Origin: Cyanobacteria bacterium SIG29
Lineage (GTDB): Bacteria > Cyanobacteriota > Vampirovibrionia > Gastranaerophilales > Gastranaerophilaceae
DNA length: 39,456 nucleotides
Assembly (NCBI GenBank): GCA_015152515.1
Contig: SUTV01000006.1
Coordinates: forward strand, 1-39,456
Reading direction: 5' to 3'
This document shows positions 1 to 39,456 of the stretch, one piece after another (within the stretch, counting starts at the first letter, position 1; each line of letters begins with the position of its first letter). The translations under genes and the position numbers were made by a program. The notes under the pieces are model-generated. The model saw only the letters and a list, made by a program, of their open reading frames with translations, was not told the DNA's origin and made no database searches.

Positions 1-57
1 GAAGCAGAAGGCAGCGCTATCGACAGAGCTACACCAAAATTCAACGGTGTTGGTTAA
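1..57 (+). CDS. C-terminal end of an unidentified protein (cut by window start)
   Basis: The first frame is open from base 1 and encodes the last 18 residues of a protein ending in TPKFNGVG, followed by two adjacent TAA stops at 55-60. Codon use (GCA, GGC, GAC) is slightly more GC-rich than in most neighbours, which may indicate a well-expressed gene. A strong terminator follows at 92-120, so it is not co-transcribed with nifU. Too little is visible to name the protein. Confidence 0.6.
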   Translation, partial: EAEGSAIDRATPKFNGVG

Positions 58-91
58 TAAAAAAAGATTTAAAAATCCGTATTTCGTATTT

Positions 92-120
92 AAAAAGAGG
101 AACATTTGTTCCTCTTTTTT
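92..120 (+). terminator. Rho-independent terminator
   Basis: The stem AAAAAGAGGAAC (92-103) pairs with its complement (108-119) around the loop ATTT and runs into T residues. It ends the transcript of the gene cut by the window start. Confidence 0.9.
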
Positions 121-153
121 ATCTTATTATGTAGTTTGCTTTTTTCTTTGGAG

Positions 154-159
154 TATAAT
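154..159 (+). promoter_or_regulatory. -10 box of the nifU-nifS promoter
   Basis: A perfect TATAAT lies 33 bp before the nifU start, downstream of the previous gene's terminator. No good -35 box is visible 16-18 bp upstream. The 5' leader would be short, and no IscR-like operator was recognised. Confidence 0.55.
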
Positions 160-192
160 TATTTAAGAAGAAAGTAAATAAGGTAGGTTATC

Positions 193-1005
193 ATGTGGAA
201 TTATACAGATACAGTAATGGAACATTACAGAAATCCAAAGAATGTTGGTTCGATTGAAGATGCTGATGCCATTGGTGAAGCAGGGTCACTTTCTTGTGGT
301 GATATGTTAAAACTTTATTTAAAAGTTGACGCCAAAGGTATTATTACTGATGCAAAATTTCAAACTTTTGGTTGTGGTAGTGCTGTTGCTAGTTCTAGTA
401 TTTTGACTGAAATGGTAATTGGAAAACACATTGATGATGCTAGAAAAATTACTAATAAACAAATAGCTGATGCACTGGGTGGTTTACCTCCTGAAAAAAT
501 GCATTGTTCTGTTATGGGGCATGAAGCATTAGAAGCTGCTATTGCTAATTATTACAACGAAGAAATTGTTATACATAAAGATGAAGAGATAGTTTGTACT
601 TGTTTTGACGTTGCAAAAAACTTTTTAGAAGAAGAAATAAAATCAAATAATTTAAAAACAGTCGAAGATGTTATCAACTATACTAAAGCCGGTGGTGCTT
701 GTGGTAAATGTAAGGATAAAATTAAAGAAATTCTTAATGAATTAAATAAAGAACAACAAGAAACTACTTTAACAAAAACTCAAATGATTATTAAAGTAAA
801 CAACATAATTGAAAAATACATTTCTGCTGAATTAAGAAAAGATGGTGGAGATATTGAATTAATTGATGTTGATGGCAATAAAATAAAAGTTAAATTAACA
901 GGGCGTTGTCAAGTATGTAATCGTTCTCAAATAACTTTAACTCATTTTGTTGAAGCTACATTAAAACAACATATTAGTGATGATATAGAAATTATTCAGG
1001 TGTAA
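193..1005 (+). CDS. nifU: NifU, three-domain Fe-S cluster assembly scaffold
   Basis: NifU accepts sulfur from NifS and assembles transient Fe-S clusters for delivery to apoproteins in the cytoplasm. All three classical domains are present. An IscU-like domain occupies residues 1-125 with C35, C61 and C105. A BFD-like [2Fe-2S] ferredoxin domain carries C135, C137, C170 and C173. A C-terminal Nfu domain (about 195-270) carries C239-x-x-C242. These positions match the Azotobacter NifU layout almost exactly, so the 270-residue protein looks intact. A purine-rich AAGGTAGG site precedes the ATG. nifS follows after 3 bp. No nifHDK, nifB or nifE/N is in view, so the likely role is general Fe-S biogenesis rather than nitrogen fixation (inference). 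Confidence 0.96.
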   Translation: MWNYTDTVMEHYRNPKNVGSIEDADAIGEAGSLSCGDMLKLYLKVDAKGIITDAKFQTFGCGSAVASSSILTEMVIGKHIDDARKITNKQIADALGGLPPEKMHCSVMGHEALEAAIANYYNEEIVIHKDEEIVCTCFDVAKNFLEEEIKSNNLKTVEDVINYTKAGGACGKCKDKIKEILNELNKEQQETTLTKTQMIIKVNNIIEKYISAELRKDGGDIELIDVDGNKIKVKLTGRCQVCNRSQITLTHFVEATLKQHISDDIEIIQV

Positions 1006-1008
1006 AAG

Positions 1009-2217
1009 ATGACAAATTCAAAACTTATATATTTAGATAACAATGCTACAACTAAAGTTGATGAAAAAGTTGTAGAAGAAATGATGCCATATTTTTCTAA
1101 ATACTATGGTAATCCGTCTAGTATGTATGAATTGGGTGGTGTTAATTCAAAAAAAATTCAAGAATCAAGAGAAATTATTAAAGAATTTTTTGGTGCTAAA
1201 AGTGCTAAAGAAATTTTCTTTACAGCTTCTGGTAGTGAATCTGCAAATATGGCAATTAGAGGCGTTTTAGATGTTGATAAGTCTAAAAATCACCTTATTA
1301 CTTCTAAAGTTGAACACCCTTGTGTTTTGAATGTTCACAAACAACTTGAAAAAGAAGGTTATAGCGTTACTTATGTTGGCGTAAATTCTGATGGTGAAAT
1401 AAATAAAGAAGAATTATTTAATGCAGTTACTGATAAGACAGCTTTAGTTTCTTGTATGTATGCAAATAATGAAACGGGTGTTATTTTCCCAGTTGAAGAA
1501 ATAGCACAAGTTGTTAAATCAAAAAATAAAAATACAAAAGTTTTTGTTGATGGAGTTCAAGCTGCTGGAAAAATTAAGTTAGATGTTAAAAATACTGAAA
1601 TTGATATGATGGGTATTTCTGGTCATAAATTTCACGCTCCTAAAGGTATTGGTGCTTTGTATGTTAATTCATCAACATTAATTTCTCCTCTTGTTATTGG
1701 TGGACATCAAGAAAGAGGAAAAAGAGCAGGTACAGAAAATGTTCCATCTATTGTTGGTATGGCGTTAGCTGCACAAATGGCTGATGATGCACTTGCTTAT
1801 GAAGAAACAACTGTAAAAAGATTAAGAGATAAATTAGAAACAAACCTTTTATCAAAAATTTATAATGCAAGATTAAATTCATCACCTTATAATCGTGTTC
1901 CAAATACTACTAATATTGGATTTGAATATGTTGAAGGTGAATTGATTTTATTAAATATGAATGATGTTGGAATTTGTGCTAGTTCTGGTAGTGCTTGTAC
2001 TTCTGGAAGTTTAGATCCTAGTCATGTTCTAAAAGCTATGGGTGTACCATTTACTGCTTTGCATGGTTCTATAAGATTTAGTTTAAGTCGTTATACTACA
2101 GAAGAAGAAATTGATTATACAATTTCTAAAATGCCAGCGATTATTGATAAATTGGCAAAAATTTCTCCATTCCAAAAAGAATTACAAGAATTAAAACAAA
2201 GAAAAGGTTTTATTTAA
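1009..2217 (+). CDS. nifS: NifS-type cysteine desulfurase
   Basis: This PLP enzyme converts L-cysteine to L-alanine and passes the persulfide sulfur to NifU. The 402-residue length is typical. The PLP lysine is K207 in SGHKFHAPKG. The catalytic cysteine is C330 in the SSGSACTSG loop, the group I (NifS/IscS) form. The start motif YLDNNATT is at residues 8-15. It lies 3 bp after nifU and is clearly co-transcribed. Its last 8 bp overlap the convergent gene at 2210-2809, and no terminator hairpin is visible between them. Whether it also supplies sulfur for tRNA thiolation cannot be judged here. Confidence 0.96.
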   Translation: MTNSKLIYLDNNATTKVDEKVVEEMMPYFSKYYGNPSSMYELGGVNSKKIQESREIIKEFFGAKSAKEIFFTASGSESANMAIRGVLDVDKSKNHLITSKVEHPCVLNVHKQLEKEGYSVTYVGVNSDGEINKEELFNAVTDKTALVSCMYANNETGVIFPVEEIAQVVKSKNKNTKVFVDGVQAAGKIKLDVKNTEIDMMGISGHKFHAPKGIGALYVNSSTLISPLVIGGHQERGKRAGTENVPSIVGMALAAQMADDALAYEETTVKRLRDKLETNLLSKIYNARLNSSPYNRVPNTTNIGFEYVEGELILLNMNDVGICASSGSACTSGSLDPSHVLKAMGVPFTALHGSIRFSLSRYTTEEEIDYTISKMPAIIDKLAKISPFQKELQELKQRKGFI

Positions 2218-2809
2218 AATATAAATAGCCTACTAAATTTAAGTTAATGCTTCCATAGACAAGTCTAATTCTTTCATTGTCTATAATTTCAGCATTACAA
2301 AAAGCTATAGTTTCTTGTTCTAAATCTTCTGTCGTTTGTTGTGCTTTTACAGTTAAAACTTTTTTCGTTCCTTGAGAAAGTTCAAGAACATATTCATTTT
2401 CTGCAACTTTTTGACAAGCTAATTTATAATATCCTGGTGATATATGTATACCATTTTCGTTATACGCTTCAACTGGTATCATAACTGTTAAAGTTTGGCT
2501 TAATTCATTATCTGGGTCTTGAGATTGAGTAAAATCTTCTAAGTGTTTTAAATCAAATGTTGGGGATAACGGTTTTACTTCGTTTCTAATTTTTCTTTGT
2601 TTTTTAGATAAATTTCTTTCTTTTAGTTTATCTATTACATCTTTTAATTTTTTGTCGCTTACTGCTTCTTGATTTTCAAAGCCTTTATTAAAAACAGAAG
2701 TATTTTCTCCCCAAGTTGAATTATTCGCAGAATCATCTTTTTCCTCTGCAAAAACATTAATTTGTATTATTGATAGGATGAATAATATAATTAGTAGCTT
2801 TTTAATCAT
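2210..2809 (-). CDS. Secreted protein of unknown function
   Basis: The protein has 199 residues. It begins with a Sec signal peptide: two lysines, a hydrophobic stretch to about residue 20, and a likely cut after VFA. The mature part is charged and probably helical to about residue 85, then turns into a hydrophobic/polar alternating region (95-199) that looks like a beta domain (LTVMIPVEAYNENG; YYKLACQKVAENEYVLELSQG). No family was recognised. Its 3' end overlaps nifS convergently by 8 bp. AT-rich DNA directly before the ATG shows no clear Shine-Dalgarno site. Confidence 0.75.
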   Translation of the reverse strand: MIKKLLIILFILSIIQINVFAEEKDDSANNSTWGENTSVFNKGFENQEAVSDKKLKDVIDKLKERNLSKKQRKIRNEVKPLSPTFDLKHLEDFTQSQDPDNELSQTLTVMIPVEAYNENGIHISPGYYKLACQKVAENEYVLELSQGTKKVLTVKAQQTTEDLEQETIAFCNAEIIDNERIRLVYGSINLNLVGYLYFK

Positions 2810-2923
2810 ATATTATATATTACCTATTTTATGAATAAAGTAAAGAAAATATATAAAAAATATGTTATTAATTCGCACAATATGGTATTATAAATTTGGT
2901 GAGTGTATTGAAAGGTTTTATTT

Positions 2924-3517
2924 ATGTCAAAATATAAAAATGCGATTTTAATCATTATTTCATTTATTATGTTGTTGTACTCAGGTTTTGTATTAATTAC
3001 TCCTGTAATTTTAAATAAGACTTTTGATATTGATAAATTTGAAGAAAAAGTATATAAATCTACAAGTTTAATAACAACTTTAGATTATATTGATTTTAAA
3101 ATTAAACCTAATTTTAATGTTGAAATTGTAGTAAGAAATTTATCGATGAAATATATTGATTATCAACCAATGTTTGATGCTGGTAGAATTCATATAGTAG
3201 CATCTCCTTCTATTATTTTTGGAAATAAATATGATATTAAATCATTGTCTATGAAGAATGTTTGGTATGCTGATCAAATTTTACCAGATGGTAAAAATAA
3301 GATTGCTTTCTTACCTTCTGCTTTTGATACAAATGTTTTTGGTAAAAAATCAATTACAGTTTCTCCATCTGATATAGATATTAAACATTTGAAAGTTACA
3401 TATGTAACTCCTAAAACATATAAAGAACAAAATTTCCGCACAAAAGAATTTACAGAACAAGAAGTTTATGAATTCTTAAATTCTTTAACATTTTCACATG
3501 TTAAAATTAAAAATTAA
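2924..3517 (+). CDS. Membrane-anchored protein resembling an AsmA-type N-terminus
   Basis: The protein has 197 residues: a short cytoplasmic tip, one strong membrane segment (about 7-29) and an extracytoplasmic domain. The layout resembles the N-terminal portion of AsmA/DUF748-like proteins, with an inner-membrane anchor and then beta strands containing phrases such as FKIKPNFNVEIVVRNLSMKY. It is far shorter than a full AsmA protein. The stop codon is clean and nothing downstream continues the fold, so it is either a stand-alone short member or a remnant. An AAAGG site precedes the ATG. Family assignment is tentative. Confidence 0.65.
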   Translation: MSKYKNAILIIISFIMLLYSGFVLITPVILNKTFDIDKFEEKVYKSTSLITTLDYIDFKIKPNFNVEIVVRNLSMKYIDYQPMFDAGRIHIVASPSIIFGNKYDIKSLSMKNVWYADQILPDGKNKIAFLPSAFDTNVFGKKSITVSPSDIDIKHLKVTYVTPKTYKEQNFRTKEFTEQEVYEFLNSLTFSHVKIKN

Positions 3518-3553
3518 AAAAGTTTAAATGTATTAGATAAATAGGTTCGTTTT

Positions 3554-3793
3554 ATGAAAAATAAGATTTTAGTATTTTCTTTATTATTTATTTTTTCATC
3601 TGTTGGCGTTTTTGCAAATGTGTCAAATAATGTTGATAAGTTTGTTCCTTCAAGAGGTGTAAAAGTAAGAGAAAATTCATTTGCAAATAAATTAGATAAC
3701 ATGGTTAGAAATTCTTCGCAAAAGAATAAAGAAACTATGAAAAATAAACAATATGAAAAACAACAACAAAAACAAAGTTATGGTTGGACTTAA
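3554..3793 (+). CDS. Small secreted basic protein
   Basis: The protein has 79 residues, with a signal peptide (residues 1-21, ending VFA) followed by a short Asn/Lys/Gln-rich mature chain that ends in a run of Gln and Lys. No family was recognised. It lies 36 bp after the AsmA-like gene and 20 bp before the next secreted protein, so the three probably form one transcript. The signal peptide and a matching context make it a likely real gene despite its size. Confidence 0.65.
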   Translation: MKNKILVFSLLFIFSSVGVFANVSNNVDKFVPSRGVKVRENSFANKLDNMVRNSSQKNKETMKNKQYEKQQQKQSYGWT

Positions 3794-3813
3794 TTTATAA
3801 AAGAGGAGGGAAA

Positions 3814-4335
3814 ATGAAAAAATTATTATTATCTATATCTTTGTTGTCTTTAATTTATGTTTGTAGTGCTGATGTTGTTCAAGCTGCATCTGTTACTTAT
3901 ACAAAACCGACTGTTACAATTAACACAAATAAAGAAGAATCTGCTATTAGCAAAAAATTAAAAGAAATTGAAGCAAAACAAGCTGAAGCTAAGGCAAAAC
4001 AAGAAGCTGATAGAAAAGCTGCAGAAGCTAAAAAAGCAAAATTTAAAGCTGATGTTGAAAAAGCTAAAGCAAAACAAGAGGCAGATAGAAAAGCTGCTGA
4101 AGCTAAAAAAGCAAAAGTTCAAGCTGATATTGAAAAAGCTAAAGCTGATGCTAAAAAACAACAAGAAGCAAATAAAAATGCATTAAAAAATTCACAAAAT
4201 GCTTTTAAAGCTGATGTTGAAAAAGCTAAAGCTGACGCAAAAAAACAACAAGAAGCAAATAAAAAAGCTGCAGAAGCAAGACAAAAACAAAGAGCTAAAG
4301 CAGTAGATGATTTTAAAAATTCTTTTAAATTTTAA
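3814..4335 (+). CDS. Secreted Lys/Ala-rich coiled-coil repeat protein
   Basis: The start is set at 3814 because AGGAGGG lies directly before this ATG and a classical signal peptide begins there (cut probably after VQA, about residue 24). An in-frame ATG ten codons upstream would put a charged stretch before the signal. The mature chain is almost wholly Lys, Ala, Glu and Gln in tandem helical repeats. Two 25-residue units contain KAKQEADRKAAEAKKAK, followed by two units beginning KADAKKQQEANK. It resembles the helical domain of TolA or other periplasmic spacer proteins, but the end domains of TolA are absent. A strong terminator follows. Confidence 0.8.
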   Translation: MKKLLLSISLLSLIYVCSADVVQAASVTYTKPTVTINTNKEESAISKKLKEIEAKQAEAKAKQEADRKAAEAKKAKFKADVEKAKAKQEADRKAAEAKKAKVQADIEKAKADAKKQQEANKNALKNSQNAFKADVEKAKADAKKQQEANKKAAEARQKQRAKAVDDFKNSFKF

Positions 4336-4336
4336 T

Positions 4337-4368
4337 AAAAAAAGACCTCAGAAATGAGGTCTTTTTTA
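4337..4368 (+). terminator. Rho-independent terminator with GAAA tetraloop
   Basis: The stem AAAAGACCTCA pairs with TGAGGTCTTTT around a GAAA loop (4351-4354), then a T run follows. It separates the repeat-protein gene from the next promoter, whose -35 box begins at the end of the T run. Confidence 0.93.
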
Positions 4369-4399
4369 TTGACATAACTTTACTTTACAATGTAAAGTA
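4369..4399 (+). promoter_or_regulatory. Promoter with overlapping palindromic operator
   Basis: A consensus -35 TTGACA (4369-4374) is followed after 18 bp by the weaker -10 TAAAGT (4393-4398). A perfect palindrome covers the spacer and -10: TACTTTAC (4381-4388), AAT, GTAAAGTA (4392-4399). Its position would let a dimeric repressor block polymerase. The cognate regulator is unknown. Confidence 0.6.
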
Positions 4400-4419
4400 T
4401 ATAAAAAGGGAGTAGATAG

Positions 4420-5004
4420 ATGAAAAAAATATTTATTGTAATGTCTTTATTTTTAATGGGATTATATGCAACTGCTAATCAAACACAATCAGCAGTTAAT
4501 GTTGAAGTTTCAACAAATAATGTTAAACAAGTTGAACAGTCAAAAACATCAAAAGCAATTGAAGCAACAAAAGAAGCAACTGATAAATCTGTTGAAGCAA
4601 CTAAAGAGTTTACTAAAAAAGCAGTAAAAGCAACTAAAAATGCAACAAAAAAATCAGTTGATGCGACTAAAGATTTTACAAAAAAATCTGTTGACGCGAC
4701 TAAAGATGCTTTTGAAAATATGAATCCAAATAAACCTGTTACTTTAGAAGAGTTGCAAGGAAAATCTAAAATTAAAACTTTGAAAGCTGAAAAGAAAGAA
4801 TTAAAAGCTGCTTATAACTCTAGAATCAGAGATATTGATGCAAAAATAAAAGCAACTGAAAAATCTACAATTTTAACTGATGTTCAAAGACAAAATACTA
4901 TTTATACTTTGAATAAAGAAAAAGCTGAAATTCAAGCACAAAGAGATTCTGCTATTGATAGATATGATAAAAGAATCAAAGAATTAAAAATTTCTAATAA
5001 ATAA
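4420..5004 (+). CDS. Secreted protein with five 11-residue LEA-like repeats
   Basis: The protein has 194 residues, with a signal peptide (1-20, ATA-N). Residues 45-99 are five uninterrupted 11-residue units of the pattern K-[AS]-V-x-A-T-K-x-x-T-K (for example KSVEATKEFTK and KSVDATKDFTK). This periodicity is known from group 3 LEA proteins and other lipid-binding or desiccation-type amphipathic helices. Residues 112-194 form a charged coiled coil. The gene has its own promoter with a palindromic operator, so it is probably regulated separately from the preceding repeat-protein gene. The function is unknown. Binding of lipid or envelope stress protection is only suggested by analogy. Confidence 0.8.
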   Translation: MKKIFIVMSLFLMGLYATANQTQSAVNVEVSTNNVKQVEQSKTSKAIEATKEATDKSVEATKEFTKKAVKATKNATKKSVDATKDFTKKSVDATKDAFENMNPNKPVTLEELQGKSKIKTLKAEKKELKAAYNSRIRDIDAKIKATEKSTILTDVQRQNTIYTLNKEKAEIQAQRDSAIDRYDKRIKELKISNK

Positions 5005-5031
5005 AATTAGTATTTTTATAGAATTTAATGT

Positions 5032-6180
5032 TTATAAGTCGTTAGAATTATATAGTTCGTAACCATCTTCATAGGCTTTAACAACTGCTTTTGAAAATTT
5101 ATTTGCAGTATCCCAATATGAAGTGTGTGCACCTAGAAAAGTTCTACGACTTTTTACATTAGATTTATTATATAAAAACCCTTTGTTTGGTTTTATATCT
5201 AATTTTATTTTGTCTTGTAAATCTACAAACGAAATGTTTTTTGTTGTTGGAAATCCAAATGGGTCATCTGCGTAATTTACTGTTAGCCAAAATATATTGT
5301 TTTCTAATAAATATTTGTATAGAAGTTTATTATGATATGTTAGTGAATAGCGTGGATTTGATATATCTGAATAGAATAATATTAGTGGACTAGCAAAATT
5401 CACAACTCCTTTTACAGAATTTTCTGGCATACAAGAAAGACAAGTGTATTCATCTAATTTATCATAGTTTTCTTTTGCTTTTTCTAGATTATTGTTTGGA
5501 ATTAATACTCCTTCTGCGCTAAAAACAGCTAGTTTAGAATCAATTAATGCGTCAATACAAGTATCTTTTTTCTTATTTGCTTTTACATATGTTTTAAATT
5601 CGTTTGATGTGTTTGTATTATCAAAATATTTTTCAACATCAATGTTTGCAAATTTATTAAACATATATTCGTATGTTACAAAAGAACCTGCGCTGTATCC
5701 AAATAATATAACAGATTTGCCCTTGTTATGATTTTCCATAATTTGTTTATGTAAGTCACTTATTACAGGGCGCATATTACGATAGTGAGAAACCCAAATA
5801 GCATCATGTAGACAGTGTGCAAAAAAGGTTCTTACTCTTTGTGCTAATCTTGGAGAAAACATTTCTGTTATTGATAGGTCTGAGTTTAATAGTTCAAGTC
5901 CTTCAATACTTTTATCTCCCCAAAAATATGCTTCTGGTTCAGCACTAATTGTATATTTATTATTTTCTAAAAGTTTTTCACTTATAAATTCTGATTCTAA
6001 AAATTGTTTTCTCATTTTAGGATGCATTTTATTCATCCCTTTATAGAACCAATTTTTCATTTTTTTGTCATTATTGTTTGAACCATTAATATAAATGAAT
6101 TGTATTTCTTTTTGGTCTTGGGCTATTGAAATTGGTGATATACAAAAAAGTATTAATATTAAAAATAAAAATTTTTTCAT
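5032..6180 (-). CDS. Secreted alpha/beta-hydrolase-like protein
   Basis: The protein has 382 residues with a signal peptide (1-20, SIA-Q). The segment VILFGYSAGSFVTYEYM carries a G-x-S-x-G nucleophile elbow with S163 preceded by a hydrophobic strand, as in lipases and esterases. Possible acid and histidine partners are the Asp pair in NYADDPFG and the His in GAHTSYWD near the C-terminus; these are guesses from order and spacing. Several cysteines lie in the mature part (CLSC). The substrate is unknown. It converges with the preceding plus-strand gene and no hairpin is seen between them. Confidence 0.7.
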   Translation of the reverse strand: MKKFLFLILILFCISPISIAQDQKEIQFIYINGSNNNDKKMKNWFYKGMNKMHPKMRKQFLESEFISEKLLENNKYTISAEPEAYFWGDKSIEGLELLNSDLSITEMFSPRLAQRVRTFFAHCLHDAIWVSHYRNMRPVISDLHKQIMENHNKGKSVILFGYSAGSFVTYEYMFNKFANIDVEKYFDNTNTSNEFKTYVKANKKKDTCIDALIDSKLAVFSAEGVLIPNNNLEKAKENYDKLDEYTCLSCMPENSVKGVVNFASPLILFYSDISNPRYSLTYHNKLLYKYLLENNIFWLTVNYADDPFGFPTTKNISFVDLQDKIKLDIKPNKGFLYNKSNVKSRRTFLGAHTSYWDTANKFSKAVVKAYEDGYELYNSNDL

Positions 6181-6278
6181 AAATTTGTTCCTGTAATGAA
6201 TTATTTTTTAAATAAATTATTTTTAATGTTCAAATTTTATAGTATGATTATATCATAAATGAGAGTAAGGATTTTTAT

Positions 6279-7556
6279 ATGAGTATTTTGTTCGGTTTTC
6301 TTGGCATTTTAGCAATGTTATTAATGGCTTTTTTAATGTCTAATAATAAAAAAGCAATTAATTATAAAACAGTTTGTGTTGGTTTATTATTACAGTTTTT
6401 GTTAGCTGTGTTTATATTAAAATTTGAGCCAGGAAAACTTTTATTTGAATATATCGGAATATTTGTTGGTAAAATTTTAGAATTTGCAAATGAAGGTGCA
6501 GATTTTGTTTTTGGACCACTGTCTAATAGTCCAGAAATTTTACAAGAGATATTTGGTGATAAAGCTTTTATGTTTGCAATGAAATTAGTTCCTGCTCTTA
6601 TCTTTTTAATGATTTTAGTTAATATTTTATATTATTACGGAATAATGCAAAGAGTAGTTGCCTTTTTTGGTAAGCTTGTAAATAAATTAATGGATGTTTC
6701 TGGTGCAGAGGCACTATCAAATGTTGCAAGTTCATTTGTTGGACAGATTGTTGCTCAAATTATGATTAAGCCATATCTCCCAAATTTAACTCGTTCTGAA
6801 GTTTTGGCTTCTATGACTGGTTCAATGGCTTGTTTATCTGGAGGATTGATTGCTGTTTACGCAGGTATTGGTATTCCTCCTCAATATATGCTTGCGGCTT
6901 GTATAATGGCTGCTCCTGGGGCTTTAGTAATTTCAAAAATTATTTATCCTGAAACAATGGAGCCTCAAACTAAAAATGATTTTAAAATAAAACAAAGAAG
7001 AACAGATGTTAATGTTTTAGATGCTATATCAAAAGGCGCTTCTGATGGTATGAAGGTTGGTCTAAATGTATTAGCTATGCTTATTGCTTTAATTGCATTG
7101 ATTGCTATGTTAGATTATTTCCTTGGACTATTCGGCAAATTTGCTCATAGTGTATTACATTTGAATTTATCATTCATTGGTTTAGATATAGAACATTTAT
7201 CTATTAAAATGATTTTTGGTAAGATTTTTTCAATATTTGCTTTATTAATGGGTATTCCATTCAATGAAATTACTCAAGTTGGTTCTTTGTTAGGAACAAA
7301 ATTTGTTTTAAATGAAGCGATTGCATTTACTGATTTGATTGCTGTGAAATCTTTAATTTCAGAAAAAAGTTTTATTATTACAACTTTTGCGTTATCAGGC
7401 TTTGCAAATTTTTCTTCAGTTGCAATGCAAATTTCTGGTATTGGTGAGATTGCTCCAAATCAAAGAAAAAATCTAGCAAGAATGGGAATTAGAGCACTTA
7501 TTGGTGGTACTTTAACTTCGTATATTTCTGCTTGTATGGCGGCAATTTTAATATAA
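6279..7556 (+). CDS. nupC: NupC-type concentrative nucleoside transporter
   Basis: The protein has 425 residues of almost continuous membrane helix, the usual length for bacterial CNT-family ion-coupled nucleoside importers. An N-terminal region of helices is followed by the gate-domain stretch NVASSFVGQIVAQIMIKPYL with FVGQ, the helix SMACLSGGLIAVYAGIGIPP, and the C-terminal NFSSVAMQISGIG motif, all typical of CNT proteins. It stands alone on the plus strand with an AAGGA site before the ATG. It probably feeds host- or microbe-derived nucleosides to salvage pathways. The next gene converges 4 bp downstream. Confidence 0.92.
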   Translation: MSILFGFLGILAMLLMAFLMSNNKKAINYKTVCVGLLLQFLLAVFILKFEPGKLLFEYIGIFVGKILEFANEGADFVFGPLSNSPEILQEIFGDKAFMFAMKLVPALIFLMILVNILYYYGIMQRVVAFFGKLVNKLMDVSGAEALSNVASSFVGQIVAQIMIKPYLPNLTRSEVLASMTGSMACLSGGLIAVYAGIGIPPQYMLAACIMAAPGALVISKIIYPETMEPQTKNDFKIKQRRTDVNVLDAISKGASDGMKVGLNVLAMLIALIALIAMLDYFLGLFGKFAHSVLHLNLSFIGLDIEHLSIKMIFGKIFSIFALLMGIPFNEITQVGSLLGTKFVLNEAIAFTDLIAVKSLISEKSFIITTFALSGFANFSSVAMQISGIGEIAPNQRKNLARMGIRALIGGTLTSYISACMAAILI

Positions 7557-7560
7557 TAAT

Positions 7561-8004
7561 TTATGCGCTATAATTAATTGCTTCAGAAACATTCTTGTTT
7601 ATAGCACTTTTCTGTGCATCAAGATTGCTATTTATAAATTTATCCACAACAAACGCATGAATTCTTTTCATTGCCGGAGTTATTTCTGTATTTGAATTAG
7701 CTGTAAAATATTCATTAAATTGTTTTTTTGAAAATGGTAATGTTGTGCAAACTCTACATTCTTTTATAATGTATTGAGGAATTGATTCATCCATATATGC
7801 ACATGTATTTTTATCAACTACTCTATTAATTTCTTCTTTTGTTTCGTCTGCAAATGGGTGATAATAGGTAGTTTCTTTATTTTTGAATATACACATAGCT
7901 TTATCGCGGTCGTTGCTTGCTGTTGTTTGACGCCATAACCCTTTAAATGACTGTGTTTGATTAGATTTCATATTATATGTTTGATTAATTGCTGAAATAT
8001 TCAT
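7561..8004 (-). CDS. Unknown protein with M-N-I ... SFKG leader
   Basis: The 147-residue protein begins MNISAINQTYNMKSNQTQSF followed by KG. That leader, M-N-I-[SN] with an SF-x-G end, is shared with the cupin protein at 18061-19773 and the phosphohexomutase at 25739-27448, which are otherwise unrelated. The rest is not recognised. It contains cysteines and a short HPFADETKEEINRVVDKNTCAY segment that may be a small globular domain. It follows the xer gene by 75 bp on the same strand. It is probably a real gene because of the leader and normal codon use. Confidence 0.6.
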   Translation of the reverse strand: MNISAINQTYNMKSNQTQSFKGLWRQTTASNDRDKAMCIFKNKETTYYHPFADETKEEINRVVDKNTCAYMDESIPQYIIKECRVCTTLPFSKKQFNEYFTANSNTEITPAMKRIHAFVVDKFINSNLDAQKSAINKNVSEAINYSA

Positions 8005-8079
8005 CTGATACCTAACTATACATCTTAATAGTATAAAAAACCCTAAATAAAATTTTTGCTAGTAAATTAAAAAAAATTT

Positions 8080-8946
8080 TTATTTGTTAATAGAAAAATA
8101 TATTTCTTTTAATCTTTTTTTGCTTATGTGTGTATATAATTGTGTTGTAGACACATTACTATGTCCAAGTAATTCTTGTACAACCCTTAAATCAGCACCA
8201 TTTTCAAGTAAGTGAGTAGCAAATGAATGTCTTATTGTATGCGGTGATATATCTTTATTTATATTTTTCCCAAGATTATTTATAAAAACATAAACATCTT
8301 GTCTTGTTAATTTTTTTCCATTTTCTTTTATAAAACAGTATTTTGATTTTATATTATATTTTTTTAAAATATAATCTCTTTCTTTTAAATATTTCGAAAT
8401 TGAAATACACGCTTTTTTTCCAAGAGGAACAATTCTTTCTTTTGAGCCTTTGCCTGTACAACGAATATAACGAGCATTTAAATCAATATTATGAATAAAC
8501 ACGTCAGTTAGTTCTGAAACTCTTAATCCTGAAGCATATAATAGTTCTAAAATTGCTTTTTCTATTATATTCATATCTTTATCTAATAATTCATTAATTT
8601 CTTTCATAGAAAGAACTTTAGGTAATTTTTTAGGGAGTTTTGGTTGTTCTATAGCTAATGCTGGGTTATGTTTTATATAGTCATTAATACTTAACCAGTT
8701 GAAAAACCCTTTAATTGATGCAATTTCTCTTGTAATACTTCTAGGTGTATATTTTTTATCATATAAATTTTTTATATATAGATTTAATTGTAATCTATAT
8801 ATATTGTTAATTTCATCTATATCATTTTTAACTAAAAATTCAGATAGAGAATACAAGTCAGAACGATAAGCTAAAATTGTATTCTCAGCAAGTCCACATT
8901 CAATTTCTAAATATTCAAGATATTGAGATATGTAATCGATTAACAT
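8080..8946 (-). CDS. xerD: XerC/XerD-type tyrosine recombinase
   Basis: The protein has 288 residues, the usual Xer length. A SAM-like DNA-binding N-terminal domain (1-95) is followed by the catalytic domain, which has all key residues: R142 in [10 protein letters not shown]166 in TGKGSKER, H236-x-x-R239 in [13 protein letters not shown]262 in [10 protein letters not shown] and the nucleophile Y271. This fits the chromosome-dimer resolvase acting at dif rather than a phage integrase, which is usually longer. No dif site was identified. It lies 19 bp after the 801-residue protein gene and may be co-transcribed. XerC and XerD cannot be told apart with certainty. Confidence 0.9.
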
Positions 8947-8965
8947 ATCTCAAGTTTATCATTTA

Positions 8966-11371
8966 TTATAATAAGTTTCTAGCACTTTTCATTACGCTAT
9001 CAGTTGATTTGATAATTTCATCTGCATACTTATCAAGTTCTGCTGAATTATCTTGATGTTCAACTTTAATTGATGGAATATATCTTTCGCTATTTTTCTT
9101 GTCATTATTAAAGATATTCAATGCAGGTATTTCACCTTGTGATTCAACATTAGTTTGATTATTTGGATTTAATGTTTGCGCTGGTTGGATATCTGTTGGT
9201 TGCACAGTTTGATTATTTGGTTGTTGCATAGATGGATTTTGAATATTTGGTTGTTGTGCAGCTGGATTTTGAATATTTGTCCATTTATCAAGTAAATTTG
9301 TTGTTGTAGATTTTTCATCGATAACACTTGATAGTTGAGCATTTGTATTTTGTTGTGCTTCAGTTGCTGCTTTTTGTTTTTCTAAATATGCAGTTGGTTT
9401 ACCAAAGATTTTGTTTATTAATTTTGTAATTGGTTTTTGTATAAATGGTTGAATTACAAATAAAATAAGTGCAAATCTTCCAAATCCACCGGCAAATCCT
9501 TTTAATTTTTTGCCAAATTTTCCAGTTGTTGTTGGACTTTTAATTGTGTCTAGACCTGTATCTAAAATTTTGCCGAAGAATTTTAATGGTTTTTCCCAGA
9601 ATTTTAGTTTAGCACCTTGTTTCTTTAGTCCTTTTGCTAACTTTTTAGCTTCTTTTAAACCTTTTCCTGTTAATTCTGCAACTTTATCTTTATCAACGCC
9701 TCTGATTAATAAATCTTTTTGAATATTAGCAATTTTTGTTGCTTCTTGTAAAATTGGCTTGTTTCTTACAGCTTGTTCTGTAATTTCTTTCATTGCATCT
9801 TTTGCTGCTTGTGTCATTGCAGGTTTTGGCGCTACAAATGATTTTATTGTTTTAATAGGTGCAGTTAATAAACCTAATACTTTTGATAAAATTCCGCCGC
9901 CATTTAAACTTTGAGCTATTTGTTTTGCTTCTGATAAGCTTTTACCTGTCATTGATTTAACAACGCTTATATCGGCACCTTTTTCTAGTAATTTCTTTTG
10001 CATTTTTACAATTTTGATGCCATCAACATTTTTGTTTGCATTTTTTACTAATTCAGTAAGAGCAGCTCTACCTTCTGTAGTCATTCCTCTATACTTGTTT
10101 CCGCCTGCTTTATAAAGTAAGTTTATACTTGGTTGGAATAAAATCATACCTAAATATTGTTCTGAAAGAACATGCATAAATGTACTTAATTTTTCGCCTT
10201 CAGGTGCTTCTTTAGCCGCTTTTGTTGATTGAACAATTGCATTTGCAGCAAAGAATAAACTTAAAGCACCACCACCATAAGTAGCTATATTTTTACCTTT
10301 AACGGTACCTTTTGCAAGCATTTTACCAAAAAGAGTTTTACCTGTTTTTAGTTCTGCAGCATTAAGTTTATTTCTTAATGTTGTTAATTTACCTCTATTT
10401 CTAGAATAAAATTCTTTTCCGCCATCTAAACCTTTTTCAATAAGTTCATCAGTTATAGAGAATATTTTATCTTTTGGTAATGAAGCAATTGCATCATCTG
10501 CATTTGAAGCTAATGAGCTAAAGATTTTTTTTGAATTACCAGATAATGCTAATGACTCATTGTTGTTTTTTATGTATTTTAAAGCGCTTGAAATACTTTC
10601 TGAAATATTTTTTGTTGATATGTTTCTAGGGTTTTTGCTTCTAATTATTGAAGCTAAGAAATCATCTATTTCTTGGTCTAAAGCTCCCAATATTTTAAGT
10701 TGATCAGGATTTGTTATTTTAGTTGATAATTCACCAATTGTGGCTTTAACCCCACTTAAATATTCTGGTGTAACACCAACATTTAGTCCGCCAATTGAAC
10801 CAAGTGCTCTTAGTGCGTCATCAGATAATGTAATTGCTTTTTGACCAAGTTGTTCTGAAAAGCCTAAATTGTATTTTAAATCTGTTAATCTAGTTGTAAG
10901 TGCGCTTGGTACTTTATCTGATAATTCTTGTGCAATTGTGCTTGTTTTTGCCATGCCACATTTTGGAATGGCTTTATATTCGTTTGTGAAATATTTTGTG
11001 AATCTATTTTCTTTTATAAATTGGCTAAATCTAGATTTCTTTTCTGTTGATAAGAATCTTTCTAAGTGGAATTTGTCAGAAACTTTATCCCCAAAATTAG
11101 CAATTTTTGTTAAAATTCCTTTGCCATCTTTTCCCGCAATTAATTTTTCTACAGCATCATCTGCAAGCATTAATGCAGGTAAAAGCGTAATGCTTTTTCT
11201 CATTACATCTTGGTCAGAAATGCTATTTGTAACGGTTTTACCAGCAGTAGTACTTTCAAAGTTATCACTAACAGCCTGTTTTGATGTTGCTAGTGTTTCT
11301 TTTATGTCTTCTTTTTTTATATTTATATTTGGACCTTGAAAATTACTTGCTGTATTAATTACGTTTGTCAT
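8966..11371 (-). CDS. Large unknown protein with internal duplication and Asn/Gln/Pro tail
   Basis: The protein has 801 residues and belongs to no family I recognise. It starts MTNVINTASNFQG, loosely like the SF-x-G leader of three neighbours. It contains a duplicated module. Residues about 435-492 (MQKKLLEKGADISVVKSMTG) and 525-585 (IQKDLLIRGVDKDKVAELTG) align well, and each lies near a hydrophobic stretch with a QP motif: one at about 363-420 (LGMILFQPSINLLYK), one at about 624-646 (LILFVIQPFIQKPI). Residues about 690-735 are low-complexity Asn/Gln/Pro with repeated NIQNP and QQPN. Two or three membrane-associated segments are likely. No catalytic motif is visible. Confidence 0.75.
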   Translation of the reverse strand: MTNVINTASNFQGPNINIKKEDIKETLATSKQAVSDNFESTTAGKTVTNSISDQDVMRKSITLLPALMLADDAVEKLIAGKDGKGILTKIANFGDKVSDKFHLERFLSTEKKSRFSQFIKENRFTKYFTNEYKAIPKCGMAKTSTIAQELSDKVPSALTTRLTDLKYNLGFSEQLGQKAITLSDDALRALGSIGGLNVGVTPEYLSGVKATIGELSTKITNPDQLKILGALDQEIDDFLASIIRSKNPRNISTKNISESISSALKYIKNNNESLALSGNSKKIFSSLASNADDAIASLPKDKIFSITDELIEKGLDGGKEFYSRNRGKLTTLRNKLNAAELKTGKTLFGKMLAKGTVKGKNIATYGGGALSLFFAANAIVQSTKAAKEAPEGEKLSTFMHVLSEQYLGMILFQPSINLLYKAGGNKYRGMTTEGRAALTELVKNANKNVDGIKIVKMQKKLLEKGADISVVKSMTGKSLSEAKQIAQSLNGGGILSKVLGLLTAPIKTIKSFVAPKPAMTQAAKDAMKEITEQAVRNKPILQEATKIANIQKDLLIRGVDKDKVAELTGKGLKEAKKLAKGLKKQGAKLKFWEKPLKFFGKILDTGLDTIKSPTTTGKFGKKLKGFAGGFGRFALILFVIQPFIQKPITKLINKIFGKPTAYLEKQKAATEAQQNTNAQLSSVIDEKSTTTNLLDKWTNIQNPAAQQPNIQNPSMQQPNNQTVQPTDIQPAQTLNPNNQTNVESQGEIPALNIFNNDKKNSERYIPSIKVEHQDNSAELDKYADEIIKSTDSVMKSARNLL

Positions 11372-11466
11372 AAAACCCCACTGCTATATATAAAATAAAA
11401 CAAACAAATTTTAAAATTGCCTTAATATTTTTGTTTTTCTCCCTTTTTTAACAAACCGTAATATAT

Positions 11467-11495
11467 AAAAAAACAGGGCGTGTGCCCTGTTTTTT
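11467..11495 (-). terminator. Rho-independent terminator of the gene at 11494-12351
   Basis: Read on the minus strand, AAACAGGGC and GCCCTGTTT pair around a four-base loop and are followed by a T-rich stretch. The hairpin starts directly at the TAA stop. T and A runs on both sides would also allow it to work on the plus strand. Confidence 0.85.
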
Positions 11496-12351
11496 AACCG
11501 TCAGAAAATAATTTAAATGTCCTTTCTACGTTACTACTGATAACCTCTTTTACTGAATCATATTCTTTCATTACTGCTTCGTGTTGTGTTTCTAAAGATT
11601 GAAGCTCTAAATCCAGTTTATTATCTTCTGCTTCTAATCTTGCTAATTCGTAATTGTAAATACTTTCAGCAGCAGCGTCATCTGATGTATCTATTATATA
11701 TTCAATTTGTGTGTCAGATTCTAATAATCCAGCTGATATTCCTTCTTGACCAGTTTTTGTATCGTGTAGGAAAATCATACCGCTCATAATTAGATTTTGA
11801 AGTACTTTTTTGTTATTTAGGTAGTCATTACCATCTTTTAAATTGTAGGTTTTACCATTAATTATTGCTTGAGTTTTATCTTCAGAAAGCGTTAATAATT
11901 CGTTTCCATCTAAATTCCACTCTTTGTATACTTCACCGTTATTTTGAGCTTCTTCAGTTTTTGCTTTTACGTCATCAAGTCTTTCTTGTAACTTTTGTTT
12001 TTCAGTTTCATCTGTTGTGTTAATAATTTGGCTTTCTAATGACGCAATTATTTCTTCCCCAGTGCGTGTTGGAAGATAAATTTCACCATCTGCATTAGTA
12101 ACTAAATATCCTGATGATATTAAGTTAGAGTATTCAACATCTTGTTTTGAATAACCTCCACTTTCATTTTCGTTTGGCATTTTTATTGTTAACTTATAGT
12201 TATTCATTGCCTCACTATAATTTTGAGCAGCTTGAGTTTTTTGTGAAGCAAGTTGGTTTTGTTTTTGTGAAATCAAAATTTCTTGCAACTCAATATCACT
12301 CAATCTTGAGGTTAACATCAATAATCTGCCTTGTGAAGATGATAATCCCAT
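11494..12351 (-). CDS. Coiled-coil protein of unknown function
   Basis: The protein has 285 residues without a signal peptide. It opens with MGLSSSQGRLLMLTSRLSDI, a helix that runs into a Gln-rich coiled coil (about 20-55). A mixed central region (75-200) contains a NGKTYNLKDGNDYL beta-like stretch. A second long helix closes the protein (about 225-285, ending VERTFKLFSDG). The helix, globular core and helix plan is reminiscent of filament, hook or secretion-accessory proteins, but no family could be named. It is flanked by its own terminator and by the upstream GT2-like gene on the same strand. Confidence 0.75.
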   Translation of the reverse strand: MGLSSSQGRLLMLTSRLSDIELQEILISQKQNQLASQKTQAAQNYSEAMNNYKLTIKMPNENESGGYSKQDVEYSNLISSGYLVTNADGEIYLPTRTGEEIIASLESQIINTTDETEKQKLQERLDDVKAKTEEAQNNGEVYKEWNLDGNELLTLSEDKTQAIINGKTYNLKDGNDYLNNKKVLQNLIMSGMIFLHDTKTGQEGISAGLLESDTQIEYIIDTSDDAAAESIYNYELARLEAEDNKLDLELQSLETQHEAVMKEYDSVKEVISSNVERTFKLFSDG

Positions 12352-12449
12352 TAATTTCTCCGATTTCTTACAGTTATACTAATGATTTTGTCGGCTTTTT
12401 TCAGTAAAACTTTAGTTTTTAGAGAAATTCTCGTTACATTTCTTTACGA

Positions 12450-14015
12450 TTATCTATTCTTGATATAAGTTGATATGTCTATAACTTTATTCACTTCTTC
12501 TGGAATGTAGTATTCACAAGTTGACCATAAAAGAGTTTCTGGTATTTCACTACAATTAGGATTTTCTACTGCGTGCTTGTTACAGAACCCTTTTACCATA
12601 TTGTTAGTACCATCAATTTTTGGTGAGAAATATGCACAAGATTGGCAAATTTTTATTCTGAAACCGTGTTGTTCTAAAGTATCAGAAATATTTTTTACCG
12701 CATCACACATTCTTACATAACTTTGAGCAGTTTCTTGTTTTTTATTTTTATATCTGAAAATTACTTTTTTGAAACCGCCTTCTGAAATTAAGTCCATTGT
12801 ACAAGGGAAGATATTTCTTCCATTTGTTACATTAACAGGTACAGTTACTTTTTCTATTTCGGTTTTTGGTTTTTTATCTAATTTTTTGAAAACTTTTTTA
12901 ATTAATTCATTTTCGCATAACGCTTCAGAAAGTGTATAGAATGGGCAACCAGCTAAGTATATCAGTGGTTTTACATATTGTTCTGTTTTGTATACTGATA
13001 AACCAAATGCTACTGCTAATACAACAGCTAAGAAGATTGACCAAGGAAAATCAAATACAAAATAATAATTGAAAGAATATGTTCCAATTATTAAAAGCAT
13101 TGTTATAAGAACAATTGGATTTGGTTTTAATAATGAGAACAAAAATTCTGCAAATTTAAAGTTTGATATAGTTTTAAAATTCAAACAATGAGTAAATAAT
13201 GACATTTTAAAACCAAAGCTTGGTCGTCTTAATTCATAGTCATTTGAAGATACATAAGTTTTGATTTCTTGTATAAATTTAGGTGGATAATTAACGCTTG
13301 TTAGCAAGAAAGAATATTTTAATTCTGAATTTGCATCTTTAAAATCGATACATTGAACTTTTTCTAAAACTTCGTGTTTAATCGCCATAACATCAGAATC
13401 AATAGGAACAGCTAAACCAAGTTTAGAACGACCAACTTTCATTATGTTTGCATTGTATTCATTTACATTAGACCAAACTTTTTCGTAGTAATCTGCATCT
13501 TCTAAGTAAATATCTGTTGTACCAACTACTACAGGATTATCTTGAAGTGCTTCGTTTACATTAAATAAAAAGTCATTTCTAACAATTCTATTTGCATTTA
13601 AAAATACATAACCATCAACTCTTTTAAAAGACATAAGATTTTCTAATAACCAAGAGATAGCTTTATCTCTTCCAAGAGGAGCATCATCAGATAATCTCCA
13701 TAATTTAGCGCCACCAATAAATTCTAATTTATTTGAAGAATTGTCTGTACAATTGTCTAAAATGATATGTGTTTGGTAGTTGCCTTTTGGATAATCTTGC
13801 TTGTTTAGTTGTTCTAGTAAATTAACAATTGTTTTTTCGTTGTTGTGTGAATATATAATAACGATAAGGTTTTTGTATTCTTTTTTCTCTTCTGATTTCT
13901 TTTTAGATTTGAATTTAATAAAGCTTGCAGTAACTATTAGTGAAAAATAAATAGTGAATACTGCTATATAAATAAATAAAATAGATAAAATAAATATAAT
14001 TATATTGTTTAACAT
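12450..14015 (-). CDS. GT2-fold membrane protein lacking catalytic motifs, with Cys-rich C-terminus
   Basis: The protein has 521 residues: an N-terminal membrane helix (1-33), a GT-A type family 2 glycosyltransferase fold (about 48-270), two further membrane helices (about 298-345) and a cytoplasmic tail. The first nucleotide-binding motif is kept (ILDNCTDNSS, 85-94). The metal-binding D-x-D is replaced by N140-A-N142 in VFLNANRIV. The usual acidic ED motif reads NSELKYS, and the Q-x-x-R-W motif appears as ELRRPSF. These losses suggest a pseudoenzyme or changed chemistry. The tail carries C457-x-x-C460, C478, C488 and C500, a possible metal site. A strong AGAGGTGGGAG ribosome site precedes the start. 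The fold call is firmer than the loss of activity. Confidence 0.75.
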   Translation of the reverse strand: MLNNIIIFILSILFIYIAVFTIYFSLIVTASFIKFKSKKKSEEKKEYKNLIVIIYSHNNEKTIVNLLEQLNKQDYPKGNYQTHIILDNCTDNSSNKLEFIGGAKLWRLSDDAPLGRDKAISWLLENLMSFKRVDGYVFLNANRIVRNDFLFNVNEALQDNPVVVGTTDIYLEDADYYEKVWSNVNEYNANIMKVGRSKLGLAVPIDSDVMAIKHEVLEKVQCIDFKDANSELKYSFLLTSVNYPPKFIQEIKTYVSSNDYELRRPSFGFKMSLFTHCLNFKTISNFKFAEFLFSLLKPNPIVLITMLLIIGTYSFNYYFVFDFPWSIFLAVVLAVAFGLSVYKTEQYVKPLIYLAGCPFYTLSEALCENELIKKVFKKLDKKPKTEIEKVTVPVNVTNGRNIFPCTMDLISEGGFKKVIFRYKNKKQETAQSYVRMCDAVKNISDTLEQHGFRIKICQSCAYFSPKIDGTNNMVKGFCNKHAVENPNCSEIPETLLWSTCEYYIPEEVNKVIDISTYIKNR

Positions 14016-14111
14016 GCTCCCACCTCTAACATGATTTTATGAAAAAAAGAGTTTTTTTTCCATATAAAAAATCAAAATAAAATCAATACAATGTAAATTT
14101 TTATTAAAATC

Positions 14112-14141
14112 ATAATAAAAAATCTAAACATTTTGTCACAA
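14112..14141 (-). promoter_or_regulatory. Candidate promoter for the GT2-like gene
   Basis: On the minus strand, TTGTGA (complement of 14136-14141) is followed after 18 bp by TATTAT (complement of 14112-14117). The -35 box falls inside the inverted repeat at 14135-14162. The mRNA leader would be about 90 nt. Confidence 0.45.
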
Positions 14142-14162
14142 TTGAATTATTATAATTGTAAC
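14135..14162. promoter_or_regulatory. Operator-like inverted repeat between divergent transcripts
   Basis: GTCACAATT (14135-14143) and AATTGTAAC (14154-14162) form a near-perfect inverted repeat with one mismatch and a 10-bp spacer, so the half-sites lie about two helical turns apart. It overlaps the minus-strand -35 box and a plus-strand TATAAT at 14151-14156, so one regulator could control both directions. The regulator is not identified. Confidence 0.45.
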
Positions 14163-14222
14163 AAATCCCCAAATCTCCTCCCAAGATTATTAAGTATTAG
14201 CTGCAGTGCAGCTTTTTTTTTT
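14163..14222 (+). ncRNA. Candidate small RNA with CCUCCC loop and terminator
   Basis: A plus-strand TATAAT (14151-14156) is followed 56 bp later by a complete intrinsic terminator: AGCTGC (14199-14204), loop AGT, GCAGCT (14208-14213), then ten T residues to 14222. No open frame lies between them. The predicted 60-nt RNA has a 5' hairpin, AATCT (14172-14176) with AGATT (14184-14188), whose 7-nt loop is CCTCCCA. That is an anti-Shine-Dalgarno sequence presented single-stranded. The plan recalls cyanobacterial Yfr1, a short RNA with an exposed CUCCUC motif. Alternatively this is an attenuator in the leader of the gene at 14263. No convincing -35 box is present. Confidence 0.5.
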
Positions 14223-14262
14223 GCATTTTATGTTATGATTTTTTGAGGTTGAGGTTATTATA

Positions 14263-15789
14263 ATGTTAGAATTAGTTGTTTTTATCTGTGGCTTGTCTGT
14301 TATGATTATGGAACTTGCTGGAATGAGGGTTATTACACCTTTTCTGGGTTCTAGTTTTATTGTTTGGACAAGTGTTATAGGTGTAATTATGACTTCTTTG
14401 AGTTTGGGCTATTTCTTGGGTGGAAAATATGCTGATAGAAAACCGTCTGTTATGAAGTTAGCCTTTGTTATTTTTTTATCTGCTTTATATCTTTTCTTAA
14501 TTTCAATTTCACAGTTTGAGTTTCTTCAAAAAATTACTAGTAGTGCTTTATTTAATATATATTTTTTGTCTGTAATTGTTGCTATAGTATTATTTACAAT
14601 TCCTTCTATTTTATTAGCAATGGTTTCTCCTTATGCATTGAAACTTGCTATATTGAATAGAAATATTCTTTCTGCTAACTCTGGAACAATAATTGGTAAA
14701 TTTTCTGCTCTTGCTACAATAGGTTCTATTGTGGGAACTTTTGCTTGCGGATTTTTTTTAATATCCTTTTTTGGAATTGATACAATTTTCTATTTTTTAT
14801 CTTGTCTGTTACTTATAACTTCATTTCTTTTATGTATTTCAGCGTATAAAACTTTTTTAAAATCAAAGGTTTTTATATTTTTTATAATTATTCAATTAAT
14901 AATTTTAATCTTTGCTTTTTTTTTAACTTGTTATTATAAAAAAAATCCTCGAGTTATTTTCCCTGATTCAATATTTTCAAAAACAACACCTTATTCATAC
15001 ATATGTGTTGTTCAGGATGTGAAACATAATTTAAGGGGATTATCGACTGGTGATTCTTTTTTCTATTCTATTCTAAATTCAAATTTACCCAAGGATGATT
15101 TTGCAGACAAATATTACCATAAAGTTTTTATGGATGTTTTTAAGCTAAAGCAAAAAAAATCTGATGTATTAGTTCTTGGTAATGCTGCGGGTTTGTTTGT
15201 TAGAGGTATGGTTTATAATTCTGAAAAAAATGATTTTAATATCAAGAACTATGATGTTGTTGAAATTGATAAAGAGTTGACACAGATTGCATATGATTAT
15301 TTTGATTTTCCTAAAAGAGATAATATTCATATGTATTATGAAGATGCAAGGACTTTTTTAAATAGAGAATCTATTTTGCAAAATAAAAAGTATGATTTAA
15401 TATATTTTGATATTTATTCAGGCGTAAATCTTTTAGTTCCATCTCATCTTCTTTCTATTGAGAACTTTCAAAATATTAACAAACTTATGCAAAAAGAAGG
15501 TATACTTCTTATTAATGTTGTTTCTTCTTTGGAAGGTAAAATGTTTAAATATCTAAAACAAGTTTATACTCAAGTGAAAACGGTTTTTCCTTTTGTAAAA
15601 ATATACTATATTGAAGAAAGTAAAAATTCTAATTTTTTTAATTTTGTTATTATTGCTTCAAAAGAGAAGATGGAAACTGATGTTCAAAATAGATTTATGA
15701 AAGAACCATATAAAGAACTTGTAATAGATAATTTATCTGATAAATTATATACAGATTTGTATAACCCATTTGAATACTTTACTTTTTAA
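14263..15789 (+). CDS. Membrane-fused spermidine-synthase-like methyltransferase-fold protein
   Basis: The protein has 508 residues. Residues 1-222 form about seven membrane helices with the motif GMRVITPFLGSSFIVWTSVIG, as seen in fused transporter/spermidine synthase proteins. Residues 240-508 are a Rossmann domain of the spermidine synthase type: LVLGNAAG (304-310) at the nucleotide loop, DVVEID (331-336) with the acidic ribose ligand, then YEDARTFL and YDLIYFDIYSG. The classical G-G-G-D-G loop and D-x-x-D-P catalytic motif are altered, so true spermidine synthesis is doubtful. The gene is divergent from the GT2-like gene. GAGG lies 8 bp before the ATG. No polyamine-pathway gene is nearby. 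Confidence 0.85.
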   Translation: MLELVVFICGLSVMIMELAGMRVITPFLGSSFIVWTSVIGVIMTSLSLGYFLGGKYADRKPSVMKLAFVIFLSALYLFLISISQFEFLQKITSSALFNIYFLSVIVAIVLFTIPSILLAMVSPYALKLAILNRNILSANSGTIIGKFSALATIGSIVGTFACGFFLISFFGIDTIFYFLSCLLLITSFLLCISAYKTFLKSKVFIFFIIIQLIILIFAFFLTCYYKKNPRVIFPDSIFSKTTPYSYICVVQDVKHNLRGLSTGDSFFYSILNSNLPKDDFADKYYHKVFMDVFKLKQKKSDVLVLGNAAGLFVRGMVYNSEKNDFNIKNYDVVEIDKELTQIAYDYFDFPKRDNIHMYYEDARTFLNRESILQNKKYDLIYFDIYSGVNLLVPSHLLSIENFQNINKLMQKEGILLINVVSSLEGKMFKYLKQVYTQVKTVFPFVKIYYIEESKNSNFFNFVIIASKEKMETDVQNRFMKEPYKELVIDNLSDKLYTDLYNPFEYFTF

Positions 15790-15798
15790 TATTTTTAC

Positions 15799-15826
15799 TT
15801 GATAATAAAAATTTATGATGTATTAT
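15799..15826 (+). promoter_or_regulatory. Promoter of tRNA-Arg
   Basis: TTGATA (15799-15804), a 16-bp spacer and TATTAT (15821-15826) place the transcript start about 6 bp before the tRNA. The 12 bases from the -10 box on, TATTATATTTAT, are identical to those of the promoter upstream of the tRNA-Met array. Confidence 0.7.
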
Positions 15827-15838
15827 ATTTATAGCCTT

Positions 15839-15912
15839 GTGCCTGTAGCTCAGCTGGATAGAGTGTTTGGCTACGAACCAAAAGGTCGGGGGTTCGAATC
15901 CCTCCAGGCACG
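15839..15912 (+). tRNA. tRNA-Arg(ACG)
   Basis: A full cloverleaf is seen: acceptor GTGCCTG (15839-15845) pairs with CAGGCAC (15905-15911), discriminator G at 15912, D-arm AGCTCAGCTGGATAGAGT, anticodon loop CTACGAA with anticodon ACG, and T-arm GGTTCGAATCCC. CCA is not encoded and must be added by CCA-adding enzyme. ACG implies conversion of A34 to inosine by TadA for decoding CGU/CGC/CGA. Its 3' end is duplicated twice downstream in the 110-bp array. Confidence 0.96.
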
Positions 15913-15917
15913 CATTT

Positions 15918-15941
15918 ACTTCCTTGAATGGAAGTTTTTTT
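15918..15941 (+). terminator. tRNA-Arg terminator (copies at 16028-16051 and 16138-16161)
   Basis: ACTTCC (15918-15923) pairs with GGAAGT (15930-15935) around TTGAAT, followed by seven T residues. Because it lies in the repeat unit, the tRNA is followed by three successive terminators. The second copy has TCGAAT in the loop. Confidence 0.88.
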
Positions 15942-15970
15942 ATGTCGGGATTCTCACCCAAGGGTTCTTA

Positions 15971-16010
15971 CCTCTCGAAAAATGATATTTAATCATTTTT
16001 CTCGGCAGAG
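15971..16010. repeat. Hairpin element copy 1 (tRNA-Arg locus)
   Basis: Outer ends CTCTCG and CTCGGCAGAG flank a 9-bp stem AAAAATGAT/ATCATTTTT with loop ATTTA. Same family as the copies at 16081, 27609, 27702, 27790 and 27833. Confidence 0.85.
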
Positions 16011-16080
16011 TCTCCAGGCACGCATTTACTTCCTCGAATGGAAGTTTTTTTATGTCGGGATTCTCACCCAAGGGTTCTTA

Positions 16081-16120
16081 CCTCTCGAAAAATGATATTT
16101 AATCATTTTTCTCGGCAGAG
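16081..16120. repeat. Hairpin element copy 2 (tRNA-Arg locus)
   Basis: Identical to the copy at 15971-16010 and exactly 110 bp downstream of it. Confidence 0.85.
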
Positions 16121-16225
16121 TCTCCAGGCACGCATTTACTTCCTTGAATGGAAGTTTTTTTATGTCAAAAATGTATGGTTTACTTTAGTCAATAAAATAT
16201 AAAGAACTCCTAGAGCGAAGTATTA

Positions 16226-18007
16226 TCATTCATCTAAATTTGTCGAAATAACGCAACCATTTAAGGTCATTTTGTTATCATTACTTCGACCTTTTCTTAA
16301 AAACTCTTTTAGTTCATCTAATTCAACATCTATTTTTTTAGCTGCGGCTTCTAAGCTGTCATATTCAAAGTAATCTCCATGTCGACCAATTACATATACC
16401 TTTGTAATAGTTTCTTTTGTTCGTTTTTCCATTGAGTCTTCATATACAAATCTATATCCGCCGGTTGTTTGTTGAACACCTCTTAAGCAGTTTCCTATTT
16501 TTTTCTTGTCTATTCCTAAAACTTTTGCTGCTGATTCTTTATTTATGAATCTTCTTCTTTTGTTATCTTCATCTATCGCATAAATTGGTCTATTTATTTC
16601 TTTCGCGAGATTGTTTGCAAACTGATTTAAAATGTCTTCATTGATAGTTATTTTGCCGTTATCATAAATTTCTACATATCTTGCTCTTATTACAGCTTTA
16701 TTTTTTATGCTATTTAATAAGCCGTTTGCACAAGCACTAACTGCAGAATCTTGTACGCCAAGTGCTTTTGCTACATCTTTTGCTGATGTATATCTTTTGT
16801 ATTTTCCATTTTTATTTACTACATATAAGTCATTTTTTATAGTTAGATAAAATTTTTCTGCTAATTTTTTGTGATTTATGGAAGTTGTTCCATCTGGATT
16901 TACAATTTCTGCTTCATCAACGCGAATAAAAGCATATCCACCAGCAGTTTCAGTAACTTCCCTTAAATTATTGCTGATGTTCCAGCTTGATATATTTAAT
17001 TCTCTTGCAGCACTGCCGATTGTATTGAACTTTATTATTTCTCCTCTGTTATTAATTGCGTAAATCGGTACAGGTGTAGAGTTATTAAATGTGTCATCTG
17101 AAATATTTACATTCACAACTACATTTCCATTTTCATCTGTACTTTCTATTTCATCAGCGTAAACAAAAGTGAATCCTTTTGCTGTTTTTCTTTCTCCTGT
17201 TAAACAATTTGTTATTGCTGTATGGTAAATTCCAAGCTTTTTACTTGCGTCGCTATTCTTTTCAAATCGTTCGTAGTTTCCATATTCATCTATTGCATAA
17301 AAAGCTTTTGCATCAGGTTTTCTTTTTTTTGCTTCAATTATTTCTTCTTGTTTCTTTAATATTTTTCTTTTATCAACACTTATAGAACCGTCTTTGCTTG
17401 TTCTTTCTACATCATCTGCATATAAAAAACCATATCCCATTGCGGTTGTTTTATCTCCACAAAGACAGTTAGAAATGTTAGACGCTTTTACATTTAGGTC
17501 TTTAGCTGCTTCTCTAATACTTGCGTGTTTTGAATATTTTCCGTTAATATCTATTGCGTAAACGGCTCTTTGTCCTTTATTTGTTTTTAGACTTTCTTTT
17601 TTCTCTTCAATTTTTTTCTTTAATGCTTCCATATCAAGAACATATGTTCCATCTTGTGCTTTTGTTTCAACTTCTCTTGCATAGAAAAAGAAGTAACCAT
17701 TTGATATATTTCTTGTGTTTTGCAAGCATTTATATATATTTGCATTTGTTGCGCCAGTTTTTTCTATTGCTTCTTTTTTAGATGTATATCTTACATAGTT
17801 TCCTTCCATATCCACAGCATAAAATGGTTCTGCTGGTTTTCCACAGAAACATATATTGTAGTTCCCAATAGCATTTAAATAGTCAAAAGTATTTGTTTTT
17901 TTATTTGACTGATTATTGTTTGTACTCTCTTTTTGATTTTCTTTTTGATATTTAAATGCGTAGTTAGGGTATAAATTTTTTGTTGACCATATCTGCATAA
18001 TCCACAT
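16226..18007 (-). CDS. Protein of seven tandem NUMOD1/IENR1-like repeats
   Basis: The protein has 593 residues with seven copies of a module: YAID-x-x-G-x-Y at the start, an [SA]-x-x-[EA]-AA-x-x-L-[GN]-[IV] helix-turn-helix-like core, then I-x-x-CL-x-G and TAGGY-x-F-x-Y. Copies lie at about 60-110, 147-200, 234-286, 313-365, 392-445, 473-525 and 536-588. The pattern matches the NUMOD1/IENR1 DNA-binding modules found beside GIY-YIG or HNH homing nucleases. Here no nuclease domain is present. Residues 120-145 and 205-232 are Lys/Glu-rich helical linkers. An alternative start is Met4 (17998). The gene sits about 60 bp beyond the tRNA-Arg array. A DNA- or RNA-binding role is inferred. Confidence 0.8.
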   Translation of the reverse strand: MWIMQIWSTKNLYPNYAFKYQKENQKESTNNNQSNKKTNTFDYLNAIGNYNICFCGKPAEPFYAVDMEGNYVRYTSKKEAIEKTGATNANIYKCLQNTRNISNGYFFFYAREVETKAQDGTYVLDMEALKKKIEEKKESLKTNKGQRAVYAIDINGKYSKHASIREAAKDLNVKASNISNCLCGDKTTAMGYGFLYADDVERTSKDGSISVDKRKILKKQEEIIEAKKRKPDAKAFYAIDEYGNYERFEKNSDASKKLGIYHTAITNCLTGERKTAKGFTFVYADEIESTDENGNVVVNVNISDDTFNNSTPVPIYAINNRGEIIKFNTIGSAARELNISSWNISNNLREVTETAGGYAFIRVDEAEIVNPDGTTSINHKKLAEKFYLTIKNDLYVVNKNGKYKRYTSAKDVAKALGVQDSAVSACANGLLNSIKNKAVIRARYVEIYDNGKITINEDILNQFANNLAKEINRPIYAIDEDNKRRRFINKESAAKVLGIDKKKIGNCLRGVQQTTGGYRFVYEDSMEKRTKETITKVYVIGRHGDYFEYDSLEAAAKKIDVELDELKEFLRKGRSNDNKMTLNGCVISTNLDE

Positions 18008-18060
18008 AAAACATCTAAATATAAATTTTGCTTTTTTATAAAAATCTATGTTTTAAACTT

Positions 18061-19773
18061 CTAAATTAATTTAAGTTCTCTAGATTCTTCTAGTGCAAAT
18101 TTTGATGTTTTTGTAAATTCTTCTTTGTTATAACCTTCTGGTTCTGGAGTTATGCATTTAAAATCAAATCCATATTGGAATGCTGATGGAACTTGTACAA
18201 CAATGTGTTCGTATTCACCTAATACAGAATTTACGCAGTGTTCAACTCCTGCATCAATTACGGCTAAATCGCCTTCTTTTAATATTTTTATTTCTGGTTT
18301 TCCATTTCTTACAACTTCTAAAGCAGCAGCGCCACTTGTGATTAGATACATTTCTGTTTGGCGTTTTTCGTCTCTATTTGGATGTCTATGTAATTTTTCA
18401 CCTTTTCTTAGTTCATTCATTGAAAAAACTCTATTTTCATCTGTTTGAACAAGAGATGTTCCTATAAATGGTGTTGTGCCATCAGAAGCACCTAACGCTG
18501 TTGAATTTGTTACCCAATTGGTTTTTTCTAATGTCCAGTTGTTTACTTTGTCGTTTAAATTATATACAGCTACATTTTTATTTATAAATTTTAAACCGCT
18601 AATATCAAAACCAGTTTTGTTTTCATCTTTCCAATATTTTACAATTATATTTTGTTCTTCTGGGGTAAAGTTTTCTTTTGTTAATTTTGTTCTTAATGCT
18701 TCTTCGCTTCCAAAAGAATCAATCCAAAAGATATAATCAGTCATTTTTTGATTGTTATGTATAATTTTTGTTGATTTTAGTTTTTTAATAATATCTTCAG
18801 GCAAATCTTGAACTTTACTTGCTCTTGCAAATCTAGAATCGCTGTGCAGTGTTTTTGTTTGTTTGTATAAAGGCATTAATTGTTGAATTTCTTCTTCACT
18901 AAAGCCTTTTTCTTTAAATATTTTTGTTTGGTATTCTACATTATAAAAACTTTTAAATCTTATATAACCATTGTCTTTTGTTTCAATTAAATTTGTTTCA
19001 AATAGTTTCGTTAATAATGCTTTTGATTTGTCGAATTCTTTTTTATCTTCTTCTGATAAAGAATCTCTTTTGGCTGTTAAATCTGCGATTAAGTTATTAG
19101 CAGATTTATATTTATCTATTCCTAAATTCTTTAAAAAGCTTTCGCTTGTTAATTTTTCAGGTAATAACATATTTGGTGAAAATTCACCATTATATAAGTG
19201 AGAATTGTAATACATTAACTCTAAAAATTTGTTTTGAATGGATTCATTTTGTGAGTTTTTGCCGTATCTTTCGTACCAATCATAGTCTTTTTTTGAAAGA
19301 ACAATCATTGGATAACCTTTTTTGATTTTAACTTTTGCTTCTGTACCACCATTTATCATTACGGCTGAATTTTCTGGTAGGGGTATTGTTTCACCTTTTA
19401 TTTCTAATGTGCCTTCGCATTTTTTAGGAATGATTACTTGTGTATCATATATAAATTCTGATTCTCTATTTAAATAAGAAATTGCTTTTTTACCGTATAT
19501 AACTTCTGTTTGAGAATCAAAGTCAACAACATAAGAACCATTGTTTTTTGTTTCTAATAATGGAATATCTTCTTCTTCTCTTGTAATTAAAAAGGCACTT
19601 TTTATGTTTTGAGCGTTGCCTGAAAAAGAAATTGGTAAGTAGTTTGCTTGAACATTTGCACTTGTATATCTTGAATTAATTGATGTTGCATAACTTTTTT
19701 GTGACTGATTTTTGTTTTCAACATTATTAATTTTAGGGCTATATGTTTTGAAATTTATTGCATTTATATTCAT
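18061..19773 (-). CDS. Leader-bearing protein with C-terminal cupin domain
   Basis: The protein has 570 residues. It begins MNINAINFKTYSPKINN and reaches ISFSGN at about residue 52, the same kind of leader as in the proteins at 7561-8004 and 25739-27448. The C-terminal 130 residues are a cupin: GEKLHRHPNRDEKRQTEMYLITSG holds the H-x-H ... E metal ligands of motif 1, and GDLAVIDAGVEHCVNS holds the G-x5-P/A-x-G-x2-H of motif 2. The middle part (about 150-430) is not recognised and has a helical stretch with repeated LTKEN/FTPEEQ-like turns. The substrate is unknown; sugar-isomerase-like cupins are one possibility. Confidence 0.75.
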   Translation of the reverse strand: MNINAINFKTYSPKINNVENKNQSQKSYATSINSRYTSANVQANYLPISFSGNAQNIKSAFLITREEEDIPLLETKNNGSYVVDFDSQTEVIYGKKAISYLNRESEFIYDTQVIIPKKCEGTLEIKGETIPLPENSAVMINGGTEAKVKIKKGYPMIVLSKKDYDWYERYGKNSQNESIQNKFLELMYYNSHLYNGEFSPNMLLPEKLTSESFLKNLGIDKYKSANNLIADLTAKRDSLSEEDKKEFDKSKALLTKLFETNLIETKDNGYIRFKSFYNVEYQTKIFKEKGFSEEEIQQLMPLYKQTKTLHSDSRFARASKVQDLPEDIIKKLKSTKIIHNNQKMTDYIFWIDSFGSEEALRTKLTKENFTPEEQNIIVKYWKDENKTGFDISGLKFINKNVAVYNLNDKVNNWTLEKTNWVTNSTALGASDGTTPFIGTSLVQTDENRVFSMNELRKGEKLHRHPNRDEKRQTEMYLITSGAAALEVVRNGKPEIKILKEGDLAVIDAGVEHCVNSVLGEYEHIVVQVPSAFQYGFDFKCITPEPEGYNKEEFTKTSKFALEESRELKLI

Positions 19774-19834
19774 AGCAACTCCTTATGCCCTTTTAAAGTT
19801 CATCAAGAATTTTTATTGCTTTATCAATTAAGAT

Positions 19835-19862
19835 TTGTAAATAAGACTGCCTGTAATATAAT
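19835..19862 (+). promoter_or_regulatory. bioA promoter
   Basis: TTGTAA (19835-19840), 16-bp spacer and TATAAT (19857-19862), 17 bp before the bioA start. No BirA-type long inverted repeat was recognised over it. Confidence 0.65.
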
Positions 19863-19879
19863 TGTATTGAGGTATTTTT

Positions 19880-21244
19880 ATGAACAAAGAAGAATTAATT
19901 CAAGAAGATTTAAAGTATATTTGGCGTCCATTTACTCAAATGAAATCTTTGGAAAATGAGCAAAATAAACCTATTGTTATCAAAAAAGGTAAAGGAATTT
20001 ATTTAGAAGATATTGATGGAAAAAAGTATATTGATGCTGTATCTTCTTGGTGGGTAAATACTTTAGGTCATTCTAATTCAAGAATTAATAAAGTAATTTA
20101 TAAACAAGCGAAAAAAATTGAACATGTTATTTTTGCTGGCTTTACACACGAAGGTGTTGTTAAATTCTCTAAAAAATTAGTTTCTTTGATGAATAATAAA
20201 TTAACTCATGTTTTCTTCTCTGATAATGGTTCAACTGCTGTTGAAGTTGCGTTAAAGATGGCTTATCAATATCACGTTTTAAAAGGACATCCTGAAAAGA
20301 AAAAATTTATTGCTTTAAAAAATTCGTATCACGGTGATACTTTAGGTGCTGTTTCTGTTGGTGGTATTGATATGTATCATAAGCTTTATAAACCTTTATT
20401 GTTTGAGGTTGTTCAAGCTGAAAGTCCATATTGCTATCGCTGTCCAATGGGTTGTAATAAAGAAAATTGTTCAATTGAATGTTTGTCCTCTGTTGAAAAT
20501 ATTTTAAAAGAGCAAGATGGTAATATCGCCGGTGTTATTATTGAACCTTTAGTTCAAGCTGCTGGTGGAATGATTATGTATCCACCAGAGTATATTTTAA
20601 AATTGCGTATGTTGTGTGATAAATATAATGTTTTATTAATTGATGATGAAGTTGCAATGGGCTTTTACCGCACAGGTAAATTGTTCGCTTATGAACACGC
20701 TAATATCGTTCCTGATATTATATGTGCAGCAAAAGGAATAACAGCTGGATATATGCCTTTATCTGTTACTGTTACAACAGATGAAATTTATAATGCTTTT
20801 TATGATGATGATATAGATGGATATAAAACTTTTTATCACGGTCATAGCTACACAGCGTATCCACTTGCGTTAGCTGTTGCATTGGAAAATTTAAAAATTT
20901 TAGAAGAAATGAAAATTGAAGAATATTTAAAACCTAAAATTGAAAAATTTTCAAAAGAATTAGAAAAATTTCGTTCTCATAAAAATGTCGGTGATATAAG
21001 ACAAACTGGTATGATTTGTGCAATTGAGCTTGTTAAAGATAAAACCACAAAAGAACCATTTGCTTATGAAGATGCAATTGGTAAGAAAATTTATTTAGAA
21101 GGTTTAAAACTTGGTGCAATATTAAGACCAATGTGGAATTGCATTTATTTTATAACTCCATATATAATTAAAGATAAAGAAATTGAAAAACTAACAGATA
21201 TTGCTTTAGAAGCTTTAAATAGAGTTCTTCCTAATGAGGAGTAA
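19880..21244 (+). CDS. bioA: BioA, adenosylmethionine-8-amino-7-oxononanoate aminotransferase
   Basis: BioA transfers an amino group from S-adenosylmethionine (or lysine in some bacteria) to 7-keto-8-aminopelargonate in biotin synthesis. The protein has 454 residues, with WRPFTQM at 15-21, SSWWVNTLGH near 55-64 and the PLP lysine K285 in CAAKGITAGYMPLS. An insert at 185-201 holds five cysteines (CYRCPMGCNKENCSIEC), a variant of the CYRCP segment common in BioA. bioD follows after 2 bp. bioF and bioB are not in the window. Amino-donor preference cannot be read from the sequence with confidence. Confidence 0.95.
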   Translation: MNKEELIQEDLKYIWRPFTQMKSLENEQNKPIVIKKGKGIYLEDIDGKKYIDAVSSWWVNTLGHSNSRINKVIYKQAKKIEHVIFAGFTHEGVVKFSKKLVSLMNNKLTHVFFSDNGSTAVEVALKMAYQYHVLKGHPEKKKFIALKNSYHGDTLGAVSVGGIDMYHKLYKPLLFEVVQAESPYCYRCPMGCNKENCSIECLSSVENILKEQDGNIAGVIIEPLVQAAGGMIMYPPEYILKLRMLCDKYNVLLIDDEVAMGFYRTGKLFAYEHANIVPDIICAAKGITAGYMPLSVTVTTDEIYNAFYDDDIDGYKTFYHGHSYTAYPLALAVALENLKILEEMKIEEYLKPKIEKFSKELEKFRSHKNVGDIRQTGMICAIELVKDKTTKEPFAYEDAIGKKIYLEGLKLGAILRPMWNCIYFITPYIIKDKEIEKLTDIALEALNRVLPNEE

Positions 21245-21246
21245 AT

Positions 21247-21921
21247 ATGAATTATTTTATTACCGGAATTGATACAGATATTGGTAAAACTTTTATTACA
21301 AAAGGTCTTGCTTTATTATTTGAGTCTGAAGGTAAAAAAGTTGGTGTTTTTAAACCAGTACAATCTGGTGCAATAAAAGAGCGTGGTAAATTTATTGCTC
21401 CTGATTTAGAGGCTATAAGAGTTCTTTCAAATAATATAAAAACAAGCAATTCATATTTATTTGAAGGTGAAGTTTCACCTGCTTTGGCTGCTCGTTTATC
21501 TGGAATAAAAGTTGATATTAATAAAATAAAAAATGATTTTGATGAATTTATTAAAGATACTGATGTGACTTTAATTGAAGGTGCAGGTGGACTTTTAGCT
21601 CCTGTCAGTGACGATTTTTTATGTGCTGATTTAATTAAAAAATTAGATGTTCCTATAATAATTGTTACTGCTCCATTTTTGGGCAGATTGAATCATACTC
21701 TTTTAACAATTCATTATGCTAAATCTGTGGGTATAAAAATCAAAGGTATAATTGTAAATAAAGTTCCAGAACATTGTGATAATTTAGCGACTAAAAACTT
21801 TATTGATGAGCTAAAACGATATACAGATGTTGAAATTTTAGGTGAAATACACGATATTAATTGCGTTAATCCTGACTGTATTATTGATGAATTTAAAAAA
21901 ATTAGAGTGGCTTTTTCTTAA
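21247..21921 (+). CDS. bioD: BioD, dethiobiotin synthetase
   Basis: ATP-dependent carboxylation and ring closure of 7,8-diaminopelargonate to dethiobiotin. The protein has 224 residues. The P-loop is GIDTDIGKT (7-15), the substrate lysine lies in GVFKPVQSGA, and EGAGGLLAPVSD carries the phosphate-contact Glu-Gly motif. It starts 2 bp after bioA with GGAG just upstream of the ATG, so the two are co-translated. Its last 20 bp overlap the convergent rsmG gene, with no room for a terminator, so antisense transcription over both 3' ends is likely. Confidence 0.95.
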   Translation: MNYFITGIDTDIGKTFITKGLALLFESEGKKVGVFKPVQSGAIKERGKFIAPDLEAIRVLSNNIKTSNSYLFEGEVSPALAARLSGIKVDINKIKNDFDEFIKDTDVTLIEGAGGLLAPVSDDFLCADLIKKLDVPIIIVTAPFLGRLNHTLLTIHYAKSVGIKIKGIIVNKVPEHCDNLATKNFIDELKRYTDVEILGEIHDINCVNPDCIIDEFKKIRVAFS

Positions 21922-22594
21922 CTAAGCCATTTTTTCTAGGATAACAGTCTAAAACATTTTTGTTTTTTTTGAAAATTAACAATACTCTTGAGTTGTTTTC
22001 TTCTATCGGTAAATTGTATTCTATTTTATCAATCAAAACTGCATTTAATGATTTTAGAGCATTTTTTGCATTGTCCAATTCTTCATTTGCTTTTAGGGAT
22101 TTGTATGCAATAAAATAACCACCAACTTTTGTATATGGAATAGCATATTCTAATATTTCTCTTAAATCTGCCATTGCTCTTGTTGTAACAATATCAAAGC
22201 TATTTTTTAAGTTTTCTGGTAAGTCTTCAACCCTAGAGCATATTGGTTTTATATTGTTGATATTTAATTCTGATTTTGCGTGATTAATAAAATTAATTTT
22301 TTTATTGATTGAATCGACAGCGCTTATTTGCATTTCATCAAAAACTAAAGCTAATGGTATGGATGGAAACCCGCCACCTGTGCCAATATCTAATACTTTA
22401 ATTTTTTTGTTTGTTAAAAATAAGTTCATAGCTAAACTATCAAAAATATGTTTTTCAAATAATACTTTTGAATCATTATTGCTAATTAAATTAACATTTT
22501 CGTTGTAGTTTAAAAATAAAGAAATGTATTTATCAAATAATTCTTTTTTCTCTTCAGTTAGGTTTATATTTAATGTGTTTAACTTGTTATACAT
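21902..22594 (-). CDS. rsmG: RsmG (GidB), 16S rRNA m7G527 methyltransferase
   Basis: SAM-dependent methylation of N7 of G527 in the 530 loop of 16S rRNA. The protein has 230 residues. The SAM loop VLDIGTGGGFPSIPLAL lies at about 68-84, and the family motif NSRVLLIFKKNK is near the C-terminus. Its ATG overlaps the TAA of the upstream NTPase/TPR gene by one base (TAATG), implying translational coupling. The last 20 bp overlap bioD. Loss of this gene gives low-level streptomycin resistance in other bacteria. Confidence 0.95.
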   Translation of the reverse strand: MYNKLNTLNINLTEEKKELFDKYISLFLNYNENVNLISNNDSKVLFEKHIFDSLAMNLFLTNKKIKVLDIGTGGGFPSIPLALVFDEMQISAVDSINKKINFINHAKSELNINNIKPICSRVEDLPENLKNSFDIVTTRAMADLREILEYAIPYTKVGGYFIAYKSLKANEELDNAKNALKSLNAVLIDKIEYNLPIEENNSRVLLIFKKNKNVLDCYPRKNGLVKKKPL

Positions 22595-25119
22595 TATCTT
22601 TTTTTCTTTATTTCTTCAATGATTTTATTGAATTCACTTTCGCCTAATAGTGTTTTTATTTTATTAATTTTATTATTAGTTTTAATTGATAAATCTTCTT
22701 CGCTATGTGGCGAAATTAGTCTTTTTGCTAGTATGTAAGACTTAATTGAGGCTTTGTAGTCAGCTTTATTTAAGTAATAGTCGCCTAATTCTATGTAAAT
22801 TGCAATTGCATAATTTATATCATCAAATCTTTTTGCACAAGAAAGGGCTTTTAAAAGCAGTTCGTAAGTCTTTTCTGGTGCTTCTTTTTTGTATAGTGAT
22901 GATAATTTAAGATAAGAATAATATAAGCCTTCGATATTATTTTGTTTTTTGTCTGCTTCTATAGATAAATCGAAATACATTTTCCCAGCTGTTGTATTTC
23001 CGTTTGCAATTGAAATTTCTGCTAGGTTTGAATATGCAGATGACATATATGAATTTTCTTCTGGATTATTAGATGCTTGTACACATCTTAAGTAATATTT
23101 AATTGCTAAATCCGTCTTGTTTACATCATCAAGTAATAATGCATATTTAAAATAGCATTCAGTTAGAAGCTTAATGTTGGTAATTTTTTCAGCTTCATTT
23201 AGTGCTTTTTGTATAAATTTTATTGAAGCTTCTATATCGCCATTATTATCTTCAATTTCCGATAAATTAATGTAAACTCTTACAATTGTTTCTGAGTCAA
23301 CACCGTTTGGAGAGTATAAAATCCTTTTATAATATTCTTTTGCTTTATCAAATTTATAAAGTTCAGTATACATTTGAGCAATTTCTAAAAGAATACTATT
23401 TGCATTTTCTGGTGATTTTTCAAGATAAATATTATAAACTTTTTCATATAATCTTGTTGCTTCATCAGTTTCTTGAATTTTTTTATTGCAATTTGCTAAT
23501 TTTAAATAAATGATTGGTTCTTGCTCTTCAAAGTCATCATCTAATGTGTATGTAAGTGCTTTTTTATAGTACAAAATCGCAGAAGAATAATTGTATGCTG
23601 ATTCATATTCGTGTGCTATTTCAATATAATCATTAAGAGTTTGTGGTACATCAAGTTCTGGTGTATCTAATATTTCTGAAATTTCTTCGTTATTTATTTC
23701 AGAAAGTTCTTTTAATTCTTGTCCTAATTCGTCATCAGCAATATTTTTAAGAAAAATATTTGTTTCTTTTTTTAATTTTTCATCATTGTTTTTGGTTCTT
23801 TTACTGATTGCTTTTGCGTATCTTTTTTGTAATTCAGTTCTTTTTTCTTCTTTTTTATCATACCCACTTACACGAGAGTAACTAAAATAGTTAAAATCTT
23901 GAGTCTCTGGTAATTTTGTTTTACCTGATTTAATTAAATCTTCTCTTAAAGATTTAATTTTTTCTTTGTGATATGCAATTTCTTGTCTCATTGTTTGACG
24001 AGATAAGAATAATTGGCGTTCAAATGGTTTTAATGGCAGTTCGGTTTCATATAGTTCAACCATAAATTTATGAACTTTAATTTTTGATTCTAAATTTATT
24101 GATTTGATAAATTCATTTTTTAAGTAATCTTTTAAATAATATTTACCAAATTTTTCAGCTAAAACATGTTTTTGCAACAGAAAATTTATATCTTCTACCG
24201 TTGCAATTTCTTGGGTTAGTATAAAATCTAAGCTAACACCGTGTCTTACAGTCGCTAAAAATAATAAAATTTTTACGAATTTATCAGAAGTTGTATTTAA
24301 TATTTTGTATATTAAAAATTCTAAAAAGTTTTTAGTGGATTTTTTATATTCTGTTGAAAAAATAGTTAAATTTAATCTTAAAAGTTGCATTATAAAAACT
24401 GATAATTCAAGTAATAAAAAATGCCCTCTTATTGATTTGAATAAAATTTCTTTTTCAAAGTTAGAACCAGTGATTTCATTTTGTTCTAAATAATCTAAAA
24501 CTTCTTCTTTTGATAATGATTCTAAAACATATTCACTGCAACCAATTTGAGAAATTAAATCTTGTGCTTTGAATGATCTTGAACAAATTAATATTTTTAC
24601 TTTTTCAAAGTGGCTTAAATAGTTTATAAAATCTAATATGTCTTTTTGAGAATCTTTGCTTCTTGTATTTATATCAAATGAATCGAAAATAAATAACATT
24701 GGAGAATTGCAATGTTTAATGTATGAATTGATTTTCTCAGAAAAAATATTTGATTCTATTTTTGGTAGAGTTATTTTTTTATCATTGTGATAAATCGAAA
24801 AATCTTTAAATAATGACAATAAAATATCATCAGAATTAATTGCTTCTTGGTAAGAATTTTTAAAAATTAAAACATTTTCATTTATAAATTCTAAAATAAA
24901 ATCTGCTGTATAGGTCTTACCTGAACCCATAAAACCATTTAAAACAAAGATGTTATCTGAACCATTTAAAAAATTTAATATAGAAGATATCGCATCTATA
25001 TTATGTTTTAGTATAAAAGAATTTTCTTTTCCTTCAATAGAATGTTCAAGAGCAGTTTTGTTTACTCTTGTTCCATCTATAAAATCATTTAAATTTTCTT
25101 TTAAAAAATTGTAATTCAT
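22594..25119 (-). CDS. STAND/AAA-like NTPase with C-terminal TPR repeats
   Basis: The protein has 841 residues. An N-terminal P-loop NTPase domain has Walker A GFMGSGKT (62-69), Walker B MLFIFDSFD (141-149) and a sensor-like ILICSRS, followed by a winged-helix-like region. A basic linker (about 370-450) leads to eight or so TPR-like helical pairs (about 495-815, for example YSSAILYYKKALTYT, DEATRLYEKVYNIY, GDIEASIKFIQKALNEA). This NTPase-plus-TPR plan is that of STAND signalling ATPases, but no effector domain is obvious. It is coupled by TAATG to rsmG. Both a regulatory and a defence role are possible. The ligand is unknown. Confidence 0.8.
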   Translation of the reverse strand: MNYNFLKENLNDFIDGTRVNKTALEHSIEGKENSFILKHNIDAISSILNFLNGSDNIFVLNGFMGSGKTYTADFILEFINENVLIFKNSYQEAINSDDILLSLFKDFSIYHNDKKITLPKIESNIFSEKINSYIKHCNSPMLFIFDSFDINTRSKDSQKDILDFINYLSHFEKVKILICSRSFKAQDLISQIGCSEYVLESLSKEEVLDYLEQNEITGSNFEKEILFKSIRGHFLLLELSVFIMQLLRLNLTIFSTEYKKSTKNFLEFLIYKILNTTSDKFVKILLFLATVRHGVSLDFILTQEIATVEDINFLLQKHVLAEKFGKYYLKDYLKNEFIKSINLESKIKVHKFMVELYETELPLKPFERQLFLSRQTMRQEIAYHKEKIKSLREDLIKSGKTKLPETQDFNYFSYSRVSGYDKKEEKRTELQKRYAKAISKRTKNNDEKLKKETNIFLKNIADDELGQELKELSEINNEEISEILDTPELDVPQTLNDYIEIAHEYESAYNYSSAILYYKKALTYTLDDDFEEQEPIIYLKLANCNKKIQETDEATRLYEKVYNIYLEKSPENANSILLEIAQMYTELYKFDKAKEYYKRILYSPNGVDSETIVRVYINLSEIEDNNGDIEASIKFIQKALNEAEKITNIKLLTECYFKYALLLDDVNKTDLAIKYYLRCVQASNNPEENSYMSSAYSNLAEISIANGNTTAGKMYFDLSIEADKKQNNIEGLYYSYLKLSSLYKKEAPEKTYELLLKALSCAKRFDDINYAIAIYIELGDYYLNKADYKASIKSYILAKRLISPHSEEDLSIKTNNKINKIKTLLGESEFNKIIEEIKKKR

Positions 25120-25181
25120 ATTAATTATTATAATATAATTCCCAAGTTTTTGAATATCAAAATCATTGATTATATTTTAAA

Positions 25182-25523
25182 TTACCATTTTTTAAAGATG
25201 AAGAAAACAGCCAAAATGATGAAGGCAAAACCAACTAGATAATTCCATCTAAATTCTTCTTTTAAATATAGTATAGAAAACACGCTAAAAACAATTAATG
25301 TAATAACTTCTTGGATTGTTTTTAATTGTGCTGCACTGAAGTATTCGTGACCAATTCTGTTTGCTGGAACCTGAAAACAATATTCTAACAATGCAATTAA
25401 CCAACTTACAATAATGACAATCCATAGTGCTGTACTTTTAAACTTTAAATGTCCATACCACGCAAATGTCATGAATATATTTGATATAGTTAATAGTATT
25501 ATTGGTAAAAATTGTCTAAACAT
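25182..25523 (-). CDS. DUF486 (DMT-like) small membrane protein
   Basis: The protein has 113 residues and four membrane helices. The FMTFAWYGHLKF segment, the SWLIALLEYCFQVPANRIG motif after helix 2 and the QLKTIQEVITL motif before helix 3 are diagnostic of the DUF486 family, which is related to small multidrug-resistance type transporters. Function is not established in the family. It stands alone; the 215-bp gap to the next gene holds the phosphohexomutase promoter. Confidence 0.9.
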   Translation of the reverse strand: MFRQFLPIILLTISNIFMTFAWYGHLKFKSTALWIVIIVSWLIALLEYCFQVPANRIGHEYFSAAQLKTIQEVITLIVFSVFSILYLKEEFRWNYLVGFAFIILAVFFIFKKW

Positions 25524-25692
25524 ATTTTAAATTATATTATTAAAATAAATTTTTGAATATTATAAAACTTTATAAATTCTCTTGTTTTTTATTTTTTTTG
25601 TATAATATATAAATATTATTTCTGTAATGGTCATTAAATTTTAGTGATAGTAAAAATTCTTAATATAATGTCAACAAATAACAAAAAAAATT

Positions 25693-25721
25693 TTGTTCGA
25701 GTTTTGTATCAGAGTTAAATA
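25693..25721 (+). promoter_or_regulatory. Candidate promoter of the phosphohexomutase gene
   Basis: TTGTTC (25693-25698), 17-bp spacer and TAAATA (25716-25721), followed by a GTGAGGGG ribosome site before the ATG at 25739. A short AACAAAA/TTTTGTT inverted repeat lies over the -35 box. Other TATAAT strings at about 25601 and 25662 may also serve. Confidence 0.45.
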
Positions 25722-25738
25722 TATGTGAGGGGTAAAAA

Positions 25739-27448
25739 ATGAATATTAGTAGTATCGGATTTTCAAGTCCTATTGCGCATCGTAATGTTTTATCAGTTGA
25801 TAAAAGATTTGCTGTACCATTTATTAAATCAACTCCAGCGGATAGTGTTAGTTTTACTGGTGTTAAAAAAGTTCCAGTTACAAAGGATGTTGAACAAGTA
25901 AAAAAAGCTGCAGATAGTTTGAGTACATCAACTTCTGGACATAGAGCTATTTATGGTAGTGAATTGTTTGATGCAGAATTAATGAAACTATTTTCTGTAG
26001 GTGTTGCACAATATGCACAAGAGCATGCTGCAGAAAATGGTAGAAAACAACCAGTTGTTATGCTTGGTGGTGACACTAGAGTTGCAACAAGGGAATCTTT
26101 CCCAGTAATTCAAGAAGCATTACAAAAAGCTGGTGTTACTGTTTTAAAAGTTGAAGAACCTGTTGCGACTCCAATTTTAGCAGCTATGGCAGAAGAATTA
26201 TCAGACAAAGTTGATATTACAATTTTGATGACAGCAAGCCACAATCCATGGGAATATGGTGGATTTAATATGCTTACACCAGATGGTGCTGTTGCTCCAT
26301 CAGAAATTACTCAAAAAGTAGCAGCTAATGTTAAAAATGTTGCTGAAAAAGGTTTCTATTATGAAAGAACTGCGGATGAAATAAAACCAGTTATTCAAAT
26401 TGATCCATTTGAAAATTATGCTCAATTACTTGAATCACTTGATTTAATTGATTTTGACAACATTAAAGATTCTGGTGTTAAAATTTTCTATGATTCATTA
26501 GGTGGTACTGGTGATTATTCTTTCCCTAAATTAATGGATAAACACGGTATTGAAATTTCTCAATTGCCTAATGCTGATAGAGATTTAGAAGGTCCTGAAC
26601 CAAATGAAAAGAATCTTTCTTATTTATCTAAAATGGTTAAATTAGATGATTCTGAACTAAAAATAGGTCTTGCTAACGACGGTGACGCAGATAGATTTGG
26701 TGTTATCGACGCAGATGGTCGTTATATTACTCCAAATGAAGTTATTTTCTTAACAGCATATCATCTTCATAAAAATAAAGGTTTAGAAGGACCAATCGTT
26801 AGAAGCCAAGTAACAACTTCTTTGCTTGATGCTTATGCAGATAAACATGATATTCCTACACTTGTTACACCTGTTGGCTTCAAATTTTTAGCAGATGAGA
26901 TTATTAATGCTCGTAATAATGGTGGTGATATCTTAGTAGCTGGTGAAGAATCTGGTGGTTTAACTGTTCCAGGTCATATTCCAGAAAAAGATGGTATTGT
27001 TGCTGTATTATTAATGGCTGATTTAATGGCTCAAGAAAAGAAACCTTTAGGTCAAATCCTTGATGATATTAAATTAGAATCTGATTTGCATTTTGATTCT
27101 TATGGTACTTCAAAGAAACTTGAAAGTGATGCTGATAAAGCTGCGATAATGTCTAAAATGGAAAAAGTTTTAGATGATGCTGTGTCAGGTAAGAATGTTG
27201 AGTTCCTTCCTGGATTCTTTATTGATGTTGATAAATCAGTTTCTCATAGAAACAGAATGATTGAATACAAAGGAAATTCTGATGGTGTAAAATTGTTCTT
27301 TACTAATGGTTCTCAGCTTACTGTTCGTAAGAGTGGTACTGAACCAAAAGTAAGAGTTTCAATTGACTCTATGGGAAAATCAGATCAAGAAGCTCAAGCA
27401 AATTGTTCTGCATTAAAAGAAAGTATTGATGATATTTTAGCAGTTTAA
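25739..27448 (+). CDS. Phosphoglucomutase/phosphomannomutase with N-terminal leader
   Basis: Alpha-D-phosphohexomutase, interconverting hexose 1- and 6-phosphates. The catalytic core starts near residue 64 and has all four motifs: phosphoserine loop TASHNP with S167, metal loop DGDADR (314-319), sugar loop GEESGG (402-407) and phosphate loop RKSGTEPKVR near the C-terminus. The core length is normal. It is preceded by about 45 residues, MNISSIGFSS to SVSFTGVKK, the leader also found on the proteins at 7561-8004 and 18061-19773. Such an extension is unusual on this enzyme. A bidirectional terminator follows, and a ROK sugar kinase lies beyond the tRNA-Met array, so both may serve glucose phosphate metabolism. 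Confidence 0.92.
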   Translation: MNISSIGFSSPIAHRNVLSVDKRFAVPFIKSTPADSVSFTGVKKVPVTKDVEQVKKAADSLSTSTSGHRAIYGSELFDAELMKLFSVGVAQYAQEHAAENGRKQPVVMLGGDTRVATRESFPVIQEALQKAGVTVLKVEEPVATPILAAMAEELSDKVDITILMTASHNPWEYGGFNMLTPDGAVAPSEITQKVAANVKNVAEKGFYYERTADEIKPVIQIDPFENYAQLLESLDLIDFDNIKDSGVKIFYDSLGGTGDYSFPKLMDKHGIEISQLPNADRDLEGPEPNEKNLSYLSKMVKLDDSELKIGLANDGDADRFGVIDADGRYITPNEVIFLTAYHLHKNKGLEGPIVRSQVTTSLLDAYADKHDIPTLVTPVGFKFLADEIINARNNGGDILVAGEESGGLTVPGHIPEKDGIVAVLLMADLMAQEKKPLGQILDDIKLESDLHFDSYGTSKKLESDADKAAIMSKMEKVLDDAVSGKNVEFLPGFFIDVDKSVSHRNRMIEYKGNSDGVKLFFTNGSQLTVRKSGTEPKVRVSIDSMGKSDQEAQANCSALKESIDDILAV

Positions 27449-27454
27449 AAACAA

Positions 27455-27487
27455 TAAAAAAGAGGTGATAATCACCTCTTTTTTTTT
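27455..27487. terminator. Bidirectional terminator between the mutase gene and tRNA-Met
   Basis: GAGGTGA (27461-27467) pairs with TCACCTC (27471-27477) around TAA, flanked by six A on the left and ten T on the right. It can end the mutase mRNA on the plus strand and the tRNA-Met precursor on the minus strand. Confidence 0.9.
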
Positions 27488-27493
27488 ATTATT

Positions 27494-27565
27494 TGGGCCC
27501 GGCAGGATTCGAACCTGCGACCAAGGGATTATGAGTCCCCTGCGCTACCGCTGCGCCACAAGCCC
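27494..27565 (-). tRNA. tRNA-Met(CAT), elongator type
   Basis: Minus-strand cloverleaf of 72 nt: acceptor GGGCTTG pairs with CGGGCCC through two G-T wobbles, discriminator A (27494). The D-arm is GCGCAGCGGTAGCGC, the anticodon loop CTCATAA contains CAT, and the T-arm is GCAGGTTCGAATCCTGC. A paired G1-C72 excludes initiator tRNA. The body is like cyanobacterial elongator tRNA-Met, but a tRNA-Ile(CAT) modified to lysidine cannot be fully excluded. CCA is not encoded. Its 5' end is repeated three more times upstream in the adjacent array. Confidence 0.94.
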
Positions 27566-27608
27566 ATGCTTTGTTTAGTTTACTTTGCGGTATCGCCTGC
27601 GCTACCTA

Positions 27609-27646
27609 CCTCTCGTCGAGAACATTTAGTTCTCTCCTCGGCAGAG
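27609..27646. repeat. Hairpin element copy 3 (tRNA-Met locus)
   Basis: Outer ends CTCTCG and CTCGGCAGAG, inner stem GAGAAC/GTTCTC, loop ATTTA. Confidence 0.85.
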
Positions 27647-27701
27647 TGCCACAAGCCCATGCTTTGTTTAGTTTACTTTGCGGTATCGCCTGCGCTACCT
27701 A

Positions 27702-27739
27702 CCTCTCGTCGAGAACATTTAGTTCTCTCCTCGGCAGAG
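27702..27739. repeat. Hairpin element copy 4 (tRNA-Met locus)
   Basis: Identical to copy 3, 93 bp further on. Confidence 0.85.
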
Positions 27740-27789
27740 TGCCACAAGCCCATGCTTTGTTTAGTTTATTTTGCGGTATCGCCTGCTAT

Positions 27790-27828
27790 CTCTCTCAAAA
27801 CGATACTTAATCGTTTTGTTCGGCAGAG
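27790..27828. repeat. Hairpin element copy 5 (tRNA-Met locus)
   Basis: Outer ends CTCTCTC and CGGCAGAG, inner stem AAAACGAT/ATCGTTTT, loop ACTTA. This is the most divergent copy and directly abuts copy 6. Confidence 0.82.
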
Positions 27829-27832
27829 TCTA

Positions 27833-27870
27833 CCTCTCGTCGAAAACATTTAGTTTTCTCCTCGGCAGAG
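27833..27870. repeat. Hairpin element copy 6 (tRNA-Met locus)
   Basis: Outer ends CTCTCG and CTCGGCAGAG, inner stem GAAAAC/GTTTTC, loop ATTTA. Relative to copies 3 and 4 one G-C stem pair is an A-T pair. Confidence 0.85.
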
Positions 27871-27897
27871 TGCCACAAGCCTATTGCCTACATAAAT

Positions 27898-27925
27898 ATA
27901 ATATCAATTCAAAGAAATTAGTCAA
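27898..27925 (-). promoter_or_regulatory. Promoter upstream of the tRNA-Met array
   Basis: On the minus strand TTGACT (complement of 27920-27925), 16-bp spacer and TATTAT (complement of 27898-27903). Transcription would start near 27890, just before the outermost tRNA fragment, and run through four hairpins into the tRNA, giving a leader of about 325 nt. Confidence 0.7.
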
Positions 27926-27970
27926 TATTTTATTTGTGTACATTCTACTATTTCTTTTTTGAAAAATTCA

Positions 27971-28936
27971 TTATTGATTCTTGCGATTTGTTGATAATAA
28001 TGAGGCACCAATTACTCCTGAAAAATCACCTAGGTGCGCTTTTTCAAAAATTATTTTATTTGCAGGGGTTGGTAATGCTTTTACCTTTGCTATTTCTGTT
28101 GAACGTTCATAAAAATAATCAATAGCGTTCATCAAACCACCGCCTAATATTATTTTGTTTGGGTTGTAAAAATTGATTATACTTGCAATACCAGAAGCTA
28201 GATATTCAGATGCTTCATTTAAAATTTGAGTAATTAATTCATCTTTGTTTTCAAGTGATTTTCTTATCATGCTTGTTTTAATTGGTTTATCTTCAATTAA
28301 ATAATTTTCTATATTAGATTTTCTACCTTTTTTTAGTGCTCCAATAATTCTTTTTTCGATAGCTAATCTTGACGCATATGCTTCAAGACAACCATATCCA
28401 CCACATCCGCAGGAGCGTCCACCAACATCAACTATTATGTGTCCAATTTCTCCTGCTGTACCGGTTGCTCCGTTGCGTATTTTCCCATTTTCAACAATTC
28501 CAGAGCCTATACCTGTTCCTACAAAAATACAAACAAAATCTTTTTCCTTTTTGCCTGCACCAAAGTACATTTCTCCAATTGTTGCTATTTCTACGTCATT
28601 ACCTAGATAAATCGGTTTATTAAATTCCTTTTCTAGAATTTCTTTTATGTTTAAATTACTACAATCGATATTTGGTGCATTGATTATAATTCCATTTTCT
28701 CTGTTTACTTGTCCCGCAACACCAATTCCTATATCATCAATTTCTTCTAAGGGTATGTTTGTTGTTTCTAAAACTTCTCTAACGGAATTTATAATTTTTT
28801 GTATTATTTTTTCGATACCTTTATCTTTTTTTGTTTTCTTTTTTACAGAACCAAGTACTTCACCATTTTCTTTATTTACTATGGCAGATAGAATTTTTGT
28901 TCCACCTAAATCTATACCAATTGAGTATTTGCCCAT
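27971..28936 (-). CDS. ROK-family glucokinase
   Basis: ATP-dependent sugar kinase, probably phosphorylating glucose. The protein has 321 residues. The phosphate-1 loop is GIDLGGTKI (7-15), the second phosphate loop is FVGTGIGSGIV, and the ROK zinc motif follows as GRSCGCGGYGCLEAYAS with its upstream GHIIVD histidine. ILGGGL lies near the C-terminus. It lies behind the tRNA-Met array promoter in the same direction but ends about 45 bp before it. A glucosamine or other hexose specificity is possible. Pairing with the phosphohexomutase across the tRNA suggests a glucose 6-phosphate/1-phosphate route. Confidence 0.92.
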   Translation of the reverse strand: MGKYSIGIDLGGTKILSAIVNKENGEVLGSVKKKTKKDKGIEKIIQKIINSVREVLETTNIPLEEIDDIGIGVAGQVNRENGIIINAPNIDCSNLNIKEILEKEFNKPIYLGNDVEIATIGEMYFGAGKKEKDFVCIFVGTGIGSGIVENGKIRNGATGTAGEIGHIIVDVGGRSCGCGGYGCLEAYASRLAIEKRIIGALKKGRKSNIENYLIEDKPIKTSMIRKSLENKDELITQILNEASEYLASGIASIINFYNPNKIILGGGLMNAIDYFYERSTEIAKVKALPTPANKIIFEKAHLGDFSGVIGASLLSTNRKNQ

Positions 28937-29011
28937 ATTTTATGTTCCTTATTTCTCGTTGAAATTATATCATTTTTTTCAAAATTTTAAAATTAATTTT
29001 TGATTTATGGG

Positions 29012-29040
29012 TTTAAAACTTGCCATGAATAGGGTATAAT
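29012..29040 (+). promoter_or_regulatory. hpf promoter
   Basis: TTTAAA (29012-29017), 17-bp spacer and a perfect TATAAT (29035-29040). A GGAGG site lies before the ATG at 29072. Confidence 0.6.
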
Positions 29041-29071
29041 AACAAAGTAATAGTTTATGGAGGCATAATAA

Positions 29072-29425
29072 ATGCGCATTACAGTAAAAGGTCGTAACAT
29101 AGAAATTACTGATGCAATCCGTGCATATGCAGAAGAAAAAATCGGGAAGGTTGTAACTCATTATGACCAAATTCAATCTATTGATGTGGTTTTAAATGTT
29201 ATCAAAAATCCTTCTGTGTCTCAAAGTCATACTGCTGAAGTTATATGCAAATTTGTTTCAGGTTCTGTTCAAGCAGAAGAAAGTGCAGAATCTATGTATG
29301 CTAGTATTGATTTAGTTGCTGATAAAATCAGTCGCCAAGTTAAAAAATTCAAAGAAAAACAAATTTCATCTTCTAAATCTGCTTCTATTAGAACAGATAT
29401 TGTTGAAACAGCAGATGTAGAATAA
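29072..29425 (+). CDS. hpf: Ribosome hibernation promoting factor, short form
   Basis: The 117-residue HPF/RaiA-type protein begins MRITVKGRNIEITDAIRAYAEEKIGK, the conserved first strand and helix that enter the mRNA channel of the 30S subunit. ADKISRQVKKFKEK closes the domain. The C-terminal dimerisation domain of long HPF (the cyanobacterial LrtA form) is missing, so this is the short type that works with RMF-like partners or alone. It is monocistronic with its own promoter and a terminator shared with leuD. Confidence 0.93.
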   Translation: MRITVKGRNIEITDAIRAYAEEKIGKVVTHYDQIQSIDVVLNVIKNPSVSQSHTAEVICKFVSGSVQAEESAESMYASIDLVADKISRQVKKFKEKQISSSKSASIRTDIVETADVE

Positions 29426-29434
29426 AGTTTCACT

Positions 29435-29466
29435 AAAAAAGAGCCTCTTATTAGAGGCTCTTTTTT
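29435..29466. terminator. Bidirectional terminator between hpf and leuD
   Basis: GAGCCTCT (29441-29448) pairs with AGAGGCTC (29453-29460) around TATT, with six A before and six T after. The leuD stop codon is at the edge of the T run. Confidence 0.92.
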
Positions 29467-29956
29467 ATTTGTTTAATTTTTCTCTTGTATAATTTATTAA
29501 TCCACCTGCATTTACTAAATTTTGTATTTCGTTAGGAAATTTTGTGCATTTATATTCTTTGTTTGTTGTTATATTTTTTACTATACCTTCTGTAAGGTCA
29601 TATTCTAAAATGTCATTTTTAGAACATTCATCACTTAAAGTAGGATGTTCTAAAATTGGTAATCCAATATTTATAGCATTTCTATAGAAAATTCTTGCAA
29701 AACTTTTAGCAATAACAAGTGAAACACCTGAAGCTTTTATTGCGATTGGTGCGTGTTCTCTTGAACTGCCACATCCAAAGTTTTCACCTGCAACTATTAA
29801 ATCTGTTTTTTGAACTTCATTTGCAAAGGTTGTATCTATATCTTCCATACAATGTTTTGCTAATTCTTCGTGAGAGGCTGTATTTAAATATCTCGCTGGG
29901 ATAATTACATCTGTATCAATATTGTCTCCGTATTTCCAAACTTTTCCGGTGTTCAT
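29465..29956 (-). CDS. leuD: LeuD, 3-isopropylmalate dehydratase small subunit
   Basis: Small subunit of the Fe-S isomerase of leucine synthesis. It supplies the swivel domain and needs LeuC, which is not in the window. The protein has 163 residues from the chosen start, [18 protein letters not shown], where family members normally begin. [14 protein letters not shown] is the substrate-binding loop. The frame is open for 16 more codons to 30004, but those codons contain the -10 box of a good promoter (29996-30023), so the upstream ATG is unlikely to be on the mRNA. Its short length fits the bacterial/archaeal LeuD type rather than the 200-residue E. coli form. Confidence 0.92.
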
Positions 29957-29995
29957 TCTATTCTTTACATCCTTTTTAATCTGTACTATACTTAA

Positions 29996-30023
29996 ATTAT
30001 ACATTACATGCTTGAAATGTTAA
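29996..30023 (-). promoter_or_regulatory. leuD promoter
   Basis: On the minus strand TTAACA (complement of 30018-30023), 16-bp spacer and TATAAT (complement of 29996-30001). It decides the leuD start at 29956. Confidence 0.7.
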
Positions 30024-30049
30024 TAGCTATTATGAAAAAGGAGAGGTAA

Positions 30050-30247
30050 ATGATGGAAACTATCGGACAAACAGCTGGACAAATTTGGAATTATTTAAAT
30101 GAAAATGGTGAAACATCAGTTTCTAAAATGAAAAAAGAATTAGACCTTAAAGGTAACTTTGCAGAACTAGGCTTAGGCTGGTTAGCAAGAGAAGGCAAAG
30201 TTGAAATGTCTAAAAAAGGTGCTGCTACTAACGTTAGATTAGTATAG
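30050..30247 (+). CDS. DUF2582-type winged-helix protein
   Basis: The protein is 65 residues and one compact winged helix: GQTAGQIWNYLNENGETSVSKMKKELDL forms helices 1-3 and GLGWLAREGKVEMSKKGA the wing. This is the pattern of the DUF2582 family, small DNA- or protein-binding modules of unknown target. The start is either of two adjacent ATG codons (30050 or 30053) behind AGGAGAGG. It is a stand-alone gene followed by a strong terminator. It is divergent from leuD and their upstream regions overlap, so it might regulate leuD or itself (inference only). Confidence 0.9.
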   Translation: MMETIGQTAGQIWNYLNENGETSVSKMKKELDLKGNFAELGLGWLAREGKVEMSKKGAATNVRLV

Positions 30248-30258
30248 TTAAAAAATTT

Positions 30259-30293
30259 AAAAAAACTCCGGTATCTTCACCGGAGTTTTTTTT
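30259..30293 (+). terminator. Rho-independent terminator
   Basis: ACTCCGGT (30265-30272) pairs with ACCGGAGT (30279-30286) around ATCTTC, followed by eight T residues. Confidence 0.93.
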
Positions 30294-30336
30294 ATGAGAT
30301 AATAATTTTATTAGATATTAATAACAGGTGATTATA

Positions 30337-31560
30337 ATGGAAACAATTAAAATTAAAGAAGAATTTTTAAATCAAGCATCTATGTTAGCTCGTGGAGCTG
30401 AAGTTTTACCAGGTGGTATTGAAGAATTGGCACTTAAACTTCAAAAATCAAAAGAAGAAAATAAACCTTTAAGAATTAAATTGGGTATGGATCCATCAAG
30501 ACCAGATTTACATCTTGGTCACACTGTTGTTATGAGAAAAATTAAACAATTTCAAGATTTAGGACATCAAATTATTCTTATTGTTGGTGGCGGTACTGCT
30601 ATGATTGGTGATCCATCTGGCAAATCTGATACTCGTCCAAGTTTGACCAAAGAACAAGTAGCTGAAAATGCTCAAACATATTTTGAGCAAATATCAAAGG
30701 TTGTTGATGTTGAAAAGGCTGAAATTAGAAATAATTCTGATTGGTTATTTGATTTGAATTTTGTTGATATGTTAAAGTTAGCTTCAAAAGTTACTGTTGC
30801 TCAAATTATGACAAGAGATGATTTTGCTAAAAGATATGCTGAAAATAGACCTATTTCTGTTCATGAATTTTTCTATCCTTTAATGCAAGCGTATGATTCA
30901 GTTGTTGTTGATGCAGATATTGAGTTAGGTGGAACTGACCAAAGATTTAATAATTTATTAGGTAGAGAAATACAAAGTTCTTATGGTAAAAAATATCCAC
31001 AAATGGTTATGTTATTACCACTTTTAGAAGGTACTGATGGCATTGTTAAAATGTCAAAATCATTCCCTGAACATTGCATTAGTTTAACTGATTCACCTAA
31101 AGATATGTATGGTAAATTAATGTCTATTTCTGATGGCTTAATAGTTAAATATTTTGCTTTATTAACTGATATTTCTAATGAAGAATTAAAAGACATAGAA
31201 GAACAGTTAAAAACAGTAAATCCTCGTGATTTGAAAATGAAATTGGCTTATACTATTACTCAAATGTATTGTGGTGAAGAAGCTGCTAAAGAAGCTGAAA
31301 CTAATTTTATCAAAGTTGTACAAAATAAAGAAGTTCCTGATGATATTCCAGAAGTTGAAATTTCTTCAGATATTACATTATTAGATTTCATTTCTAATTT
31401 TGATAGTGCTTTAAGTCGTGGTGAAATCAAAAGATTAGCTTCTTCAGGTGCTTTAAAAGTTAATAGTGAAAAACAAAATAATCCTGCTTTCTTATTAACA
31501 AAAGAAATGGCTCCTGTTATTGTACAATATGGTAAAAGAAAATATATAAAAGGCGTATAA
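30337..31560 (+). CDS. tyrS: Tyrosyl-tRNA synthetase
   Basis: Charges tRNA-Tyr. The protein has 407 residues from the ATG at 30337, chosen because AGGTG lies 6 bp before it; a GTG three codons earlier is inside that ribosome site. The class I signatures are HLGH (59-62) and KMSKS (238-242). VGGGTAMIGDPSGKS lies between them. A C-terminal S4 RNA-binding domain (about 340-405, LSRGEIKRLASSGALKVN) is present. This is the TyrZ-like branch with HLGH rather than HIGH. cysE follows after 4 bp. No T-box leader is visible in the short upstream region. Confidence 0.96.
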   Translation: METIKIKEEFLNQASMLARGAEVLPGGIEELALKLQKSKEENKPLRIKLGMDPSRPDLHLGHTVVMRKIKQFQDLGHQIILIVGGGTAMIGDPSGKSDTRPSLTKEQVAENAQTYFEQISKVVDVEKAEIRNNSDWLFDLNFVDMLKLASKVTVAQIMTRDDFAKRYAENRPISVHEFFYPLMQAYDSVVVDADIELGGTDQRFNNLLGREIQSSYGKKYPQMVMLLPLLEGTDGIVKMSKSFPEHCISLTDSPKDMYGKLMSISDGLIVKYFALLTDISNEELKDIEEQLKTVNPRDLKMKLAYTITQMYCGEEAAKEAETNFIKVVQNKEVPDDIPEVEISSDITLLDFISNFDSALSRGEIKRLASSGALKVNSEKQNNPAFLLTKEMAPVIVQYGKRKYIKGV

Positions 31561-31564
31561 AATT

Positions 31565-32221
31565 ATGCGATTGATTAAAAAAGTATTTTGTCAAATAGCT
31601 GAAGATATTCAGACAATCTATGATAAAGATCCTGCTGCAGAAAACATTTTTGAAGTGTTGTTCTGTTATCCAGGTCTTCACGCATTAATTTTGCATAGAA
31701 TTGCACATAAATTGAATTATTGGAAAATACCTTTAATTCCAAGAATTATATCAAATATTTCTAGATTTTTTACTGGTATTGAAATTCACCCAGCTGCTAG
31801 AATAGGCAGAAGATTTTTTATCGACCACGGTATGGGGGTTGTTATTGGTGCAACAGCAATAATTGGTGATGATGTATTGCTATATCAAGGTGTAACCTTA
31901 GGTGGTACTGGTAATGAACACGGTAAACGCCATCCTACTTTAGGCGATAATATTGTAGTTGGTTCTGGTGCCAAAGTTCTTGGAAATATTGAAATCGGTT
32001 CAAATTCAAGAATTGGTGCTGGCAGTGTTGTTGTTGATGCTGTACCTGAAAATTCAACTGTTGTTGGTATCCCAGGTAGAATTGTAAGACAAAAATTATT
32101 AATTCAAGGTCAATTAATGCATAATAGAATTCCAGACCCTATAACTTGTCAATTAAATAGGTTAAAATATGAAATCCAAGATTTAAAAGAACAAGTTGAT
32201 AACATGAAAAAAGGCGGATAA
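31565..32221 (+). CDS. cysE: CysE, serine O-acetyltransferase
   Basis: Acetylates serine with acetyl-CoA, the first step of cysteine synthesis. The protein has 218 residues. A helical N-terminal part (1-70) is followed by left-handed beta-helix hexapeptide repeats with the catalytic FIDHGMGVVIGATAIIG and VTLGGTGNEHGKRHP loops. The tail IVRQKLLIQGQLMHN and a final coiled stretch are typical of the shorter bacterial form. Cysteine from this route would feed NifS. It is co-transcribed with tyrS. Its stop codon lies within the stem of the following terminator. Confidence 0.95.
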   Translation: MRLIKKVFCQIAEDIQTIYDKDPAAENIFEVLFCYPGLHALILHRIAHKLNYWKIPLIPRIISNISRFFTGIEIHPAARIGRRFFIDHGMGVVIGATAIIGDDVLLYQGVTLGGTGNEHGKRHPTLGDNIVVGSGAKVLGNIEIGSNSRIGAGSVVVDAVPENSTVVGIPGRIVRQKLLIQGQLMHNRIPDPITCQLNRLKYEIQDLKEQVDNMKKGG

Positions 32222-32236
32222 TAAATCCGCCTTTTT
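32207..32236 (+). terminator. Rho-independent terminator overlapping the cysE stop
   Basis: GGCGGAT (32213-32219) pairs with ATCCGCC (32225-32231) around AATAA, flanked by A and T runs. The last codons and stop of cysE form the left arm. Confidence 0.92.
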
Positions 32237-32276
32237 AATATGTTTCGGTTAATTATTTTGTGGTTAGTTATATTGA

Positions 32277-32882
32277 TTACATTTTCTTTCCGCCGTTGAA
32301 TAACCAGTTGCCTAGTGCTACGAATGGGCTTGCAATACCAGCTAGTGCTCCAACGATGATGTTGCCGTGACCTTCTTCTTCTTTAATGTCGCACATTTCA
32401 GCTAATAAGTCTTCTTGGCTTGTTGAGTCGCAATTACCCCAAGTTAGGATTTTTTGGTGTTCAACGCCTGCTTGTGTTTTTGCGTTATCTCTGATGAAGT
32501 CTTCTAAGTTTCCACCAATTTCCATTTCAATTAATTGTCTTGCGATTGCTCTTAATTGTGTATCATCACCATCTTCGCCAACTAATTGTGCATATCTTGT
32601 TTGATTACCCATTTCTGCTAATAATTCATTGTATGCATCCATTGCTTTGTCTTCTTTGCCGTTTGCTAAGTAAGAACCAATGTTTGAAATTTTTGATTCG
32701 ATTGCTGCGTCACGACCAGAGTAAGCAATTTCGTATGATTCTCTTGTATCTGTGTAATCATATTTCTTATCTAAAAATTCTGAGTTGTATAAACTTGATG
32801 CTGTAACACCACCATTTACTGTATATGTTCCAGCTGTTGCGCTTCCACCCATAAAGCTACCATTTTGAAAAGATACTGTCAT
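32277..32882 (-). CDS. Unknown protein with C-terminal hydrophobic segment, probably abundant
   Basis: The start is set at 32882, where GGAGG sits 7 bp upstream; the frame is open 18 codons further but without a ribosome site. The protein has 201 residues beginning MTVSFQNGSFMGGSATAG, then an acidic helical region (about 40-165) and a C-terminal hydrophobic, glycine-rich stretch (GNIIVGALAGIASPFVALGN). Its codons are less A/T-extreme than the neighbours, often a sign of strong expression. No cysteine protease or binding motif was recognised. The start contains an F-x-G motif but not the M-N-I leader. Confidence 0.7.
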   Translation of the reverse strand: MTVSFQNGSFMGGSATAGTYTVNGGVTASSLYNSEFLDKKYDYTDTRESYEIAYSGRDAAIESKISNIGSYLANGKEDKAMDAYNELLAEMGNQTRYAQLVGEDGDDTQLRAIARQLIEMEIGGNLEDFIRDNAKTQAGVEHQKILTWGNCDSTSQEDLLAEMCDIKEEEGHGNIIVGALAGIASPFVALGNWLFNGGKKM

Positions 32883-32993
32883 AACTAACCTCCACCATAA
32901 AAAATATTTAACTAACCCACATTTATATAAAAACAATTTTCAATCGAGAATTTACTTTTCAATGCGATTTTGTTAATATTTCTTAACAAAGTG

Positions 32994-33536
32994 TTAGAAT
33001 GAGTTTATTATAATTCCACCTAAAGCGCCTGCTAGTATTATTAATAGAGGGTTTTTCTTTATAAAAGAAAAAGGAATAATTAATATTAAAAATAAGATTA
33101 AAGCTTTATAATCAATTGTATTTTCAATCTTAATTGTTTGGTATAGTAAGGTTAATCCAATAGAAGTTAAAAGTGCACACGCAGCTGGTCTTAAGCCTAT
33201 AAAAATATCATTGATTTCTTTTAGATTTTTAAATTTATCAAATAATTTTATTATTATAATTACAATTAAAAATGGTATTGTCATTATTGCTGTTGTTGCA
33301 CATATTGAACCAAGTATTCCTGCTGTTGTAAAACCTGTATATGTTGCCATATTAATTCCAATTGGACCTGGTGTTATATTTGATACGGCAATCATATTTG
33401 TTAATTCTTCTATTGAGAACCATTGATGTTGTTTTTGAATGTAATATAAAAATGGTAATGCAGCATAGCCTCCACCAATTGCAAATGCTCCTATTTTTAA
33501 AAATTCATAATAAAGAAGGAAGTATAATTTAAGCAT
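32994..33536 (-). CDS. chrA: ChrA-type chromate transporter, second half
   Basis: The protein has 180 residues with six hydrophobic segments. GAFAIGGGYAALPFL and SNITPGPIGINMATYTG are the hallmarks of one CHR domain. Long ChrA proteins fuse two such domains; here they are separate genes, and this gene starts 8 bp before the end of the upstream one, so the pair is translated together. CHR pairs are believed to form antiparallel heterodimers. The substrate may be chromate or another oxyanion such as sulfate. An adjacent regulator is not present. Confidence 0.88.
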   Translation of the reverse strand: MLKLYFLLYYEFLKIGAFAIGGGYAALPFLYYIQKQHQWFSIEELTNMIAVSNITPGPIGINMATYTGFTTAGILGSICATTAIMTIPFLIVIIIIKLFDKFKNLKEINDIFIGLRPAACALLTSIGLTLLYQTIKIENTIDYKALILFLILIIPFSFIKKNPLLIILAGALGGIIINSF

Positions 33537-34080
33537 TTTTTCCTCCTATTATTTTAGAGTGGCAAAGTGCAATTATGGCTGCAGATATAATTATTATTGA
33601 TGGAGAAATTTCTAAAAATAAGAAAGCACTAAGTATTACAAAATAAAGAATATAGGTAAATTTCGTATTCACACTTTTTTTCCACATATCTTTAATAGTT
33701 ATAAGTACTAGTATTATTACTGAAATTCTTATACCCCAAAAAGCATTTTGTACAAATTGGTTTTCTACTGCTGTTGTTAATATGTTTGCTAAAATTAAAA
33801 TAGCAATGAAAGCTGGTGTTATAAGTCCTGTTATTGCGCTAATTGCACCAAGTATTTTTCTTGCTTTGTAACCTGCAAATATTGAAATATTTCCTGCAAT
33901 TATTCCAGGAATACATTGACTAACAGCAAAATAGTCAATTAATTCTTCTTCACTCATCCAATTTCTTTCTTCTACAATATATTTTTGTAGAAGTGGCAAT
34001 ATTACATAGCCTCCACCTAATAGCTGTAGTCCAATAATAAAGAATATTTTAAAAATTTCCCAAAGTGATATTTTTTTCAT
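33529..34080 (-). CDS. chrA: ChrA-type chromate transporter, first half
   Basis: The 183-residue CHR domain contains LQLLGGGYVILPLLQK, then SQCIPGIIAGNISIFAGY at the place of the N-x-T-P-G-P motif of its partner; here C-I-P-G replaces T-P-G-P. It overlaps the following half-gene by 8 bp. Together the two make a complete short-chain CHR pair. It is the first gene of the pair, 51 bp from the next minus-strand gene upstream. Confidence 0.88.
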   Translation of the reverse strand: MKKISLWEIFKIFFIIGLQLLGGGYVILPLLQKYIVEERNWMSEEELIDYFAVSQCIPGIIAGNISIFAGYKARKILGAISAITGLITPAFIAILILANILTTAVENQFVQNAFWGIRISVIILVLITIKDMWKKSVNTKFTYILYFVILSAFLFLEISPSIIIISAAIIALCHSKIIGGKNA

Positions 34081-34130
34081 TCTTTAATTATTACATAAAT
34101 TTTTTATATGGGCTTTAGGTTAAATAAATA

Positions 34131-34943
34131 TTATAAGCATAGATGTGGATACATCATTCTTGCATATCTACCTAATGATTTTATTTCTTCTGGAGAGTAT
34201 TCATTTTCTACTTTAAAAACAAGTTTGTTTCTTAATATACAGTCAGATTTGTTTATAAATTCGCCAGTTCTTTCAAAATTTTCGACTCTAAATAGTGAAA
34301 AATTATCGTTAAAATCATCTTTGTATTTTTCAAAATCTACAATTGCATTATATCTGTTTTTTGCATCTGAAACACTGCAAGCAAAATCCATCCATGGATC
34401 TAGTACAATAAAATCATTTGGTTTTGGATTTTCTTGGTTCATTGTTGTTATTGTAAAAGTATGGTCTGCGTCATATTGTTTTTTGAAAATTATTTTGTTT
34501 GTTTTTCTATCTACAAATTGTTTTTCAATTTTTAAGCTTACTCTTTGTCCATCATATCCATTTGCAGCTAGTCCTGCTAATGCAGTTATTGACGCTTCAT
34601 GGCAGTTACCAATTTTTGTTTTTTTTATTCGGTCTAATGTCCTTATAAAAGGAGGTTCATTTCTTCTATAAATGTTATAAAATTCGTTTTCGCCGTCATT
34701 ATGTTCAAGTTCTCTGAATGCATTTATTTTATAGACAATCCTTTGCGCTATTTGAGTTGTTCTAGTTTGTCTTTCCTCATTTATTCCTTTTCTATTTAGT
34801 GTGTAAAAATTTACTAAATATGATGGGCTAAACATTGGGAAATTAGCCTTTGCTTTTCTTTGTATATCATCGGCTTTTTTAATTTCTTTTTTCTTTGCGC
34901 TAAATGTTGTTTTAATATCGTGTGTTTTTAGTGAAATTTTCAT
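34131..34943 (-). CDS. Putative papain/transglutaminase-fold protein with Cys-His-Asp triad
   Basis: The protein has 270 residues without a signal peptide. The order GNCHEAS (C114), DADHTFTI (H161) and VLDPWMD (D182) reproduces the Cys-His-Asp triad and local motifs of papain-like and transglutaminase-like cysteine enzymes, including bacterial effector deamidases and proteases in which N-C-x-E, D-H-x-F and D-P-W recur. The N-terminus MKISLKTHDIKTTFSAKK is loosely like the M-N-I ... SF-x-G leader of neighbours. The C-terminal 85 residues are charged and unrecognised. Activity and target are unknown. Adjacent genes on either side are unrelated. Confidence 0.65.
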   Translation of the reverse strand: MKISLKTHDIKTTFSAKKKEIKKADDIQRKAKANFPMFSPSYLVNFYTLNRKGINEERQTRTTQIAQRIVYKINAFRELEHNDGENEFYNIYRRNEPPFIRTLDRIKKTKIGNCHEASITALAGLAANGYDGQRVSLKIEKQFVDRKTNKIIFKKQYDADHTFTITTMNQENPKPNDFIVLDPWMDFACSVSDAKNRYNAIVDFEKYKDDFNDNFSLFRVENFERTGEFINKSDCILRNKLVFKVENEYSPEEIKSLGRYARMMYPHLCL

Positions 34944-34981
34944 ATTATTTATAAATCTGATAAAAATTTTATTTGTTAGTG

Positions 34982-34987
34982 TATAAT
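34982..34987 (+). promoter_or_regulatory. -10 box implying a leaderless mRNA
   Basis: TATAAT ends 6 bp before the ATG at 34994, so the transcript would start at or next to that ATG. No ribosome site is visible and the -35 region is weak. Confidence 0.5.
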
Positions 34988-34993
34988 TGGTTT

Positions 34994-35803
34994 ATGAGTA
35001 ATGTTTGTATTTTCGCACATTTTGATAAGGATAACATAATTGATGATTATGTTATTTATTATTTAAAGGCATTAAAAAATCATTTTGATAAAATTATTTT
35101 TGTTTCAGATAGTAATTTATCTGAAATTGAAAAGTCTAAAATTACAAATATTGTTGATTTTGTGCAAGCGTATCATCATGGTGAATATGATTGGGGCTCT
35201 TATAAATTTGGTTATATTATTGCAAAAGAAAATAATCTTTTGAATAATGCAGATGAACTTTTATTTTGTAATGATTCAGTTTATGGTCCTATTTCAAAAA
35301 TCGATTATAGTAAAATGAATGCTGATATTAATGGTTTTTATGCTAACCAATATGGTTTAGAAAAAGGAATTGAAGAACCTCATTTACAAAGTTGGTTTTT
35401 ATTGGTTAAGAAAAATGTTATTCAATCAAAATTGTTTGATGAATTTATATTATCTATTACTCATTTAGAGGATAAATTAGAGATTATTAAACGATATGAA
35501 ATTGGTTTTACGAAAGATTTATCTAAAGAGTTCACATATCAAGCAATTTTTTCTGCAAACAAAACTGATGCTGTTACGAATGCGCCTATTTTAATGATAG
35601 AAAATGGTTTCCCTTTCTTAAAAACAAGAATTTTAAGAAAATATATTGTTGACAAATTTATAAAACAAAATCTTGATGAAGCGTTATATAAAGCTATAAT
35701 TAAACATTCATCAAGATTTAAAAAACCAAATATATTCAAACTTATTTATAATACTTTAAAATTACAAAGTAAACGAAAAAGATATATTATAAAATCCCTT
35801 TAG
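34994..35803 (+). CDS. RgpF-like rhamnan synthesis protein F domain
   Basis: The protein has 269 residues from the ATG at 34994; an upstream TTG would place the -10 box inside the gene. FAHFDKDNIIDDYVIYYLKAL at the start, the DWGSYKFGY segment and FCNDSVYGPI are the core motifs of the RgpF family, which contributes to rhamnose-glucose or O-antigen type polysaccharide synthesis. LQSWFLLVKKNV is also typical. It is probably a glycosyltransferase-fold enzyme acting on cell-surface glycan. No other glycan genes surround it. Its last 17 bp overlap the convergent hisB gene. Confidence 0.85.
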   Translation: MSNVCIFAHFDKDNIIDDYVIYYLKALKNHFDKIIFVSDSNLSEIEKSKITNIVDFVQAYHHGEYDWGSYKFGYIIAKENNLLNNADELLFCNDSVYGPISKIDYSKMNADINGFYANQYGLEKGIEEPHLQSWFLLVKKNVIQSKLFDEFILSITHLEDKLEIIKRYEIGFTKDLSKEFTYQAIFSANKTDAVTNAPILMIENGFPFLKTRILRKYIVDKFIKQNLDEALYKAIIKHSSRFKKPNIFKLIYNTLKLQSKRKRYIIKSL

Positions 35804-36371
35804 TAGAAGGAATCTTTCCTTTTTGTGTTTCGTCGTATGAAACTGCAATTTTAAGAGCTCTAGCAAATGATTTAAATACACCTTCTATAATGTGGTGTGT
35901 ATCAAACCCATCTAACATTTTAATATGAATTGTCATTAAGCTAGCTTGCGCAAAGCTTGAAAAGAAGTGTGGAAGAATAACAGTTTCAAAATCTGATGTT
36001 TTTTCATCTTTCACACTAACATCAACTTTTGAAAAGATTCTGCCAGAAATATCAACTACACTTAAAATTAAAGCTTCATCCATAGGAAGAATTTTTTCTC
36101 CGTATCTTGTTATTCCTTTTTTATCACCCAACGCTTCTGCAAGAGCTTGACCTAAAGTGATAGCAACATCTTCTACAACGTGGTGATTATCTTTATCGTG
36201 TGAAGTTACATCTATTTCTAAATCAAAGCAAGCGTGATGTGCTAATTGTTCTAACATATGGTCAAAAAATTTAATTCCTGTATTAATTTTATAGTTGCCA
36301 TTTCCATCAATGTTTAATTTAACACTGATTTTAGTTTCTGCTGTTTCTCTTAATTTAGCACTTTGTCTCAT
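35787..36371 (-). CDS. hisB: HisB, imidazoleglycerol-phosphate dehydratase
   Basis: Converts imidazole-glycerol phosphate to imidazole-acetol phosphate in histidine synthesis. The 194-residue protein is monofunctional, with metal ligands in FFDHMLEQLAHHACFD, HHVVEDVAITLGQAL and DTHHIIEGVFKSFARAL. The HAD phosphatase domain that is fused to HisB in E. coli is absent here, while a HAD domain is fused to the preceding HisC. The gene starts 17 bp before the end of hisC-HAD and is the last visible gene of the operon. Its 3' end overlaps the RgpF-like gene by 17 bp. Confidence 0.96.
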   Translation of the reverse strand: MRQSAKLRETAETKISVKLNIDGNGNYKINTGIKFFDHMLEQLAHHACFDLEIDVTSHDKDNHHVVEDVAITLGQALAEALGDKKGITRYGEKILPMDEALILSVVDISGRIFSKVDVSVKDEKTSDFETVILPHFFSSFAQASLMTIHIKMLDGFDTHHIIEGVFKSFARALKIAVSYDETQKGKIPSTKGIL

Positions 36372-38082
36372 TTTTTTGCTCCAATATAGATTCTAGTTCA
36401 TTTATTGATTGTAGCACAAATTTTGCACCTTTTGATTTTAAACTTTGAGTTAATTCTTCTGATTTATCTTGTGGTGGAAGAACCCCTATTTCAACATAAT
36501 TTGCATTTTTTGCACAAGTTATATCATCAATTGTGTCACCAAAATAATAGTAATTATTTGCGATTGTATGTTCTTTTATATAGTTTAATCCGTAAGAATC
36601 AGGCTTACATTTACCTTCTGGAATATCATCTGTTGTTAAAATAGGGTAAAAATAGTCTTTTACATTGAATTTTTCTAAAGCGAAATAAGCTTCAGCTCTT
36701 AATCTTCCAGTAAAAATAGCAAGATTATATTTTTTTGATAGGTTATCAAAAAGGTCTTTATCAAACAATTCATTTTCATCATTGATAACACCTTTTCCAT
36801 CTTTCCAATAAATATCTTGGAAAACATTTACTATTTCCTTATATGATGGATTAATTCCTTTTTTATTTAGTAAAAATTGAGTTAAATCCCAATCATTATT
36901 CAATCCGCCAAGGTTTTTTGCTTTTTGAATTTCTTCTTGCGAAATAGTTTCCTTTGCAAAGTGTTCATAAGTTTTTTCTATTGCAACTCTGTATGAATTT
37001 TTTGCATTAATTAAAACCCCATCCATATCAAAAACTAAATATGGTTTGATTTCTAATGCTTTTTTAATTCTTTCAACACCAGCTTTTGTTGGTATTGTTA
37101 TTCTTAAATGATTTTCTAATAAGCTTCCTTTTTTGAATAGTTTAACTGCTATATTTTCTTTTCTTAATTTTGTATAAATATATTCAGCTTTTTCTTTAAA
37201 ATCAACTAATAAAAAGTTTGCATTTGAAGGATAAACTTTTGCATTTAATTTTTCAAAGAAATTTTTTAAATCTTCTTTTGATGTGTTAATTTCTTCTCTA
37301 ATGTTATAAAAATATTGTGCGTCATCAAGAGCTACAATACCTGCTTTGATAGCTATAGCATTAACACTAAATGGACTTATAACTTTTTTTAGATAATCTA
37401 TATTATTTTTGTTACTTATTACACATCCAAGTCTTAAACCAGCTAATGCAAAATCTTTTGAAAAAGAACGAACTATAAATACATTATCATATTTATTAAC
37501 ATATTCTTTGTATGAATTTCCATAATAATTTGCGTATGTTTCATCAATTAAAACTACTTTATTTTCTGCTTTTTCAAGTATTTTTTCAATTGTTTCTTTT
37601 TCGATTATATTACCTGTTGGATTGTTTGGTGATGCCAAATAAATTATTTTTACTTTTTCCTTTATTGCATTAACAAAATCATCAGTTGGGAATTCCCATT
37701 TCTCTTTAAATGGAATTTTTATAATATTTCCACCTTGAATCATTGAATAAATTATTGGCATATCAAATGATACATCTAGAGTTAAAAGAGATTCTCCTTC
37801 TTCTAAATAAGTTTGTATAATGCCTTGAATAGCTTCATCTGCACCATTTGTTACTTTTATATTTTCTATATTGAAACCATAAAAGTTTGCAATTTTTTCA
37901 GATAGCTCACCATAAAATGGATAAAAGCTAATTTCTCTATAATTAATGTTTTTAAGTGCTTCTATAACTTTGTTAGAAGGTCCATAGTTATTTTCATTGC
38001 TATCAATTTTAATGTCCCATGTTTTTTCATATAATGGAACAAAATAGCCTTGCATTTCTTCTACTGATTTTTTCGGTTTCAT
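36355..38082 (-). CDS. hisC: HisC fused to a HAD phosphatase domain
   Basis: The protein has 575 residues in two parts. Residues 1-343 are a class I/II aminotransferase of the histidinol-phosphate type: SPNNPTGN (151-158), VLIDETYANY (177-186), PLP lysine K209 in RSFSKDFALAGLRLG and R327 in HLRITI. Residues 348-575 are a HAD phosphatase with an alpha-helical cap: FDMDGVL (D352, D354), T458 in IFTGR, K493 in GKCKPDSYG and GDTIDD (D516, D519-520). No frameshift lies at the join. Together they could do the transamination and the histidinol-phosphate phosphatase step. Substrate of the HAD part is inferred from fusion and operon context. Confidence 0.88.
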   Translation of the reverse strand: MKPKKSVEEMQGYFVPLYEKTWDIKIDSNENNYGPSNKVIEALKNINYREISFYPFYGELSEKIANFYGFNIENIKVTNGADEAIQGIIQTYLEEGESLLTLDVSFDMPIIYSMIQGGNIIKIPFKEKWEFPTDDFVNAIKEKVKIIYLASPNNPTGNIIEKETIEKILEKAENKVVLIDETYANYYGNSYKEYVNKYDNVFIVRSFSKDFALAGLRLGCVISNKNNIDYLKKVISPFSVNAIAIKAGIVALDDAQYFYNIREEINTSKEDLKNFFEKLNAKVYPSNANFLLVDFKEKAEYIYTKLRKENIAVKLFKKGSLLENHLRITIPTKAGVERIKKALEIKPYLVFDMDGVLINAKNSYRVAIEKTYEHFAKETISQEEIQKAKNLGGLNNDWDLTQFLLNKKGINPSYKEIVNVFQDIYWKDGKGVINDENELFDKDLFDNLSKKYNLAIFTGRLRAEAYFALEKFNVKDYFYPILTTDDIPEGKCKPDSYGLNYIKEHTIANNYYYFGDTIDDITCAKNANYVEIGVLPPQDKSEELTQSLKSKGAKFVLQSINELESILEQKNETKC

Positions 38083-38090
38083 AATTTCCT

Positions 38091-38827
38091 CTATTTTACA
38101 TAGAAGTCTGCATTAACATATACTCTGATTTTAACTTTGCCTGCTTCAACTGGTGTTGTTGTAGATTCACTTACTGCGCCATCTAAAGAAGTATTTTTTG
38201 TATAAAATCTTCCGTTTGATACATAATTATCCATATTACAAGAAGCATTCATATGCTTTAAACCATCAAGTGATGTGCCTGCGGCAATGGCTAAAACATT
38301 TGCTTGATTTTTTAAGTCTTTTATTAGTTCAGGATATAAATCAGTGCAAACTTTTTTTTCGCCTTCATAACCATAAGATAAGCCATTAACTCTATTTGAA
38401 CCGTTTTCAATTGCAGTATCTATTAAATTTGAAACTTTTGAAATATCTTTTGTTTCTACTGTTACAGAGTTAACTGCTGTATAATTTTTTATTGTTCTTT
38501 TTCCTGATTGTGTTGCATAAACAGGTCTAACTGAAAAATTTGTTGTTTTTATAACATTATCTTTTGAATTTGTAATTTGCTTTAATGCAGTAATTATATT
38601 GTTTGATACTGTATTATTATCTGCTGTTGCTTTTTGTGCATTATTAGCTGTATTTTCAACTGCAAATGTAATTTTAGCAAAGTTTGGTTCTACTTCAATT
38701 TCTTTGTTTCCGTTAAGAGAAATATAACCAGCTTCTTTTTTTATTTCTTGAGGTTGTGCAGCATTTGCGAATTGGTTAGCAAATAATATAAAAGTGAATA
38801 GCACAAGAGAAAGTATAGTTTTTTTCA

Positions 38828-38828
<1 letters not shown>
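38091..38828 (-). CDS. Secreted SIMPL-domain (DUF541) protein
   Basis: The protein has 245 residues with a signal peptide (1-23, ANA-A). ISLNGNKEIEVEPNFAKITFAVEN and NVIKTTNFSVRPVYA, with YTAVNSVTVETKDISKVSNLIDTAIENGSNRVNGLSYG, are the typical SIMPL blocks, found in periplasmic and outer-surface proteins that in some bacteria form oligomers protecting against oxidative stress. Its start codon overlaps the stop of the upstream membrane-protein gene by one base, and hisC-HAD follows after 8 bp, so it is in the his/ligA operon although functionally unrelated. Confidence 0.9.

Positions 38829-39456
<628 letters not shown>

Follow-up and report, generated by a model that had tools for sequence, protein, structure and literature searches.

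The hairpin K, found six times in the window (the whole stretch of 39,456 nucleotides that was analysed), probably forms the conserved right-hand end of a small mobile DNA unit without genes, which enters mainly tRNA genes and leaves the gene restored, a reading to which we assign a probability of roughly 0.58. The unit consists of a linker and the hairpin and is mostly about 65-150 bp in size.

K copies in the window and in related genomes

All six hairpin copies that the earlier note had claimed for the window were verified, with the ends, loops (ATTTA, ACTTA) and stems it described; their length was 37-39 bp and not 38-40 bp. The pattern CTCTC..CGGCAGAG gave a mean of 0 matches over 100 dinucleotide shuffles of the window versus the six real copies (its table holds seven rows because one copy can be started at 27790 or 27792). 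An intact tRNA gene opens each array, Arg(acg) in array 1 and Met(cat) in array 2, and its end is repeated as block B. The parts of the two arrays were as follows.

15839..15913, + strand: intact tRNA-Arg(acg), target gene of array 1
15902..15913, + strand: block B of array 1 within the intact gene, CTCCAGGCACGC, immediately 3' of ATCC
15947..15959, + strand: linker with an imperfect inverted T-arm copy, GGGATTCTCACCC, score 16 (below the counting threshold of 18)
15972..16010, + strand: hairpin K1; foot TTAC at 15968-15971, final T at 16011
16012..16023, + strand: second B copy (3' end of tRNA-Arg), then a terminator copy
16082..16120, + strand: hairpin K2; foot TTAC, final T at 16121
16122..16133, + strand: third B copy of array 1, then terminator
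27493..27566, - strand: intact tRNA-Met(cat), target gene of array 2
27555..27566, + strand: block B of array 2 within the intact gene, antisense GCCACAAGCCCA, immediately 3' of CTGC
27587..27606, + strand: linker hairpin, a D-arm copy, inverted then direct, GCGGTATCGCC TGCGCTACC
27610..27646, + strand: hairpin K3; foot TAC, final T at 27647
27648..27659, + strand: second B copy of array 2
27703..27739, + strand: hairpin K4; foot TAC, final T at 27740; third B copy at 27741-27752
27790..27828, + strand: hairpin K5, nested in unit 3
27834..27870, + strand: hairpin K6
27872..27883, + strand: last B copy of array 2, GCCACAAGCCTA, then the outer flank

A tRNA fragment adjoined the right side of five of the six copies, one fewer than the earlier note had stated. 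The sixth, K5, adjoins the left foot of K6 and lies inside the third Met unit, where CCTGC[GCTAC]CTACC of units 1 and 2 reads CCTGC-TAT-K5-T-CTACC. K6 differs from K3 and K4 by a single matched pair, GAGAAC/GTTCTC being changed to GAAAAC/GTTTTC. The source genome (82.5% complete) held two further K copies beyond the window, one adjoining tRNA-Leu(tag) and the other with no tRNA found within the 7 kb examined around it.

Among 146 genomes sampled from the family to which the window belongs, the pattern search found K in 137; G008 and G046, of genus g9, gave no match. Linkage to tRNA genes was confirmed, with a tRNA within 300 bp of 7/8 copies in the source genome and 16/20 in genome G077, versus at most 1.3-1.4% of the genome at such positions; tandem copies are not independent, and counted by site the source genome had 3/4 tRNA-linked. 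The claim that K occurs only in tRNA-linked arrays did not hold, as 79 of 218 distinct copies had no tRNA within 300 bp (the 218 have 300 bp on both sides, 66 of 284 having been dropped as too near a locus end). Some of the tRNA-free copies sit in 5S rRNA duplicates, dispersed repeats and intergenic hairpins. Where a tRNA neighbour stood on one side only, it lay left of K in 123 copies versus right in 3. Identical K copies occurred at tRNA-Pro and tRNA-Leu in G077, and near-identical ones at tRNA-Arg and tRNA-Leu in the source genome.

We found no named family for K, in line with the earlier note. Rfam 15 at gathering score matched two tRNAs in the window and nothing for K, eight further loci searched at E up to 1 gave tRNAs and sub-threshold matches alone, and no description of K was found in the literature searched. 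A phage origin was also considered and rejected, the three K patterns scanned having matched no viral contig.

Covariation of the stems was upheld: the inner stems covaried strongly in the gapless 39- and 43-nt length classes, on which alone covariation was counted because the mixed-length alignment A1 yielded only the outer stem in RNAalifold. The outer stem is constant because it is fixed by the search pattern, and some relatives carry GGCACAGT. The number of further base-pair types in the stems was not above that of shuffles in the 39- and 43-nt classes. The compensating changes, which the earlier note took to point to selection on the folded form, need not mark it; in DNA hairpins, an imperfect palindrome undergoing templated correction can produce them too. 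The earlier note's interpretation was, overall, partly supported. That K copies are the ends of insertions restoring the tRNA gene is a point absent from it.

Junctions, target sites and linkers

Hairpins folding weaker than -4 kcal/mol were removed before the junction and linkage counts. The DNA to the right of K was a copy of the end of the same tRNA gene (B) in 97 of the 103 tRNA-linked arrays, and the six arrays with no B match were left out of the junction counts. B began exactly one base past GGCAGAG in 96 of the 97 arrays, and this base was T in 126/127 copies. The intact gene read N-T-N-C directly before the start of B in 96/96 arrays, in 26 different hexamers over 14 isotype/arm combinations; these 96 junctions reuse few conserved tRNA positions and are not 96 independent tests. 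Since B (8-20 nt of the gene end) flanks the insert on both sides, the tRNA gene remains intact, and outside it lies a leftover stump tagged with K. The repeats were variable in length and often ended near the gene end.

The left junction was ragged, 30 of the 97 arrays having no clear arm copy left of the foot. The foot was identical to the target tetramer in 17/96 arrays and differed from it in 79/96; it read CTAC in 39/127 copies, TTAC in 23/127 and took many other forms. K units formed tandem arrays, with K antisense to the tRNA in 76 arrays and sense in 21.

Filled and empty orthologues within one genus were present for both tRNA-Met and tRNA-Arg. At tRNA-Met, species with and without the unit differed by an insert of about 105 bp (in G208) that leaves tRNA-Met whole and holds no integrase gene, and none was seen in K units. 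Copies with and without K were likewise both present for a dispersed repeat. K had entered dispersed repeats without duplicating the flank, so insertion does not always entail the repetition of B. One locus (L200) held a whole tRNA-Pro pseudo-copy carrying K in its D-arm, beside the intact gene.

Linkers carried an inverted copy of their own tRNA arm, counted from a score of 18, in 37/97 arrays versus 28/486 controls, and all 37 copies stood beside the junction. Flanks paired across K with a mean of -13.4 versus -12.3 kcal/mol for mispaired flanks, a marginal difference (p 0.04; L010 and L066 dropped for folds weaker than -4 kcal/mol); general pairing of the left and right flanks was rejected on this value, and only the inverted own-arm copies were retained. 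D-type units sit in the tRNA leader, and their linkers hold a leader-like A+T-rich motif that also occurs between tandem tRNA genes. T-type units, such as those of the Arg array in the window, lie behind the terminator.

In the mechanism that we propose, the unit would enter the tRNA D-arm read antisense, or the T-arm read sense, its right end GGCAGAG-T being joined, as the junctions show, to target DNA directly past N-T-N-C. A putative cutting and joining enzyme would recognise the hairpin as folded DNA, with the hairpin ends, bulge and foot presumably fixed and the stem free to change while pairing holds. Template switching within the folded arm as the unit inserts may be the source of the inverted target-arm copies in the linker. 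More tentatively, K could be the end by which a new class of mobile DNA without genes is recognised. Such DNA would enter tRNA and 5S genes at their folded arms, on either strand, cut past N-T-N-C, rebuild the gene end, be kept by shape and not by sequence, and use a novel recombination enzyme.

A second hairpin family, with the right end CAAGACA, was read by eye from single alignments; it lies in the T-loops of tRNAs in these genomes. Counting this motif with a stem gave 10 matches versus 7-16 for five control motifs, which makes the count uninformative. The family may share the machinery of K.

Candidate enzymes and rival explanations

No enzyme was found for K among the candidates screened (Y1_Tnp, RVT_1, PF22083): neither the presence of a Y1 transposase, a reverse transcriptase or a NUMOD protein nor its closeness to K explains the hairpin. 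The NUMOD-repeat protein, encoded next to the Arg array (window 16226-18007), was rejected as partner, with PF22083 in just 9/146 genomes. If K were a repeat of the REP type and its mover a RAYT (Y1 HUH transposase), which acts on single-stranded hairpin DNA and cuts beside a tetranucleotide, then the short palindrome, its CTAC and TTAC feet and the cut past a short tetranucleotide would be explained. K was also more numerous in genomes with a Y1_Tnp gene (median 10 versus 5, p 0.0005, with genome kinship ignored), and many K copies of G098 lie within a repeat in which a Y1 gene is also found. However, Y1_Tnp was present in 49/146 genomes against 137/146 for K, G077 had 20 K pattern matches and zero Y1 match, and K stood at 4/38 Y1 loci, at one of which (L085) it belongs to a tRNA-Gln array. 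To our knowledge, gene-end repeats and restored genes are not among the features of REPs. A RAYT was rejected as partner on the genome and locus counts, and this route is unlikely. RNA-mediated insertion by a reverse transcriptase, similar to target-primed retrotransposition, would produce the sharp right and ragged left ends, the variable repeats ending near the gene end and the inverted filler in the linkers. Against it, and against a LINE-like element, RVT_1 was present in 65/146 genomes, K stood at 0/30 fetched RT loci, K number showed no clear relation to the presence of an RT (p 0.08) and K occurred in both orientations to the tRNA; reverse transcriptase was rejected as partner, and we regard the route as improbable.

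We also give little credence to a site-specific mini-element, a small circle with a tRNA end recombining through B by an integrase (Xer or other) supplied in trans. Such a circle would account for the leader-like motif in D-type linkers, and tRNA-integrating elements likewise carry a block identical to the gene from a point within the tRNA up to its end, and leave the gene restored. However, the insert at tRNA-Met lacks an integrase gene, K also lies in dispersed repeats with no flank repeat, and each tRNA has a B of its own but all share K, so that each gene end would need fresh uptake. The leader position and motif of D-type units would also suit an RNA element of pre-tRNA transcripts, acting in processing or regulation and selected at tRNA loci. 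This is very improbable, given that K lies on opposite strands with respect to transcription in the two array types (D and T), and given the T-type units behind the terminator, the copies away from tRNA and the differing presence among species of one genus. Replication errors at palindromes (template switching and imperfect-palindrome correction), working with no dedicated mover, would make inverted arm copies and compensating stem changes; the one-base-exact right junction, the fixed target tetramer, the identical K at different loci and the unpaired bulge that persists uncorrected leave this explanation with hardly any weight.

Relation to known elements

Returning to K as the end of a mobile unit, we compared it with known systems. 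Single-strand transposition of the IS200/IS605 type uses hairpin ends, inserts next to a short tetranucleotide, keeps the target tetranucleotide as left flank and makes no repeat. K shares the hairpin end and the insertion beside a short fixed sequence, but its foot usually differs from the target tetramer and B is repeated. By eye, the integron attC core GTTRRRY was not seen at K ends. Rickettsia palindromic elements are small palindromes inside genes that are retained in the gene product; K is also a small palindrome inside genes but leaves a restored gene and a K-tagged stump.

We know of no tRNA-restoring layout among the mobile hairpin elements of mitochondria. These elements, among them yeast GC clusters and sponge RHEs (PMC4478555, PMC2800124), are gene-less hairpins with an unexplained spread route, as is K, but belong to organelle genomes. 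PMC3733652 covers REPs, as GTAG- and CGTC-tagged palindromes, and RAYTs, and names the Rickettsia elements. K falls in the same class of 20-40 bp repeated palindromes, multicopy and intergenic, with an unpaired tetranucleotide at one end. K differs from REPs in its varied foot (CTAC is GTAG on the other strand) in place of a GTAG or CGTC end, in having no steady RAYT partner, though K number correlates with Y1 presence, and in an insertion at tRNAs that repeats and restores the gene end.

With islands and phages at tRNA genes K shares a block of identity that extends from within the tRNA to its end, the restored gene and the tandem arrays; unlike them it is about 0.1 kb, shows no integrase gene of its own in the units seen and uses both gene ends and many isotypes. 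Islands and phages, which carry an integrase, commonly dock at tRNA genes. K would be a gene-less unit of about 0.1 kb that does much as they do, at many tRNA isotypes and both gene ends, in a group of mostly uncultured gut bacteria. The filled and empty alleles, the junction exact to one base, the target rule and the conservation of shape make the recognition of folded DNA, and the enzyme behind it, directly testable.

K copies in the window and their link to tRNA genes

We searched the window by pattern for the hairpin repeat K, read here as the right end of a small gene-less insertion unit (linker plus K). Two tRNA genes were each trailed by K hairpins with the ends CTCTC and CGGCAGAG, six in total, against 0 matches in 100 shuffles of the window.

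15839–15913, + strand: tRNA-Arg(acg), array 1, with K units after the 3′ end on the sense strand of the gene
27493–27566, − strand: tRNA-Met(cat), array 2, with K units after the 5′ end on the antisense strand of the gene

A 12-nt copy of the tRNA gene end (B) was found directly right of five of the six K hairpins, reading CTCCAGGCACGC in the Arg array and GCCACAAGCCCA in the Met array, the final copy carrying a single change. Within the third Met unit the fifth K was nested, at a site that reads CCTGC[GCTAC]CTACC in units 1 and 2 and CCTGC-TAT-K-T-CTACC in unit 3. The statement of the earlier note that every copy abuts a tRNA fragment thus holds for five copies and fails for the nested one.

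The proposed enrichment near tRNA genes, checked at 300 bp, was borne out: 7 of 8 K copies in the source genome and 16 of 20 in genome G077 lay within this distance of a tRNA, a zone covering at most 1.3–1.4% of these genomes. Among 284 distinct K copies, from loci that do not sample the copies at random, 218 had 300 bp on both sides; a tRNA was present within this range for 139 and absent for 79, and K is thus not confined to tRNA-linked arrays as had been claimed. The tRNA was on the left only in 123 copies, on the right only in 3 and on both sides in 13. One of the three right-side exceptions (L200, minus strand) was a complete pseudo-copy of tRNA-Pro next to the intact gene, with K in the D-arm (GTGC[GCTAC]CAAA becoming GTGC-TAC-K-T-CAAA) and, by eye, a second, different hairpin element in the T-loop. 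K was also present in duplicates of 5S rRNA; in L019 and L049 the intact 5S gene was on its left, and locus L067 had the same right flank and no Rfam match.

Junctions, linkers and empty sites

B matched the neighbouring gene in 97 of 103 distinct tRNA arrays, of which 76 were antisense on the 5′ side and 21 sense on the 3′ side; given that the same K lies antisense to transcription in the former and sense in the latter, we think that it is read as DNA. Exactly one base separated GGCAGAG from the start of B in 96 of the 97 arrays; across 127 K copies, this base was T in 126. The intact-gene tetramers before the junction in these 96 arrays (CTAC, CTGC, TTCC, CTCC, TTTC, ATCC, ATAC and GTCC) were N-T-N-C throughout, although the junctions represent 26 hexamer contexts over 14 isotype/arm combinations and not 96 independent sites, because tRNA arms are conserved. 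On the left side, the arrays showed a short arm copy followed by a foot; 34 arrays lost 5 or 6 nt of target and gained a foot of 3 or 4 nt, and 30 had no clear arm copy. The length of B in the gene was 8, 10–14 or 17–20 nt, and 36 nt in one array. The exact repeat ended 0–5 nt beyond the gene end in 18 of 31 single D-type arrays (D-arm, antisense 5′ side) with 11–14 nt, and could extend up to 77 nt.

An inverted copy of the own tRNA arm (score at least 18) was present in 37 of 97 linkers versus 28 of 486 other-isotype comparisons, and all 37 adjoined the junction. A sequence with at most three changes from TATTTAATTTTCAA was found near the tRNA in 50 of 81 D-type linkers, in 0 of 21 T-type linkers (T-arm, sense 3′ side) and at 17 of 83 K-less tRNAs. 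Because some of these 17 are spacers between tandem tRNAs, the motif of the D-type linkers may be a processing leader. A+T-rich sequences close to TATTTAATTTTCAA, antisense to the tRNA, were also seen directly before tRNAs in tandem spacers (e.g., L179, L260 and L266), and could be a tRNA leader or processing signal shared across the lineage.

Orthologues of both tRNA loci were sought in 29 same-genus genomes; 20 loci were examined for each, with the anchor found in 19 (Met) and 10 (Arg). Of the Met orthologues, 10 carried a K unit, some with GGCACAGT, and six carried none; of the others, one ran into a contig end within K, one had an apparent decayed unit and one was cut off. The empty sites in G205 and G198 showed GCCACAAGCCC followed at once by native flank, whereas at the filled site in G208 GCCACAAGCCC occurred twice, with a 54-nt linker and then K in between, and the second copy led into the same flank. 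The Arg site was filled in G000 and G191, with no K within 300 bp in the other eight. In a dispersed repeat of G098, copies without and with K read GGGGTC[ACTTC]CG and GGGGTC-TAC-K-T-CG at one site, and CTCGC[ACTCC]GTG and CTCGC-TAC-K-T-GTG at a second, both insertions being without flank repeat. Locus L080 of the same genome had, at about 1110–2200, a Y1 transposase gene flanked by two copies of a dispersed repeat, of which one contained K and the other lacked it; further copies in G098 had K at a second site.

Host range and stem covariation

The K pattern was present in 137 of 146 genomes of the window's family (1443 matches, a total that contains a few chance or double-start hits), versus 18 matches for the reversed pattern. 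Four of the nine genomes with zero matches were at least 90% complete (G008, G046, G056 and G073), and G073 had one covariance-model match. The search of relatives suggested in the earlier note, run with a covariance model from 43 K copies, recovered further copies in 95 of 95 family genomes. The same model matched 3 of 4 genomes of family f6, where two tRNA-Met genes had K arrays of the same layout, 1 of 3 of f7, and 0 of 15 in families f2–f5. Scanning GTDB genomes with one K class gave at least 115 stretches; the 80 titles listed comprised Gastranaerophilales, Melainabacteria, unnamed gut bacteria and four Heliobacteriaceae/Clostridiaceae/Clostridia labels, which we take to be misnamed. Viral contigs gave no match to three K classes. 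The highest pattern count was 81, in G098, with many K carried by its dispersed repeat. Variants ending GGCACAGT were seen at tRNA-Met in L357, L365, L366 and L368; because they escape the search pattern, copy numbers are lower bounds for some genomes. In agreement with the novelty proposed earlier, searches of the open PMC library gave no description of these repeats.

The covariation reported for the stems was confirmed. Both-sided change occurred in 7 of 10 inner pairs of the 39-nt class (24 distinct sequences; score 0.313 versus 0.097 in shuffles) and in 9 of 12 of the 43-nt class (30 sequences; 0.361 versus 0.095), although copies of one genome are related and the changes are not independent events. 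Neither score was attained in any of 500 shuffles, and slid structures scored at most 0.126. The number of further pair types in both classes was not above shuffles. The outer stem was invariant, as imposed by the search pattern, but several same-genus genomes carry GGCACAGT. Selection on shape could explain the compensating changes, as could templated correction of imperfect palindromes; the persistence of the bulge speaks for some selection.

Other hairpin inserts and candidate enzymes

Copies of a tRNA end without K nearby flanked 6 of 27 tRNAs in the source genome, with one of the six copies inverted, and 0 of 33 in the K-less genome G008. A second hairpin family of about 80–110 nt, with the right end CAAGACA, was seen in tRNA T-loops of the source genome (L270, L285, L287 and L323) and relatives (L012 and L068). 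Its layout is that of K, with a repeated gene end and the intact gene adjoining, and its stems differ yet are complementary. The L285 query gave four matches in the source genome at E < 0.001. K was nested inside such a hairpin in L068 and inside a related element in L063. Two further inserts of the source genome (L280, tRNA-His; L274, tRNA-Asn) lacked K and separated a tRNA from a repeat of its 3′ end; they had a common stretch around GCGAAG..AGCCGTAG, and L280 also an inverted T-arm copy.

Three candidates for an enzyme that would move K were considered, one of them encoded beside the Arg array.

16226–18007, − strand: NUMOD protein of 593 aa with six I-HmuI/NUMOD-like DNA-binding repeats

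Y1 transposases did not fit by presence or proximity, though K number correlates with Y1 presence. Nor did reverse transcriptases or the NUMOD protein, whose repeats occur in 9 of 146 family genomes and in which Pfam gave no other nuclease domain. The mover may instead be a host enzyme, a trans-acting integrase or a transposase from a different family. K acts like the sharp terminus of a mobile unit, one which enters tRNA arms on either strand and leaves the gene whole.
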